DNA from: Vulcanimicrobiota bacterium
GTDB taxonomy: Bacteria; Vulcanimicrobiota; Xenobia; Xenobiales; JADMJV01
Assembly: GCA_017307785.1 (NCBI GenBank)
Contig: JAFKGI010000011.1
Coordinates: 124,001-188,000, forward strand
Length of the DNA: 64,000 nt
Direction of reading: 5' to 3'
In this document: positions 1 to 64,000 of the stretch, one piece after another
Numbering within the stretch: position 1 is the stretch's first letter
How the letters are laid out: each line of letters begins with the position of its first letter
Made by a program: the position numbers and the translations under genes
Notes under the pieces: model-generated
What the model was told of the DNA's origin: nothing
The model's input: only the letters and a program-made list of their open reading frames with translations
Database searches by the model: none

Positions 1-292
1 GCAGAGCAAAAATGCCAGGTCCGCTCTCCGTCAACGGTTTCGAGGGGGCGGGAATCCCCAGCGAAAAGAAGCTCGGTCCGTTCTCGCCCAGTTCGACCAG
101 CCCCAGAGGCGTCACCTCCAGGCCTCCGCCAGCCCCCGGCCCCTCCGAAGTCTCGCCGCCACCCAACCCATACTGGATACGAGCCACAGGCAAATAGGTT
201 CGTCCGCCCACCACAATCGGCTGACCGAATACAGAATCCACCGAAGCTCGGCGCGTCAACGCCTCAGCCACAATACTCAACGAATCTTTCAT
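1..292 (-). CDS. GerW/YtfJ-family protein (3' part cut by window edge)
   Basis: Reading from the minus-strand ATG at 292 the protein begins MKDSLSIVAEALTRR and continues through VFGQPIVVGGRTYLPVARI and a Gly-rich stretch (YGLGGGETSEG) to a PLGLVELG segment. This order of 'VxGxPI..G.T.iPVa.i.yG.G.G' followed by a 'P.g' strand is the pattern of the GerW/YtfJ family, first described for a Bacillus spore-germination protein but also present in many non-sporulating bacteria. An AGGAGAGT Shine-Dalgarno sequence directly precedes the ATG. The start lies only 7 nt after the stop of the upstream lectin-domain gene, so the two are probably co-transcribed. About 97 codons are visible and the C-terminus is beyond the window. 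Its role in this organism is unknown. Confidence 0.7.
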   Translation of the reverse strand, partial: MKDSLSIVAEALTRRASVDSVFGQPIVVGGRTYLPVARIQYGLGGGETSEGPGAGGGLEVTPLGLVELGENGPSFFSLGIPAPSKPLTESGPGIFAL

Positions 293-299
293 ACTCTCC

Positions 300-1199
300 T
301 CAGGGCGTGGACTGATTGGAATTACTGGCCCATGCCACCGACATCCCGTTGCCGTTCTCGCGATAGATGACCAGATTGCCATCATCCTGCATGCGCAGGT
401 AGCAATGCGAGAAAGCTCCCGGATCCCCGGCCTCCCAGACCAACTGATGAGCCCCGCTGAACATTCGCAGCACTCCGTCGTTACTCAAGCGCATGTTGAC
501 GCCACCGCGCGAGTCAGTCATCGAATTCCACATCGGCTGATAGGGGCTACGGTCGAATCGGTATACGACGAGATTGCCGCCCTGCTGAAACAGGCACCCG
601 TAGCGCCCGTTCGGCGAGCGCAACCAGGTGTTCACCGGCATATTCACCCCCGCCAGCAGGCGATCGCTCTCAAGCGGAGCCACGGGAGCCGCAGTTGTCC
701 AATTCGCGGCCGCCTGCTGCTCGGGAGCCTGATAAACCGAGACCTGCTGCTGGACTGGGGGCGGGGCTTGCGGAGTCATCAGTGGCACCGGAGCGTTGGC
801 CAGCTGAGCCCACTGGTCCGCCATCTTGTCAACCTCGGCCAGGCGGGCGCCGGTCACAGATGCCCAAGAATACAGGGAGCGAAGGGGCCGGACCTCGGCC
901 GCGTCCAACTCCACCAGACACACGCAGGGCAGTTGACCGGCGGACACGCCCAACACTTGCCTGGCAAACGAAGCTTCGCGAGGCCGGTCGAAATGCATCG
1001 TAGCCACTTTCAAGCCGCTCAGCCCCGGACTACTCCTAAGGGCCTGCACCCTCTGCAGTAGTGCCTGCTGGTCGACACCCGGATGACTGGCACTGGCGCC
1101 AATCACCAGCAACATCAGCTGTCCGGGGCGATAGCCAGGAGCGCACCAAGCCAGGGAAAGGAGACCGAGAAAGAGAGCCGCGCGCAGGAAGAGCTTCAC
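300..1199 (-). CDS. Secreted protein with C-terminal bulb-type (mannose-binding) lectin domain
   Basis: The 299-residue product has an N-terminal signal peptide (MKLFLRAALFLGLLSLAWCA) with a possible cleavage after WCA. A globular region of about 110 residues follows, then a Pro/Gln/Ala-rich linker around residues 140-170. The C-terminal ~115 residues contain B-lectin beta-strand repeats, seen as QQGGNLVVYRF, SNDGVLRMFSG and MQDDGNLVIYREN. The QxDxNxVxY-type signature is clear in the last repeat (DDGNLVIY) and partly degenerate in the others, so one or two sugar sites may work. The start is a GTG with only a weak purine-rich stretch upstream. It is the first gene of a two-gene operon with the GerW-like gene and is divergent from rpoB. 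Glycan binding outside the cell is an inference from the fold. Confidence 0.75.
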   Translation of the reverse strand: MKLFLRAALFLGLLSLAWCAPGYRPGQLMLLVIGASASHPGVDQQALLQRVQALRSSPGLSGLKVATMHFDRPREASFARQVLGVSAGQLPCVCLVELDAAEVRPLRSLYSWASVTGARLAEVDKMADQWAQLANAPVPLMTPQAPPPVQQQVSVYQAPEQQAAANWTTAAPVAPLESDRLLAGVNMPVNTWLRSPNGRYGCLFQQGGNLVVYRFDRSPYQPMWNSMTDSRGGVNMRLSNDGVLRMFSGAHQLVWEAGDPGAFSHCYLRMQDDGNLVIYRENGNGMSVAWASNSNQSTP

Positions 1200-1259
1200 A
1201 TGGAGTTTTTCCAGTGAGGTACAGCAATCCCTACTCTAGAAAATACCCTTGAGTTTATC

Positions 1260-1288
1260 TTGACAGATCACCCACAAGTTAGTACCAT
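1260..1288 (+). promoter_or_regulatory. Sigma-70-type promoter for rpoBC
   Basis: A perfect TTGACA (1260-1265) is followed after 17 bp by TACCAT (1283-1288), which matches TATAAT at four of six positions. This places the start of transcription near 1295 and gives an rpoB leader of about 190 nt. Confidence 0.7.
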
Positions 1289-1351
1289 ACGCAACTAGCT
1301 TTTAGACCGGCCTGTGAATATTAACTGCAAACACAAGAATTAAAAGGAAAA

Positions 1352-1383
1352 GCGAGAGAGACTCTGAGTCTCCCTTGCTTTTT
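1352..1383 (+). terminator. Terminator-like hairpin in the rpoB leader (possible attenuator)
   Basis: The arms GCGAGAGAGACT and AGTCTCCCTTGC pair around a CTG loop with one A-C mismatch and one G-T pair, and a TTTTT run follows immediately. No plus-strand gene lies upstream, so the hairpin sits inside the leader made by the promoter at 1260 and could terminate part of the rpoBC transcripts. An A-rich left flank makes it potentially active on the minus strand too, but no minus-strand gene ends there. Confidence 0.5.
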
Positions 1384-1483
1384 GTGTGTTTACATGTCCT
1401 CACAGGTGGGAAGGAAGCACCCTCCGGTAGGCTTACGGGCTGACCGGCTATCGCCATACGCAGGAAGTTAGAGGAGAAACCCG

Positions 1484-5425
<3,942 letters not shown>

Positions 5426-5432
5426 TTCCCCA

Positions 5433-5465
5433 AGTGGTTCGGGGCCAGCAAAGCCCCGAACCACT
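5433..5465 (+). other. Intercistronic rpoB-rpoC hairpin
   Basis: A perfect 13-bp stem (AGTGGTTCGGGGC / GCCCCGAACCACT) closes a 7-nt loop between the rpoB stop and the rpoC ribosome-binding site. No T-run follows, so it is more likely an mRNA processing or stability element than a terminator. Confidence 0.75.
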
Positions 5466-5493
5466 CGTCCAACCCTGGAGGTAGTTTAATCCG

Positions 5494-9126
<3,633 letters not shown>

Positions 9127-9142
9127 GTCCCGACCGAAACAG

Positions 9143-9179
9143 AAAAGACCCTCGCCCACAAGGCGAGGGTCTTTTTTTT
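9143..9179 (+). terminator. Rho-independent terminator of rpoBC
   Basis: A perfect 10-bp stem (GACCCTCGCC / GGCGAGGGTC) with loop CACAA is followed by eight T residues. AAAA before the stem makes it symmetric. It lies 20 nt after the rpoC stop. Confidence 0.95.
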
Positions 9180-9291
9180 GTCCACGTAGCCTCCGCGCCC
9201 AAAACCGAACCGTCTCCAAAATCCCTTTGATCCCCCGGGTCCCCCTTCCTGACGACAGGTCACGCAGAACGGGCAAGGAAGCCTCTCCCCA

Positions 9292-10650
9292 ATGGAATCG
9301 ACCCTGATCGATCTGAGCTCGCTGCTGCTGCTGGGCATTCTACTCGGCTGCCACTACCTGGGCTTTCGCAGACAGGCGCGCAATTCGCTCGGACGGACCC
9401 TGCAAAGGGCCGGCAAGGTCCGCATGCTGGGAGTGGCCGTGGTCGCCCCCATCTCGCTCTTCCTGGCCCTCCAGGGCAACTATCCGCTGCTCACGCTGGT
9501 CCTCAACCAGGTCCTGCTCTACTGGGTCGGCTCCACCGTCATCGAAGTCGCCTGGCTGCTGCGACGCCACGCCAGCGGCCAGACCTCCCGCTGGGACTGG
9601 CGCAAATCCCTGCGCCTGCTCTGGCTCACCGCCCTCATCTTCCACGCCGGCTGGGAAGAACCGGAATACCGCGACCTGGCCTATGCCCTGGGGGCCACCG
9701 CCCTGGTGGCCCTGGCCCTGCTCTTCGTGCACCGCTGGCTCTTCCGGCCCCGCAGCCACGGCTACCGCTTCCTGCACCGCCTGCAAAGGCGCCTCAAAGC
9801 CCACGGCTACCTCATGCTGCTGTGCCTGGCCGGCTACTACCTCCTGCACGCCTGGACGGTCGTCCCCATCACCAGTCGCCAACTGGACTGGGCCGAGGAC
9901 GGCCTGCTGGCGGTGCTGGGACTGGCCGCCATCGAAGCCTGCGCCGCCACCCTGGAACACGTGCTGCGCTTCCGCAAGCGCTCCGAAGAAGTGGCCCAGC
10001 TGGCCGTGGACGCCTTTCGCGCCGTCGTCTACATCGGAGTGGCCATGTATCTGCTGGCTGCCGTCACTCATCAGGACGTCAGCAAACTGGCCCTCAGCTC
10101 CGCCTTCTTCTCGGTCGGCCTGGGTTTCGCGCTCAAACCCACCCTGGGCAACATGGTGGCCGGCCTCATCATGCGCGTCTCTCAGGACTTCTACATCGGC
10201 GACTTCGTGACCATCGGCGAACTCTACGGCAAAGTGGCCCGCATCGACTGGCGCTCGGTCAGCCTCAGCACCCTCACCAACGACCTCATCACCCTGCCCC
10301 ACAACAAAGTGGCCAAAAGCACCCTGATCAATCACACCCGCCCCAGCCCCAAGCACGCCGCCTACGTCCAGCTCGACCTCTCCAAAGCCATCGCTCCCGG
10401 CATCGTGCGCGCCAAGCTGCTAGAAATACTGGCCACCATCCCGGAAGTTTGCCCGGAACCCGCCCCGGAAGTCTATCTCATGGACATCAACGGCTCTTCC
10501 AACACGTATCGCGTGCGCTGGTGGCTGGCCCACATCAACTTCCTGGCCCGCGAAGACTCCCACGTGCGCCGCCAGCTGCTCTACGGCCTGGAGCGTCAGG
10601 ATTTGCGTCACTGGTACACAACCCGGCTGCTGGAAGAGCAAGAAAGTTAA
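9292..10650 (+). CDS. MscS-family mechanosensitive ion channel
   Basis: This 452-residue polytopic protein has several hydrophobic segments in its N-terminal half (for example VRMLGVAVVAPISLFLALQG and YLMLLCLAGYYLLHAWTVV). An MscS pore and beta domain follow. The signature region reads FFSVGLGFALKPTLGNMVAG, then DFYIGDFVTIGELYGKVARI and DLITLPHNKVAKSTLINHT, typical of the pore helix and the cytoplasmic beta domain. Such channels release solutes during hypo-osmotic shock. The ATG is preceded by AAGGAAG. The gene sits between the rpoC terminator and the str promoter, a place normally empty or holding L7Ae-like genes. The substrate and gating threshold cannot be told from sequence. Confidence 0.88.
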   Translation: MESTLIDLSSLLLLGILLGCHYLGFRRQARNSLGRTLQRAGKVRMLGVAVVAPISLFLALQGNYPLLTLVLNQVLLYWVGSTVIEVAWLLRRHASGQTSRWDWRKSLRLLWLTALIFHAGWEEPEYRDLAYALGATALVALALLFVHRWLFRPRSHGYRFLHRLQRRLKAHGYLMLLCLAGYYLLHAWTVVPITSRQLDWAEDGLLAVLGLAAIEACAATLEHVLRFRKRSEEVAQLAVDAFRAVVYIGVAMYLLAAVTHQDVSKLALSSAFFSVGLGFALKPTLGNMVAGLIMRVSQDFYIGDFVTIGELYGKVARIDWRSVSLSTLTNDLITLPHNKVAKSTLINHTRPSPKHAAYVQLDLSKAIAPGIVRAKLLEILATIPEVCPEPAPEVYLMDINGSSNTYRVRWWLAHINFLAREDSHVRRQLLYGLERQDLRHWYTTRLLEEQES

Positions 10651-10737
10651 CAACAGCAACAAGCCGGCAACAAAACGGCCCTCCCACCGGCCCGTCCCCG
10701 AGCTAAGCTAGAACCATCAGCGCACAAGGAGACAACC

Positions 10738-11379
10738 ATGGCGATCGGTTCCGCAACTTCCACCAGCAAGGTTTCATCCACCAGCCGCACCGGCAAAGCC
10801 AAGAAGACCAAAAAAACCGGCCAGGCCAAGCGCAAACGCCGCACCCAGGGAACCAAAACCGCCGATAAGACCAAGCTGTCTCGCGAGTCCCAGGCAGCTC
10901 AGCACGCCGGCAACACCACCCACACCAACGCCCTGGCCCAGAACTTCGGCGCCAAAAAGTCCGGCAAACCCGACCCTATGAATCCCGCGGCCGGCGGCCC
11001 CACCGGCATTCACCAGTCCAAAGGCACCGGCTACTACCCCTCCAACTCCAAGATGGAGGGCGGCTTCAACGACCGCAAGGGCAACAAGCTGGCCACCCTG
11101 CAAGACTTCCTGGAAGGCAAGTCCAAGTACGTCTCGGTGGCGATGGACAAGAACCAGAAGATCCCCTACGGCAAAAACTTGAACATCAAAGAGCTGGACG
11201 CCAAGTACAAGGACCAGCTCAAGGCCATGGGCAAAGAGCACATCGACTTCCGCGTCACCGACACCGGCGGAGCCTTCACCAACAAAGGTACAGGGCGTCT
11301 CGACATCGCCACCCGCGATCGCAAGGCCTCGCTCGATCCGACCATCAACGGCCCGCTTACGCTCGATTTTGGCAAGTAG
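10738..11379 (+). CDS. Putative 3D/double-psi-barrel-domain protein with Lys-rich N-terminus
   Basis: The 213-residue product starts with about 60 residues rich in Lys, Thr and Ser (KKTKKTGQAKRKRRTQGTK) and has no signal peptide. From residue ~95 it reads YYPSNSKMEGGFNDRKGNKL, YVSVAMDKNQKIPYGKNLNI and FRVTDTGGAFTNKGTGRLDI. The 'VSVAMD..iPyG..l.i' and 'vtDTGGAF.gkGtgRiDi' motifs resemble 3D-type double-psi barrels of lytic transglycosylases and cell-wall proteins, with D of TDTGGAF and D of RLDIA as candidate catalytic acids. An ACAAGGAG box precedes the ATG. A wall-related function is an inference; the basic, signal-less N-terminus is odd for it. Confidence 0.65.
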   Translation: MAIGSATSTSKVSSTSRTGKAKKTKKTGQAKRKRRTQGTKTADKTKLSRESQAAQHAGNTTHTNALAQNFGAKKSGKPDPMNPAAGGPTGIHQSKGTGYYPSNSKMEGGFNDRKGNKLATLQDFLEGKSKYVSVAMDKNQKIPYGKNLNIKELDAKYKDQLKAMGKEHIDFRVTDTGGAFTNKGTGRLDIATRDRKASLDPTINGPLTLDFGK

Positions 11380-11397
11380 AACGGCGTACCCATGGGG

Positions 11398-11426
11398 TTG
11401 ACACCTCAAGATCCCTTTGCTAGTAT
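11398..11426 (+). promoter_or_regulatory. Promoter of the str operon (rpsL)
   Basis: TTGACA (11398-11403), a 17-bp spacer and TAGTAT (11421-11426) give a near-consensus sigma-70-type promoter. The predicted rpsL leader is about 150 nt. Confidence 0.8.
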
Positions 11427-11532
11427 GCGTGAGCATTTCGCGACCGGCCTTGTCTTTACAAGGACAGCCGCAGCCCTACAGAACTAGGAAAGGGGTTTCT
11501 TACAACAAGAACCCGACGACAGGCTCGCCTGT

Positions 11533-11580
11533 GGTTTCCCACCTGGTTCTGCAGAACCTTGAAGGTAAACCAAGGGGAGT
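11533..11580 (+). promoter_or_regulatory. Structured rpsL leader ending at the Shine-Dalgarno
   Basis: Three nested pairings are visible: GGTTT (11533-11537) with AAACC (11567-11571), ACCT (11541-11544) with AGGT (11563-11566), and the palindrome GGTTCTGCAGAACC (11545-11558). The structure ends right at the AAGGGGAG ribosome-binding site (11573-11580). A translational-control role is inferred. Confidence 0.5.
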
Positions 11581-11586
11581 TTTTTT

Positions 11587-12036
11587 ATGCCCACAATTAA
11601 CCAGCTCGTACGCCGCGGTCGGACGACGATTACGAACAAAAGCAAGGCGCCGGCTTTGAGCATTCGCTATAACTCGCTCAAGCTCAAGAGCATCAAGTCG
11701 GCCAAAGGTGCTCCCCAAAAACGCGGGGTGTGCACTCAGGTGAAAACGGTTACCCCCAAGAAGCCGAACTCGGCTCTTCGTAAGGTAGCTCGTGTCCGTC
11801 TCACCAACCAGGTCGAAGTCACCGCCTACATCGGCGGCGTCGGTCACAATCTTCAGGAGCACTCGGTTGTTCTCATCCGCGGCGGTCGTGTAAAGGACCT
11901 TCCCGGTGTGCGCTACCACATCGTGCGTGGCACGCTCGACACCGCCGGCGTCAACAACCGCCGTCAGGGTCGTTCGAAGTACGGCTCCAAGCGTCCGAAG
12001 CCCGGACAAGCCGCAACCACCGGCAAAAAGAAGTAA
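11587..12036 (+). CDS. rpsL: 30S ribosomal protein S12
   Basis: The 149-residue S12 belongs to the decoding centre of the 30S subunit. It shows [20 protein letters not shown] and [20 protein letters not shown], with the two lysines where streptomycin resistance mutations occur both wild type. It is longer than the 124-residue E. coli protein. There is an insertion after SKAPAL ([17 protein letters not shown]), like the Gram-positive type but somewhat longer, and a C-terminal tail ([11 protein letters not shown]). An AAGGGGAG box lies seven T residues before the ATG. It is the first gene of the str operon behind a TTGACA promoter and a folded leader. Confidence 0.98.
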
Positions 12037-12095
12037 ATCCGAGTCGGCCCCTGAGGGTCGCATCTCGATACGATTGAAGAAAGAGGAATTATCCC

Positions 12096-12566
12096 ATGCC
12101 GCGTAAGGGCCCAGTCCCGCGCCGAGAAATCATCGGCGATCCCAAGTACAATAGCAAGAACCTCTCCAAATTCATGAACATGATCATGTATGACGGAAAG
12201 AAAGGTCTTGCCGAACAGATCATTTACGGTAGCCTTGACGTACTCGCCAAGCGCACCAACAAAGATCCTATCGGAGTCTTCCAACAGGCGCTGGACAACA
12301 CCATGCCCCTGATCGAGGTCCGTCCCCGCCGCGTCGGTGGTGCCACCTACCAGGTGCCCGTCGAAGTGCGTCAGGAACGCCGCCTCTCTCTTTCGATGCG
12401 CTGGCTCATCGGCGCTGCCCGTAACCGTTCGGGCCGCGCTATGATGGACAAACTGGCCGCCGAGCTGGCTGACGCCGCTCAAGGCACCGGCGCCGCCGTC
12501 AAAAAGAAGGAAGATACTCACCGCATGGCCGAGGCCAACAAGGCGTTCGCTCACTACCGCTGGTAG
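12096..12566 (+). CDS. rpsG: 30S ribosomal protein S7
   Basis: This 156-residue protein matches S7, the primary 16S rRNA binding protein of the 30S head. It starts [20 protein letters not shown], carries [20 protein letters not shown] and ends [20 protein letters not shown] plus the usual FAHYRW. The length is the usual 155-156. The ATG follows GAGGAATTATCCC. In E. coli S7 represses its own operon through the rpsL-rpsG spacer. Here that spacer shows no strong fold, but the spacer after rpsG does. Confidence 0.98.
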
Positions 12567-12596
12567 CGCGAACCGCATAACGCTGGTGAACCCTTA

Positions 12597-12633
12597 GGGA
12601 GGCTGGGAGTTGTCACAACTCCAAAGGCCTCCC
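12597..12633 (+). other. Intercistronic rpsG-fusA hairpin
   Basis: Outer arms GGGAGGC (12597-12603) and GCCTCCC (12627-12633) enclose the perfect inner stem GGAGTTG / CAACTCC with loop TCA. Only TTT follows, so it is probably not an efficient terminator. An S7-binding or processing role is possible. Confidence 0.7.
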
Positions 12634-12677
12634 TTTGGGATCCACGGGTCTTTCAAGTGAACCCGGAAAGGAGCATG

Positions 12678-14762
12678 ATGTCCCAGGCAGACCTCTCAAA
12701 GGTTAGAAACATCGGAATTGCCGCCCACATTGACGCTGGCAAAACCACCACCACCGAGCGAATTCTCTACTACACCGGTAAGATTCACAAGCTCGGTGAG
12801 GTGCACGCCGGTGCCGCCACCATGGACTTCATGATCCAGGAAAAAGAGCGCGGCATCACCATCCAGTCGGCCGTTACCGCGGCCGAGTGGGATGGCTACC
12901 ACATCAACATCATCGATACGCCCGGCCACGTCGACTTCACCATGGAAGTGGAACGTTCGCTGCGCGTGCTCGATGGCGTGGTAGCGGTCTTTTGCGCCGT
13001 CGCCGGCGTCCAGCCTCAATCGGAGACGGTGTGGCGTCAGGCCAACCGCTACTCGGTTCCGCGCATCGCCTACATCAACAAGATGGACCGCACCGGCGCC
13101 GACTTCTTCAACGTGGTTGAGCGCCTGCGCGACCGTCTCGGCTCCAACGCCGTGCCGGTGCAAATCCCCATCGGCGAGGAATCCGCCTTCATCGGCGTGG
13201 TTGACCTCATTCGGCAGAAAGCCATCACCTACAAAGACGACACCGGCGTCAACTTCGAGGAAGGCGACATCCCCGCCAACCTTCAGGAACAAGCCGCCGA
13301 GTGGCGTGAAAAGATGGTCGAAGCCGCGGCCGAGTCCAGCGAAGAACTCACCATGAAGTTCCTCGAGGGCGAGTCGCTGAGCGAAGCCGAAATCGTCGAA
13401 GGTCTGCGCAAGCGCACCATCGCCAACGAGATCGTGCCGGTCGTGTGCGGCAGTTCTTTCAAAAACAAAGGCGTCCAGCCGATGCTGGATTCGGCCTGCG
13501 CTTACCTGCCCAGCCCGCTCGACATTCCCCCGGTGCACGGAACCGATCCGCACACCGGCGCGGAATTGACCCGCAAGCACAGCTCGGAAGAGCCGCTCTC
13601 GGCGCTGGTCTTCAAAATCAAGCCGGACGAATACAGCGGTAAGCTCGCTTTCGTGCGCGTCTACAGCGGTGTCTTGAAAACCAACACGGTGGTCGAGAAC
13701 CCCAAGCTGCGCAAACGCGAGCGCATCGGCCGCCTGGTCAAAATGCACGCCGATCACCGGGAAGACGTCACCGAACTGGTGGCCGGCGACCTCGGTGCCG
13801 TGGTCGGGCTCAAGCAGTCCATCACCGGCGACACTTTGACCTCCGAAAGCAACGGCATTATACTCGAAACCCTGTTTGTTCCCGAGCCCGTCATCTCCGT
13901 CGCGCTCGAGCCGAAAACCAAGGCAGATCAGGACAAACTGGGTGTAGCTTTAGCTAAATTGGTGGAAGAAGACCCTACCTTCCATACCTCCACCAACCCT
14001 GACACGGGCCAGACCATGATTTCCGGAATGGGCGAGCTCCATCTCGAAATCATCGTCGACCGCATGTTGCGCGAATTTAACGTCGACGCTAGTGTGGGTC
14101 GGCCCCAGGTGGCCTATAAAGAGGCCATCCGCAAAACCGTCAAGGTGGAGGGCAACTTCATTCGCCAGACCGGCGGCCGCGGACAACACGGCCACGTCTG
14201 GCTCGAAGTGGGTCCGAACGAACCCGGCAAGGGATTCTCGTTCGAAAGCAAAATTGTGGGCGGCGTGATTCCCAAGGAATACTTTCCCGCGGTCAAGACC
14301 GGTGCGGAAGAGGCCTGTTCGGCCGGTATTCTGGGTGGGTATCCCGTCGTCGACGTAAAGGTTACTCTGGTGGACGGTTCGTTCCACCAGGTTGACTCCA
14401 ACGAAATGGCCTTCAAGATCGCCGGTTCTATGGCGCTCAAAGAAGGCCTGAGAGCCAACGAATGCTATCTGAAGGAGCCGATGATGAAAGTCGAAGTGGT
14501 CGTCCCCGACGACTACCTGGGCGACGTCATCGGTGATCTCAATGGTCGTCGTGGCAAAGTTGAGGGAGTGGATCCAGGTCCGGGAGGAACGCAGGTGCTC
14601 AACGCCGTCGTTCCGCTGGCCGAAATGTTCGGCTACTCGACCTCGCTCCGTTCCCGAACCCAGGGCCGTGGCAGTTACTCTATGGAGTTCGGCTGCTACG
14701 AAGAAGTGCCCCGGGCGATTCAGGAAAACATCGTTTCTCGCCTCGCCGGCAAGGTTGGGTAA
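12678..14762 (+). CDS. fusA: Elongation factor G
   Basis: EF-G is the GTPase that drives ribosomal translocation. The G1 loop is [16 protein letters not shown]3 is [15 protein letters not shown] and G4 is [11 protein letters not shown]-terminal domains IV-V include [34 protein letters not shown] and [12 protein letters not shown]. From the chosen ATG (12678) the protein has 694 residues, the usual length. The tandem ATG at 12675 and an in-frame GTG at 12657 are alternatives. AAGGAG at 12668-12673 fits 12678 best. It lies between rpsG and tuf as in most str operons. Confidence 0.98.
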
Positions 14763-14837
14763 CGGAAACGGCTTTAAACTAGCTGGATTTCGTACCCAGC
14801 GAAAACGTAAACGCTAAATACTCTGGAGGCCATTTTA

Positions 14838-16040
14838 ATGTCCAAGGAAAAATTTGTCCGCAATAAGCCCCACGTCAACATCGGCACCATCGGCCACGTT
14901 GACCACGGCAAGACCACCCTCACCGCGGCCATCAGTAAGGTGCTGGCGGCGCACGGCTTGGCGAAGGCTCGCGCTCTCGACGAAATCGACGCCGCCCCTG
15001 AAGAAAAGCAGCGCGGTATCACCATCTCGATCGCTCACCTCGAGTACGAGACCGACGGCCGTCACTACGCTCACGTAGACTGCCCTGGTCACGCCGACTA
15101 CATCAAGAACATGATCACCGGCGCCGCTCAAATGGACGGAGCCATCCTGGTTGTATCGGCCACCGACGGCCCGATGCCCCAGACCCGCGAGCACATCCTG
15201 CTCGCCAAGCAGGTGAACGTGCCTTACATCGTCGTCTTCCTGAACAAGGTCGACATGATGGACGACCCCGAGCTGGTCGAACTGGTCGAACTCGAAATCC
15301 GCGAGCTGCTGCAGAGCTACAGCTTCCCGGGTGACAAGACCCCCATCGTTGCCGGTTCGGCTCTGCAGGCCCTGCAGTCCTCCGACAACACCCGCGAAGA
15401 CAAGTGGGCCGGCAAGATCTGGGAACTGATGGACGCTGTCGACAGCTACATCCCCACCCCCGAGCGCCCGGTCGACAAGCCCTTCTTGATGCCCCTGGAA
15501 GACGTGTTCACGATCACCGGTCGTGGCACCGTCGGCACGGGCCGCATCGAGCGTGGTAAGGTGAAGGTCGGCGAAGAAGTCGAAGTCATCGGTATGCGCG
15601 AAGAAACCCGCAAGACCACCGTCACGGGCGTGGAAATGTTCCGCAAATTGCTCGACGACGGCCAGGCTGGCGACAACGTCGGTCTGCTCCTGCGCGGTAT
15701 CGACCGCAAAGACCTGATGCGCGGCATGGTTTTGGCCAAGCCCGGCTCCATCAAGGCCCACACCAAGTTCAAGTGTGAGTCCTACATCCTGTCCAAGGAT
15801 GAGGGCGGCCGTCACACCCCGTTCTTCACGGGCTACCGTCCCCAGTTCTACTTCCGCACCACCGACGTCACCGGTCAGGCCAACCTGCCCGATGGCATCG
15901 AAATGGTGATGCCCGGCGACAACATCACGATGTCCGTTGAGCTGATTCAGCCCATCGCCATCGAAGTCGGTCTCCGCTTCGCTATCCGCGAAGGTGGCCG
16001 CACCGTCGGCGCCGGCGTCGTAACCGAAGTTATCGCCTAA
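14838..16040 (+). CDS. tuf: Elongation factor Tu
   Basis: EF-Tu delivers aminoacyl-tRNA to the ribosome. The 400-residue sequence starts [20 protein letters not shown] and has the G1 loop [16 protein letters not shown]3 [20 protein letters not shown] and G4 [11 protein letters not shown], then [12 protein letters not shown] at the start of domain II. It ends [17 protein letters not shown], the conserved C-terminus. TCTGGAGG precedes the ATG. Only one copy is visible in this window. A 15-bp hairpin separates it from rpsJ. Confidence 0.99.
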
Positions 16041-16053
16041 GATAACCTCACAG

Positions 16054-16087
16054 CAGAGGGGGGTATCCTCACGGATGCCCCCCTCTG
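16054..16087 (+). other. Intercistronic tuf-rpsJ hairpin
   Basis: Fifteen base pairs (CAGAGGGGGGTATCC / GGATGCCCCCCTCTG, one T-G pair) close a TCAC loop, followed by TTCTAC instead of a T-run. It may be a weak terminator or a processing site; rpsJ has its own GGAGG box downstream. Confidence 0.7.
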
Positions 16088-16156
16088 TTCTACAGCCCCA
16101 CTGGACTCTGACTCGTTGTCGGAGGTTCTATCAAAATTCCCCGGAGGAATCGAAAA

Positions 16157-16468
16157 ATGGCTAAGCAACGCATCCGTATCAAACTCAAGGCTTACGATCA
16201 CCTGATCCTGGACGAATCGTCCGAAAAGATCGTGCAAATCGCTCGTCAGACCGGCGCCAACATCTCTGGCCCCGTGCCGCTGCCCACCGAGAAGAACCGC
16301 TACTGCGTACTCCGCTCCCCCCACGTCGACAAAAAGTCGCGTGAGCACTTCGAAGTCCGCACCCACAAGCGCCTGATCGACATCTACTTCGATCCGCAGC
16401 AGAAGACCATCGAGCAGCTGATGAAAGTCGACCTGCCGGCCGGCGTCGACATCGAAATCAAAGGCTAA
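16157..16468 (+). CDS. rpsJ: 30S ribosomal protein S10
   Basis: The 103-residue S10 (also the antitermination factor NusE in E. coli) begins [20 protein letters not shown] and contains [20 protein letters not shown] and [17 protein letters not shown], all typical. The length is standard. CCCCGGAGG precedes the ATG. In nearly all bacteria rplC follows directly. Here a double hairpin terminator follows, and rplC comes only 16.2 kb later, so S10 is transcribed as the last gene of str. Confidence 0.98.
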
Positions 16469-16471
16469 AAG

Positions 16472-16520
16472 CTTTCTACCTGTAGAAAGAGCCCGGGCAA
16501 TCGTCCGGGCTCTTTTGCTT
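16472..16520 (+). terminator. Double-hairpin terminator after rpsJ
   Basis: A first hairpin CTTTCTAC-CT-GTAGAAAG (16472-16489) overlaps a second, AGAGCCCGG (16488-16496) with CCGGGCTCT (16505-16513), followed by TTTTGCTTTT. The two stems share bases and may exclude each other, but the second with its T-run is a classical terminator. Confidence 0.9.
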
Positions 16521-16522
16521 TT

Positions 16523-16760
16523 GCCGGGTCCCCGTCGGGAAGGGGGATTCGGGGGATTTGGGGATTTTGGAGAGAGCCAGGCCGGCAAGGTCGACTCTGG
16601 CTCAGATCGTTTTTTAGGAAGTGGTCGCACTCAGGCGCAGCCCAAAACCATTGAAATCAACCAGGGGAAAGTCCCGGCCGAGGCACCGAAAGCACTCGCC
16701 CTCCTCGGTGCATCTCCACATCCCCCACATTCCCACTGTCCCCTTTTCCGAGAAGCCGGT
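16523..16760 (+). repeat. Dispersed inverted-repeat intergenic element, copy 1
   Basis: The left arm (16523-16575) is the reverse complement of the C-rich sequence family TCTCC-A-ATCCCC...CCCGGGTCCCCCTTCC. The right arm (16709-16755) carries the same family in forward orientation (TCTCCACATCCCCCACATT). Between them is ATCGTTTTTTAGG, also found as GTCGTTTTTTAAGG inside the copy at 48364-48536. A single arm lies at 9213-9252. No ORF of substance is present, so it looks like a non-coding mobile or REP-like element. Confidence 0.55.
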
Positions 16761-16813
16761 GCGCTCTGCCGGGTCAAAAACGCCCACCACCCCGCTCCCC
16801 CTTCGGACCCGAA

Positions 16814-16851
16814 TGTAGTGCACATCACGGACCGCACTACATCCAGGACAA
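16814..16851 (+). repeat. Palindromic repeat, copy a
   Basis: TGTAGTGC and GCACTACA pair around a 12-nt loop and are followed by TCCAGGACAA. The same 37-nt unit recurs at 17066, each time behind a CCCCTTCGGA segment. Between the copies (16852-17065) I see no gene, only C-rich DNA and a CACCTTTTTTAAAG run like that of the inverted-repeat elements. Confidence 0.75.
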
Positions 16852-17065
16852 GTCTCCAACAACCCCGGGCGCTCTGCTTCCCCTTGAAAGGTGAGGTGGG
16901 AAAGTGGAAAGCGGGCAAGACCAAAGCGCCGAACGACAACGATATCTCAAGCACCTTTTTTAAAGAACTAGTCAATCCCAAGCGCCACCCAAGCCGCAAA
17001 AAACGCGCGGCACCCAACTCTCTCCCCCCTCCCCCGGCTTCCCCGCTTCCCCTTCGGAGCCGACC

Positions 17066-17102
17066 GTAGTGCACATCACGGACCGCACTACATCCAGGAC
17101 AA
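17066..17102 (+). repeat. Palindromic repeat, copy b
   Basis: This is the second copy of the unit with GTAGTGC / GCACTAC arms, identical to the copy at 16814 over about 37 nt. It ends 48 nt before the start of the membrane-protein gene at 17151. Confidence 0.75.
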
Positions 17103-17150
17103 AGCTAGAAGAGTTAGAACCGCAGCTCCCCCGCCTGCGTAGACCCGAAC

Positions 17151-17789
17151 ATGGACTTCGGATGCGTTTTCACCTACAGCTGGCTCCCGCCTCAACTGAA
17201 TCTGCTCGCCTTCGCCTTCCTGACCCTACTGGCAGTCCGCTATCCAAGCTGGCCGGGACACTGGCTTCCCGCCGCCCTGGTCCCCTGGCTCTGGTTCAGC
17301 CAGGCCCAGCCTGGCCCCCTCTACTACCTGGCCTTCGCCCTGCTCGTCTTCTCCTTCCGACTCCACTGGCACAAACACAGAAACACCCTGAGGCCCCGCC
17401 TCTACAGCTACCTCCTGGCCGGCTACCTCGGCTACGCCAGCCTGCCGGCTCTGGCCGGGGTGCCCACCCAGCTCACCCACAGCTGCACCTACTGCCGCTG
17501 CAACCTGCGTAACCTGGCCACCGCCATCGACCTCTACCGAGAAGACCACCGGCGCCTACCGGCCAGCCTCGAACAACTCACCCCCACCTACCTCAACCAC
17601 CTGCCCACCTGCATCTCCGCCAACCCCGCCGCCCGCGTCTTCTACCGTGGCAAAAACATCCAAATCGGCGACGGCTACATCTACCAGCGCCTCCCCAACA
17701 ACCACTACCTGCTGCGCTGCCCCAACCGCGGCATCTCCGGCCACGACCTCGATCCCCCCAGTTACCAGGACACCACCGACACGCCCTGA
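17151..17789 (+). CDS. Polytopic membrane protein with pseudopilin-like C-terminal domain
   Basis: The 212-residue protein has three or four hydrophobic segments in the first ~110 residues (NLLAFAFLTLLAVRY, YYLAFALLVFSFRL, YLLAGYLGYASLPALAGV). A soluble tail follows: CTYCRCNLRNLATAIDLYRE, then LPASLEQLTPTYLNHLPTC. This 'C..NL.ni.tAi.lY..d....P.sl.qLtP.YL...P.C' pattern is that of GspG-like pseudopilin head domains, but the usual prepilin peptidase site and first helix are absent. The domain is carried on a multi-pass anchor instead. The ATG has no obvious ribosome-binding site. The gene precedes, by 12 nt, a membrane mannosyltransferase-like gene. Function unknown. Confidence 0.6.
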   Translation: MDFGCVFTYSWLPPQLNLLAFAFLTLLAVRYPSWPGHWLPAALVPWLWFSQAQPGPLYYLAFALLVFSFRLHWHKHRNTLRPRLYSYLLAGYLGYASLPALAGVPTQLTHSCTYCRCNLRNLATAIDLYREDHRRLPASLEQLTPTYLNHLPTCISANPAARVFYRGKNIQIGDGYIYQRLPNNHYLLRCPNRGISGHDLDPPSYQDTTDTP

Positions 17790-17801
17790 AAACCCAGGGC
17801 C

Positions 17802-18758
17802 TTGGCCAAAAAAATCGTGCTCCTGTGGCTGCTCACCCGCCTCGCCCTGTTCCTCACCGTCGGCTCCATCGCAGCCTGGAACCAGGGGGACGTGCACTTT
17901 TACCTGGAGATCGCCAGCACCGGCTACGAACCCGGCTTCCTCACCAACTGCGGCTGGTGCCCGGGCTTCCCGCTGCTCCTCCAGCTCGCCCCCGTCACCC
18001 TCAGCAACGCCCTGCTGATCAATAACCTCATACTGCTGGCCGCTCTGTTCATGGTTCACAAACTCAACCGTCTCGACCACGACGAAGACACCGCCTGGAA
18101 CGGCCTGCTGCTGCTGCTGGCCTTCCCCTCCGCCTACTTCCTGGCCGCCCCCCTCAGCGAATCTACCTTTCTCTTCTTCAGCGTCGGCGCGTTCTGGGCC
18201 GCCCGAAAAAAACACTGGCCCCTGGCCGGCCTGCTCGGCGGCGCCGCCACCCTCACCCGCGTCCAGGGCCTGCTGTTACTGCCCGCTCTGCTGCTAGAAA
18301 AGCCCACCAAAAAACAGGCCCTTTACCTGGCCGCAATACCGATCGGTCAACTCCTCTTCAACCTCCACCTGCAAACCACAACCGGCGACTTCTGGGCCTA
18401 CTTTCACGTCCAACAGCGACTCGAGCGCCACATCAGCGGCTGGAACCTGCTGAAAAACGGCCATGGACTGGCCGGTCCACACTGGGTCGGCCTGGCCTAC
18501 GCCGCCATCGCCCTGCTACTCCTCAAAATCACCTGGAAACAGCTGCGCAGCAGTGAAAAGTTCTACTGCCTGGCCTCGCTGTTTCTGCCCTTTTACCACT
18601 CTTTCTGGGTCTCCACGGGTCGCCTCATGATCGTGCTCACCCCGCTCTTCGCGCGCACTCCAAGAAAAGCAAGCCCCTGGATCCTGGCGACTCTTAGCAT
18701 CCTCCAGCTGATCCTGGCCGGCCTCTATTCATTAGCGAATCCTTACGTAATCTATTAG
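17802..18758 (+). CDS. PIG-V-like membrane mannosyltransferase family protein
   Basis: This 318-residue multi-pass protein starts at a TTG 12 nt after the previous stop. It opens LLWLLTRLALFLTVGSIAAW and has GDVHFYLEIASTGYEP, an acidic pair-containing extracytoplasmic loop after the first helix, then WCPGFPLLLQL and AAPLSESTFLFFSVGAFWAA. These are features of the GT-C fold glycosyltransferases related to GPI mannosyltransferase 2 (PIG-V), which use polyprenyl-phosphate sugars on the outer face of the membrane. The likely role is glycosylation of a surface protein or lipid. Acceptor and sugar are unknown. Pilin-like genes follow at once, which would make them possible acceptors. Confidence 0.65.
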   Translation: MAKKIVLLWLLTRLALFLTVGSIAAWNQGDVHFYLEIASTGYEPGFLTNCGWCPGFPLLLQLAPVTLSNALLINNLILLAALFMVHKLNRLDHDEDTAWNGLLLLLAFPSAYFLAAPLSESTFLFFSVGAFWAARKKHWPLAGLLGGAATLTRVQGLLLLPALLLEKPTKKQALYLAAIPIGQLLFNLHLQTTTGDFWAYFHVQQRLERHISGWNLLKNGHGLAGPHWVGLAYAAIALLLLKITWKQLRSSEKFYCLASLFLPFYHSFWVSTGRLMIVLTPLFARTPRKASPWILATLSILQLILAGLYSLANPYVIY

Positions 18759-18791
18759 CAATCCTATGCATAATTTGTTATCCTATACGCC

Positions 18792-20678
18792 ATGCGAAGC
18801 AAGCGGGGGATCGTCCTTGTCACCGTCCTCTTTTTCATCCTCCTGATCGGCATTCTCTCCCGAGCCATCCTCTCGGCCGGCCCTCTCGTTTCCCGCGTCG
18901 GCGGCCAGCTTTCCGAATCGCTGGTCGCCCAACGAGCCGCCGAAGCCGGCGCCTCCTACGCCTGCGCCCAGATCAAAGCCAAAAACGACTGGCGCGGAGA
19001 CAAAGACGCCGTTACCCTCAACCTGCCCGACCTCAAAGTTCAGGAAGACCACGGCAACGTCGTCGGCTGGATGAAGAACGCCGCCGGAACCATCAGTATG
19101 TTCCGCATTCGCTTCAACTTCCAGGACGGCACCATGACCGAAGGCCTGGACGATCCCAGCACTTTCTGGATCGACAGCCCCTACCTCTCGCTCAACTGCG
19201 TGCCCGCCCTGGTCAACAACGGAGTGGTGCCGCGCGCCAACTCCGGCCCCTCTCCCTGGGCCGTTTCCGCTCCCAGCGTCGGCTCCCTCACCCTCACCAC
19301 CAAGCGCGCCACCGTGGCCATCGAAGGCATCACCGGGCGCGCCCTGGAGGGCACCACCGGCCCCTGCAACCTTCCCAACGGCCAGCTCATCAAATGCGTC
19401 CTGCGCGTCGGCTTCGGAGCCTCTGGCAGCCCCACCGCCCCGGACTCGGTCATCAGCGCCGGCAACGGCATCGAAACCCAGACCAACACCACCACCAAAG
19501 TGGCCATCGTGGGCAGCGGTGTGGCCCGCCTGCGCACCAAGAAGGGCATCAACGTCGGCAAAGGCGACGGCTCGGTCAACATCCTCGACATGACCGGTGA
19601 AGCCGGCCGCGACACCAGCCTGGCCAACACCGGCCTCAACGCCACCCTGACCGGCTCGGTGACAGCCAAAACCGAAAGCGTCGGCGACGGCAAAGACTTC
19701 TACAACATCAAATGGAGCGACGTCCCCAAAGCCTCCAGCAACGAAAACGACGCCGTGCAGCTACCCGGCGGCATCTACGTCATGGCCATGGACGGCAAAG
19801 TTCGCTACTACGACGCCGACCCCAGCACATTCAAAACAATGGATCAAAGCGCCGGCTGCGTCACCATCAGCAGCTCCAACTTCAACGAAGTGCGCTCCAG
19901 CGCCAACCTGGGAGCCGTGCCCAGCGGCATCAAACTCGACTCCAGCACCTTCGCCATCAACGTCACCCAGGACCTCAACATCAAGACCTCCAGCAACGGC
20001 CACGCCGACGTCATGTTCACCGTTCCCTCGGGCCGCCCCATCTCCAAAGACGACACCGATAAGCCCTACGTCTCCTCCACCACTCCCATGAGCTTCTACG
20101 CCCCTGGCGTCCTGCAAATCAACGACGCCACCGTCTCCTGCGCCGGCAACATGACCGTGCTCACCAACGTCAAAGGCCGCAACGGCACCATCACCGCCGG
20201 CGGCAACTCCACCATCTGCGCGCCCTCGGTGGACATCGACATGACCTCGGCCTCGACGTTCACCCAGCGCCTCAGCGTCTACGTCAAAGGCGACCTCACC
20301 CTCTCCACCTGGCAGGACAACCCGGCCCTTCCCCCCTACGTGCCGGCCATTCGCGAATACGGCCCGCTCAAAGTCAAAGGCCTGGTCTACAGCTGGGGCG
20401 ACATGAACATCCTGGCCGGCACCAAAGACCAGACGGCCACTCCCGGCATCTACAAAGCCTCTTCCTTCGGCAACGTCAGCGTGACCGGAGCCCTGGTCGC
20501 TTACGGCGCCGATCCCAACGGCGGTTCCCCCGGAGCCGACAACAAAGGAGCGGTCAAAATCTACGGCGAGACGGCCGACATCATCTACGACTCCGCCTTC
20601 CTGACGCCCGGCACCACTCTGACCGCCGGTGCGCCCCTGCAAGGCATCACCCGAATCAGCTATGGCTTCGAACGCTAG
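18792..20678 (+). CDS. PilX-like minor pilin/pseudopilin with large beta-rich domain
   Basis: The 628-residue product begins MRSKRGIVLVTVLFFILLIG, a single hydrophobic helix after a short basic leader, then LSESLVAQRAAEAGASYACA. This matches the PilX/GspK-type N-terminus, which lacks the usual Glu+5. The rest is long, rich in Gly, Thr, Ser and Asn, and has regular strand repeats such as IVGSGVARLRTKKGINVGKG and YVKGDLTLST, suggesting a beta-helical surface domain. It is the first gene of a pseudopilin operon. The next gene starts inside its last 17 nt, implying translational coupling. A larger version of the same architecture is found at 56020. Confidence 0.75.
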   Translation: MRSKRGIVLVTVLFFILLIGILSRAILSAGPLVSRVGGQLSESLVAQRAAEAGASYACAQIKAKNDWRGDKDAVTLNLPDLKVQEDHGNVVGWMKNAAGTISMFRIRFNFQDGTMTEGLDDPSTFWIDSPYLSLNCVPALVNNGVVPRANSGPSPWAVSAPSVGSLTLTTKRATVAIEGITGRALEGTTGPCNLPNGQLIKCVLRVGFGASGSPTAPDSVISAGNGIETQTNTTTKVAIVGSGVARLRTKKGINVGKGDGSVNILDMTGEAGRDTSLANTGLNATLTGSVTAKTESVGDGKDFYNIKWSDVPKASSNENDAVQLPGGIYVMAMDGKVRYYDADPSTFKTMDQSAGCVTISSSNFNEVRSSANLGAVPSGIKLDSSTFAINVTQDLNIKTSSNGHADVMFTVPSGRPISKDDTDKPYVSSTTPMSFYAPGVLQINDATVSCAGNMTVLTNVKGRNGTITAGGNSTICAPSVDIDMTSASTFTQRLSVYVKGDLTLSTWQDNPALPPYVPAIREYGPLKVKGLVYSWGDMNILAGTKDQTATPGIYKASSFGNVSVTGALVAYGADPNGGSPGADNKGAVKIYGETADIIYDSAFLTPGTTLTAGAPLQGITRISYGFER

Positions 20679-21129
20679 AGGAGCCACGCTGGCCGAAGTC
20701 TTGCTCGGACTCGGACTGATCGCATTGGCCTTCTTCGCCCTGCTCAGCGTCTGCAGCCTGGGCATGCGCCTCAACGAGCAAAGCATGGTCTCCATCAAAG
20801 CGGCCCAGTTGGCCGACAGCGAATCCAGCCGCACCATCAGCAAAATCATCTACGACTCGCCGCCCGGCACCCAAAAAGACTTCTGGAAAGACCCGGTCAG
20901 CGGCCCCAACTTCCCCTACCCCACCACACCTTTCCGCAAAGGCGTCACCGACATCGGCAGCGACCAGCTCCACTTTGCCGTCTACGCCACCACCCTCAGC
21001 GGCATCGGCGGCGTGGCCGAAGACAACGTCGTCAGCCGGGTCGACACCTACGTGTGGTGGCGCGAAGACGGCCCCGGCAGCAAAATGACCAGCTGCACCC
21101 GCCTCTACGTCTACCTGGAGGACCAATGA
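20662..21129 (+). CDS. PilV-like type IV pilin/pseudopilin
   Basis: From the ATG at 20662 the 155-residue product reads MASNARGATLAEVLLGLGLI. G-ATLAE is a prepilin peptidase site with Glu at +5, followed by a 20-residue hydrophobic helix. The soluble part holds RTISKIIYDSPPGTQKDFW and ends VDTYVWWREDGPGSKM. It overlaps the upstream gene by 17 nt and the downstream gene by 4 nt (ATGA). The position between PilX-like and PilW-like genes matches the pilV slot of minor-pilin operons. An ATG at 20629 would add eleven residues without typical leader features, so it was not used. Confidence 0.8.
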   Translation: MASNARGATLAEVLLGLGLIALAFFALLSVCSLGMRLNEQSMVSIKAAQLADSESSRTISKIIYDSPPGTQKDFWKDPVSGPNFPYPTTPFRKGVTDIGSDQLHFAVYATTLSGIGGVAEDNVVSRVDTYVWWREDGPGSKMTSCTRLYVYLEDQ

Positions 21130-21923
21130 TGCGGCGGCGCGCCTTCACCCTGCTGGAATTGTGCCTGGCCGGGGCCCTGCTCACCCTCTTCATGTTCGTC
21201 GGCTACACCATGCTGCGCATGGCCGAGAAAGTCTACTACCAGGTTTCCGGCAACGAAGACGCCACCATGCAGCTCAAACGCGCCGTGCGCATGCTCCACA
21301 AAGACCTGATTTCGGCTCTGGCCGACACCGTCGGCTCGGCCGGAGCCCCGGCTCTCAACGTCGTCAACGTCCCCGCCAGCCTGCCCGGAGGCGCCTCAGA
21401 CGGCACCGGCGTGTGCCTGCTCAGCCCCTACCGCAACGGCTCCGGCGAAATGGTCATGAACACCGACGGACCCGAATGGCAACGCAACATCATCTACTAC
21501 ACCGTGGTGCCCGGCGGTGACCCCTGCGCCGGTGGCGCCGACGCCAACGGCTTCGACGACCGCTGCCCCCACAAAGTGCTGGTGCGCAAAGTCCTCAACC
21601 TGGGCACCACCCCCCAAACGCCCCTGCCCATCGGCTCGATTGCCGGCCACCTGACCCGCCCGCTCAGCCCCAAAGATATCTCCAATTTCAGCTCCGAAGC
21701 CAACCTCACCGAGTCGCAAATCGTGGCCCACGGCCTGGTCGGCCTGCGCGTTCAAACCCACTCCACCCATCCCGCCCTGATGCAAGACGAAGTGATCTTC
21801 ACCGTCACCGCCTTCAATCAGCCGCGCAGCCGCAAACTAGCCGTCGGCAGCGTCGCCCTCACCGGCCAACCCGGCTTTCTGGTCAACAGCATGGCCGTCT
21901 TCCCCCGCAACAACCGCCCCTGA
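21126..21923 (+). CDS. PilW-like minor pilin/pseudopilin
   Basis: The 265-residue protein starts MMRRRAFTLLELCLAGALLT, a consensus type III leader with FTLLE at the cleavage site. VQLK-like coiled residues (NEDATMQLKRAVRMLHKDLI) follow, usual for PilW/GspJ proteins. CTGGAGG lies upstream and the start overlaps the stop of the PilV-like gene in ATGA. The 3' end overlaps the convergent acyltransferase gene by 87 nt. With its two upstream partners it probably forms a pilus-tip or pseudopilus priming complex. No assembly ATPase or secretin is encoded nearby. Confidence 0.8.
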   Translation: MMRRRAFTLLELCLAGALLTLFMFVGYTMLRMAEKVYYQVSGNEDATMQLKRAVRMLHKDLISALADTVGSAGAPALNVVNVPASLPGGASDGTGVCLLSPYRNGSGEMVMNTDGPEWQRNIIYYTVVPGGDPCAGGADANGFDDRCPHKVLVRKVLNLGTTPQTPLPIGSIAGHLTRPLSPKDISNFSSEANLTESQIVAHGLVGLRVQTHSTHPALMQDEVIFTVTAFNQPRSRKLAVGSVALTGQPGFLVNSMAVFPRNNRP

Positions 21924-22994
21924 AAAACGCCCGCGCCAACTCTGAATGGGCCGCTCATAGAAAGTCCACAACAACGCCGCCACCGCAATCGTCAGCAGCG
22001 GCCCCAACCCGGCCCGCGGACAAGCCGGAAAAAGCACCAGCGCCGGATAGGCCTCCAACAGCCCGTCCAAGGTCGGATTGAGAAACGAATGCACCAGATA
22101 AGCCCCGTAAGACCACGTTCCGATTCGACGGAACGGTTTCCAGGCCAGAAAGCGCCCCAGCCAGGAGGCCCCGTTGTAGCGCAGTGAGGCCACCAGTGTG
22201 GGGATCAGCAGGCAATAGACGCTCTGATGCAGCGGCGGACGCCACTGCCCCCAGCGCGCAAAAGCCGTATCGTTCCAGGCCAAAGCCACCAGCCCCAGCA
22301 AACTCCCATACAGCGCCCAACGGCTCTCCAACCAGCGCCAGCGCCCGCGAAAATCCATCCAGGCAAACAAACAGCCCCACAGGATGTACTCTCCGGCCAC
22401 AAAAGGCAGCCCTCCGAAAAAACACAGCGGCGGCGCCGTCTTCAACAAAAACCAGCGAGCCCCCACGCAGAAAAGAATCCCTACGAGCAAAGCCCGCGTG
22501 CGCCACACCACCGGCCCGAACAACACGAACAGCGGATACAGCAAATAAAACTGCTCCTCCACGCACACCGACCAGAAATGAATGGCGTTGAAGTCCCGAT
22601 AATTCAGATATTCCACGAAAGCCGCCGGATCAGAGCAGCTCACCAGATAGATCTTCCAGTTCAACAAATAGGTCAAATGCCAGCCCAAATAGGGCACCCC
22701 TCGCCACCACTGGGCCAGGGCCAACACCAGATAATAGGCCGGCAAAATCCGCAAAGCCCGGCGAAAATAAAAAGTCGCCAGCGCCCGCCCGCGAGCCAGA
22801 CTCTCATAGCAAAAGAGCGTGTGGCTGATCAAAAAACCGCTCAGAGCAAAAAAGCAGGGAACCGACAAAGACAGCGCTCCCACTCGCGTGCCCGGAAACT
22901 TCTCGAACCAGTAATGCCCCTCCAGCACGGCCATCAGCAAAAAGAAGCGCAGACCCACATAGGCCGGGCAATAAAAACCCGCCTCCGACTTCAT
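21837..22994 (-). CDS. Acyltransferase-3 family membrane protein (copy 2)
   Basis: Integral membrane acyltransferases of this family O-acylate sugars of surface glycans. The product (385 residues from ATG 22994) has FYCPAYVGLRFFLLMAVLEG followed by HYWF, CFFALSGFLISHTLF, FYFRRALRILPAYYLVLALA (the RR..RI.P.YY motif), FWSVCVEEQFYLLYPLFVLF and WSYGAYLVHSF. The usual 'DGLR' reads VGLR here. The start overlaps the stop of the membrane protein gene at 22991 (ATGA), so both are coupled. The last 87 nt run under the convergent pilin gene. It is a paralogue of the gene at 23851-24915. The substrate is not known. Confidence 0.85.
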   Translation of the reverse strand: MKSEAGFYCPAYVGLRFFLLMAVLEGHYWFEKFPGTRVGALSLSVPCFFALSGFLISHTLFCYESLARGRALATFYFRRALRILPAYYLVLALAQWWRGVPYLGWHLTYLLNWKIYLVSCSDPAAFVEYLNYRDFNAIHFWSVCVEEQFYLLYPLFVLFGPVVWRTRALLVGILFCVGARWFLLKTAPPLCFFGGLPFVAGEYILWGCLFAWMDFRGRWRWLESRWALYGSLLGLVALAWNDTAFARWGQWRPPLHQSVYCLLIPTLVASLRYNGASWLGRFLAWKPFRRIGTWSYGAYLVHSFLNPTLDGLLEAYPALVLFPACPRAGLGPLLTIAVAALLWTFYERPIQSWRGRFSGAVVAGEDGHAVDQKAGLAGEGDAADG

Positions 22995-23863
22995 CTCCCC
23001 GGCCAACGCAACAACCCCACCAAATCCCCCCGCCGGGTACTGGAAATCAAATGCATCAAAGTCCAAAGATAGAAATTCTGCTCCTGAAACAACAGCCAGC
23101 CCAGGCCCTCGGCCCCAAACACCCCATAAAGACCGAGAACCAGAACATTCACCAGGGCCACCTGCCGCAGATAAACCCCCCGCCCCCGTTCCAGACTCAA
23201 ATAATAATGCAAATACCAGCTGAAATAATGAAACAAAATGATAAAGCCGCTCAACTTGGGAGCCTGCACCTGCTGCAGCCAACCCAGTTTGGCGGCCACA
23301 TCCAGACAACCGCCGGCCACCAGGAAATAGCAACTGCGCCCATCCGGCCGATACCTGGCGAAGCCGATCAGGGCCACGTAGGCCAGCAGCGACAAACTCG
23401 TCAACTGCAAGGCCGGCCCCATCAACTCCGGAAACTCTCGCCACACGCCGTGGGCCAACATCGCGTCCACCACCGCCGCCGCGTAAACCAGCATCAACGG
23501 CAGCATTTCCAACAAACGCCCCAGATGCAAAGGACTGCTCCGCAAACGCAAAGGCAATTCGCTCAAGTAAAACTCGTCCACCGCCATGTGCCAGGCAAAG
23601 TACACGGTCGCCACCGCCGTCAAGCCCGCCGCAAACGGATGCATCCAGTAAACCAGCAAAATCAAGCAGGCCCAGAAGCCGTAGTTCAGCACATACAAGG
23701 GACCTATCTTACCGGCCCGAAATTGGTAAAAATAGGCCAGCAGAAAATGCCCCTGACCCAGCACGATCATCAAACGGATCACCGAACGCCAGTCCAACCA
23801 GGCCACCAGCACGGCGGCCAGCCCCAGCGACAGCAACTTCTCGCCCCAAATCAGCCCTCGCAT
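22991..23863 (-). CDS. Polytopic membrane protein with conserved His/Asp residues, paralogue A
   Basis: From ATG 23863 the 290-residue product has about eight hydrophobic segments and no family I can name. It aligns without gaps over the first ~130 residues with the product of 24971-25834. Shared are VLGxxH (GQGHFLLAYFYQFRAGK), HMAVDEFYL, LRSSPLHLGRLLE, RPDG, FHYFSWYLHYYL and LWTLMHL. The conserved His, Asp and Glu residues near membrane segments suggest a metal-dependent membrane enzyme, which is inference. It lies between two acyltransferase-3 genes, overlaps the upstream stop and is coupled by ATGA to the downstream one. A TTG at 23881 is an alternative start. Confidence 0.7.
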   Translation of the reverse strand: MRGLIWGEKLLSLGLAAVLVAWLDWRSVIRLMIVLGQGHFLLAYFYQFRAGKIGPLYVLNYGFWACLILLVYWMHPFAAGLTAVATVYFAWHMAVDEFYLSELPLRLRSSPLHLGRLLEMLPLMLVYAAAVVDAMLAHGVWREFPELMGPALQLTSLSLLAYVALIGFARYRPDGRSCYFLVAGGCLDVAAKLGWLQQVQAPKLSGFIILFHYFSWYLHYYLSLERGRGVYLRQVALVNVLVLGLYGVFGAEGLGWLLFQEQNFYLWTLMHLISSTRRGDLVGLLRWPGR

Positions 23864-24915
23864 GCGACCGGTGCCAACCAATCTTTGGCCCGATTGGCCC
23901 GCTCCTCAAAGGTCACCCACATCAAGCCCGCCACCGCCAAAGACAACAACGGACCTCCCAGCGCCGGCGGCAGCGGCAAACGCTCCACCGGCCCGCTCAA
24001 AAACAAATGCACCAGATAGGTCCCGTAGGAAATCTTCCCCAACCGCACCAGCGGCCCCCAACTCAGCGCTCTCGTCAGCCAGGACCGCGGATGGTGACGC
24101 AGCCCCAGCACCACCAGACCCAGAGCCAGCGCATACAACGTCTGGTGGGCCGGCGGCCGCCACTGGGCATACTCATAGCGCTGCACGTCCGGATCCAGCC
24201 CGAACAGCAGCAACAAAACCAAGAACGCACCGTAAAAAGCCACCCGACCGCGCAGCCAGCCGGCCCGCTCCGAAAAATCCAGCCAGGCCAACCAGCAACC
24301 CCAGAGCAAATACTCACCTGGAACCGGCGTCAGCGCGCCATAACAAGAATCCGGGAAAGCCCGCATCAACCACAGTCGGCAGCCAATACACAAGGCCAGC
24401 CCCAGCCCCAGCAGCCATCCCCGCCAACCCCGCGGACTGCACCACAGCAACAGCGGATAGAGCAAATAAAATTGCTCCTCCACCGCCATCGACCAGAGAT
24501 GCACGCCATTGCCGCGCCAGCCGGCCATATACCCGAGAAATTCCGCCGAAGGCTGCAAACTCAACCAGAAAAGCTTGAAATTCAGTAGATAAGTCAACTG
24601 CCAGCCCAAATAGGGCACCGAAAGAAAACAGGCCGACACCAGCAAAACCACATAATACGCCGGAAAGACCCGTAGTCCCCGGCGAATATAAAAATCCATT
24701 AATTTGCGCCCGGACGGGCCGCCCGCCGCCTCGCTGCGCAGCAACAAATGGGTAATCAAAAACCCGCTGAGCACGAAAAAACAGCACAGCGCATAAGTCA
24801 AAAACCAGAAGCGCTCGATGGGCAGCCGATGCAAACAGTAGTGATACTCCAGCACGCCCAACAGCAACACGAAGCGAAGTCCATCGTAGGCGGGCACATA
24901 GAAGCGGGCGGCCAT
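23851..24915 (-). CDS. Acyltransferase-3 family membrane protein (copy 1)
   Basis: The 354-residue product shows the complete family pattern: FYVPAYDGLRFVLLLGVLEY then HYCL, CCFFVLSGFLITHLLL, FYIRRGLRVFPAYYVVLLVS, HLWSMAVEEQFYLLYPLLLW and ISYGTYLVHLFLSGP. It has about ten membrane helices. It resembles the acyltransferase at 21837 along its whole length, pointing to a local duplication. It is the first gene of the minus-strand trio and lies 55 nt from the divergent membrane-protein gene at 24971. The reaction is probably transfer of an acyl group to a sugar hydroxyl of a membrane-linked or secreted glycan; donor and acceptor are unknown. Confidence 0.87.
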   Translation of the reverse strand: MAARFYVPAYDGLRFVLLLGVLEYHYCLHRLPIERFWFLTYALCCFFVLSGFLITHLLLRSEAAGGPSGRKLMDFYIRRGLRVFPAYYVVLLVSACFLSVPYLGWQLTYLLNFKLFWLSLQPSAEFLGYMAGWRGNGVHLWSMAVEEQFYLLYPLLLWCSPRGWRGWLLGLGLALCIGCRLWLMRAFPDSCYGALTPVPGEYLLWGCWLAWLDFSERAGWLRGRVAFYGAFLVLLLLFGLDPDVQRYEYAQWRPPAHQTLYALALGLVVLGLRHHPRSWLTRALSWGPLVRLGKISYGTYLVHLFLSGPVERLPLPPALGGPLLSLAVAGLMWVTFEERANRAKDWLAPVACEG

Positions 24916-24970
24916 AGCGCCCCCTGTTCGTCACAGGACTCGCGGATGCATCCCAGAACTTCCTTCCCCG

Positions 24971-25834
24971 ATGCATCGGTCGATTGTGGCAGAAAAGCTG
25001 GCCTCCCTCGGACTGGCCGCCGCCATCGTCGGCTGCCTGCCCGTGTTCCCCGCCCAGAAAATCGCCTTCGTGCTGGGCCACGCCCACATTCTGGCCGCCT
25101 GGCTTTATTTCTACCTGGCCGGCAAAATGACCCGAACTTTCCTGCTCCAGTTTGGACTGCTCACTACAGCCCTGTTTGGCAGCTACCAGCTGATGCCCTG
25201 GTATCGCACCCTGGTTCTGGTCACCCCGCTGTTTTTTCTAGCCCATCTCTTGCTCGACGAAATCTATCTGCTGCAAACCCCCATCAACCTGCGCCGCTCG
25301 CCCATGCACATGGGCCGCTTCCTGGAACTGGCCACCTTCTTCGTGCTCTGCGGCGGCCAGATATTGCAAAGCCTGGGCTTCCCCGGCAGCCTGCCCAACA
25401 GCCTGGCTCTGGCCGCCGCCCTGGCCCTCGGCTACGTCATTCTGTGGGCCCGCGGCCTGCACCGGCCCGACCCGGGCAGCGCCTATTTCTGGAGCGCCAA
25501 CCTGCTCTTCCTGGCCCTAATCCTGGCCCCGCTGCGCTTCAACTACGTGGCCCTGATGTCGTTCCTCATCCTTTTCCACGTCTTCGACTGGTATTTCCAC
25601 TTCTATCTGCAGCTGCCCCCGGGCTCACCCGCCCGCCCCCAATACCTGCGGCGCGCCGGGGGCTTGATCGGACTCTCCGGCCTGCTCTACGCGGCCGGCC
25701 ACTTCCACTTCTGGGAAGCCGCCGCCAGCCTCTATGAGGAAACCACCTACGACCTCTGGAGCCTGGTCCACCTGACCTTTTCGCTGCGACTCAACGACGT
25801 AAAAGCCTTAATCAAAACCAGCCAGGAAGGTTAA
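24971..25834 (+). CDS. Polytopic membrane protein with conserved His/Asp residues, paralogue B
   Basis: This 287-residue protein is the second member of the unnamed family also encoded at 22991-23863. It has the same order of motifs: VLGHAHILAAWLYFYLAGK, AHLLLDEIYL, LRRSPMHMGRFLE, RPDPGSAYF, FLILFHVFDWYFHFYL and LWSLVHLTFSLR. About eight hydrophobic segments are visible. The gene is divergent from the acyltransferase at 24915 and leads, after 27 nt, into a GspF/PilC gene. The ATG has no clear ribosome-binding site. The repeated pairing of this family with acyltransferases suggests the two proteins work on the same envelope substrate. Confidence 0.7.
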   Translation: MHRSIVAEKLASLGLAAAIVGCLPVFPAQKIAFVLGHAHILAAWLYFYLAGKMTRTFLLQFGLLTTALFGSYQLMPWYRTLVLVTPLFFLAHLLLDEIYLLQTPINLRRSPMHMGRFLELATFFVLCGGQILQSLGFPGSLPNSLALAAALALGYVILWARGLHRPDPGSAYFWSANLLFLALILAPLRFNYVALMSFLILFHVFDWYFHFYLQLPPGSPARPQYLRRAGGLIGLSGLLYAAGHFHFWEAAASLYEETTYDLWSLVHLTFSLRLNDVKALIKTSQEG

Positions 25835-25861
25835 TCCCCATCCAGAACTTTCGGGCGAACC

Positions 25862-27064
25862 ATGTGGTACAGATTTCGCGCTCGCAAGAGCGACGGCAGC
25901 ACGGAAAACGGCTACTTAAACGCCAAGAATATCGGCGATGCCAAAAAACAGCTCACCGCTCGATTCGTGGCCATTCTGGAATTGACGGAACAGGCCAAAA
26001 GCAGCGAGAAGCCGTTTAAAGTTCCCCCGGACGTCATCAGTGGTTTCTTTCGCCGCCTGGCCGTCATGCTGCACGCGGGAATGCCGCTGGCCCAATCTCT
26101 GGACTACCTCTCCAGCTCCGAATCGGACGCCCAACTGGCCAAGGCTCTCGAAAAAATCTACCAGGAGGTATCGACCGGTCAACGCTTCAGCGTGGCCATG
26201 TGCCAGCCCCAGGTCAAGAACCTTTTTTCCAACGTCATGGTCGGACTGGTGCAACTGGGCGAAAGCACTGGCGCCCTGGTGGACTCGCTCATGCGCATTG
26301 CCGAATTGTGCGAAACCCAGCTGCGCCTGAGACGGGCGGTCGTCTCGGCGCTGACCTATCCCGCCTTCCTGTTCGCCGCCATCCTGGCCATGGGACTCTT
26401 CTTCACCCTGGTGCTCGCGCCCGGCGACGCCAATCTCTTCGCCTCCTTAGGCTCGGAGCTGCCCTGGCCCACCCAGGTCATGATCAACCTCTCGAGCATG
26501 CTGCGCAACCCCTTCTGGGTGGTGGGCGTCAGCGGCGGCCTGATCGCTTTGGTCTGGCTTTTCTTCTGGCAATTGCGCCGCAATGATAAATTTCGCCTTA
26601 AGATTCACCGTAAAATTCTGCGCATTCCCATCGTCGGCCCGTTGGTGCGCAAAACCGTGTCGGCACAAATGCTCTACGTCATTTCCTGCGCCCTGCAGGT
26701 GGGAATGACCACCACCGACGCCCTCAAATTAGCCCGCGAAGTGTGCATCAATTTAGAATTCCGGCAGCGCTTCGACGATGCCCTGCGAGCTTTCCGCGAA
26801 GGCGACGACCTCTCCGACGCCCTCTATCGTTACGAAGTCTTTCCCCACCTGGTCATCACCATGATCCAGATGGGCCTGGAGGTCGGCAACCTGGAGATCG
26901 TGCTCAGCAAAATCTCGGTGCTCTACGAAGAAGACGTCACCCAGTCGCTCACCTCGGCCACCCAGCTGGCCGAACCGATCCTGCTGGCCTTCGCCGGCGC
27001 CATGTCGGCCTTTCTGGCGCTGGCCACGCTGCTGCCCATCATCAACGTGGTCAACACCCTCTAG
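25862..27064 (+). CDS. GspF/PilC-family inner membrane platform protein
   Basis: The 400-residue product begins MWYRFRARKSDGSTENGYL, the short N-terminal domain of GspF/PilC. Two T2SSF domains follow, the first around FFRRLAVMLHAGMPLAQSLD and the second around MLYVISCALQVGMTTTDAL, each with a hydrophobic pair; the C-terminus is LAFAGAMSAFLALATLLPII. These proteins form the membrane platform that connects the assembly ATPase with the growing (pseudo)pilus. It lies 4 kb from the first pseudopilin operon and may serve it. A second, divergent homologue sits at 54860. Confidence 0.9.
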   Translation: MWYRFRARKSDGSTENGYLNAKNIGDAKKQLTARFVAILELTEQAKSSEKPFKVPPDVISGFFRRLAVMLHAGMPLAQSLDYLSSSESDAQLAKALEKIYQEVSTGQRFSVAMCQPQVKNLFSNVMVGLVQLGESTGALVDSLMRIAELCETQLRLRRAVVSALTYPAFLFAAILAMGLFFTLVLAPGDANLFASLGSELPWPTQVMINLSSMLRNPFWVVGVSGGLIALVWLFFWQLRRNDKFRLKIHRKILRIPIVGPLVRKTVSAQMLYVISCALQVGMTTTDALKLAREVCINLEFRQRFDDALRAFREGDDLSDALYRYEVFPHLVITMIQMGLEVGNLEIVLSKISVLYEEDVTQSLTSATQLAEPILLAFAGAMSAFLALATLLPIINVVNTL

Positions 27065-27253
27065 ATCGCGTCGTTTCGCAAACATTAAACCCAGCCTCAA
27101 ATCGGCTCCATCATTAGAACAAAGCCTCCGAATCGATCCGAATCGCGGCCGGAGATGACAAACGCTCTATAGACCCCTTGGTTCGATCGTCTCAGGAAAA
27201 AATGGTCAGGACTGGCCAGAAGACACTCTTGGTTCGACTGGAATAGATCCGGG

Positions 27254-28264
27254 TTGAGCTACGATTCCTTCATAGAATCTGAGCGGGCCGTGGCCGAAGT
27301 GTCACTGGACGGCTGCTGGTTGCGCACCAACAGCGCTTTGTGCCGCCTTTTGGGCTACGAAGCCCATGAACTCAAGTCGATGCGCGTGCGCGACGTGACC
27401 CATCCCGAAGACCGCGCTCTCAGCGTCAACATCGTCGACCACGCCCTGCGCCACCACGAGCGCTTCCAACAAGAGCTGAAACGCTACGTGCGCAAAGACG
27501 GAGTGGTGGTCTGGGTGCTGCTGCAGACCACTCTCAAACGCGATCCGGAAGGCGAACCCACCCACTTCCTCTCTTTCCTCGAAGACGTCACCTACCGGGT
27601 CGCCCATGAACCCCTGGCGCGAGCCATCGCCGCCCGCATGCAAAGCCTCCAGGAACAAGAGAAATCGCGCATCGCCCGCGAGCTGCACGATCATCTGGGC
27701 CAGTCGCTCAGCGCCCTCAAGTTCGAAGTCAGCTGGCTCAAGTCCAAACTACCGGAAGAATCCGAAGCCCATGCCGCCCGCCTGATCCTCTCCGTCGACG
27801 GCATCGTGCAAAGCGTGCGCAGCCTGTGGCGCGGCCTGCGCCCCCCCATCCTGGACGAACTCGGCCTCGAGGCGGCCATCGACTGGCTACTTCAAGAAGT
27901 CTGCGGACTGCAGGGCATCGCCTGGAAAATGAACCGTCCGGAACGCGCTTTACGCCTGGATTCGCGGACTCGCCTGGGCCTTTTCCGCGTCTGCGAAAGC
28001 GGGCTGCAATTGCTCACCGAAGGCAGCCTGGAATTCATCACCGTCAGCCTGACGGCCGAACCCGATCAAATCTGCCTGGAACTGCACTGGGACGGCGAAT
28101 TGGAAATCAGCAGCAGCCACCCCGTGCTGGTGACCATGAACGACCAGGCTCACCAGCTCAAAGGCACTCTCAGCTGCGAGAACGACGACAGCAGCATTCG
28201 CCTGTGCGTCCCGCGCCCCGACGCCAGCCCCGATAACCGCAAGGTTTCGCCCCACTGGGAGTAA
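27254..28264 (+). CDS. PAS-domain HisKA_3 histidine kinase with degenerate ATPase domain
   Basis: The 336-residue, probably soluble protein starts at a TTG. It has a PAS/PAC sensor (residues ~10-115, including MRVRDVTHPEDRALSV) and a HisKA_3 dimerisation box RIARELHDHLGQSLSALK with the phospho-acceptor at H145, as in NarX/DesK-type kinases. The following LRPPILDELGLEAAIDWLLQ is also typical. The HATPase region is eroded: the N-box position reads FRVCESGLQLLTEGS with no Asn, WDGEL replaces DxGxG, and no GLGL motif is present. Kinase activity is therefore doubtful. It may be a phosphatase, a scaffold or a partner of another kinase. No response-regulator gene is adjacent. Confidence 0.75.
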   Translation: MSYDSFIESERAVAEVSLDGCWLRTNSALCRLLGYEAHELKSMRVRDVTHPEDRALSVNIVDHALRHHERFQQELKRYVRKDGVVVWVLLQTTLKRDPEGEPTHFLSFLEDVTYRVAHEPLARAIAARMQSLQEQEKSRIARELHDHLGQSLSALKFEVSWLKSKLPEESEAHAARLILSVDGIVQSVRSLWRGLRPPILDELGLEAAIDWLLQEVCGLQGIAWKMNRPERALRLDSRTRLGLFRVCESGLQLLTEGSLEFITVSLTAEPDQICLELHWDGELEISSSHPVLVTMNDQAHQLKGTLSCENDDSSIRLCVPRPDASPDNRKVSPHWE

Positions 28265-28364
28265 TCGTTTACACCCCGTTCATTTCCGCGGCACTCGAAT
28301 AAGGCTCAAATAATGGCGGCCTCCTAGCCTGGATCCAAATCCCGGAAAAGAGGTCTCGAGCGCC

Positions 28365-29459
28365 ATGAAAATCTCCAACTCCTCTCAACCCAATTACGAA
28401 TACACCACCTGGCTGGACGCCCCCACCCGCCAGCAGCAACCCCTCGACCCCTGGTCCCCCTTCCACGATCAGGCCCACTTCGAAGACGAAGAAGCCGGCG
28501 AGCTCTTCGACGAACCCCTGCTCCAACAACTCTTCCAGTCCTGGGCCCCGCCCGCTCCCCAGCCGGCCTACCAGCGCGCCGTGCAAAACTGGCCCCAACA
28601 CAACCAGCCCATCCAAAGGCGCTCCCAGCCCATACAAAACCGCCCGGCCCCGGCCCAACCCGCCCAAACGGCCCAAACTACCCCGGCACGCAGCGCCCCC
28701 AGCAGCACCACCCTCAACCTCCCGCCGCGCCCCGAAGGCTCCCTGACCGGCAAAGAATTCCTCGAAAGCACCCGTGGCCTCGACCGCACCCAGCGGGAAG
28801 CCCGCATCCTCCAGGAAATCCAGCGCGGCAACGTGCCCGACTTCGCCCGCCAGATGCGCGAAATCCAGGTCAACAGCAACGGCCACAGCGGCACCCTGCG
28901 CGTCATGCCCGACTACCTGGCTATCGGCTCCAATGACGACTTCGTGCGCATTCCCATGGACGCCAAAACCGCCCAGAAAATCGCCGACCAGACCGGCACC
29001 AGCCTGCCCACCACCAAAATCGTGGACGAAGTCTACAAACAGGCCGACACCAAACTCACGCCCCAGCCCCTGCCCGCCGGCGCCCAAATGATGTCCAACG
29101 ACTATTACCAACGGCACAACAACCTGGTCGAAGACCAGATGTCCCAGCGCGGCGCCCAGCATGGCCAGCTCACGGCCGGCCACCAGAAAGACCTGGTCAT
29201 CTCCAACCGCCTGACCCAACATCCGGATCGGGTCGCCATCTACGGCTGGCACCAGCCCAACGGCAAACCCATTCAGGGCCTCAGCACAGTCCACGAAAGC
29301 ACCTACGCCGACTACAGCCACGGCGTCCGCCTGGTGGGCGGCACTATGCTCGTCGACGGCCAGGAACGTCCCGTCTCCGAAGTGCTCCAGGACCCGGCCC
29401 TGGCCGGCCTCATCAGCAGCGAGGGCGCCATCCGCGACCCCCGCGTTCCCCGAACCTAG
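28365..29459 (+). CDS. Conserved hypothetical protein with Pro/Gln-rich N-terminal half
   Basis: The 364-residue product has no signal peptide. Residues 1-130 are low-complexity and rich in Pro, Gln and Ala (PAPAQPAQTAQTTPARSAPS). The C-terminal ~230 residues form a well-structured region: MPDYLAIGSNDDFVRIPMDA, LTAGHQKDLVISNRLTQHPD, RVAIYGWHQPNGKPIQGLST and YADYSHGVRLVGGTMLVDG. I have an impression that this core (GHxKD, GW.....PIQ.LS..H, YADYSHG) recurs in uncharacterised proteins of many bacteria, but I cannot name a function. The His, Asp and Ser residues in HQKD, VHES and DYSHG could form an active site. GAGGTCTCGAG precedes the ATG. Confidence 0.6.
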   Translation: MKISNSSQPNYEYTTWLDAPTRQQQPLDPWSPFHDQAHFEDEEAGELFDEPLLQQLFQSWAPPAPQPAYQRAVQNWPQHNQPIQRRSQPIQNRPAPAQPAQTAQTTPARSAPSSTTLNLPPRPEGSLTGKEFLESTRGLDRTQREARILQEIQRGNVPDFARQMREIQVNSNGHSGTLRVMPDYLAIGSNDDFVRIPMDAKTAQKIADQTGTSLPTTKIVDEVYKQADTKLTPQPLPAGAQMMSNDYYQRHNNLVEDQMSQRGAQHGQLTAGHQKDLVISNRLTQHPDRVAIYGWHQPNGKPIQGLSTVHESTYADYSHGVRLVGGTMLVDGQERPVSEVLQDPALAGLISSEGAIRDPRVPRT

Positions 29460-29549
29460 CGGCCATTGGAAATCCGAACCCCTTGAAGCCAGGACCGGCC
29501 TGCGACGACTCGGGAGGCAGGAGCGCTTCCGGCCAGAAACTCCGGAAAC

Positions 29550-30680
29550 ATGGTCCGTCGACTGTTGGCATTGCTGCTCCCTCTGACCTTGCTGATGTTC
29601 TTCGAACCCATTCGCAACTTCCGACCCTGCGGAGTCCCCTGGCTCTGGGACGACGCGGACCTGTCCGTCTTCTACCGCTCTGCCAGTTGGGTGGCCGGAC
29701 AGGGCGTCCTTTATCGGGACGTCTTCTCCGAGTATCCCCTTGCCGCCAACCTCCTCTTCGGGGCTGTCCGTTGCCTATCCGAGCAACTACCAGTGCTGGG
29801 CGGAGGTCAGTCTTCTTTCAGCTGGTACTGGGTCACGCTCAACTGGTTAGCCCTGGTCGCGGCCCTTCCCAAACAGGCCTGGAAAAGTCTGTTTCCCGGA
29901 ATCCTCTATTTCGCGCTGTTGCGCTACGATCTTTGGCCCGCCCTCTGTCTGCTGGCGGCCTTCCACCACCTGAAAAGCGACCGAGTGCAAGCGGCCTTCA
30001 TCTGGCTGGGCCTGGCCATTGCTCTGAAGCTCTATGCCCTGGTGGCACTACCGGCTTTCCTTCTCTACGGAAAACCTGACGGACGCTGGCGGAAGCTGGC
30101 CTGGGCGGCTGCCCCGTCCATCTTGAGCTATCTCCTGGTATGGGGCTGGGCAGGCTGGCCGGGAGTAGAGATGCCCTATCAGTTCCAAGGCCAGCGTCAA
30201 TTTAATGGAGAGTCCCTGTGGGACGTTTGCGTTCGCTACTTCAAGGCTCTCGGCGGCTCGGGTCAGGCGGTCGCCTTTGGCAGGCATTGGCTGCTTGCAC
30301 TGCACCTGCCCTTGCTTCTGCAGGGCACCGGCGCCGTGTATGCTTGCCTGCGACCACCGCGCAACCTCGAGCAGGTTTATCGCCTCAGCGCTATCGCCAT
30401 TCTCACGCTGATCAACTTCGCCGTCTTCGTTTCTCCCCAATGGATCCTATGGTACGCCGTGCCCCTGTGGCTCCCCAAAGAACAAAAGCACCGAATCCTT
30501 CTAGCATTCCTAAGTTTTCAGAGCTACCTCTACTATCCCTGCTGCTACTACGCCCACCCCCAGGCCTTCAACGTCGCCATGGATTTGGGTTTTCTAATGC
30601 GTTTCGCCCTGCTATTCAGCCTGGTCAAGGAACAGCCAACTCCCGTACCAAGCCAGTCGGGCAATCCGCCACTAAGCTAG
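29550..30680 (+). CDS. GT87 (DUF2029)-like membrane glycosyltransferase
   Basis: The 376-residue product has about ten hydrophobic segments. After the first helix comes DDADLSVFYRSASWVAGQGV, then LYRDVFSEYPLAANLLFG, and further on FALLRYDLWPALCLLAAFHH. A luminal acidic loop followed by 'YPP/YPL' and 'RyD..Pal' motifs is the pattern of GT-C polyprenyl-phosphomannose-dependent transferases of the GT87/DUF2029 group. The ATG lacks a strong ribosome-binding site. The DedA gene starts 8 nt after its stop. It is the second GT-C-like gene in the rpsJ-rplC interval, supporting a surface glycan role for this block. The sugar specificity is not visible. Confidence 0.65.
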   Translation: MVRRLLALLLPLTLLMFFEPIRNFRPCGVPWLWDDADLSVFYRSASWVAGQGVLYRDVFSEYPLAANLLFGAVRCLSEQLPVLGGGQSSFSWYWVTLNWLALVAALPKQAWKSLFPGILYFALLRYDLWPALCLLAAFHHLKSDRVQAAFIWLGLAIALKLYALVALPAFLLYGKPDGRWRKLAWAAAPSILSYLLVWGWAGWPGVEMPYQFQGQRQFNGESLWDVCVRYFKALGGSGQAVAFGRHWLLALHLPLLLQGTGAVYACLRPPRNLEQVYRLSAIAILTLINFAVFVSPQWILWYAVPLWLPKEQKHRILLAFLSFQSYLYYPCCYYAHPQAFNVAMDLGFLMRFALLFSLVKEQPTPVPSQSGNPPLS

Positions 30681-30688
30681 GAAGCAAG

Positions 30689-31285
30689 ATGGATCTCGTG
30701 GCCCTGCTGACTCACTATGGACTGCCGATGCTCTTCGCATGCACGGCCGTCTGCTGCTTTGGCCTGCCCATGCCCGGCCTCAGCCTGGCCCTGGTGGCGG
30801 CCGGCTCTTTCGCCCAGCGCGCCCAGTGGAGCCTGGCCAGCGTCCTGCTGAGTGCCATCGGCGCGGCCGTGCTCGGCGACCTGCTCGGCTACGGGCTGGC
30901 CCGCCTGGCCGGCCGCCGGCGCCTGCTCCACTGGGCCGACCAGCTGGGCCTGCGCAAAGCCCTCCACAAAGCCCTGAAATATCAGGAGCGGGTCCAGGGC
31001 CCCAGCATCTTTCTCACCCGCTGGCTGGTGCCGCTCGGCCCCTGGGTCAACTTCAACTGCGGAATGTCCGAATATCCACGGGCCAAGTTCCTGACCTGGA
31101 GCCTGATCGGGCAGACCTTCTGGGTGCTGCTCTACGTCATCCCCGGCTACTACTTTCAGGACAGCGTGCAACAGCTACTGGAAGTCATGGGCTCTTTAGG
31201 CTGGGGCTCGCTGGCCGTGCTGCTGCTGGCCGCCCTCAGCTGGCGTCTCTACCAATTGAGGGGAGCCGAGCCCTCGCCGTCGTAG
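30689..31285 (+). CDS. DedA (VTT-domain) family membrane protein
   Basis: From ATG 30689 the 198-residue protein shows the VTT/SNARE-associated pattern: FGLPMPGLSLALVAAGSFAQ, SAIGAAVLGDLLGYGLARLA, FLTRWLVPLGPWVNFNCGM and the re-entrant segment before WVLLYVIPGYYF. DedA proteins are lipid scramblases or undecaprenyl-phosphate recycling factors. The Gly-rich 'GD..GY..gr..G' and 'F..R..P..g....' motifs are conserved. CTAGGAAGC upstream overlaps the previous stop. Recycling of the polyprenyl carrier would fit the neighbouring GT-C transferases. That link is inference. Confidence 0.8.
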   Translation: MDLVALLTHYGLPMLFACTAVCCFGLPMPGLSLALVAAGSFAQRAQWSLASVLLSAIGAAVLGDLLGYGLARLAGRRRLLHWADQLGLRKALHKALKYQERVQGPSIFLTRWLVPLGPWVNFNCGMSEYPRAKFLTWSLIGQTFWVLLYVIPGYYFQDSVQQLLEVMGSLGWGSLAVLLLAALSWRLYQLRGAEPSPS

Positions 31286-31293
31286 ACCCGAAG

Positions 31294-32388
31294 ATGCTCA
31301 AACGCCTCCTTTGCCTGGCCCTGCTGGCGCTAGCCACCTCCGTCGCCCCCGCCCAGGATGAGCGCCAGCGAGCCCTGCAGCTGATGCACGACACCAAGGT
31401 GGCCGAAGCCCGCCCCCTGCTGGAGAAACTGGTGGCCGCCGACCCCAACGACGTGGAAGTGCAGACCCAGTTCGGCTTCTGCCTGCTGCTGCTCAGCCAA
31501 TCCACGGCCGATCCTCAGACTCGCAAAGCCATGCGCGTCCAGGCCCGCTCTCATCTGCTCAAAGCCCGCCAGCTCGGCAACAAAGAGCCGCTGCTCGACA
31601 CCGCCCTGGACAGCATTCCCGCCGACGGCAGCAGCGTGGAGAGCAAATTTTCCAAAAGTCCCCACGCCGACCAGGCCATGCAAGAAGGCGAAACCGCCTA
31701 TACCAGCGCCAATTTCGAAGGGGCCCTGGCCGCCTATCAAAAGGCTCTGGAACTCGACCCCCACCTCTACGAAGCCGCCCTCTTCGCTGGCGACACCTGC
31801 TTTCGCCTCAAGCGCTGGCCCGGTGCCGAAGACTACTACGCCAAAGCCGTAGCCATCGACCCCGAACGCGAAACCGCCTACCGCTACTGGGGCAACACAC
31901 TCTCCAATCAAGGCAAAACCGATGCCGCCCGCAGCAAATACATCGAAGGCATCGTGCGCGACCCCTACAACCGCCTGGCCTGGACCGGCATCCGCAACCT
32001 CGGCAAATTCACCCACCCCCAGTTCCCCGCCCTCGACCCCGCCTCGGTTCAAGGCAATCAGATCCAGATCAACGTCAACCAGGCCGACGACGCCGCCCTG
32101 CTGGCCATGACCTACAGCATGGCCCGCGCCGCCCATCCGGGCAAAGGCCGCCATAGCCTGGCCGAAGAAACCCAAGCCCTCGACGCCGTCTGCCAGATCG
32201 CCAAGGAAAAAAAGCTCACCACCAACCCCGACTGGCTCCCCCTGCTCTTGAGCCTCCACCAGGCCGGCCTCCTCGAAGCCTACGTCCTGCTCGGCCGCCC
32301 CGACAACGGCATCGCCCAGGACTACGAAGCCTACGCCAAAACCCACCGCCCCCAACTCATCCGCTACCTCAGCGAATACTACCGCTAA
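31294..32388 (+). CDS. Secreted or periplasmic TPR-repeat protein
   Basis: From ATG 31294 the 364-residue product starts with a signal peptide (MLKRLLCLALLALATSVAPA, cleavage probably near APA-QD). TPR units are seen at ARPLLEKLVAADPNDVEVQT, then a canonical set from residue ~130: YTSANFEGALAAYQKALELD, GDTCFRLKRWPGAEDYYAKA and GNTLSNQGKTDAARSKYIEG. The C-terminal 130 residues lack repeats. The start lies 8 nt after the DedA stop, so it is probably in the same operon. TPR proteins serve as assembly scaffolds; the partner here is not known. It is the last gene before the rplC promoter. Confidence 0.75.
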   Translation: MLKRLLCLALLALATSVAPAQDERQRALQLMHDTKVAEARPLLEKLVAADPNDVEVQTQFGFCLLLLSQSTADPQTRKAMRVQARSHLLKARQLGNKEPLLDTALDSIPADGSSVESKFSKSPHADQAMQEGETAYTSANFEGALAAYQKALELDPHLYEAALFAGDTCFRLKRWPGAEDYYAKAVAIDPERETAYRYWGNTLSNQGKTDAARSKYIEGIVRDPYNRLAWTGIRNLGKFTHPQFPALDPASVQGNQIQINVNQADDAALLAMTYSMARAAHPGKGRHSLAEETQALDAVCQIAKEKKLTTNPDWLPLLLSLHQAGLLEAYVLLGRPDNGIAQDYEAYAKTHRPQLIRYLSEYYR

Positions 32389-32510
32389 CAGAGGCTGAGT
32401 CCCGGAAATGGGACTGCTCCAGGCCCTCTCCCCATCCCCCAAACTTCCCCCTCTCCCCCAAAGGGCTCGGTGAACATCATGTTACAAGCGCGAAAAATCG
32501 AACAGACCTG

Positions 32511-32539
32511 TTGACATACGCACGCAATCCTCATAAATT
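32511..32539 (+). promoter_or_regulatory. Promoter of the rplC-led S10 operon
   Basis: TTGACA (32511-32516), a 17-bp spacer and TAAATT (32534-32539) form a strong sigma-70-type promoter in the 324-nt gap before rplC. It explains how the detached S10 operon is expressed. Confidence 0.75.
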
Positions 32540-32626
32540 AGTCGCTCGACATTGCGCAAGCATGATCGACTAAGCCGGTGAGTCTTCACCGGTATAGACA
32601 AGGGGCCCGCTCTACGGCGGCCCCTT
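32540..32626 (+). promoter_or_regulatory. Structured leader of rplC operon
   Basis: Three hairpins follow the promoter: AGTCG/CGACT (32540-32571, with the palindrome TTGCGCAA inside), CCGGTGA-GTCT-TCACCGG (32575-32592) and AAGGGGCC/GGCCCCTT (32600-32626). None has a T-run. By analogy with L4 control of S10 operons they may bind a ribosomal protein. That is inference only. The remaining ~85 nt to the GAGGG box before rplC show nothing clear. Confidence 0.5.
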
Positions 32627-32712
32627 CCGCGCGTTCGCCACAATCTGGCCAACGTAGCACTGGCGCCGCTAGGACCTTTGGCTAGGCCTATGCGTCATAT
32701 CGAGGGTATAGA

Positions 32713-33339
32713 ATGAAAGCCATACTAGGTAAGAAGGTTGGAATGACCCAGATCTTCGACCCGACCGGTAACGCCGTTCCCGTAACGGTACTGGAAGTGG
32801 GTCCCTGCCCGGTCATCCAACGCAAAACCGATGAAAAAGACGGCTACAAAGCCGTTCAACTGGGATACGAAGAGATCGGCGAAGCTCGCGCCAAGAAGGT
32901 CGTCTCCGGTCCCCGCCGCGGACAATTCAAGAAGTACGGCAAGCCCGTCTTCCGCTATCTGCAAGAAGTCCGCGTGGACAACCTCGAAGCATTCGGTGAC
33001 GAAGTCACCGTCAACATCTTCGACGGCATCGCCAAGGTCGACGTGATCGGCACCTCCAAAGGCAAGGGCTTCCAGGGAACCATGAAGCGCCACAACTTCG
33101 GTGGTGGTCCTCGCTCCCACGGCTCCAAGGTACACCGTCGCCCCGCCTCTACCGGCACCACCCAGATGGGTAGCTTGCCCGGTATGCGTAAGCCCGGTCA
33201 AATGGGCAACGCTCGCGTCACCGCTCTCGGACTCACCGTAGTCCGCGTCGACGCCGAGCGCAATCTCCTGCTCGTCAAAGGCTCCGTGCCCGGCCCCAAC
33301 GGCCGCCTGATCACGGTCCGCGAGTCGGGCCGTAAGTAA
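32713..33339 (+). CDS. rplC: 50S ribosomal protein L3
   Basis: L3 initiates 50S assembly and reaches the peptidyl-transferase centre with a long loop. The 208-residue product begins MKAILGKKVGMTQIFDPTGN and has GKGFQGTMKRHNFGGGPRSH followed by SLPGMRKPGQMGNARVT, the central extension. The length equals the E. coli protein (209). GAGGGTATAGA precedes the ATG. It is the first gene of an eleven-gene run ending with rplN, but unlike in most genomes it does not follow rpsJ; a promoter and folded leader lie upstream instead. Confidence 0.98.
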   Translation: MKAILGKKVGMTQIFDPTGNAVPVTVLEVGPCPVIQRKTDEKDGYKAVQLGYEEIGEARAKKVVSGPRRGQFKKYGKPVFRYLQEVRVDNLEAFGDEVTVNIFDGIAKVDVIGTSKGKGFQGTMKRHNFGGGPRSHGSKVHRRPASTGTTQMGSLPGMRKPGQMGNARVTALGLTVVRVDAERNLLLVKGSVPGPNGRLITVRESGRK

Positions 33340-33352
33340 GGAGACGACGCAA

Positions 33353-33994
33353 ATGGCTAAGATCAAATTGCACGACATGGCCGGCAAGGTCGTCGGCGAC
33401 ATCGACCTCAAGGACGCCGTCTTCGGCGCCGAATACAAAGAAAACCTGATCCACCAGATCTACGTGGGCCTGCTGGCCAACCGCCACCACGGCACCCACG
33501 ACACCAAGGGTAAAGGCGAAGTCCGCGGTGGCGGTCGTAAGCCCTGGCGTCAAAAAGGCACGGGCGGCGCTCGCGCCGGCAGCCGACGCTCCCCCCTCTG
33601 GAAGGGCGGCGGAACCACTTTCGGTCCCACCCCCCGCAAGTACACCCAGGTTCTGCCCAAGACCATGCGTCACGCCGCTCTGCGTTCCGCGCTCTCGCAG
33701 CGCGTTCGCGAAGAAGCTTTCACCGCCGTTTCGGAAGTGAAGCTCGACGGCTTCAAAACCAAGACCGTGGTCGACATGCTCAAGAGCCTGACCCAGGATG
33801 ACCACAGCGTCTCCACCAGCCACACCCTTCTCCTCATTGCGGAGCAGGACGCCGTGGTGATGAAGTCGGCCGCCAACATCCCCGGCGTCGAAGTCATCGT
33901 CGCCGAGCGCATCAACGTGGTGGACGTGGTCAACAGCAAGCGCATCCTGGCTACCAAGGACGCCATCACCAAACTGGAGGAAGTTCTCTCGTGA
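33353..33994 (+). CDS. rplD: 50S ribosomal protein L4
   Basis: The 213-residue L4 has its exit-tunnel loop at GGGRKPWRQKGTGGARAGSR and SPLWKGGGTTFGPTPRKY, the most conserved part of the family. In E. coli L4 represses the S10 operon by binding the leader. The folded rplC leader here would be the place to look for the same. AAGGAGACGACGCAA precedes the ATG. The end overlaps rplW by 4 nt (GTGA). Confidence 0.98.
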   Translation: MAKIKLHDMAGKVVGDIDLKDAVFGAEYKENLIHQIYVGLLANRHHGTHDTKGKGEVRGGGRKPWRQKGTGGARAGSRRSPLWKGGGTTFGPTPRKYTQVLPKTMRHAALRSALSQRVREEAFTAVSEVKLDGFKTKTVVDMLKSLTQDDHSVSTSHTLLLIAEQDAVVMKSAANIPGVEVIVAERINVVDVVNSKRILATKDAITKLEEVLS

Positions 33995-34335
33995 GCCGCC
34001 CCGCTAAACCCCTTTCGAGCGTCGCCGATCTGCGACGCATGACGGCACACGACGTCATCCGCAAACCCATTGTGACCGAGCAGTCGATGAACCTGTCGGC
34101 CGTCAACAAGTACACCTTCGAAGTGAACTTGCGCGCCAACAAGATCGAGATTCGCAACGCCATCCAGGACGTCTTCAAAGTGAAGGTGACCAAAGTAACC
34201 ACCTCCATTCTGCCCGGCAAAGTCAAGCGCCGCGGCAAAGTGGTGGGAACCACCTCCGACCGTAAGCGCGCGGTGGTGACTCTGGCAGAGGGGCATCAGA
34301 TTCAAATCGACAACCGCCCCCTGTTTGAAGTCTAA
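33991..34335 (+). CDS. rplW: 50S ribosomal protein L23
   Basis: L23 sits at the tunnel exit and docks trigger factor and SRP. The 114-residue product carries HDVIRKPIVTEQSMNLS, NKYTFEVNLRANKIEIRNAI and GKVKRRGKVVGTTSDRKRAV, all diagnostic. The GTG at 33991, coupled to the rplD stop and behind GGAGGAAG, gives about 16 more N-terminal residues than usual. The ATG at 34039 (MTAHDVIRK) would give the classical length but has no comparable ribosome-binding site. Confidence 0.96.
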   Translation: MSRPAKPLSSVADLRRMTAHDVIRKPIVTEQSMNLSAVNKYTFEVNLRANKIEIRNAIQDVFKVKVTKVTTSILPGKVKRRGKVVGTTSDRKRAVVTLAEGHQIQIDNRPLFEV

Positions 34336-34353
34336 GGAAGGACCCTCAAACAG

Positions 34354-35178
34354 ATGGCAATCAAGAAATTTAACCCCACCAGCCCGGGCCGCCGTCACAT
34401 GAGCCTGAGCACCTTCGCCGAGGTCACCACCTCGGAACCGGAAAAGAGCCTGCTGGCTCCGATCAAAAAGACCGCCGGTCGTAACTCGCAGGGACGCGTC
34501 ACCGCCCGCCATCGTGGCGGCGGAACTCGCCGTCACTACCGCATCATCGACTGGAAGCGCACCAAAGACGGAATCCCCGGCAAGGTCGCCACCATCGAGT
34601 ATGATCCCAACCGTACCGCTTACATCGCCCTCATCCACTATGCGGACGGCGAAAAGCGCTACATCCTGGCCCCCAACGGCCTGAAAGTCGGCGACACCAT
34701 CCACTCGGGTGAAGACGCGGACATCAAGACCGGCAACAACCTGCCGCTGCGCAAAGTCCCCGTCGGTACCCTGGTGCACAACGTCGAGCTGTATCCCAGC
34801 CGTGGTGCCCAGATGGTGCGCGCCGCCGGAGCTGCCGCTCAGTTGATGGCCAAAGAAAACAACAAGGCACTCCTACGCCTCCCCTCCGGTGAAGTTCGCC
34901 AGGTCTCTCACGACTGCCGCGCCACCATCGGTCAGGTCGGCAACCTGGAGAACGAGAACATCAAAGGCGGCAAAGCCGGACGTTCTCGCTGGAAAGGTAT
35001 CCGCCCGCGCATCCGCGGTGTCGCTACCAACCCCTGTGACCACCCGCACGGCGGCGGTGAAGCCCGCTCCACCCCGGGTCGTCCGAGCTCCACCCCGTGG
35101 GGCAAACCCGCCCTGGGTCTGAAGACCCGCAAAAAGAAAGCCAGTGACGCGCTGATCGTGCGTCGGCGCAAGAAGTAG
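34354..35178 (+). CDS. rplB: 50S ribosomal protein L2
   Basis: L2, 274 residues, is needed for subunit association and peptidyl transfer. It shows [36 protein letters not shown] and, near the C-terminus, [18 protein letters not shown] followed by [17 protein letters not shown]. The conserved histidine of DHPHGGG is present. The usual [12 protein letters not shown] reads [12 protein letters not shown], a mild variation. GGAAGGACCC lies before the ATG. Confidence 0.98.
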
Positions 35179-35189
35179 GAGGCTGAGCC

Positions 35190-35474
35190 GTGTCACGTTC
35201 AGTAAAAAAAGGCCCCTACATCGACTACGTTTTGCAGAAAAAAGTCGATGCTATGAACGCCAAGAATGAAAAGAAGGTCATCAAGACCTGGGCCCGTGCC
35301 GCCACCATCACTCCCGAAATGATCGGCCATACCCTGGCTGTTCACGACGGACGCAAGCACGTGCCGATCTACGTCAACGAGCAGATGGTTGCTCACAAAC
35401 TGGGTGAGTTCGCTCCCACGCGCCTCTACCGCGGCCACTCCGGCGGCAAAGCCGAGAAGAAAGGCAAGAGGTAG
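35190..35474 (+). CDS. rpsS: 30S ribosomal protein S19
   Basis: S19 of the 30S head, 94 residues, begins with a GTG and reads [40 protein letters not shown] and [33 protein letters not shown] precedes it. It is one or two residues longer than the E. coli protein and lies in its normal place between rplB and rplV. Confidence 0.98.
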
Positions 35475-35479
35475 TCACC

Positions 35480-35974
35480 GTGGCTAACGAGCAAGAAGAT
35501 CCCATCGAAAAGAAGCCCAAAGCCAAGAAAGCTGCGGCTCCTAAAGCCGAAGCCAAACCGGCTGCCGGAAAGGCCGTCGCTCCTAAGAAAAAGGCTCGTC
35601 CCTTCAAGGCCAAGCCCGTTTTCGAAGGACCCGAAGTGCGCGCCGTCGCCAAATGGATTCGTACCGCCCCGCGCAAACTGCGCCTGGTGGCCGATATGGT
35701 CCGTGGCAAGAAGGCCAGCGAAGCGGTTACCCTGCTTGACTTCACCAACAAGCGCGCAGCTCGCACGCTCAACAAAGTGATCAAGTCGGCCATCGCCAAC
35801 GCCGAGAACAATCACGAGTTGGACACCAACAAACTGGTGGTTTCCCAGCTCTATGTCGACCAGGGTCCCATGTTCAAGCGCTACCTTCCCAAGTCGCGTG
35901 GCCGAGCAACTCCCGTGCTGAAGTACGGTAGTCACATCACTGTGGTCGTGCGTCAACGTCAGGAGGGCATCTAG
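35480..35974 (+). CDS. rplV: 50S ribosomal protein L22 with Lys/Ala/Pro-rich N-terminal extension
   Basis: The L22 core starts near residue 50 ([20 protein letters not shown]) and includes the tunnel beta-hairpin [20 protein letters not shown]. At 164 residues it is about 50 longer than typical L22 (~110). The extra N-terminal part is low-complexity ([20 protein letters not shown]), reminiscent of extended r-proteins in actinobacteria and some other phyla. The GTG start lies 5 nt after the rpsS stop with GGCAAGAGG upstream. No methionine exists near residue 45, so the extension is probably translated. Confidence 0.96.
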
Positions 35975-35975
35975 T

Positions 35976-36635
35976 ATGGGTCAGAAGATTCACCCGCTCG
36001 GACTCCGTCTGGGCATTATCCGCGGATGGGATTCGCGCTGGTTCCAGGAGAAAAACCTGGCCGAGTGGATTCGGGAAGACTTCCAAATCCGCAAATTCGT
36101 TCTGGCTCAATACCGCCACGCCAGCATCTCGCGCATCGAGATTGAACGCGCCAACAAAGTGCATGTCATCATCAACACCGGCAAACCCGGTCTGGTGATC
36201 GGCAAGCGCGGCTCGGGCATCGAAGACCTGCGCAAGAAGCTGGAAAAGCTGACCCAGAAGCCGATCAAGATCTCCGTCAAGGAAATCAAGCAGCCCGAGC
36301 TCGATGCCGAACTCGTCGCCCAGAACATCGCTGAAGCTCTCGAGAAGCGCGTGGCTTTCCGCCGCGCCATGAAACAATCGATGAGCCGCTCGATGAAGGC
36401 CGGCGCCAAGGGCATCAAAGTCCAGGTGAGCGGACGTCTCGGCGGCGCGGAAATCGCCCGCACCGAGCGTAACTTCCAAGGCAAGGTGCCGCTGCACACG
36501 CTGCGCGCCGACATCGACTATTCAATCCACGAAGCTCGCACCCCGGCTGGACGCATCGGCGTCAAAGTCTGGGTATACCGCGGCGAGATCCTGCCCCAGA
36601 AGGCGGATCTGCAGCAGTCCGAGCAGCAGCTGTAG
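35976..36635 (+). CDS. rpsC: 30S ribosomal protein S3
   Basis: S3 (219 residues) lines the mRNA entry channel and has helicase activity in complex with S4 and S5. It begins [20 protein letters not shown], holds a KH domain with [18 protein letters not shown], and the C-terminal [20 protein letters not shown]. The start follows the rplV stop by one base, with CAGGAGGGC just upstream. Confidence 0.98.
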
Positions 36636-36645
36636 GAGGCGCGCA

Positions 36646-37074
36646 ATGCTTAGCCCGAAGCGAGTAAAACATCGCAAAGTTCACCGCGGCCGTATGAAAG
36701 GCAAGTCTCACCGAGGAAGCTCGGTGTACTTCGGACAGTTCGCGCTCCAGTCGATGGAGCCGTGCTGGCTGACCGCCCGCCAAATCGAAGCTGCTCGTAT
36801 CGCTATGACCCGCTACATCAAACGTGGCGGTAAGGTCTGGATCCGCGTCTTCCCCGACAAGTCCGTGACCAAGAAACCCGCCGAAACCCGAATGGGCTCC
36901 GGCAAGGGATCCCCGGAATTCTGGGTTGCCGTGATTCGTCCCGGCCGCATCATGTTCGAAATCGCCGGCGTTCCCGAAGAAGCGGCACGCGAGGCCATGC
37001 GCCTGGCTGCCAACAAGCTGCCCATGAAGACCCGCTTCATGGTCCGCGAGGAATTCGGAGGAGATGAATCGTGA
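36646..37074 (+). CDS. rplP: 50S ribosomal protein L16
   Basis: L16, 142 residues, organises the A-site tRNA pocket of the 50S subunit. Diagnostic stretches are [40 protein letters not shown] and [20 protein letters not shown]. The arginine in RMGSGKG corresponds to the residue hydroxylated in E. coli. TAGGAGGCGCGC precedes the ATG. It overlaps rpmC by 4 nt. Confidence 0.98.
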
Positions 37075-37295
37075 AGATCGGCGATTCCAGAAAAGACCTG
37101 CGCGGCAAAGACAAAGCGGCTTTGCGCGACAAACTGATCGAGACCAAGCAAGAGCTCTTCAACCTGCGCTTCATGCTCTCGACCGGTGGATCTCAGAACA
37201 ACGCGGAAGTTCGCCGCGTCAAGAAAGAGATCGCCCGTATCCACACCATCCTTCGTGAGAAGGAACTGGCCGAGGCCGGAGGAGCGAAGAAATGA
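37071..37295 (+). CDS. rpmC: 50S ribosomal protein L29
   Basis: The 74-residue helical hairpin protein of the tunnel exit starts with GTG overlapping the rplP stop. It reads [20 protein letters not shown] then [19 protein letters not shown] and [17 protein letters not shown], the usual 'L...L......L.nLRfq...gql.n...ir..rr.IAri.t'. GGAGGAGATGAATC provides the ribosome-binding site. Confidence 0.97.
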
Positions 37296-37561
37296 GTGAA
37301 GCCACCGTAACCCGCGCCCGCCGCAAGACCCGCGTCGGCGTGGTTGTGAGCGACAAAATGGACAAGACCGTGGTGGTTGCCGTCACGCGTCAGTTCCCCC
37401 ACCCGCTCTACAAGAAGATCATCAAGCGCACCAAAAAGTACAAAGCACACGACCAGGACAACACCTGCGGCGTAGGCGATGTCGTGCGCATCTCGGAGAC
37501 CCGTCCGCTCTCGCGTGACAAGCGCTGGAGAATCCAGATCATCCTCGAGAAAGCTCGCTAA
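37292..37561 (+). CDS. rpsQ: 30S ribosomal protein S17
   Basis: S17, 89 residues, binds helix 11 of 16S rRNA. It shows [40 protein letters not shown] and [18 protein letters not shown], the family signature. The ATG overlaps the rpmC stop by 4 nt, with GCCGGAGGAGCG upstream. Confidence 0.98.
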
Positions 37562-37572
37562 GGGAGGCCGAC

Positions 37573-37941
37573 ATGATTCAACAAGAAAGCCGTCTTCGCG
37601 TAGCCGATAACTCGGGCGCTAAAGAACTCCTGTGCATTCGCGTGCTCGGTGGTTCGACCCGCAAAACGGGCGGCGTAGGCGACATCATCGTCGCCGCCGT
37701 CAAGACCGCCACCCCCGGTGGTGCCGTCAAGAAGGGTGACGTAGTCAAGGCTGTGATCGTTCGCACCAAGACCCGCGTTCGCCGTCCCGACGGTTCCTAC
37801 ATCGGATTCGATGACAATGCGGCCGTGATCATCCGTGAGGACCACAATCCTCGCGGCACCCGCATCTTCGGCCCGGTGGCCCGCGAACTTCGTGAGCGCG
37901 AGTTCATGAAGATCGTTTCGCTGGCTCCTGAGGTTCTCTAA
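37573..37941 (+). CDS. rplN: 50S ribosomal protein L14
   Basis: L14 (122 residues, the exact family length) forms intersubunit bridge B8. It begins [20 protein letters not shown] and has [20 protein letters not shown] and [32 protein letters not shown] precedes the ATG. A 13-bp hairpin follows and the gene that normally comes next, rplX (L24), is absent; rplE follows instead. Confidence 0.98.
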
Positions 37942-37965
37942 CCTCAAGGTAGCGAAAAGTTAACA

Positions 37966-37993
37966 AGCGAGGCGGGGAAATCCCCGCCTCGCT
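37966..37993 (+). other. Intercistronic rplN-rplE hairpin at the missing rplX position
   Basis: A perfect 13-bp stem AGCGAGGCGGGGA / TCCCCGCCTCGCT with an AA loop is followed by GGTTTAAAAC, not a T-run. It lies where rplX normally stands. A weak promoter-like pair (TTTAAA ... AATAAT) occurs just downstream before rplE, too poor to call. Confidence 0.75.
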
Positions 37994-38069
37994 GGTTTAA
38001 AACTTAAGCCCATTTCCAATAATGGCTAACAATGTCGGAGCACAAAGACGTTCCGACGAAAGGAAAACA

Positions 38070-38705
38070 ATGGCCAAGAAACCTGAAGCCCAAAAGGGCG
38101 GCCGCTCGAAGGGTCCCATCGACCTGGGCGGCGCCACAGAGAAAGTCCCCTTCAAGACGATTCCGTTGCGCCTCAAAGACAAGTATCGCAGCGAAGTCGT
38201 TGGAGCTCTGAGAGAAAAGTTCGCCTACAAGAACGTCATGCAAGTGCCCCGCCTCGAGAAGGTGGTCATCAACATCGGCGTTGGCGAAGCCATCGGCAAC
38301 CCCAAGTTGCTGGATATGGCTCACGCCGAGCTCGGTCACATCACCGGACAGCGTCCCGTGATCACCAAGGCTCGCAACTCCATCTCCAACTTCAAACTGC
38401 GCGAAGGCGTGAAAATCGGCACCAAGGTCACCCTGCGCGGACCGCGCATGTGGGCCTTCCTGGACAAACTGTTCTCGGTCGTGCTGCCGCGTATCCGCGA
38501 CTTCCGCGGTCTGCCCCACAAGTCGTTTGACGGTCGTGGCAACTACGCCATCGGCCTCAAAGAGCAGACCATCTTCCCCGAGATTCAGTACGACAAGGTG
38601 GAGCGCGTCCGCGGAATGGACATCAACATCGTAACCACCGCCAACACGGATGAAGAGGCGTCGGAGTTCCTGAAACTCCTCGGCTGCCCCATCCGAGTCC
38701 AGTAA
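38070..38705 (+). CDS. rplE: 50S ribosomal protein L5
   Basis: L5 binds 5S rRNA and contacts P-site tRNA. The chosen ATG at 38070 follows GAAAGGAAAACA and gives 211 residues. The core begins at [20 protein letters not shown] and includes [39 protein letters not shown] and [20 protein letters not shown]. About 30 residues before the core ([18 protein letters not shown]) are an extension not seen in E. coli (179 residues). An upstream in-frame ATG at 38022 lacks a ribosome-binding site. rpsN, which usually follows, is missing. Confidence 0.97.
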
Positions 38706-38717
38706 GGAGAGTCGAGT

Positions 38718-39116
38718 ATGCCGACCACAGATCCCATTGCAGATATGCTGACCCGGGTGCGCAACGCCAATAAGTCTCTTCACGAGCAGGTCGACGTCCC
38801 CGCCTCCAAGATGAAGGAGCGCATCGCCAAAGTGCTCAAGCGCGAAGGCTTCATCAAGGACTACCAAATGATTCAAGCCGGAGTTCAGGGTGTCTTGCGC
38901 ATCCAGATGAAGTACAGCTCCGAGCGCGACCGGGTGATCAATGGTATCACCCGCGTCTCCAAGCCGGGCCTGCGTCGCTACGTAGGCAAGGAAGAAATCC
39001 CCAACATTTACGGCGGTATGGGCGTCGTCATCCTCTCCACCCCGAAGGGCGTTATGTCCGGCCGCAAGGCTCGCAAACAGGGTGTCGGTGGCGAAGTCCT
39101 CGCCTACGTTTGGTAG
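38718..39116 (+). CDS. rpsH: 30S ribosomal protein S8
   Basis: S8, 132 residues, is a primary 16S rRNA binding protein and the translational repressor of the spc operon in E. coli. It reads MPTTDPIADMLTRVRNANKS, RYVGKEEIPNIYGGMGVVIL and ends GRKARKQGVGGEVLAYVW. AAGGAGAGTCGAGT precedes the ATG. It follows rplE directly without rpsN between them. Confidence 0.98.
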   Translation: MPTTDPIADMLTRVRNANKSLHEQVDVPASKMKERIAKVLKREGFIKDYQMIQAGVQGVLRIQMKYSSERDRVINGITRVSKPGLRRYVGKEEIPNIYGGMGVVILSTPKGVMSGRKARKQGVGGEVLAYVW

Positions 39117-39129
39117 CGAGGAGCCTGAT

Positions 39130-39693
39130 ATGTCACGCATTGGAAAAAAACCGATTGAACTCCCCAAGGGCGTAACCGTTACCGTCAACAACGGCCAGGT
39201 TACGGTCAAGGGTCCCAAGGGCCAGATGGTGCACTCCATCCACCCCGACCTGAAAATCACCGTTGAGGGCTCGAACCTCACGGTCGAGAATCCCGAGCAC
39301 GAGAACCGCTCTCTGAAGTCGGCTCACGGCCTGTCCCGCACTCTGCTCAACAACGCCGTCACCGGCGTGTCCACCGGCTTCACCAAGTCGCTGGAAATCA
39401 TCGGCGTCGGTTACCGCGCCGTGCAGCAGGGCAAAGGCATCCAGCTCCAGCTGGGTTACTCGCACCCCATCGACGTCGCCGAAATCGCCGACATCGAATT
39501 GGTGGTCGAGGCCGATAACCGCGCCAAGACCAACTTCATCCACGTCAAAGGCGTGGATCGCCAGAAGGTCGGCCAGGTTGCCGCCAATCTGCGCGAGCTC
39601 CGTCCCCCGGAACCCTACAAGGGTAAGGGCGTCCGCTACATCGGCGAGAAGATCATTCGCAAGATGGGCAAAGCCGGAAAGGCTGGTAAGTAA
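39130..39693 (+). CDS. rplF: 50S ribosomal protein L6
   Basis: From the ATG at 39130 (behind GCGAGGAGCC) the product has 187 residues and starts [20 protein letters not shown]. The central and C-terminal parts hold [32 protein letters not shown] and [20 protein letters not shown], the family signature. L6 supports the sarcin-ricin loop region. A longer reading from 39082 would overlap rpsH by 35 nt and has no support. Confidence 0.98.
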
Positions 39694-39695
39694 CC

Positions 39696-40058
39696 GTGAT
39701 CAAGAAAGTTTCACGCAACTCCACCCGCGTTCAGCGTCACCTCCGTGTGCGCAAGCGCCTCAACGGCTCGGGCGAACGTCCGCGCCTGGTCATCTACCGC
39801 AGCCTGAACCACGTTTACGTTCAGGTGATCGACGACGCCCAGGGCAACACCCTGGTAGCCGCCTCCAGTCTGGACCCCTCCTTGAAAGGACAGAAAATGT
39901 CCCTCAAGGAGAAGGCCACCAAAGTGGGCGAGCTGATCGGAAAGCGCAGCACCGAAAAGGGCATCACTTCGGTGGTGTTCGACCGTGGTGGCTACAAGTA
40001 CCACGGCCGCGTGGCTGCACTGGCTGAAGCCGCTCGCGGCGCCGGTCTGGAATTCTAA
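39696..40058 (+). CDS. rplR: 50S ribosomal protein L18
   Basis: L18, 120 residues, binds 5S rRNA together with L5. It starts with GTG two bases after the rplF stop, has [40 protein letters not shown] and ends [20 protein letters not shown], then GAGLEF. The basic N-terminus and the FDRGGY motif are diagnostic. GGAAAGGCTGG upstream serves as ribosome-binding site. Confidence 0.97.
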
Positions 40059-40069
40059 GGAGAAGCACT

Positions 40070-40633
40070 ATGAGTTTGCAACGACACATCGATCCTGACG
40101 GTCTCGACCTGAAGGAACATCTGGTCCGCATCAACCGCGTATCCAAAGTGGTTAAGGGCGGCAAACGCTTCGCCTTCTCCGCTCTGGTGGTCGTCGGCGA
40201 CGGTGCCGGTCACGTGGGCGTCGGTCTGGGTAAGGCCGGCGAAGTCCCCGAGGCCATCCGTAAGGCCAACGAAGATGCCAAGAAGAACCTGATCCGCGTG
40301 CCGATGGTGGGTAACACCATCCCCCACGCTCACGTGGCAGCCTTCGGCTCCACCCGTGTGATGATGCGCCCGGCTTCGGCCGGAACCGGCGTTATCGCCG
40401 GTGGTGCTGTCCGCGCCGTGGTCGAGCTGGCCGGCATCAAGGACATCCTCACCAAGACCCTGGGCTCCAAGAACCCCACCAACGTGGTCTACACCACCGT
40501 CAAGGGACTCTCCGAGCTGCTCAAGGCTGAGGAAATCGCCGCCCGCCGCGGTAAAACCGTGGAAGAACTGGTTGGCAAGCGCGTCGCCAGCGTACTGAGC
40601 GAGTCTCAGCACGCCGTCCCGGCTTTCACCTAA
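40070..40633 (+). CDS. rpsE: 30S ribosomal protein S5
   Basis: S5 (187 residues) takes part in mRNA unwinding and decoding fidelity. It contains the double-stranded RNA-binding part [40 protein letters not shown] and the C-terminal [20 protein letters not shown] and [30 protein letters not shown] precedes the ATG. Instead of rpmD, a terminator-like hairpin follows. Confidence 0.98.
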
Positions 40634-40637
40634 AAAC

Positions 40638-40669
40638 GATGTCCGGTCTTCACCGACCGGACATCTTTT
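40638..40669 (+). terminator. Terminator/attenuator between rpsE and rplO
   Basis: A perfect 11-bp stem GATGTCCGGTC / GACCGGACATC with loop TTCACC is followed by TTTTCTTG. It stands at the usual rpmD site inside the spc operon and may partly uncouple rplO-secY from upstream genes. Confidence 0.75.
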
Positions 40670-40692
40670 CTTGATCTTAAGGAGTACGTATT

Positions 40693-41130
40693 ATGCAAGC
40701 CAATCAGCTTCGCTCCAATCCGGGAGCCCGCAAAGATCGTCGTCGCGTCGGACGCGGCGGCAAGCTCGGCGCTCAGGCTACTCGCGGTCACAAAGGCCAG
40801 TCGTCCCGCTCCGGCGGAACCAAAGGCCCCTCCTTCGAGGGCGGTCAAACGCCTTGGTACCGTCAGTTGCCCAAATACCGCGGCTTCAAGAACCCGTTCC
40901 GTACGGAGTATCTGGAAGTCACGCTCAAACAGTTGGACCAATTTGAGGACAATTCGACGGTTACCGCGGAGTCTTTGAGGGAAAAGGGCTTTGTGCGCAA
41001 CTTGCGCCAGCCCATCAAGGTGTTGGGTTCCGGAAGCCTGAGCAAAAAGCTCACGGTTCAACTGGACGCTTACACCGCCTCGGCCCGTGAAGCAATCGAA
41101 AAGGCCGGGGGGAAAGTCGAGGTCATCTAG
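40693..41130 (+). CDS. rplO: 50S ribosomal protein L15
   Basis: L15, 145 residues, is a late assembly protein of the 50S subunit. It begins MQANQLRSNPGARKDRRRVG, followed by the Gly/Arg-rich RGGKLGAQATRGHKGQSSRS and SFEGGQTPWYRQLPKYRGFK, the family pattern. TTAAGGAGTACGTATT precedes the ATG. Its stop overlaps the secY start, coupling L15 to the translocon gene as in most bacteria. Confidence 0.97.
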   Translation: MQANQLRSNPGARKDRRRVGRGGKLGAQATRGHKGQSSRSGGTKGPSFEGGQTPWYRQLPKYRGFKNPFRTEYLEVTLKQLDQFEDNSTVTAESLREKGFVRNLRQPIKVLGSGSLSKKLTVQLDAYTASAREAIEKAGGKVEVI

Positions 41131-42461
41131 TGTCCAGCCCTCAAGCCGCTTTAGCTGAGGCGATGAACAGCCGGGATTTGCGGAGCCGCATTTCCTGGCT
41201 GTTTATTGGTTTCTTCATCTTCGCCTTAGCCGTGCATGTGCCCATTCCGGGCATCAACCGCCCCGTCTGGGAAGCCATGTTGGCCGGCGGTGAACTGTTC
41301 AAGCTTCTTGGAATGTTCACCGGCAACGCGCTCAACAAGTTCTCCATCGTGGCGCTGGGAATCACTCCCTACATCAACGCCAGCATCATCATGCAGCTGT
41401 TGACGGTGGTTTCACCCCAGCTCAAAGACATGCAAAAAGAAGGCGGCGAGATCGGCAGACGCCAGATCGTCAAATACACCCGCTGGCTGACCATCGTACT
41501 GGCCTTTATCCAGTCCACCGTGATGGTCACCGCGCTGTCTCGACACGTAGACCCCAACGACCCCAGCAATCCGGCCGGTTGGGTTTTCGTATCCCACCAT
41601 CCGGTCTTCCTGGCCGGCATCATCGTGACGCTGGTCGCCGGAACCTGCTTTATGATCTGGTTGGGCGAGACGATGTCGGAGAAGTCTCTGGGCAGCGGCG
41701 TATCGCTGCTCATCTTCGCCGGCATCGTCATGTCCTACCCCATGTATCTGATGCAGACGCTGCAGGCCGCTCAGGCCGGTGGCGCCCGCGCCGGACTCTC
41801 GCTGGTCGTCTTCTTCCTGATGAGCCTGGGAATCGTCGTCTCGATCATCATCATGACCCTGGCTGTGCGCAAAGTGCCCATCCAGTTTCCCAAGCGCCAG
41901 GTCGGCAACCGCGTGATGGGTGGCCAGTCCACCTTCATCCCGGTCAAAGTCAACAACGCCGGCGTGATCTCCATCATCTTCGCCGTCTCGCTGCTCTATC
42001 TGCCCAGCACTCTGGTGGGCTTGATTCCCGCGACGGCGCCGGACTGGGCCCAGCAGTTCAAAGAGGTCGTGACCAACTTCCTCAACTCCGGCAACCCGCT
42101 TTACAACGTGTTCTACGCCGCCATGGTCATCTTCTTCACCTACTTCTACTCCTCGATCGCCTTCAGCCCCGAAGACATCGCGGACAACCTCAAGAAGCAG
42201 GGTGGATTCATCCCGGGCATTCGTCCCGGACGGGCCACGGCCGATTACCTCGGTCGTCTGCTCAGCCGCCTCAACCTGGTCTCCGGCCTGTTCCTGGCGA
42301 TGCTGGCCATCGTGCCCAACTACATCATGAAGTTGACTAACGTCAACACCTTCATGTTGGGCTCGACCTCGCTGCTCATCATCGTGGGCGTGGCCCTCGA
42401 CACCATGAGCCAGATCCAGGCCCGCATGGTGCTGCGCAACTATCAAGGCTTTATGAAATAA
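41130..42461 (+). CDS. secY: Preprotein translocase subunit SecY
   Basis: SecY forms the protein-conducting channel of the Sec translocon. The 443-residue product has ten membrane helices. It shows VPIPGINRPVWEAMLAGGEL, NKFSIVALGITPYINASIIM, LKDMQKEGGEIGRRQIVKYT and, before the last helices, PEDIADNLKKQGGFIPGIRP with GRATADYLGRLLSRL. The GTG start overlaps the rplO stop by one base. A long hairpin separates it from adk. Confidence 0.98.
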   Translation: MSSPQAALAEAMNSRDLRSRISWLFIGFFIFALAVHVPIPGINRPVWEAMLAGGELFKLLGMFTGNALNKFSIVALGITPYINASIIMQLLTVVSPQLKDMQKEGGEIGRRQIVKYTRWLTIVLAFIQSTVMVTALSRHVDPNDPSNPAGWVFVSHHPVFLAGIIVTLVAGTCFMIWLGETMSEKSLGSGVSLLIFAGIVMSYPMYLMQTLQAAQAGGARAGLSLVVFFLMSLGIVVSIIIMTLAVRKVPIQFPKRQVGNRVMGGQSTFIPVKVNNAGVISIIFAVSLLYLPSTLVGLIPATAPDWAQQFKEVVTNFLNSGNPLYNVFYAAMVIFFTYFYSSIAFSPEDIADNLKKQGGFIPGIRPGRATADYLGRLLSRLNLVSGLFLAMLAIVPNYIMKLTNVNTFMLGSTSLLIIVGVALDTMSQIQARMVLRNYQGFMK

Positions 42462-42489
42462 GCCTGCAACCCATTAAGTCTTAGTTATA

Positions 42490-42523
42490 TCCGCCCGCCT
42501 CTCTTGCAAGAAAGGCGGGCGGA
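42490..42523 (+). other. Intercistronic secY-adk hairpin
   Basis: The arms TCCGCCCGCCT and AGGCGGGCGGA pair perfectly (11 bp) around a loop that itself contains the palindrome TCTTGCAAGA. CTTATCT follows, so a termination function is doubtful. Confidence 0.7.
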
Positions 42524-42545
42524 CTTATCTGAACGGGGATTCATC

Positions 42546-43202
42546 GTGAGAATGGTATTGATAGGCCCTCCCGGGGCCGGCAAGGGAACGCAGGCCTCGC
42601 GCCTGGCGGCCCACTACCACATCCCACATATCTCGACCGGCGAAATGCTGCGCGAAGAGGTCAAACAGGGCAGCCTGATCGGCAATCAGATCAAGGACAC
42701 CCTGGCGGCCGGCAATCTGGTCTCGGACGAAATGATCCTGGGCCTGGTGGAAATGCGCCTGCAACAGCAAGACTGCCGCCTGGGCTTCATCCTGGACGGC
42801 TTTCCCCGCTCCCAGGTCCAGGCCGAGGCCACTCAGGGCTTGCTAGACCGCCTGCAACGCCCGCTCGACGCTGTCGTCCAGCTGATCATGCCCGACGACG
42901 AAATCGTCACCCGGTTGAGCTATCGGCGCATCTGCTCCCAGTGTTCGCGCCCTTACCATCTACTCTTCAACGCCCCCAAGGTGGCCGGCGAGTGCGACGT
43001 CGACCACTCGCCGCTGACCCAGCGGTCGGACGACACCGAAGATTCCATCCGCAATCGCCTGCATGTCTACCACAAGCAGACCGAACCGGTGGTAGAATAT
43101 TATCGCAAGACACCCTTGCTCAAAGAAATCAGCGCCATGGGCGAAGTCAACGCCATCACTGTGGAAATCATCTCGGCGTTGGGGAAAGAAGCGGTAGCGT
43201 GA
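42546..43202 (+). CDS. adk: Adenylate kinase (zinc-lid type)
   Basis: Adenylate kinase balances ATP, ADP and AMP. The 218-residue product starts at GTG 42546 (seven bases after GGGG; ATG 42552 is an alternative) and reads MRMVLIGPPGAGKGTQASRL, HISTGEMLREEV, FILDGFPRSQVQAE. The lid carries CSQCSRPYH and GECDVD, giving the Cys-Cys-Cys-Asp zinc site of the Bacillus type; TQRSDDTEDSIRNRL follows. It sits between secY and map as in many bacteria and overlaps map by 4 nt. Confidence 0.97.
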   Translation: MRMVLIGPPGAGKGTQASRLAAHYHIPHISTGEMLREEVKQGSLIGNQIKDTLAAGNLVSDEMILGLVEMRLQQQDCRLGFILDGFPRSQVQAEATQGLLDRLQRPLDAVVQLIMPDDEIVTRLSYRRICSQCSRPYHLLFNAPKVAGECDVDHSPLTQRSDDTEDSIRNRLHVYHKQTEPVVEYYRKTPLLKEISAMGEVNAITVEIISALGKEAVA

Positions 43203-43966
43203 CCAAAACCAAGAGCGGCATCATTCTCAAGACTGCCAACGAGATCGAAACCATTCGCCATGCCGGCAAACTGCTGCGCCAATGCCTGCAGTTGGTGCGA
43301 GAAGCCACCGTGGAGCGCGTGCGTACCAAAGACCTGGACCAACTGGCCTACGACTTCATCGTCTCCAACGGCGGCCGTCCGGCCTTCAAAGGCTACCGAG
43401 GCTACCCGGCCACCCTGTGCGTCTCGGTCAACGAAGAAGTGGTGCACGGCATCCCCAACAACCGCCGCCTCAAGTCCGGCGACATCGTCAGCGTGGACTG
43501 CGGACTGGCCTGGCAGGGCTTCATCGCCGACTCGGCCATCACCATCGCCGTCGGAGACATCGATCCGAACGTGCAAAAGCTACTAAAAGTTACGGAAGAG
43601 TCGCTGTATCTGGGCATTGAACAAGCCCGGCCCGGCAACTACGTTCAGGACATCTCCCGAGCCGTCCAGGAACATTGCGAAAGCCACGGATTCTCCGTGG
43701 TACGCGACCTGGTCGGACACGGCGTAGGCAAAGACCTGCACGAGGAACCGAACGTTCCCAACTACGTCTCGAAAGACAAAGGAGCCAAATTGGAGGCCGG
43801 TATGGTCATCGCCATTGAGCCGATGGTCAACACCGGAACCTTCGAAGTGGTCTCCAAACGAGACGGCTGGACCATCGTTACTTTGGACAAAGGCCACTCG
43901 GCCCACTTCGAACATACGGTGGCCATTACAAATAACGGTCCCATGATCTTGACGAACGGGGAATAA
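43199..43966 (+). CDS. map: Methionine aminopeptidase, type I
   Basis: The enzyme removes the initiator methionine from nascent proteins. From GTG 43199, overlapping the adk stop, the 255-residue product shows the five metal ligands: D100 and D111 (VDCGLAWQGFIADSAITIAV), the His of GHGVGKDLHEEPNVPNY, the Glu of AIEPMVNTG and the Glu of FEHTVAITN. GYRGYPATLCVSVNEEVVHG is the usual N-terminal signature. It lacks an N-terminal zinc-finger or SH3 extension. infA follows after 75 nt. Confidence 0.98.
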   Translation: MTKTKSGIILKTANEIETIRHAGKLLRQCLQLVREATVERVRTKDLDQLAYDFIVSNGGRPAFKGYRGYPATLCVSVNEEVVHGIPNNRRLKSGDIVSVDCGLAWQGFIADSAITIAVGDIDPNVQKLLKVTEESLYLGIEQARPGNYVQDISRAVQEHCESHGFSVVRDLVGHGVGKDLHEEPNVPNYVSKDKGAKLEAGMVIAIEPMVNTGTFEVVSKRDGWTIVTLDKGHSAHFEHTVAITNNGPMILTNGE

Positions 43967-44041
43967 TTCCTTAATATACCCGAGCGCTTTGAGCGGGCTA
44001 CCGCAATGGCGCCGATCTGCGAAGGAATCGCTGAATCGACA

Positions 44042-44257
44042 GTGTCCCAGAATCAAACCAACCCGGTCATCGCCACGGTGGTAGAAGTACTACCCAACGC
44101 AATCCTGCGTGTGAAGACCGAATACGGAGCGGAAGTTCTGGCCCACTTTTCAGCAGAAGCGCGCAGTGAGCTGGTGCGAGTGCTCCCCGGCGACCGGGTA
44201 AGACTCGAGATTTCACCGTATCACAAAGGTCGTGGACGTATTGTCGGCAAGGCGTGA
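44042..44257 (+). CDS. infA: Translation initiation factor IF-1
   Basis: IF-1 blocks the A site during initiation. From the GTG at 44042 the product has 71 residues, the family length, and aligns from the start: [60 protein letters not shown]. The usual C-terminal 'tYR' end is replaced by GKA. The ribosome-binding site is weak (AAGGA about 15 nt upstream). An in-frame ATG at 44006 would add twelve residues without a better signal. The low conservation of '[10 protein letters not shown]' versus 'SPYDLTRGRI' is worth noting. Confidence 0.93.
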
Positions 44258-44295
44258 GGCTTTCACCCCTGTCGATTTCGAGGAGCTGTAAGAAC

Positions 44296-44409
44296 ATGAA
44301 AGTAAAGCCTTCTGTGAAAAAGCGCTGTGAAAAGTGCCAGATCATTGTCCGCAAAGGACGAGTCCGCGTCATTTGCGCGGTAGCCAAACACAAGCAGATC
44401 CAGGGTTAG
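44296..44409 (+). CDS. rpmJ: 50S ribosomal protein L36
   Basis: This 37-residue ORF encodes [20 protein letters not shown] followed by [17 protein letters not shown]. The zinc ligands Cys, Cys, Cys and His (C11, C14, C27, H32) are all present, so it is the zinc-binding type of L36. GAGGAGCTGTAAGAAC precedes the ATG. The position between infA and rpsM is the canonical one. Confidence 0.97.
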
Positions 44410-44419
44410 GAGAAACATC

Positions 44420-44791
<372 letters not shown>

Positions 44792-44807
44792 GCGAGGAAT
44801 CTGAGCA

Positions 44808-45203
44808 ATGTCTAAGGCTAAGAAACAGGTCCGCGGACGCAAGAAGATTCTCAAGAATACTCCTCGCGGTATCGCTCACATCCAGTCGTCGTTCAACAAC
44901 ACGATTGTTACCATCAGTGATCCCCAGGGCAACGCCATCTCCTGGGCCTCGGCCGGCGGCCAGGGCTTCAAGGGTTCGCGTAAGAGCACTCCGTTCGCCG
45001 CGGGCGTGGCTGCCGAACAGGCCGCCAAAGTCGCCTCCGAGCACGGCGTGCGCTTCCTGGAAGTGTTCGTCAAGGGTCCCGGCTCCGGCCGTGAAGCCGC
45101 CATCCGCAGCCTCCAGGCCGCCGGTATGGAAATCAGCCTCATCCGTGACGTCACCCCCATCCCGCACAACGGCTGCCGCCCCCCCAAGCGCCGCCGCGTC
45201 TAG
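44808..45203 (+). CDS. rpsK: 30S ribosomal protein S11
   Basis: S11 of the 30S platform, 131 residues, reads [60 protein letters not shown] and ends [19 protein letters not shown]. The NG of PHNGCRP is the site where isoaspartate forms in E. coli. GCGAGGAATCTGAGCA precedes the ATG. rpsD, which usually follows, is absent; a hairpin and a possible promoter lead into rpoA. Confidence 0.98.
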
Positions 45204-45229
45204 TGCAAGCCTGGGCTTAAACGCCCGGT

Positions 45230-45259
45230 GTCAGGCTCGCTCTTCGGAGTGAGCCTGAC
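45230..45259 (+). terminator. UUCG-capped hairpin between rpsK and rpoA
   Basis: Thirteen base pairs, GTCAGGCTCGCTC / GAGTGAGCCTGAC (one G-T), close a TTCG tetraloop. GCCTTTC follows, a poor T-run. A smaller CTGGGC / GCCCGG hairpin precedes it at about 45211. It stands at the usual rpsD location. Confidence 0.7.
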
Positions 45260-45277
45260 GCCTTTCACCCGTGAAAA

Positions 45278-45306
45278 TTGTTTCGCTTCCGTCTCGTGCG
45301 GATATA
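45278..45306 (+). promoter_or_regulatory. Possible promoter upstream of rpoA
   Basis: TTGTTT (45278-45283) and GATATA (45301-45306) are separated by 17 bp, just after the UUCG hairpin and 48 bp before rpoA. The match to consensus is moderate. Confidence 0.4.
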
Positions 45307-45353
45307 GACAACATCCAGGTGACTGAGCAGTCGTAAAATAAGGAGTTTCATCT

Positions 45354-46307
45354 ATGTTGGATGCTTTGCTGCAATCCGCCCAGCCATACGAAGAAAGTGC
45401 TGATCCGCGCGTAACGTCGATCAGCGACACCAAGTTCTCCATCGAGCCGCTCGAGCGCGGTTTCGGTATCACCATCGGCAATGCGCTGCGCCGGATTCTG
45501 TTGTCGGCCCTCACCGGCGCCGCCACCACCCACGTGCGCATCGATGGCGTTTTGCACGAGTTCTCCACCCTCACCGGTGTTCGCGAAGACACCACCGAGA
45601 TGATCCTCAACCTTAAGAAGCTGAACCTGCGCCTCTTCACCGAGAAGCGCAAGTTGCTGCGGCTCGAAGCTCAGGGACCGGGCGTCGTCACCGCTGCCGA
45701 CATCCAGCTCGACCCCGAAGTCGAAGTCCTCAATCCGGATCTGGTCATCGCCCATCTGGAAAAAGGCGCCCGCCTCGGTATGGACCTCTACGTCTCGAAA
45801 GGCCAGGGCTACGTCCCGGCCGAGAAGCAGACCAACCAGGAGCAGGTCATCGGCATCATCCCCATCGACTCGATCTTCAGCCCCGTGCTCAAGGTCAACT
45901 ACGTGGTGGAAGACACCCGCGTCGGTCAGCGCACCGACTTCGACCGTCTGGTGATGGACGTCCACACCGACGGCAGCCTGAAGCCTTACGAGGCCATCAG
46001 CCAGGCCGCCGCCATCATGCAGCGCAAGCTGAGCCTGTTCTCCAACATGGAGCCGGTCACTCGCCCCGAGATCGTCGTCGGCGGTCCCGAGTCGGAAGTG
46101 CTCGACACCCCCATCGAAGATCTGCAGCTCTCGGTTCGCTCGCTCAACTGCTTGAAGCGCGCCGGTATCCGCACCCTGGGCGAATTGCTCACCTACTCCG
46201 AAGACGACATCATGAAGCTGAAGAACTTCGGCCAGAAGTCGCTCGACGAAATCAAAGACAAATTGGTGGAGCGCGGGCTGTCTCTGCAGCCCTCGACTCC
46301 CGATTAA
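45354..46307 (+). CDS. rpoA: DNA-directed RNA polymerase subunit alpha
   Basis: The alpha subunit dimer nucleates RNA polymerase assembly. The 317-residue protein has the N-terminal domain with IEPLERGFGITIGNALRRIL, LSALTGAATTHVRIDGVLHE and DMDVHTDG-like LVMDVHTDGSLKPYEAISQA. The C-terminal domain carries IEDLQLSVRSLNCLKRAGIR and NFGQKSLDEIKDKL. The Arg of SVRSLNCLK, equivalent to E. coli R265 that contacts UP elements, is conserved. AATAAGGAGTTTCATCT precedes the ATG. Confidence 0.99.
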   Translation: MLDALLQSAQPYEESADPRVTSISDTKFSIEPLERGFGITIGNALRRILLSALTGAATTHVRIDGVLHEFSTLTGVREDTTEMILNLKKLNLRLFTEKRKLLRLEAQGPGVVTAADIQLDPEVEVLNPDLVIAHLEKGARLGMDLYVSKGQGYVPAEKQTNQEQVIGIIPIDSIFSPVLKVNYVVEDTRVGQRTDFDRLVMDVHTDGSLKPYEAISQAAAIMQRKLSLFSNMEPVTRPEIVVGGPESEVLDTPIEDLQLSVRSLNCLKRAGIRTLGELLTYSEDDIMKLKNFGQKSLDEIKDKLVERGLSLQPSTPD

Positions 46308-46319
46308 CCCGGAGGATCC

Positions 46320-46754
46320 ATGAGACACAAAGTCCGCAGCCGCCGTCTCGGTCGGCAGACTGACCACCGCATCAGCATGTTGCGCAACCTGACGAAGTCG
46401 CTTCTGACTCATCAGCGCATCACCACCACGGACATCCGTGCCAAGGAACTCCAGCGTTACGTGGAGCACCTGATCACCTGGGCTCGCAAGGCAAACGCCG
46501 CCACCGATCCCGCTGAAGCTCTGGCCGCCAAGCGCCAGGTATTCCGCGAGATCTCCGGCGCCCCGCGCGTGCACGCTCAGGGTCGTCCGGCTCGCCCCGA
46601 CCGCGATGCGGCTCAGGGTCTGTTTGACCAGATCGCCACCCGCTACGCCAAGGGCGGAGATTCGGCTCGTGAAGGTGGTTACACCCGCATCACCAAGCTC
46701 TATCCCCGCAAGGGCGACGGCGCCCCCATGGCCCTCATCGAACTGATCTCCTAA
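46320..46754 (+). CDS. rplQ: 50S ribosomal protein L17
   Basis: L17, 144 residues, begins MRHKVRSRRLGRQTDHRISM then LRNLTKSLLTHQRITTTDIR, the invariant part. The C-terminal half includes GLFDQIATRYA and GGYTRITKLYPRKGDGAPMA with LIELIS at the end. The middle (residues 55-100) contains a slightly longer linker than in E. coli L17 (127 residues). CCCGGAGGATCC precedes the ATG. A strong terminator follows and closes the cluster. Confidence 0.97.
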   Translation: MRHKVRSRRLGRQTDHRISMLRNLTKSLLTHQRITTTDIRAKELQRYVEHLITWARKANAATDPAEALAAKRQVFREISGAPRVHAQGRPARPDRDAAQGLFDQIATRYAKGGDSAREGGYTRITKLYPRKGDGAPMALIELIS

Positions 46755-46772
46755 GAGATCGATTCGAAGTGG

Positions 46773-46801
46773 AAAACCACCCCTAGCGGGGTGGTTTTTT
46801 T
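46773..46801 (+). terminator. rplQ terminator overlapping the next gene's translation start
   Basis: AACCACCCC and GGGGTGGTT pair (9 bp) around TAGC and are followed by a run of seven T from 46795. The T-run ends two bases before the ATG of the ECF ATPase gene. The right arm GGGGTGG is also the only Shine-Dalgarno-like sequence for that ATG. Confidence 0.9.
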
Positions 46802-46802
46802 C

Positions 46803-48389
46803 ATGCTTAGAGCCATTCAACTCGCGCATAAACCCGTGCTTCAGTCCCTCGATCTATCCGTTTCTCCCGGAGAAATGGTGGCTCTGGTGGGCGGCAACGG
46901 CAGCGGCAAGAGCACTCTTCTGAGACTGCTCTCCGGCCTTGTAGCTGTGCAATCCGGCCGTATCGAAATCGACGGAATCGCCTCTGACTCCGCCGATTTC
47001 TTCAACGCCTGCCGCAAAACGCTGGGCATCGTCTTCCAGAACCCGGAAAGCCAGCTGGTGGCCAACACGGTCGACGAAGAGGTGGCTTTCGGCCCGGGCC
47101 AGCTCGGCCTGCCGGTGGCCGAACTGCATGAGCGGGTGGAATGGGCTCTTGCGCAAGTCGGCCTGAGCGAGCGGCGCAACTGGCAGTCGCACGCCCTCTC
47201 GGCCGGCCAGAAACAGCGCCTGGCCCTGGCCGCCGTACTGGCCATGAAGCCCCGTTACCTGCTGCTGGACGAACCCACCAGCATGCTCGACCCGCAGGCC
47301 CGCCGCGAACTCATGCGCTACCTCGCCGACCTGCGCGGCCAGGTGGGCATCCTGCTGGTCACCCACCGCAGCGAAGAACTCGAATTCTGCGACCGCGTCG
47401 TCCATTTGCGCGACGGCACCATCGACGCCGAACACAGCGGCGCGCAACTCTGGGAAAATCCCGACCTCTTCGCCGGCCTGGAACTGGCCATTCCCACCGA
47501 ACTGCGCCTGCGTACCTTGCTGGCCCAGAAACAGCCGGGCGAGCCCTACCTTCTCGAAAGCAACCTGCCCGCGGCCGACTTCGCCCGCTTCGAAGAGCTG
47601 CGCTACGAGTATGCCCGCGGCACCCCGCTGCGTCACCAGGCGCTCCACGGCGTCACCTGCCGCCTGCCCCTCGACACCTGCACCGCCCTGATCGGCCAGA
47701 CCGGCAGCGGCAAATCCACCCTCTTGCAGCACCTCAACCTGCTGTTGCGCCCCCAGAGCGGCCAGTGCCACCTCTGGGATCAACTGATCGGCGACAAAAC
47801 CCCGGCCCGCCCCATCCGTCAGCAAGTCGGCATGCTCTTCCAGCAACCCGAATCGCAGTTCTTCCAGGAAACCGTCTGGGACGAAGTCGCCTACGCCCCC
47901 AGCAACTTCGGCCTGGAAGTCGAGAAAAACACCCGCGAAGCCCTGCAACTGGTCGACCTGCCCGCCGAAACCTACGCCAAACGCAACCCCTTCGAACTCT
48001 CCGGCGGCGAACAACGCCGCCTGGCCCTGGCCTGCGCCCTCGCCTACCGACCCCGCGCCCTCGTCCTCGACGAACCCAGCGCCGGCCTCGACTGGGCCCA
48101 CCGCCAACGCATCTGGGAACTGCTCAAACAACTCGAAGTCAGCTGCACCCTCATCTCCCACGACCTCGAAGAAGTCGGCGAACTCGCCCACCACGTCGTC
48201 TGGCTTTCCCAAGGCAAAGTCCAACAACAAGGCCCCCCCGGCCAACTCTTCGCCAACCTCCAGACCGCCGGCTTTGCCATCCCCGCCTGGTCCCGCTGGG
48301 CCCAAGAAACCTTCCCCAACACCCCCCTCCCCGTCAACCAAACCCAATTCACCACCTGGCAACGTCAGGAAGGGGGACCCGGGGAATGA
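46803..48389 (+). CDS. Fused tandem ECF-type ABC transporter ATPase
   Basis: The 528-residue protein contains two complete ABC ATPase domains. In the first, Walker A is GGNGSGKST (~residue 30), the signature is LSAGQKQRLAL (~130) and Walker B YLLLDEPTSMLD. In the second they are GQTGSGKST (~296), LSGGEQRRLAL (~398) and ALVLDEPSAGLD. Q-loops FQNPESQLVANTVDEEVAFG and FQQPESQFFQETVWDEVAYA are of the CbiO/EcfA kind. Firmicutes carry separate ecfA1-ecfA2-ecfT genes directly after rplQ. Here the two ATPases are fused and no EcfT or substrate-binding subunit gene follows. These ATPases energise vitamin or metal uptake. The ATG overlaps the region of the rplQ terminator. Confidence 0.9.
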   Translation: MLRAIQLAHKPVLQSLDLSVSPGEMVALVGGNGSGKSTLLRLLSGLVAVQSGRIEIDGIASDSADFFNACRKTLGIVFQNPESQLVANTVDEEVAFGPGQLGLPVAELHERVEWALAQVGLSERRNWQSHALSAGQKQRLALAAVLAMKPRYLLLDEPTSMLDPQARRELMRYLADLRGQVGILLVTHRSEELEFCDRVVHLRDGTIDAEHSGAQLWENPDLFAGLELAIPTELRLRTLLAQKQPGEPYLLESNLPAADFARFEELRYEYARGTPLRHQALHGVTCRLPLDTCTALIGQTGSGKSTLLQHLNLLLRPQSGQCHLWDQLIGDKTPARPIRQQVGMLFQQPESQFFQETVWDEVAYAPSNFGLEVEKNTREALQLVDLPAETYAKRNPFELSGGEQRRLALACALAYRPRALVLDEPSAGLDWAHRQRIWELLKQLEVSCTLISHDLEEVGELAHHVVWLSQGKVQQQGPPGQLFANLQTAGFAIPAWSRWAQETFPNTPLPVNQTQFTTWQRQEGGPGE

Positions 48390-48536
48390 TGGGGATGTGG
48401 AGACAGCTCCCTGCCACGGCCAACCCCATTCCCAGGTCGTTTTTTAAGGGCAAAGTCGCTCCCGAGCCAGTCCCACGCCCTACCGCCCCAGCCATCTCCA
48501 CATCTCCCAAATCACCCGGGTCCCCCTTCCCAACCA
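48364..48536 (+). repeat. Dispersed inverted-repeat intergenic element, copy 2
   Basis: The left arm (48364-48404) is the reverse complement of the right arm (48492-48536), both of the family TCTCCACATC-CCC...CACCCGGGTCCCCCTTCC. The interior contains GTCGTTTTTTAAGGG, matching the element at 16523-16760. The left arm covers the last 26 nt of the ATPase gene and supplies its final codons (EGGPGE). Related single-arm sequence lies at 9213-9252. Confidence 0.6.
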
Positions 48537-48557
48537 GGCAATCGCCAAAAGAGCAGC

Positions 48558-49319
48558 TCAACGCCAGAGCAGGGCGTCGGGGTGGGAGGGGCCGCACAGC
48601 ACAAAATTGTCGCCAAACTCCTGCGGCGGCACCAACAGCGACTCCAGATAAGGGCGCCAACCGGCGCTGTGCACTCGGGTCGTATCCGGTTTCAGCAGCG
48701 GCAGCTTCAAATTCTCCCGCAGCGAGCGGTCCCAGGCGTTCTGCTGGCCGTCCATCTGCAGCACCGCCCAACGGGAACCGCACCACCCGGCACTCAAAGT
48801 CAGACCATCCAACCGATAGGTACGACTCTCGCAACGAGCCCGTACCTGGGGCCAGATCAGGTGGCGCCACTCCGAGTCCTCCCAGGTAATCAACGGCAGC
48901 GGATGGACGCCCAACGGATGGTGATACTGATCCACCAGCCCGTGGCCCCAGAATCCGAACTCCAGCGGCGAAGCCTCCCCGATCATAGCGCCATCGCGCA
49001 GCAACTGACACCAGGCCAGCGCCTGCACCAAAGTACAGGCCACCCGCTCGCGAAATTCCTGGGGCGGCACCGGCAAACCAAAGGCAGCGCAAGCCTCCTC
49101 GGCCACCTTCCAGGTACGCCGATTGTCCTCGGCGGTCATATAGCGCTCGGAGATTTCCTTGCTCGGCAATCGCAAGTAAGCCTGAACCAGAGCAAACTCG
49201 CGCTCCCGGCCCTCCCAACGACCCGCCTCGAAATCCCCCACGTAACGCAACGGAACTCCCGTCTTGCGTGCCAACTGCAGCTGCGAAAGCCCCAGCTCCA
49301 AACGTCTCTTTCTAACCAT
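48558..49319 (-). CDS. XRE-family helix-turn-helix protein with C-terminal domain of unknown function
   Basis: The 253-residue product begins MVRKRRLELGLSQLQLARKT, then GVPLRYVGDFEAGRWEGRER, a typical XRE/Cro helix-turn-helix. The following ~190 residues are rich in Trp and Leu (PLPLITWEDSEWRHLIWPQV, WCGSRWAVLQMDGQQN) and have no family I recognise. An AGGAGGTAGTGAGAC box precedes the ATG. The gene is divergent from the LLM oxidoreductase gene 90 nt away, so it may regulate that gene and itself. A partner or ligand is unknown. Confidence 0.75.
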   Translation of the reverse strand: MVRKRRLELGLSQLQLARKTGVPLRYVGDFEAGRWEGREREFALVQAYLRLPSKEISERYMTAEDNRRTWKVAEEACAAFGLPVPPQEFRERVACTLVQALAWCQLLRDGAMIGEASPLEFGFWGHGLVDQYHHPLGVHPLPLITWEDSEWRHLIWPQVRARCESRTYRLDGLTLSAGWCGSRWAVLQMDGQQNAWDRSLRENLKLPLLKPDTTRVHSAGWRPYLESLLVPPQEFGDNFVLCGPSHPDALLWR

Positions 49320-49331
49320 GTCTCACTACCT

Positions 49332-49344
49332 CCTGAAAACCAGG
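49332..49344. promoter_or_regulatory. Possible operator between XRE and LLM genes
   Basis: The short inverted repeat CCTG-AAAAC-CAGG overlaps the ribosome-binding site of the XRE gene on the minus strand in the divergent spacer. It could be an autoregulatory site, but four-base arms are weak evidence. Confidence 0.25.
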
Positions 49345-49409
49345 ATAGGTCATCCGCATCGAAAATGAGGTTAGAGAACTTGGTCCAAACTAATGCCCGG
49401 AGTTAACAC

Positions 49410-50426
49410 ATGAAATTCGGAACCTTCGTCCCTCAAGGCTGGCGCCTGGACCTCGTCCAGGTCCAAGGCGATCACAACAAGTACCAGGCCATGAAAGACT
49501 GTGCCCTGCGGGCCGAAAAGGCCGGTTACGACAGCATCTGGCTCTACGATCACTTCCACACCGTGCCCGACGCCGAACTGGAAGCCTGCTTCGAAGTCTG
49601 GACCGCCACCGCCGCTCTGGCCGAAGCCACCTCGCGAGTCCGCCTCGGCCAGATGTGCGGCTGCAACATCTACCGCCCCCCCGCATTGCTGGCCAAAATC
49701 ACCGCCAACATCGACGTCATCAGCAACGGACGCCTGGACGTCGGCCTGGGAGCCGGCTGGTACGAACACGAATGCGTGGCCTACGGCTACCCCTTCGAAA
49801 AGCCCGCCGTGCGCATCGCCCAACTCGACGAAGCCGCCCAGATCCTCAAAGGAATGTGGACCCAGGACCACTTCCAGTTCTCCGGCCAGCACTATCAGAT
49901 CGGCCAGGGCTCCGTGCGCAACTATCGAGGCCAGCAGGAAGAACTCCAAGGCGCCATCAATCGCCCCCTACCCGTCCAGAAGCCCCATCCGCCGCTCTGG
50001 ATCGCCGGCGGCGGCGAACAACTCACCCTGCGCACCGTGGCCCGCTACGCCGACTACTCCAACTTCATGGGCAGCCTCGAACAAATCCAGCACAAAAACC
50101 AGATCCTGGATGAACACTGCCGCAAAATCGACCGCGACCCCGCCGAAATCAAGCGCAGCGTCAATATCAACGTCTTCCTCGGCACCTCCGCCGAATACGA
50201 CCAGCTCATGCGCGAGTCCGGCCGCAAAGAAGCCGACCTGGCCGGCCTCAAATCCATGCTCTACCCCAGCGAAGTCCCCGCCCTCATCGACCGCCTCGCC
50301 GCCCTGCGCGACCAGGCCAGGGCCGACACCATCATCGCCTACTTCCCCGACGCCGTCCGCGGCAACTCCCTGGAACGCTTCGCCTCCGAAGTCATCCCCG
50401 CCCTCAGAGGAACACAACAACCTTAA
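49410..50426 (+). CDS. LLM-class flavin-dependent (probably F420-dependent) oxidoreductase
   Basis: The 338-residue TIM-barrel protein belongs to the luciferase-like monooxygenase superfamily. It starts MKFGTFVPQGWRLDLVQ and contains RAEKAGYDSIWLYDHFHTVP, ATSRVRLGQMCGCNIYRPPA, LLAKITANIDVISNGRLDVG followed by LGAGWYEHECVAYGYPF, and PLWIAGGGEQLTLRTVARYA. The DHF histidine and the 'G.GaGW...E' loop are typical of F420-binding members. The substrate cannot be inferred. CCCGGAGTTAACAC precedes the ATG. A tandem palindromic repeat follows the gene. Confidence 0.85.
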   Translation: MKFGTFVPQGWRLDLVQVQGDHNKYQAMKDCALRAEKAGYDSIWLYDHFHTVPDAELEACFEVWTATAALAEATSRVRLGQMCGCNIYRPPALLAKITANIDVISNGRLDVGLGAGWYEHECVAYGYPFEKPAVRIAQLDEAAQILKGMWTQDHFQFSGQHYQIGQGSVRNYRGQQEELQGAINRPLPVQKPHPPLWIAGGGEQLTLRTVARYADYSNFMGSLEQIQHKNQILDEHCRKIDRDPAEIKRSVNINVFLGTSAEYDQLMRESGRKEADLAGLKSMLYPSEVPALIDRLAALRDQARADTIIAYFPDAVRGNSLERFASEVIPALRGTQQP

Positions 50427-50582
50427 CCCCGCCCGCCTGGGGAGCGGGTTTTGCCTCACCCCCAGCCGGGCACCCCGGACCCGCCCGCCTGGAGAGAGTG
50501 TTTTGCCTCGCCCCCAGCCGGGCACCCCCAGGACCCGCCCGCCCGGAGAGCGTGTTTTGCCTCGCCCCCAGCCGGGCACCCC
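50426..50582 (+). repeat. Three tandem copies of a ~53-bp palindromic unit
   Basis: GCCCGCC recurs at 50431, 50483 and 50537, giving periods of 52 and 54 bp. Each unit runs from GCCCGCCTGG through GTTTTGCCTC to CCAGCCGGGC, so the ends GCCCG..CTGG and CCAG..CGGGC can pair. The copies differ by a few substitutions. They fill the space between two convergent genes. Confidence 0.8.
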
Positions 50583-50605
50583 AGCCGGCCCCCCCGGCGC
50601 ACAAC

Positions 50606-50634
50606 AAAAAAGAGGCCCCCTCGCGGGAAGCCTC
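50606..50634 (-). terminator. Terminator of the EF-hand protein gene
   Basis: On the minus strand GAGGC-TTCCCGCGAGGGG-GCCTC (with inner CCC/GGG pairing) is followed by six T residues, 20 nt after the stop of the gene at 50655. Confidence 0.85.
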
Positions 50635-50654
50635 CTTCGAAAAAAGCGCCGAAC

Positions 50655-51794
50655 TTAAACGGACTGCTTGTTCTTCTTGATCTCGAACATCGTGGGCCAC
50701 CAGTCATACATCGCCTGGGTCTTGCCCTTCATCGTGAAGCTGCTCTTGAACTGATTGTGCTTCAGGCTGAAATCGGTAATGCCCAGCTGCTGCACCGTCT
50801 GCAACTCGCCGGCGTCACACTTGCCGTCGCCATTCTTGTCCTGCCACACCGACAGACCGGCCAGCTCCTTACCGGAGACCTTGCCATCCATGTTCACGTC
50901 CAGCGTCGCCATCTGCTCGTAGCCGTTGGCATAGCCCGTGGCCGTGCCGAACAGACAGGTGCCGTCGACCGAACCATCGGCCTTCGGGCGAACCAGCAGA
51001 CCATCGGTCTCGCCAACCCACTCCATAGCGACCGGGAACCCGTTGCCAAAGAAGTCGAACATAACCCGGTGGTCCTTATAGAACGACTTGGGGTGCGGCA
51101 ACCAGTGACCATCGCTGGCCGCCAGTTTACCGGTGCCCGACAGATCGAGAACGATCGGGCTCGAGTAGAGCTCACCGCTCACGGTGTAGGTGGTCTGAGT
51201 ATTGGTGGTGGTGGTCGTCGTCGTGTTGATGTTCAAATAGGTCTCGGTGTGCACATTGATGTTGGTATCATTGGCGCCCAGAACCAACTGAAATCCACCG
51301 GAGTCCAAATCGCCCACCTGCAGAGTGGCCGGCCCAAAGGTCACGACACCCGGCTGAACCTCGTCACGCGACGAGCGGCTGTCTTCGCGAGTTTCGGAGC
51401 TCGAGGAGCTCGAGGAACTCGTATTTGAGCTGATCTGAATCTGACCGCGACCGCCAGTGCTGTCGAGAACGCCCTGAATCTGTCCGGCGGCCTCGTCATA
51501 GGCTCGGCCGACTTCTCTGGAGCCAACCGGAGCATTGAAGGTTCCGTTGTAGACTTCGCGGTCGGAGAAAGGATGGTCGGCGCCCGGTCCGGTCCAGCTG
51601 GCCAGACCGATGACGTTGGTGACGTAGTTGTTCACCCGAACCACCGTATCGTTGATGGTGGTCGTGGTGTGGTGGCTCGTGGAGCTACGGATCTGGCCGT
51701 CCGCGGTGTCGGGGGTGGCCGCCCAGGCGGGGCTGAGTCCCAGCGCCAAAAGAGTCCCTGCCAGAGTGAAAACTCCTACCCACTTGCTATTCAT
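50655..51794 (-). CDS. Secreted Ser/Thr-rich protein with C-terminal EF-hand pair
   Basis: The 379-residue product has a signal peptide (MNSKWVGVFTLAGTLLALGL, SPAWAA cleavage). A Ser run (SSNTSSSSSSSSETR) lies near residue 125 and a Thr run (NINTTTTTTTNTQTT) near 190. A globular region (YSSPIVLDLSGTGKLAASDG, FDFFGNGFPVAMEWVG) precedes two EF-hand-like calcium loops, DVNMDGKVSGKE and DKNGDGKCDAGE, near residues 297-330. LDVNMDGKVSGKELAGLSVW is like segments seen in large RTX-type and other secreted proteins. An AGGAGGCGC box precedes the ATG. A calcium-binding surface role is plausible; the partner is unknown. Confidence 0.75.
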   Translation of the reverse strand: MNSKWVGVFTLAGTLLALGLSPAWAATPDTADGQIRSSTSHHTTTTINDTVVRVNNYVTNVIGLASWTGPGADHPFSDREVYNGTFNAPVGSREVGRAYDEAAGQIQGVLDSTGGRGQIQISSNTSSSSSSSSETREDSRSSRDEVQPGVVTFGPATLQVGDLDSGGFQLVLGANDTNINVHTETYLNINTTTTTTTNTQTTYTVSGELYSSPIVLDLSGTGKLAASDGHWLPHPKSFYKDHRVMFDFFGNGFPVAMEWVGETDGLLVRPKADGSVDGTCLFGTATGYANGYEQMATLDVNMDGKVSGKELAGLSVWQDKNGDGKCDAGELQTVQQLGITDFSLKHNQFKSSFTMKGKTQAMYDWWPTMFEIKKNKQSV

Positions 51795-51909
51795 AAAAGC
51801 GCCTCCTACGTTCTTTGCGACAAACGTTAATACCGATAATACTACTAGTATCCCTCAGGATCGGCCGCCAGGCAAGTCCCGAAGATGAATTTTTCCTCGT
51901 AAAAGAGGT

Positions 51910-53118
51910 CTATTCCAGCTCGATGCGCACAAAGCGGCGCCCGACCTTGAGTACGCCCCCGCCGGCCAGCGACAATTCTCCAGGATCGGTCACCTTGACG
52001 CCGTTCCACTGCACCGCGCCCTGTTCGATCAAGCGACGCCCCTCCTTGTTGGAAGGCGCCATTTCCGCCAACAACAGCAGCTTGGCCAGACCCACCTTGC
52101 CTTCGGGAGCCGCCTCACGGGTCACCAAAAAACTCGGCATATCGGTCGGATTTTCCTTATTGGAAAAGACCTTGACGAACTCGTCCTGAGCCGCCTGAGC
52201 CGCGCTCGCACCATGGTAAATGGTAATGATCTCACGGCCCAGCCAGAATTTATTGTCACGCGGATGATCTTGAGCCAGACGCCGATCCACCTCGGCCAGA
52301 TCGACCTCGGTGCACAGCTCAAAGTAGCGCCGCATCAAGGAATCCGGGATGGACATCAACTTGCCGAACATCTCCTCGGGAGCCTCCGTAATGCCCACGT
52401 AATTGCCTAAACTTTTGCTCATTTTCTTGACGCCGTCGAGACCTTCCAGAATCGGCATCAAAAACACCACCTGTGACGGTTGCCCATACTCGCGCTGCAA
52501 AAAGCGCCCCACCAGATTGTTGAACTTCTGATCGGTTCCGCCCATTTCCACATCGCTGCGCAGAGCCACTGAATCGTAGCCCTGCATCAACGGGTAGAGC
52601 AGCTCGTGCATGCCGATGGGAATGCCGCCTTTATAGCGCTTGGTGAAATCCTCGCGCTCCAGCAACTGAGCCACCGTATACTTGGAAGCCAGCCCCAGAA
52701 TGTCGGCGAAATTGAGCGGCGCCAGCCATTCGCTGTTGAAGCGTACCTCGGTCTTCTCCGGGTCCAAAATGCGCGACAGCTGCTCACGGTAAGTGGCAGC
52801 GTTGCTCTCGATCTCCTCGGTGGTCAAGACCTTACGCGTCTCGGAACGACCCGTCGGATCGCCCACCCGTGCGGTGAAGTCGCCGATCAACAGCACCACC
52901 TGATGCCCCAAATCTTGAAACTGGCGCAGCTTGCGCAACACCACCGCAAAACCCAGGTGGATGTGCGGAGCGGTAGGATCCAGACCGAGCTTGATGCGCA
53001 TCGGCCGCTTTTCTTTCTGACAAGACTCGATGCGAGCCAGCAGATCCTGTTCACTGATAATTTCCGCGCTGGCGCGCTTCAGCAAGGCCAGCTGTTCTTG
53101 AGGACTCAAATTACTCAA
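51910..53118 (-). CDS. tyrS: Tyrosyl-tRNA synthetase
   Basis: The enzyme charges tRNA-Tyr. The 402-residue product has the class I HIGH-type motif [32 protein letters not shown], the tyrosine-pocket [20 protein letters not shown] and the KMSKS loop ([13 protein letters not shown]). A C-terminal S4-like RNA-binding domain ends [20 protein letters not shown]. The form with APHIHLG and KMSKS is the TyrZ-like type rather than the E. coli type. The TTG start follows the guaA stop by four bases, with TGGGAG upstream, so guaA-tyrS is an operon. Confidence 0.97.
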
Positions 53119-53122
53119 CAGA

Positions 53123-54670
53123 CTACTCCCATTCGATGGTGCCCGGAGGTTTGGGCGTGATGTCGTAAACCACGCGGCTCACTCCGGCGACCTCGTTGAC
53201 AATACGCGTTGCCAGACGGGTCAACAAACTATGATCCAGATCGGCCACCTGAGCGGTCATGGCGTCTTCCGAATAAACGGCGCGTACTACCACCACCTCG
53301 GCATAGGAGCGGGCGTCGCCCTGCACTCCCACCGATTTGACCGGCAGCAGAGCCGCAAAATACTGCCAGGGACGACGCCCGGGCCCTTCCAGCGGCAGCC
53401 GATCCAACTCGAAGCGCACGATGGCATCGGCCTCGCGCAGCACCTTCAGACGGTCTTCGCGCACCTCGCCCAGACAGCGCACCGCCATCCCCGGACCCGG
53501 GAACGGCTGTCGCTCCAACAGCCTCGAGTCGATCCCGAGCTCCCGACCGACCCGACGCACTTCGTCCTTGAACAACTGGCGCAGCGGCTCGACCAGCTTG
53601 AACTGCAGGTCTTCGGGCAGACCGCCCACATTGTGATGAGTCTTGATATTGTGGGCCTTCTTGTGGCCGCCCTTGCCGCTTTCGATCACGTCCGGATAGA
53701 GCGTGCCCTGCACCAGGAAAGGCACCTCGCCCAGTTCCTTGACCTGCTCCTCGAACACGCGGATGAAAGCCTCGCCGATCCGTTTGCGCTTCTTCTCTGG
53801 ATCGGTGATGCCGGCCAGGCGTCCCAAGAACTTTTCAGCCGCATCCACCCGGCGCACGTTCAGGCCGAGCACCGAGAGCGACTCCATAACCTGGTCGCCC
53901 TCATCCTTTCGGAGTAATCCATTGTCGACAAAAAGACAGACCAGCCGCGAGCCGATGGCCCGATGCACCAGCACCGCCGCCACCGTCGAGTCCACTCCGC
54001 CGGAGATGGCGCAAACCACCCGATCCTCGCCGACTTGTTGGGCAATCTCGGCCAGACTGGCCTCCACAAAATTGCCGGCGGTCCAATTCAACTGACAGCC
54101 GGCCAACTCTACGAAGTTCCGCAAAATGCGCACACCGGCCGGGGTGTGGGTCACTTCCGGATGAAACTGCAAAGCGTAAATCTTACGAGACTCATCGCCC
54201 ATAGCCGCCAGCGCCGTGTCGGTGGAAGCCAGCGACTCAAAGCCCTTGGGCAGCTTGAACACCTGGTCGCCGTGGCTCATCCAGCAATGCTCGTTCTCCT
54301 GCAGCCCCTGCCACAGCGGCGAAGCCTGGTGAATGCGGAAACTGGCCGGTCCATACTCGCGCCGGGTGGAGGCGACCACCTGACCGCCCAACTCCTTGGC
54401 CAGCAACTGCATGCCGTAGCAGATACCCAAGAGCGGCACGCCCGACTCTAAAAGCCCGACCGGAAGCGTAGGAGCGCCCTTTTCATAGACGCTATTGGGA
54501 CCCCCCGAGAGAATCACGGCCCGGATGGGCACGCCCTGAGAAAGTTCATCCCAGCTTTGCTCGGGGTCGAGCAGTTCCGCGTAGACGCCGACTTCACGGA
54601 GCCTGCGCACGATCAAAAGGTTGTATTGTGAGCCGTAATCGAGCACGACGACTCGTTCTTCTATTTGCAC
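53123..54670 (-). CDS. guaA: GMP synthase (glutamine-hydrolysing)
   Basis: GuaA converts XMP to GMP with glutamine as ammonia donor. From GTG 54670 the 515-residue product has the class I amidotransferase triad: C84 ([14 protein letters not shown]), and the His and Glu of [11 protein letters not shown]. The ATP pyrophosphatase loop is [16 protein letters not shown], and the dimerisation domain has [17 protein letters not shown] and ends [14 protein letters not shown], all conserved. The length matches the family (~510-525). No good ribosome-binding site lies next to the GTG; GGAGGT is about 27 nt upstream. tyrS follows in the same operon. Confidence 0.97.
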
Positions 54671-54710
54671 GGCGTGCTGCTTCGGATTCGAAAATCCACC
54701 TCCCTTCAAG

Positions 54711-54754
54711 GGCCCTCCCGCCCGATAGCGAACTATTTCACCGGGGGGAAGGAC
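54711..54754 (-). promoter_or_regulatory. Hairpin in the guaA leader
   Basis: On the minus strand GGTCCTTCCCCCCG pairs with CGGGCGGGAGGGCCC (imperfect), with an inner ATAG-TTCG-CTAT hairpin. It lies about 45-85 nt before the guaA start. No purine-riboswitch core sequence was seen. Confidence 0.35.
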
Positions 54755-54759
54755 CTCGC

Positions 54760-54788
54760 TTGTTTCGCAGGCAAGGTACTGGTATAAT
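54760..54788 (+). promoter_or_regulatory. Promoter of the second pilus-like cassette
   Basis: TTGTTT (54760-54765), 17 bp, then a perfect TATAAT (54783-54788) lie 72 bp before the GspF-like gene. It is one of the best -10 boxes in the window. Confidence 0.75.
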
Positions 54789-54859
54789 AAGACTAGCCTT
54801 GCCGTCAGAGCAGGCAGTCCAGGGAGTGAAGGTGAGCATCTTGGAGGGCCGTCCTTTCC

Positions 54860-56002
54860 ATGACTCTCATCGTATCGTCGGTCCAGGTGAGCGGAGCTAA
54901 CCCGCGCCGTCAGGCTACGGCCCCGCGGCCCAACGTCAAACTCAGCCAGGTCGAGCAAACGCGCCCGAAAGCTGAGTCTAAAACCGTTTTCCTGCGTTCC
55001 CTCTCGACCATGGTGCTGGCCGGCGTCACCGTCGACCGGTCTCTGGACTATCTGGCCGACCAATCCGACGACCCCAAACTGGCCGAAGTCTGCCGCGGCA
55101 TGGCCCAGCGCATCCAGGCCGGCTTTCCTCTCTCGGCCGCCATGAACTGCTACCCTCGCGCCTTCAGCAAACTGCAACTCCGCCTCGTCCAGATGGGCGA
55201 AAAAACGGGCTTGCTCGACCAGGTCTTGCTGGAGCTCAGCCGCTACGAAGAAAAAGAGCGCGCTCTCGTGCTCAAAGTCAAAAGTGCCCTGGGCTATCCG
55301 GCCTTCATCTTCGTCATCGCCATGGCCATGATGATCACCATCCCGCCCTATATCATGAAGGGCATGTTCGAACTGATCTCCGGTTCCGGAGTCGAGCCGC
55401 CCTTGCTCACCATCGTAGTCATGAAAGTGACCACCTTTCTGCGCAGCCCGGCCTTCTACATCGGCTCGGTTCTCTTCGGCACTCTGGCCTACTTTGCGGT
55501 CCCCGCCTGGTATCGCAAACGCGACAATCAGCGCCTGGTCTCTCAATGGATTGAAAAGATCCCCGGACTCGGCCCGGTCTATCGAGGGGTTGCGCTGGCT
55601 CGCTTCTCGCGAGCGCTCAGCGTTCAGATCGAATGCGGTTTGGGACCGGTCAACGCGCTGGCCATCTCCGCCGAGGTCACCGAAAACCCCATCCTGATCG
55701 ACTCCGTCAAAGGCGCCTCAGAACTGCTGCACCAGGGCGAAGGCTTCGCCGACAGCCTCGAATCCACCGGATTTTTTCCCAAACTTATGCTAAACATGGT
55801 AAAGGCGGGCGAAGAATCAGCCACCCTGGGAGACCTGCTGCAGAAGGCCGCCGAGATGTATGAGGCCGAAGTCGACCACTCACTGGACATCTTTACGGCC
55901 ATGCTGGAACCGGCCATCATGGCGCTGATCGGCTTGATGGTGGGCACGCTGGTGCTGGCCACCATGCTGCCGATGACTCAAGTCATCGAGAGCATGCACT
56001 AG
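54860..56002 (+). CDS. GspF/PilC-family membrane platform protein (second copy)
   Basis: The 380-residue protein has two T2SSF domains (LRSLSTMVLAGVTVDRSLDY and ARFSRALSVQIECGLGPVNA) with membrane helices SALGYPAFIFVIAMAMMITI and MALIGLMVGTLVLATMLPMT. The conserved 'm...GE.tG.L...L' appears as LVQMGEKTGLLDQVLLELS and MVKAGEESATLGDLL. Its N-terminal ~45 residues differ from the GspF domain of the homologue at 25862. GGAGGG lies 11 nt before the ATG. Three pilin-like genes and a kinase follow in a tight operon, for which it is the likely membrane platform. Confidence 0.88.
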   Translation: MTLIVSSVQVSGANPRRQATAPRPNVKLSQVEQTRPKAESKTVFLRSLSTMVLAGVTVDRSLDYLADQSDDPKLAEVCRGMAQRIQAGFPLSAAMNCYPRAFSKLQLRLVQMGEKTGLLDQVLLELSRYEEKERALVLKVKSALGYPAFIFVIAMAMMITIPPYIMKGMFELISGSGVEPPLLTIVVMKVTTFLRSPAFYIGSVLFGTLAYFAVPAWYRKRDNQRLVSQWIEKIPGLGPVYRGVALARFSRALSVQIECGLGPVNALAISAEVTENPILIDSVKGASELLHQGEGFADSLESTGFFPKLMLNMVKAGEESATLGDLLQKAAEMYEAEVDHSLDIFTAMLEPAIMALIGLMVGTLVLATMLPMTQVIESMH

Positions 56003-56019
56003 AAAAGAGGAGGATGGCG

Positions 56020-57975
56020 ATGAAACTGCCCTGGAGAGCGGAACACAAACGTCGTGGCGCGGGCCTGCTCACCGTGCTGGTGACCAGTTCCCTATTGCTG
56101 ATGTTGGGACTCACGGTAGCAGGCACATCTTTTCATCATCTCAGTGTGTCTAACCGCCTCCATCACGCGCAGGCCGCCCGCAATCTGGCCGAGGACTGCC
56201 TGGCCAAGGGCATCGCTCAGATCATGGCCAACCACAACGCCCATCAGCCCTCCTCCCCCGGAGTGTTCCCGGCCATTCAGGGTGCCCCCGGCGTGGACGC
56301 GGACGGCCGCGGCTACCTGACCTTCGACCCCGCCGAACTCCCGACGCTCAACGGCAAGTTGAGCAGCATCAAGCTGGTCAAATCCTATAACAACTTCGGA
56401 GTCGACTCGCCTCAGCCGCTGGGCAACGGCAAGATGGTTCCGGCCAACTCCGCCTACCTCATGGCGGTGGGAACCGATCACGGAGTCGAACGGGCGGTGG
56501 AATGTGTCCTCTACGTTCCCCCCTTCCCCTACGCCCTGGCCTCGGGCGGCGAAGTCAAGTTGAGCGGCGATTCGCGAGTGGCCAGCGTGGACAATATGGC
56601 GGACGCCACCGACATCAGCAAACACAAGCCCGGCAGCCTGGTCACCAACGCCACCACCGGAAACACGGCGATGGTGCTCGACGGTGACAATGTGGTGGTC
56701 AACGGCGACCTGCAATCCGCTTCCGGAGCCACCATCTCGGCGAACAGCGTGGTCAAGGGCGAAAAACGCCTCAATGCCGGTGCGGTCAAGCTCCCTAAAA
56801 TGACCATCGAGGATTACAACACCATCGCCAAGCCGGGCGTGACGACCTTCAACAGCTCCGCCGGCCCCAGCACCGTCTCCGGCTTTGCCTATCGAGAAGG
56901 CGCACTCAACTTTAGCAGCGGTCTCACCCTGAACACCGGCGTCGTCTACGTAAAGGGCGACGTCACCATCAACGGCGAGATCAAAGGCTCCGGTGCCATC
57001 GTAGCCACCGGCAAACTGACCATCAACGGCACCGGAGAACTCTACAGCGGCAACAAGGTCGCACTGCTCTCCAAAGAGGACATGACCATTCGCGGCACCG
57101 CCAGCGAACGCCTCACCACCAACGGCCTGCTCTACACCGAAGGCAAATTCACCGCCGAAAATGCCAATTTCTTCGGCGGTGCCATCGCTCCCGAAGCCGG
57201 CGGCATGGACCTCAGCAACGTGAGCATGTATCACGTGGAAGAAAACATGAGCGTCACCATTGGCGGAGGCACGACCAGTGGCGGAGGAGGAGGATTTGGG
57301 GGAACCAGCGGCACCGGCAATATCGGGTCTCCGGCCACTGCCTCCGGCGGCAACTGGGCACCGGTCGGCAGCCTTCCCATCTTCGACTGGGGAATTACTG
57401 CGCAAATCACGGCTCCAGCCAGTCGCTTTTTGGATTCCAACAATCAATATCACGTCGTCTACGAGTCCACCGTTGCCGGTCGTGCCCGCGACATTAACGA
57501 CAACAATCTGCCGCCGGGCAGATATGTCTCCGCCCAGGGTGGTGCCCGTGGCTACTACGATGTCCCGGCACCTGCCACCAGCGTTGCACCTCTCAACCCC
57601 GCCGACATCACCGTGACCATCAACGGCGAAGCCGTGTCCCCCAACGACCCTCAGTACACCACCAAACTCCACAATGCTATTCAAGCGAATGCAGCAGCGG
57701 CCAAGGGCGGCGCTCTAACTCCAACTGAAATAGCGGTTGCGAACGCCATGGTCGACGCTTTTTTTGGAGCGCCCAATCTAGTTCAGAACGTCTTTATGAA
57801 CAACAGCGGCGGTCAGGAAAAGCTCCGAGTCCCCTCTTTCGCGGCCGAGCAGTACAATATAACGCCCAACATCACGGCCACCACCTTCACCCCTTATCAG
57901 GACAGCAGCAACACCTGGTACGTGGACTGGGCCGACCGCATCAAAGTGCTTTACTGGCGCGACATCCCCCAATGA
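56020..57975 (+). CDS. PilX-like pilin/pseudopilin with large beta-helical domain (second copy)
   Basis: The chosen ATG (56020) lies six bases after AGAGGAGG; the ATG at 56014 abuts that box. The 651-residue product has a basic leader and helix (RRGAGLLTVLVTSSLLLMLG), then HHAQAARNLAEDCLAKGIAQ, as in PilX. Long stretches of short strand repeats follow: TLNTGVVYVKGDVTINGEIK, GSGAIVATGKLTINGTGELY, GNKVALLSKEDMTIRGTASE. A Gly-rich segment (GGGTTSGGGGGFGGTSGTG) sits near residue 420 before a further globular part. It shares architecture with the gene at 18792. It overlaps the next gene by 4 nt. Confidence 0.75.
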   Translation: MKLPWRAEHKRRGAGLLTVLVTSSLLLMLGLTVAGTSFHHLSVSNRLHHAQAARNLAEDCLAKGIAQIMANHNAHQPSSPGVFPAIQGAPGVDADGRGYLTFDPAELPTLNGKLSSIKLVKSYNNFGVDSPQPLGNGKMVPANSAYLMAVGTDHGVERAVECVLYVPPFPYALASGGEVKLSGDSRVASVDNMADATDISKHKPGSLVTNATTGNTAMVLDGDNVVVNGDLQSASGATISANSVVKGEKRLNAGAVKLPKMTIEDYNTIAKPGVTTFNSSAGPSTVSGFAYREGALNFSSGLTLNTGVVYVKGDVTINGEIKGSGAIVATGKLTINGTGELYSGNKVALLSKEDMTIRGTASERLTTNGLLYTEGKFTAENANFFGGAIAPEAGGMDLSNVSMYHVEENMSVTIGGGTTSGGGGGFGGTSGTGNIGSPATASGGNWAPVGSLPIFDWGITAQITAPASRFLDSNNQYHVVYESTVAGRARDINDNNLPPGRYVSAQGGARGYYDVPAPATSVAPLNPADITVTINGEAVSPNDPQYTTKLHNAIQANAAAAKGGALTPTEIAVANAMVDAFFGAPNLVQNVFMNNSGGQEKLRVPSFAAEQYNITPNITATTFTPYQDSSNTWYVDWADRIKVLYWRDIPQ

Positions 57976-58358
57976 GGCGTGGCTTCACCCTGCTCGAGAC
58001 GATCTTCGCCTCCGTGCTGATGGGGTTTGTCATCCTTTTCATCTGCAATCTCTACCCCGGTTCCATCGTAGCCATCCGACGCGGGGAAACGCAGATCGTG
58101 GCGGACAACCTGGCTCAATCCATCTTGGAAGACTTGCGCAGCCGCTCCTTTTACAACCTGACCCCCATCAACATGCCCAGCTATGCCAGCCGAATCTACG
58201 GTGGAACGGAATACACCCCCTCAGTGAGCTTGACCTACGACAGCGACCCGAGCCTGGAGTCCTACCTGAAGATCGCCAAAGTCCGAGTCAACTGGAAGTT
58301 CCAAAACCGCGACCAGGAAGTGGTTCAAATCATGTATCTGCACAACGTGACTCGATGA
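57972..58358 (+). CDS. PilV-like type IV pilin/pseudopilin (second copy)
   Basis: The 128-residue product begins MRRGFTLLETIFASVLMGFV, with a three-residue basic leader, the RG-FTLLE prepilin peptidase site and a hydrophobic helix. IVADNLAQSILEDLRSRSFY resembles PilV proteins. The start overlaps the preceding stop in ATGA and the end overlaps the next gene in the same way. The short length (head of ~100 residues) suggests a minor rather than major pilin. Confidence 0.82.
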   Translation: MRRGFTLLETIFASVLMGFVILFICNLYPGSIVAIRRGETQIVADNLAQSILEDLRSRSFYNLTPINMPSYASRIYGGTEYTPSVSLTYDSDPSLESYLKIAKVRVNWKFQNRDQEVVQIMYLHNVTR

Positions 58359-58996
58359 GAAAACGCGGCTTTACCATAGCCGAGGTCCTGGTCGCAGGCG
58401 GTCTCACCTTGATGCTGGGTATGTGCCTGTTCTGGGTCCTCATCCCGTCTTTCCGCATCGCTCAAGAAGGCCAGATTCGCACCGAACTCCAGCAGCAGGG
58501 AGTGCTCGCCCTTCAGCAACTCGGCAGCGACCTGCAGATTGCCGTGCCGACCTCGGTCTCGCTGGCACCACCCGTCAATCCCCTGACCGACGGCATGATT
58601 ATAGGCATCAACCCGCTCAACCAGTCTCAATCCGGCGCCGCTCTCAGCTTCGAGGCCCAGCTAGTCCTCTGGTTCCACGACCGGACCAGCAAACGCCTCT
58701 GGCGCAAGACCTTCAAAAACGGTGACAATCCCACCGGCATCACCATCAACCCGCTGGGCGGTAGTAGCACCGCCAAGCCTGCGCGCAACATCATGAAGCA
58801 AATCTGCGATGTGCGCAGCGGCACCGAGAAAAGCTACGCCATCGGCGTGGACCAGTTCCTCACCGACCTCGAGCCGACCACCGGCGGAGAAGTCTACTCG
58901 ATGAGAATTATCCTCTCGAAGGTCATCCCCGGCAAGAATAGTTCGGCCACGGTGGAACTCTTCCGAAAGGTGATGATAAGGAACCACATCAATTAG
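58355..58996 (+). CDS. PilW-like minor pilin/pseudopilin (second copy)
   Basis: The 213-residue product starts MRKRGFTIAEVLVAGGLTLM, a prepilin leader with FTIAE, and continues RTELQQQGVLALQQLGSDLQ, as in PilW/GspJ proteins. It overlaps the PilV-like gene by 4 nt and shares one base with the start of the kinase gene (TAGTG). It is the third pilin in the cassette and parallels the gene at 21126. Confidence 0.8.
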   Translation: MRKRGFTIAEVLVAGGLTLMLGMCLFWVLIPSFRIAQEGQIRTELQQQGVLALQQLGSDLQIAVPTSVSLAPPVNPLTDGMIIGINPLNQSQSGAALSFEAQLVLWFHDRTSKRLWRKTFKNGDNPTGITINPLGGSSTAKPARNIMKQICDVRSGTEKSYAIGVDQFLTDLEPTTGGEVYSMRIILSKVIPGKNSSATVELFRKVMIRNHIN

Positions 58997-60411
58997 TGCG
59001 TCGCGGTCAACTTTTGCTGGGGTTGTTGCTGGCCGGGACGGCCTGGGCCCAACCCCCGCGTGACCCGGTCCGTCTCCGCTTACGCGTGGAACCACCGGGA
59101 GCTTATGTTTACCGAGAAACCGTCTCCAGCGCCGGCAATCTAGAGCTATTAGGCCGCGCCGGCGACGACCTGATTCTGGACCGCACCACCTTTGGCGACT
59201 TCGTGCAGTTGCAAATCGGCGGCTCCCGCGAAGGCAAAGCCATCAAAGCCCCCAACTTCCACGGCTACCTGACTCGCAGCGAGACACTCTCCACCCAGGT
59301 GCTCAAGGGCGATCCGGTCATCTATCCAGGAGAACAGGACTCCGAACCCATTCGCCTGCGACCCGCTCCCGGTCTTGGGGCCTGGTGCGAGCGCACTCTC
59401 TACTGGCTACAAACCCACCCGGTCGTGGTGGGCGTTCTAACCATCCTCCTGGGAAGCGCCGGATTTTTCCTGGTGGCTGTCTTTCTACCGCGCCAAAAAG
59501 CCTGGCGTGAGGAAAACGCCAAAGTGGCCAAGTTCAACGCCCGACTGCGCAGCCTGGACATCCAGAACGACGTCTTCCTGGGACGCCAGTTCGGCGAATG
59601 GGCCACCGTCAAACGCCTGGGCGCCGGCGGTATGGCCGTCGTCTACAAAGGCGTCTCCACCCTCACCATGAACGAGGCCGAAGCGGTAGCCATCAAGGTC
59701 ATGAACCCGGAACTGGCCCAAGACCAAGATTACCGCCGCCGCTTCAGCCGCGAAGTGCAGATCTCGCGCACCCTGGACCACCCCAACGTGGTGCGCATGA
59801 TCGACTACGGCGAGCAGGACGGCATCCTCTACCTCTCCATGGAATACATCCAGGGCGAGACCCTGCGCGACATGTTGCCCAGCAAAGGCCTGCCCCTGCC
59901 CGACGGCATCCCCATCGCCCTGGGCATCGTGCAGGGCCTCATCCACGCCCACCAAAAAGGCATCGTGCACCGCGATCTCAAGCCCGACAACGTCATGGTC
60001 ACCGAAACCAAACTCGTGAAAGTCATGGACCTGGGCCTGGCCAAACGAGAAGAATCGGACAATGTGACGCGCACCGGCGACACCTTCGGCACCCCCGCCT
60101 ACATGGCGCCCGAACAAATCACCGGCGGCACCCTGCTGCCGGCCACCGACCAGTATGCCTTCGGCGTCATGATGTTCGAGCTATTCACCGGCCGCCGTCC
60201 CTTTGAGGTGGCCGACTCCCTTACCCTGGTCATGAAACACCTCCAGGAGCCGCCGCCGCGCGTCCGCGAATACAAGTCACAACTACCGGACGAACTCGAA
60301 TCCCTGATCGACCGAATGCTGCTCAAGGATCCGGCCAAACGCTACAAAAGCCTGGTCGAAGTTCAGGTCGAACTCACCAAAATCCAGCGCAAATACTGCG
60401 GCGCGCCCTAA
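58996..60411 (+). CDS. Transmembrane Ser/Thr protein kinase with N-terminal extracytoplasmic PEGA-like domain
   Basis: The 471-residue product has a signal sequence (LLLGLLLAGTAWAQ), an extracytoplasmic part with RLRLRVEPPGAYVYRE, one membrane helix (VVGVLTILLGSAGFFLVAVF, ~residues 140-165) and a C-terminal kinase. Motifs are GAGGMAVVYKG (~206), VAIKVM Lys (~233), HRDLKPDNVMV (~324), DLGLAK in place of DFG (~343) and MAPEQITGG (~371). The sensor-outside, kinase-inside order is the reverse of PknB. The GTG start overlaps the stop of the PilW-like gene, so kinase and pilins are translated together. It may report on pilus or envelope state. That is inference. Confidence 0.88.
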   Translation: MRRGQLLLGLLLAGTAWAQPPRDPVRLRLRVEPPGAYVYRETVSSAGNLELLGRAGDDLILDRTTFGDFVQLQIGGSREGKAIKAPNFHGYLTRSETLSTQVLKGDPVIYPGEQDSEPIRLRPAPGLGAWCERTLYWLQTHPVVVGVLTILLGSAGFFLVAVFLPRQKAWREENAKVAKFNARLRSLDIQNDVFLGRQFGEWATVKRLGAGGMAVVYKGVSTLTMNEAEAVAIKVMNPELAQDQDYRRRFSREVQISRTLDHPNVVRMIDYGEQDGILYLSMEYIQGETLRDMLPSKGLPLPDGIPIALGIVQGLIHAHQKGIVHRDLKPDNVMVTETKLVKVMDLGLAKREESDNVTRTGDTFGTPAYMAPEQITGGTLLPATDQYAFGVMMFELFTGRRPFEVADSLTLVMKHLQEPPPRVREYKSQLPDELESLIDRMLLKDPAKRYKSLVEVQVELTKIQRKYCGAP

Positions 60412-61178
60412 AAGGCCGACATCCTGCGCACCATCTCGCCGTGCAGATGCACGTTGCTGGCCAGCAGCTGCTTTCCATCCAATCGAAAACGCCCGCCCGT
60501 ATAATCGGTCACCATGCCGCCCGCCTCTTCCACCAGCAGAGTGCCGGCGGCGATATCCCAGGGCGAAAGGTTCCGCTGGAAATAACCGTCCAGGCGCCCG
60601 CAAGCCAGATAGCATAGATTGAGGGCCGCGCTCCCATCGCGGCGCACTCCCTCGCAAGCCTCGTCAAAACTCTGAAAAATCCGATAATCCACCGCCGTGG
60701 CCGCGGCAAAGCCCGTCACCAACAGGGCTCGCTCCATCTCCTCAGTGGAGCTGACGGAAATAGCCGTCCCGTCCAAGAACGCTCCCCCACCCCGAAGGGC
60801 GCTGAAAGTCTCGCCGCGCATCGGGTCGTGCACCACCCCCACCACCACCTTGTCCTGATAGCTGAGGGCGATGGACACACAGAAATGCGGGTAGCTGTGG
60901 GCAAAATTCTTGGTGCCGTCCAGAGGATCCACGATCCACTGAAACTCGCTGCCCGACTCCCGCGGAGCCCCCTCTTCCCCCAAAAAATCGTGACTAGGGT
61001 TGTAGGTGAGCAAAATCTCGCGGATCAGCCGCTGCGACTCCAGGTCCACCTCGGTCACCGGATTGAATCGGCCCTTATAGCGAACATCCGTGCCGCCGCG
61101 CACCCAGGCGCCGCGAATCAGGTGTCCGGCTCGTGTAGCCGCCTCGGTTGCTTGCTCAAGCCAACGTTGCAATTCCAT
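60408..61178 (-). CDS. Inositol-monophosphatase-family phosphatase
   Basis: The 256-residue product (ATG 61178) carries the metal-binding motifs of the IMPase/FIG superfamily: HDFLGEEGAP, WIVDPLDGTKNFAHSYPHFC and SPWDIAAGTLLVEEAGG. Such enzymes dephosphorylate inositol phosphate, histidinol phosphate, NADP or 3'-phosphoadenosine 5'-phosphate; the substrate is not clear here. No strong ribosome-binding site is seen, and an in-frame ATG at 61238 is possible. It converges with the kinase gene (4-nt overlap of ends) and is divergent from the RNase II-family gene. Confidence 0.87.
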   Translation of the reverse strand: MELQRWLEQATEAATRAGHLIRGAWVRGGTDVRYKGRFNPVTEVDLESQRLIREILLTYNPSHDFLGEEGAPRESGSEFQWIVDPLDGTKNFAHSYPHFCVSIALSYQDKVVVGVVHDPMRGETFSALRGGGAFLDGTAISVSSTEEMERALLVTGFAAATAVDYRIFQSFDEACEGVRRDGSAALNLCYLACGRLDGYFQRNLSPWDIAAGTLLVEEAGGMVTDYTGGRFRLDGKQLLASNVHLHGEMVRRMSAF

Positions 61179-61236
61179 GGCCCGCACTTCTGAAAGGGGG
61201 AAGGCGCCCCCTTTTCGATGGGCGAAGGGCCAGCCC

Positions 61237-63270
61237 ATGGCCAGTCCCGGTAACTTAGTCGAGTATTTTCACAACAAGAAGTTGTTGTGCGCCCTTTGCC
61301 TGTCGGTCGATAGCAAAGATCAGCTGCAGGTCCGCACCGAAGAAAACCGCGAGGACAAGGTCGCCAAAACCAAGCTGGTGCTGGTTTCCAACGAGAGCAT
61401 GTCGCCTGACTCCGACAACCAGACCATCGTGCAATGGCTGCGCGCCGCCGCCGCCCGCCGCGAACAGTGCTGCCAGGAAATCTCCCTGCAAGACCTTTGG
61501 GAACTGACCAGTGAAGAAGGCTGCGCCTTTTCGCTCAGCGATCTGGCCAACATCCAGTTCAGCAAACCCGTGCCCGAACAACTTTCCGGCCTCTACCGCG
61601 CGCTGGAACGCGACAAACTCTGGTTCGTGCGCAAAGGCCAGGACTACCAGCCGCGCAGCGCCGAGCAGATCCAGGAAACCCGCCAGCGTCTCCAGGCCGA
61701 AGAAGAACGCGCTCGCGAGCGCGAATATCTGACCGTCTGGCTGAAAGCCCTCTGGAACGGCCAGCCCCTGCCCGACGACCCCACCTTCGGCAAAAGCCAG
61801 TCGCGCTACCTCAACTGGATTCGCGAAGTGGCCCTGCACGGCAGCGAAGCCTCGCGCTTCAAGGAAATCCAGAGCCTCTTCAAAGATCTGGAGATCGGCG
61901 GCAAAGACGCCGCCTTCCGCCTCATGATCAAAGCCGGCCTGTGGGGTCCGGACGAATTTCTGCAACTGCACCGCTGCCATCCCCCCATGGACTTCTCGCT
62001 GGATCTGGCCGCCTCGGCCGCCGAACTGCGCGAGCGCCTGCACAGCGAACTGGAAAATCCCGAACGACTGGATCTCACCGCCCTGCCGGCCGTCACCATC
62101 GACGATCCCTGGACCAGCGAAGTCGACGACGGCCTCACCCTGGAACGCCTCGAAGACGGTTACCGCGTGGGCATCCACATCGCCGACGCCTCCACCTTCC
62201 TCGACCCCGGCACCCCGCTCGACGAAGAAGCCCTGGAGCGCGGCACCACCATCTACCTGCCCGAACGCAAAATCCGTATGGTCCCGGACATTCTGGGCGA
62301 CGAGCTATGCAGCCTCATCGAAGGCCAGGATCGCCTCGCCTTCTCCTTCCTGGTCGAATTCGATCAGGATTTCCAGGTCCGTTCCAGCCGCTTCGCCGAC
62401 ACCAAAATCCGCGTCACTCAGCGCCTCAACTACCAGGAAGCCGACGCCCTGCTCGAAGCCCGCCAGCCCGGCGACCTGCTCACACTCTATGAAATCGCCC
62501 TGGCCCAGCGCTCCAAGCGCCAGGCCGCCGGCGCCGTCACCCTGCCCTTCCCGCGCGTCAACATCCGTGTGGAAACGCCCGAAGGCGAAGAACCGCAAAT
62601 TTCCATCACCCGAGACCAATCGGAAGCTCCCGCCCAGGTGCTGGTCAGCGAAATGATGATCCTGGCCAACGGCCTGAGCGGCGCCTACTTCGCCGAGCAC
62701 TCCATCCCCGCGCTCTTCCGCTCCCAGCCCGAGCCGGAAAAGCCCATTCCCGCCGACGTGGACACCGCCCCGGAAAACTTGCACAAACTGCGCCGCCTCA
62801 TGAAAAAAGGCGAAGTCGGCATGACCCCCGCCCGCCACTCCGGCCTGGGCATCGACGCCTACAGCCAGTCCACCTCACCCATCCGCCGCTACGTCGACCT
62901 CATCGCCCATCGCCAGCTCAAATCCCACCTGCGCACCGGCGAAGCCTTTTACACCGCCGACCAGCTCGAGCCCATGATGCAGCGCCTCAACGGCACCACC
63001 CATCAGGCCGAACAACTCGAACGCGAACGCAAGCAATACTGGACCCTCCGCTACCTCGAAAGCAAACGCTGGTCCGAACTCGACGCCGTCGTCCTCTCCA
63101 ACTTCCCGGACAAACACTGGATCCAAATCAGCTCGATCCTCTACGAAACCGACTGCCCCCTCATCCCCAAACACCCCCTCTCGCCAGGCACAAAACTCAA
63201 AGTCCGCATCGAAATGGTCTTCCCCCGCGAACAAGGCCTGCGCGTCACCCCCGTCCTCGACGAAGACTAA
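61237..63270 (+). CDS. RNase II/RNB-family exoribonuclease
   Basis: The 677-residue product starts at ATG 61237 behind GAAGGG. Its RNB catalytic domain begins near residue 286 with VTIDDPWTSEVDDGLTLERL and GYRVGIHIADASTFLDPGTP, where the aspartates bind Mg ions. Later come RKIRMVPDILGDELCSLIEG, the conserved end GIDAYSQSTSPIRRYVDLIA, and an S1-like tail. The N-terminal ~270 residues lack clear cold-shock domains and resemble the compact cyanobacterial/plastid RNase II type. It degrades RNA 3'-to-5'. The divergent IMPase gene starts 59 nt away. Confidence 0.88.
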   Translation: MASPGNLVEYFHNKKLLCALCLSVDSKDQLQVRTEENREDKVAKTKLVLVSNESMSPDSDNQTIVQWLRAAAARREQCCQEISLQDLWELTSEEGCAFSLSDLANIQFSKPVPEQLSGLYRALERDKLWFVRKGQDYQPRSAEQIQETRQRLQAEEERAREREYLTVWLKALWNGQPLPDDPTFGKSQSRYLNWIREVALHGSEASRFKEIQSLFKDLEIGGKDAAFRLMIKAGLWGPDEFLQLHRCHPPMDFSLDLAASAAELRERLHSELENPERLDLTALPAVTIDDPWTSEVDDGLTLERLEDGYRVGIHIADASTFLDPGTPLDEEALERGTTIYLPERKIRMVPDILGDELCSLIEGQDRLAFSFLVEFDQDFQVRSSRFADTKIRVTQRLNYQEADALLEARQPGDLLTLYEIALAQRSKRQAAGAVTLPFPRVNIRVETPEGEEPQISITRDQSEAPAQVLVSEMMILANGLSGAYFAEHSIPALFRSQPEPEKPIPADVDTAPENLHKLRRLMKKGEVGMTPARHSGLGIDAYSQSTSPIRRYVDLIAHRQLKSHLRTGEAFYTADQLEPMMQRLNGTTHQAEQLERERKQYWTLRYLESKRWSELDAVVLSNFPDKHWIQISSILYETDCPLIPKHPLSPGTKLKVRIEMVFPREQGLRVTPVLDED

Positions 63271-63411
63271 GTCCCCCACCCGCCGCCAAAATTACCACCC
63301 CGCGGTAAAACTTACCGCCCACCCGACAACTAACCCCAAGCACTCCCGAACCCGCCGACCTGTTAACAACCCGTCTACATTGAAACGCCACCAGCCGGGA
63401 AAGCTCACCCC

Positions 63412-63804
63412 ATGATTCGAACAACCCCGCAGTTCTGCCACCTCTTCGGAGGCAGCGCCAGCGCCCCCATCCACACCCGCCACATCCCGGCCGAAATCAC
63501 CGAAAGCCTGCGCAAAAACGGTCTCGGCCGCCCCGTCCACAGCCTCGACGACCCGCGCCTCGAATGCCCCGAACTCCTCCTCCTCCACGGTTACCAATGG
63601 GGAGCCAGCGAAGTCGGCAGCTGCTACCAGGCCCAACCCCACCCCGACCACTACCAGACCATCATCTACCTCGAAGACGGCGGCCTGCGCATCATCAGCT
63701 GCAGCAACGGCCAAGTCCACGACCTCCAAAAAAGCCCCGAAGGCCACCTCACCCAAGAAACCTATCGCGCAGGGGGCTTGCCAGCCGGAAACGTTCTGCT
63801 ATAA
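63412..63804 (+). CDS. Small hypothetical protein
   Basis: The 130-residue ORF has no signal peptide or membrane segment and no family I recognise. It reads HIPAEITESLRKNGLGRPVH, LLHGYQWGASEVGSCYQAQP and HYQTIIYLEDGGLRIISCSN. A GGGAAAG stretch lies upstream of the ATG. Its last codons contain the -10 box of the tRNA-Trp promoter. The preceding 140 nt hold small TTACC/GGTAA inverted repeats (63292-63316) after the RNase gene but no clear promoter. Confidence 0.55.
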   Translation: MIRTTPQFCHLFGGSASAPIHTRHIPAEITESLRKNGLGRPVHSLDDPRLECPELLLLHGYQWGASEVGSCYQAQPHPDHYQTIIYLEDGGLRIISCSNGQVHDLQKSPEGHLTQETYRAGGLPAGNVLL

Positions 63805-63805
63805 T
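63778..63805 (+). promoter_or_regulatory. Promoter of tRNA-Trp
   Basis: TTGCCA (63778-63783), a 16-bp spacer and a perfect TATAAT (63800-63805) lie 12 bp before the tRNA. The -10 box overlaps the stop codon of the small ORF. Confidence 0.8.
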
Positions 63806-63817
63806 ACGCGGGCACTT

Positions 63818-63894
63818 AGGAGTGTAGCTCAGTTGGCCAGAGTACCGGTCTCCAAAACCGTGGGTCGCAGGTTCGAATCCTGTCACTCCTGCCA
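63818..63894 (+). tRNA. tRNA-Trp (anticodon CCA)
   Basis: The acceptor arms AGGAGTG / CACTCCT pair completely. The D stem is GCTC/GAGT, the anticodon loop CTCCAAA carries CCA, the T arm is GCAGG-TTCGAAT-CCTGT, the discriminator is G and the CCA tail is encoded. The first anticodon-stem pair is C-T mismatched. In many bacteria this tRNA precedes secE-nusG-rplKAJL. Confidence 0.97.
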
Positions 63895-63898
63895 GAAA

Positions 63899-63926
63899 AA
63901 GCCTCGGAACCACCCGGGGCTTTTTT
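63899..63926 (+). terminator. Terminator after tRNA-Trp
   Basis: AGCCTCGG pairs with CCGGGGCT (one T-G) around AACCAC and is followed by a T-run, 5 nt after the CCA end. Confidence 0.85.
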
Positions 63927-63965
63927 GCTTGAGGCAAAACTCCGTCTGAGAGGCTTGGCAATCTG

Positions 63966-64000
63966 ATGGCAATATCTGAGATGTTCACTGACTCGATGGT
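63966..64000 (+). CDS. Possible start of a gene cut by the window edge
   Basis: An open frame MAISEMFTDSMV begins at ATG 63966 with only a weak GAGAGG stretch 12 nt upstream. Twelve codons are too few to name a family. Given the tRNA-Trp before it, secE or nusG further on would be expected, but nothing here proves it. Confidence 0.25.
   Translation, partial: MAISEMFTDSM

What the first reader, a model, noticed from the sequence alone, without database searches (positions are those of the whole stretch)
21837..25834. Duplicated module of acyltransferase-3 and an unnamed His-rich polytopic membrane protein
Two acyltransferase-3 genes (21837-22994, 23851-24915) and two paralogous polytopic proteins (22991-23863, 24971-25834) form an interleaved block. 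One pair is coupled by ATGA, the other is divergent. The unnamed family keeps VLGxxH, HxxxDExYL, LRxSPxHxGRxLE, RPD, FHxFxWYxHxYL and LWxLxHL in both copies although the rest has drifted. Retained His, Asp and Glu residues next to membrane helices look like a metal or acyl-chemistry active site. The family could be a new partner enzyme of surface glycan acylation.
Basis: partly seen in the sequence, partly recalled or inferred. Interest (0 to 1): 0.75.

Follow-up and report, generated by a model that had tools for sequence, protein, structure and literature searches.

The report
Unnamed four-histidine membrane family beside acyltransferases
Next to two sugar- or lipid-acylating enzymes, a little-known environmental bacterium carries two copies of an undescribed membrane protein whose four invariant histidines look like a buried metal site, so it is probably a new membrane enzyme that works on lipids or lipid-linked sugars, although this is untested.

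Summary
The window has two AT3 acyltransferases (21837-22994 -, 23851-24915 -) and two paralogous polytopic proteins, FamA (22991-23863 -) and FamB (24971-25834 +), with every quoted motif present. The unnamed family has no Pfam, NCBIfam, PHROG or PDB-sequence match.

The pairs co-segregate: FamA with AT3a, FamB with AT3b, and a third genome keeps only FamA and AT3a.

Clear homologues exist in CPR genomes. They lie beside Lnt and PAP2_C, beside FA_hydroxylase and UbiA, or beside SecDF. None lies beside AT3.

Across nine sequences four His and one Asp are invariant. A good AlphaFold model (pLDDT 87, pTM 0.85) puts the four His on helices 2, 4, 8 and 10, all of the same orientation, and no solved structure matches. 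The pattern resembles the Brp/Blh beta-carotene dioxygenases (weak: hhalign probability below 1%, but better than about 98% of decoys, while three control families show nothing).

Best reading: a membrane-embedded metalloenzyme acting on lipid-phase substrates, working here with AT3 on a surface glycoconjugate. Metal site strongly suggested; chemistry and substrate inferred.

The parts
21837..22994 (-). AT3a: standalone acyltransferase-3 (PF01757), partner of FamA; R-X10-H present, Asp of the DxxR motif replaced by Val
   Evidence: Pfam E 1.7e-12; orthologues 61-66% in G002 and G004, always next to FamA; motif. Its 3' end overlaps the convergent pseudopilin gene by 87 bases.
22991..23863 (-). 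FamA: 290-aa, 10-TM protein of the unnamed four-His family; invariant H39, H92, D96, H212, H271
   Evidence: No Pfam/NCBIfam/PDB-sequence match and only a sub-threshold PHROG match; alignment of nine homologues; AF2 model pLDDT 87, pTM 0.85; ATGA overlap with AT3a.
23851..24915 (-). AT3b: standalone acyltransferase-3 (PF01757), partner of FamB; DGLR and R14-X10-H25 intact
   Evidence: Pfam E 1.3e-22; orthologue 64% in G002, absent from the G004 locus together with FamB; motif.
24916..24970 (.). 55-base divergent intergenic region between AT3b and FamB
   Evidence: Sequence read directly.
24971..25834 (+). FamB: 287-aa paralogue of FamA; same invariant residues (H39, H92, D96, H203, H267)
   Evidence: 33% identical to FamA; orthologue 45-49% in G002; alignment.
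25862..27064 (+). Flanking PilC/GspF-type inner-membrane protein (T2SSF); close orthologues only in the genomes that have the module, plus a more distant one in G006, which has the island without the module
   Evidence: Pfam E 1.6e-48; distribution; G006 locus.
18792..21923 (+). Flanking minor-pseudopilin-like genes of the same pilus/secretion island (upstream side of the module)
   Evidence: Type IV pilin-like N-termini read directly; a counterpart lies beside the module in G004, and counterparts flank no module in G006. No Pfam match.
17802..18758 (+). GT-C glycosyltransferase-like protein, resembles PIG-V mannosyltransferase (below Pfam cut-off)
   Evidence: PF04188 E 2.5e-4, 21.0 bits against a cut-off of 22.4; a similar-looking protein (no Pfam match) lies directly beside AT3a in G004.

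Best explanation
FamA and FamB are membrane-embedded metalloenzymes. Four invariant histidines on helices 2, 4, 8 and 10, helped by Asp96 one turn after the helix-4 His, hold a metal (most likely iron) inside the bilayer, where the enzyme oxidises or otherwise modifies a lipid-phase substrate: a lipid acyl chain, an isoprenoid chain or a lipid-linked sugar. In this bacterium each copy works with its own AT3 acyltransferase, which carries an acyl group across the membrane, so that a surface lipid or glycoconjugate is both acylated and modified. Shown: the family, its invariant residues, its helical arrangement (model), and its pairing with AT3 within the genus. Inferred: that metal is bound, which metal, the reaction, the substrate, and a shared pathway with AT3. 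The fold is possibly that of the Brp/Blh dioxygenases; this is a suggestion only.
For: Nine homologues with identity down to 20% keep four His, one Asp and Trp-Tyr invariant, which is a catalytic or cofactor pattern rather than a structural one. In the model (pLDDT 87, pTM 0.85, five models at 84-87) all four His fall within helices that are even-numbered, so these helices run in the same direction and the His lie at similar depth. Homology between the members of this genus and the CPR members is firm in both directions. Gene neighbours are lipid or acyl enzymes in most contexts: AT3, Lnt and PAP2_C, FA_hydroxylase and UbiA. FamA-AT3a and FamB-AT3b co-segregate across three genomes. Resemblance to Brp/Blh, a His-dependent membrane oxygenase: native profile score beats 295 of 300 decoys with relocated motifs and 298 of 300 with permuted ones, and all four motifs fall within 2 columns in only 3 of 300 and 0 of 300 decoys. 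AT3, Lnt and PAP2_C controls score like their decoys. In Blh, replacing His21, His78, His188 or His192 leaves under 5% activity (PMC9227343).
Against: hhalign gives the Brp/Blh match a probability below 1% and HMMER ranks the best BCD protein only at E 0.29, so there is no accepted sequence homology to any enzyme. Invariant His could bind heme instead. AT3 is not a neighbour outside the genus, and one CPR homologue sits between SecDF and DsbB-like genes with no lipid enzyme beside it.
Confidence: 0.45

Rival explanations
1. The four His bind two b-type hemes (bis-His pairs on helices 2/4 and 8/10), as in heme A synthase or cytochrome b561-type proteins, and the protein passes electrons to a lipid-modifying partner.
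For: Four His on same-orientation helices in two pairs, spaced 53 and 59 residues, is the arrangement of diheme four-helix bundles (own knowledge).
Against: Foldseek against all solved structures, which include many membrane cytochromes b (own knowledge), gives no match with E <= 0.001. No COX15 or cytochrome b Pfam match. Asp one turn after His and invariant Trp-Tyr beside His are not typical of heme ligands (own knowledge).
Confidence: 0.13
2. It is a second acyltransferase (MBOAT-like or TmAT-like), handing acyl groups from AT3 to an acceptor.
For: Neighbour of AT3 and, in CPR, of Lnt. How AT3 proteins without an SGNH domain reach the acceptor is unresolved (introduction of PMC9833829). Ten helices, as in TmAT.
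Against: No fold match to any solved structure, among them HGSNAT. The TM1 R-X10-H of AT3 is absent. Profile comparison with AT3 scores no better than decoys (118 of 150 decoys as good). Four invariant His exceed what either acyltransferase family uses (own knowledge).
Confidence: 0.1
3. It is a true Brp/Blh carotenoid-cleaving dioxygenase that supplies an apocarotenoid, which AT3 and the glycosyltransferases attach to sugar.
For: Four-motif correspondence, spacing and helix positions. One CPR homologue follows FA_hydroxylase and UbiA genes.
Against: Not significant by hhalign or HMMER, and not found by PF15461. Lacks the family's PHGA.D, HFG..D, H..RH and TVPH residues apart from the His. No rhodopsin or carotenoid gene was recognised beside it (not searched genome-wide).
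Confidence: 0.07
4. It is a non-enzymatic partner: a flippase, channel or scaffold that presents the acceptor to AT3.
For: Polytopic, and pairs one-to-one with AT3. VTT-domain, GT87-like and PIG-V-like genes nearby point to lipid-linked glycan export.
Against: Invariant residues are His, Asp, Trp and Tyr in four helices, not the pattern of a scaffold. No transporter fold match. CPR homologues have no AT3 beside them.
Confidence: 0.12
5. The module is cargo that hitch-hiked into a pilus island, and FamA/B have no functional link to AT3 or the pilus.
For: G006 has the island without any AT3 or Fam gene between pseudopilin and PilC genes. Outside the genus the neighbours differ.
Against: Each paralogue keeps its own AT3 across species, and the genes overlap by 4 and 13 bases in one operon.
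Confidence: 0.13

Closest known systems
Brp/Blh beta-carotene 15,15'-dioxygenase (PF15461, BCD)
   Same: Polytopic, four His-bearing motifs in the same order with similar spacing (53/120/59 residues in FamA, 53/111/64 in FamB, 57/110/68 in Blh), on every-other helices; full-length profile alignment puts the motifs within two columns.
   Different: No significant sequence match. The other conserved residues differ. No rhodopsin gene seen beside it.
Acyltransferase-3 / TmAT superfamily (PF01757)
   Same: Adjacent genes, about ten membrane helices.
   Different: No R-X10-H motif, no fold match to solved members, no profile similarity.
Membrane fatty-acid hydroxylases and desaturases (PF04116 and relatives)
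   Same: His-based metal chemistry on lipids; one CPR homologue lies one gene away from a PF04116 protein.
   Different: Lacks the HxxxH/HxxHH box clusters; its His are single ones on four helices. No fold match to any solved structure.
Heme A synthase / cytochrome b type four-His proteins
   Same: Two pairs of His on same-orientation helices.
   Different: No fold or Pfam match.

Membership tests
Brp/Blh (PF15461) | Match to the Pfam model above its cut-off | tested here: not met
   No match for any of nine members up to E 10; own genome has no PF15461 match; known Blh and two proteins of the phylum do match.
Brp/Blh (PF15461) | Profile-profile similarity | tested here: inconclusive
   hhalign probability 0.2-0.5%, but score above 98-99% of decoys and motifs in register.
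Brp/Blh (PF15461) | Four essential His (21, 78, 188, 192 in Blh) in PHGA.D, HFG..D and H..RH motifs | tested here: not met
   His present in three corresponding motifs plus a fourth matching TVPH, but the surrounding signature residues and the H...H pair of the third motif are absent family-wide.
Brp/Blh (PF15461) | Same fold | not testable with these tools
Brp/Blh (PF15461) | Cleaves beta-carotene to retinal | not testable with these tools
   Needs an assay.
Acyltransferase-3 / TmAT (applied to FamA/B) | R-X10-H in TM1 | tested here: not met
   Absent from the alignment; present in the neighbouring AT3 proteins.
Acyltransferase-3 / TmAT (applied to FamA/B) | TmAT fold | tested here: not met
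   No Foldseek match to any solved structure at E <= 0.001, HGSNAT being in the PDB as 8JKV.
Acyltransferase-3 (applied to 21837-22994 and 23851-24915) | PF01757 above cut-off and R-X10-H | tested here: met
Membrane heme proteins (COX15/CtaA, cytochrome b561) | Family model or fold match | tested here: not met
Fatty acid hydroxylase (PF04116) | Pfam match and clustered His boxes | tested here: not met
   No match; His are single and on four helices.

The most novel reading that the evidence does not exclude
A previously undescribed family of intramembrane four-His metalloenzymes, with a fold not represented among solved structures, shared by Eremiobacterota-like bacteria and CPR bacteria, in which paralogues have evolved one-to-one partnerships with standalone AT3 acyltransferases to build a doubly modified surface glycolipid.
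Probability: 0.3. Interest if true: 0.7.

Novelty: new variant of a known kind. Interest (0 to 1): 0.5.

Why it matters
How AT3 proteins without a fused SGNH domain pass the acyl group to its acceptor is an open question (PMC9833829). A conserved one-to-one membrane partner gives a concrete candidate for study. Independently, a rare membrane family with an invariant four-His/Asp set and no match in the PDB would be a new intramembrane metal site, possibly extending the poorly understood Brp/Blh oxygenases beyond carotenoids.

Tried and rejected
First structure model from five rows was poor (pLDDT 68) and matched nothing in the PDB or the viral library; it is not used. A genome-contig search with FamA alone found no relative; the alignment search found the CPR ones. 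Even sampling of CPR phylum and class found no further members; sampling of close relatives found two more lineages. Viral contigs and plasmids: none. A weak match in G1016 with internal stops was discarded as chance. The DUF2070, Allatostatin, Hobbit and PHROG matches are single, sub-threshold and not shared by other members. Brp/Blh membership was considered and not claimed. Identification by 16S failed because none was found in the assembly; the phylum is inferred from relatives.
Full report
OBSERVATION. AT3b (24915-23851), FamA (23863-22991) and AT3a (22994-21837) look like one minus-strand operon with overlaps of 13 and 4 bases, the latter being ATGA. FamB (24971-25834) is divergent from AT3b across 55 bases. 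Both acyltransferases match PF01757 and keep R-X10-H of helix 1, which is absolutely conserved in AT3 domains (PMC9833829). AT3a and its orthologues have Val in place of the Asp of DxxR; AT3b has the Asp. FamA and FamB are 33% identical and have no Pfam, NCBIfam or PDB-sequence match and only sub-threshold PHROG matches.

ORGANISM. The assembly is 7.65 Mb in 82 contigs and no 16S gene was found in it. The phylum includes a 3.5 Mb single-contig genome with a Blh gene, which fits Vulcanimicrobium alpinus of Eremiobacterota, 3.50 Mbp with a rhodopsin (PMC9758169). The assignment to Eremiobacterota is therefore an inference.

DISTRIBUTION AND PAIRING. In 149 genomes of the phylum the family occurs only in G000, G002 and G004, all of one genus. 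G002 has FamA and FamB with three AT3 genes; G004 has FamA and one AT3. FamA orthologues are 60-64% identical, AT3a orthologues 61-66%, FamB orthologues 45% and AT3b orthologues 64%. The AT3 of G004 is AT3a-type (61-63% against 42%) and its locus lacks both FamB and AT3b. The A/B split is older than the species split, so the co-segregation of each paralogue with its own AT3 is evidence of partnership, though from only three genomes.

PILUS ISLAND. The module sits between pseudopilin-like genes and a PilC/GspF gene. Close orthologues of that PilC (74-100%) are found only in the three genomes with the module, and a 47% one in G006 of another family. In G006 the interval between pseudopilin and PilC genes holds a sensor kinase and a response regulator and no AT3 or Fam gene, so the module was either added to this island or lost from it. 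A link to pilus function is possible but not shown. Nearby genes include a PIG-V-like and a GT87-like protein, both just below Pfam cut-off, and a VTT-domain protein.

DISTANT RELATIVES. Profile searches found homologues in CPR-type genomes: L010, L011 (labelled Paceibacterota), L030 (an identical protein in a second genome, L037) and L031. A model from the five genus proteins alone scores L011, L010, L030 and L031 at E 4e-23, 4e-19, 4e-17 and 7e-4 for a million sequences, and the CPR-only model scores FamA at 2e-32. Neighbours are Lnt (divergent) and PAP2_C in L010 and L011, FA_hydroxylase and UbiA with an overlapping start in L030, and SecD, SecF and a DsbB-like gene in L031 (names read from sequence). 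There is no AT3 in these loci. That L010, L030 and L031 are CPR is inferred from their small genomes and from being reached as relatives of the Paceibacterota genome.

ANATOMY. Invariant across nine proteins: G36, H39, Y46, H92, D96, H212, W216, Y217, Y231 and H271. The model of FamA from this alignment is good (pLDDT 87, pTM 0.85). Counting helices from the N-terminus, H39 is on helix 2, H92 and D96 on helix 4, H212 on helix 8 and H271 on helix 10. All run in the same direction and the His lie in the middle to C-terminal part. Foldseek found no solved structure with E <= 0.001 (best TM-score about 0.2).

COMPARISON WITH BRP/BLH. The four His motifs recall Brp/Blh. That idea came from memory and was then tested. 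The typed Blh sequence matched PF15461 and was aligned with BCD proteins from fetched loci. Standard hhalign is not significant. A full-length alignment places all four motifs within two columns. Relocating the motif blocks gave a score as high in 5 of 300 decoys, or in 2 of 300 with permuted order, and the same register in 3 and 0 of 300. AT3, Lnt and PAP2_C profiles gave no such excess. No solved Blh structure was found by sequence, so the lack of a PDB fold match does not count against this idea. Because the hypothesis was chosen after seeing the motifs, these frequencies overstate its support.

CONCLUSION. The family is real, conserved and unnamed, and probably a membrane metalloenzyme on lipid-phase substrates. 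In this genus it is tied to AT3 acylation. Metal, reaction and substrate are unknown.

Noticed in passing
G000-G006, query window 25862-27064: Each of these 7.4-8.4 Mb genomes carries 19-28 PilC/GspF (T2SSF) homologues, an unusually large set of pilus or secretion islands; a second copy is in this window at about 54983-55993 (+).
   Followed up: partly
window 28365-29459 (+); L006 1288-2391 (-): A conserved 364-aa protein without a Pfam match, next to the same island in G002; its C-terminal half is nearly identical between species, its N-terminal half is Pro/Gln-rich and drifting.
   Followed up: no
window 21837-21923: AT3a has a C-terminal extension that overlaps the convergent pseudopilin gene by 87 bases; the G002 orthologue lacks it.
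   Followed up: no
L006 6303-7634 (+): G002 has a third AT3 gene at this locus, 41-46% identical to the other two types and without a Fam partner of its own.
   Followed up: partly
L011 8275-9565 (+); L010 1888-2535 (+): CPR-type bacteria carry PAP2_C (sphingomyelin synthase-like) genes, two in tandem in L011, opposite an Lnt gene: a small lipid-modification cluster of unknown role.
   Followed up: no
L030 645-2957 (+), identical in L037 1214-3526: FA_hydroxylase, UbiA and Fam genes overlap in a three-gene run in a CPR-type genome; could be a lipid or isoprenoid pathway.
   Followed up: partly
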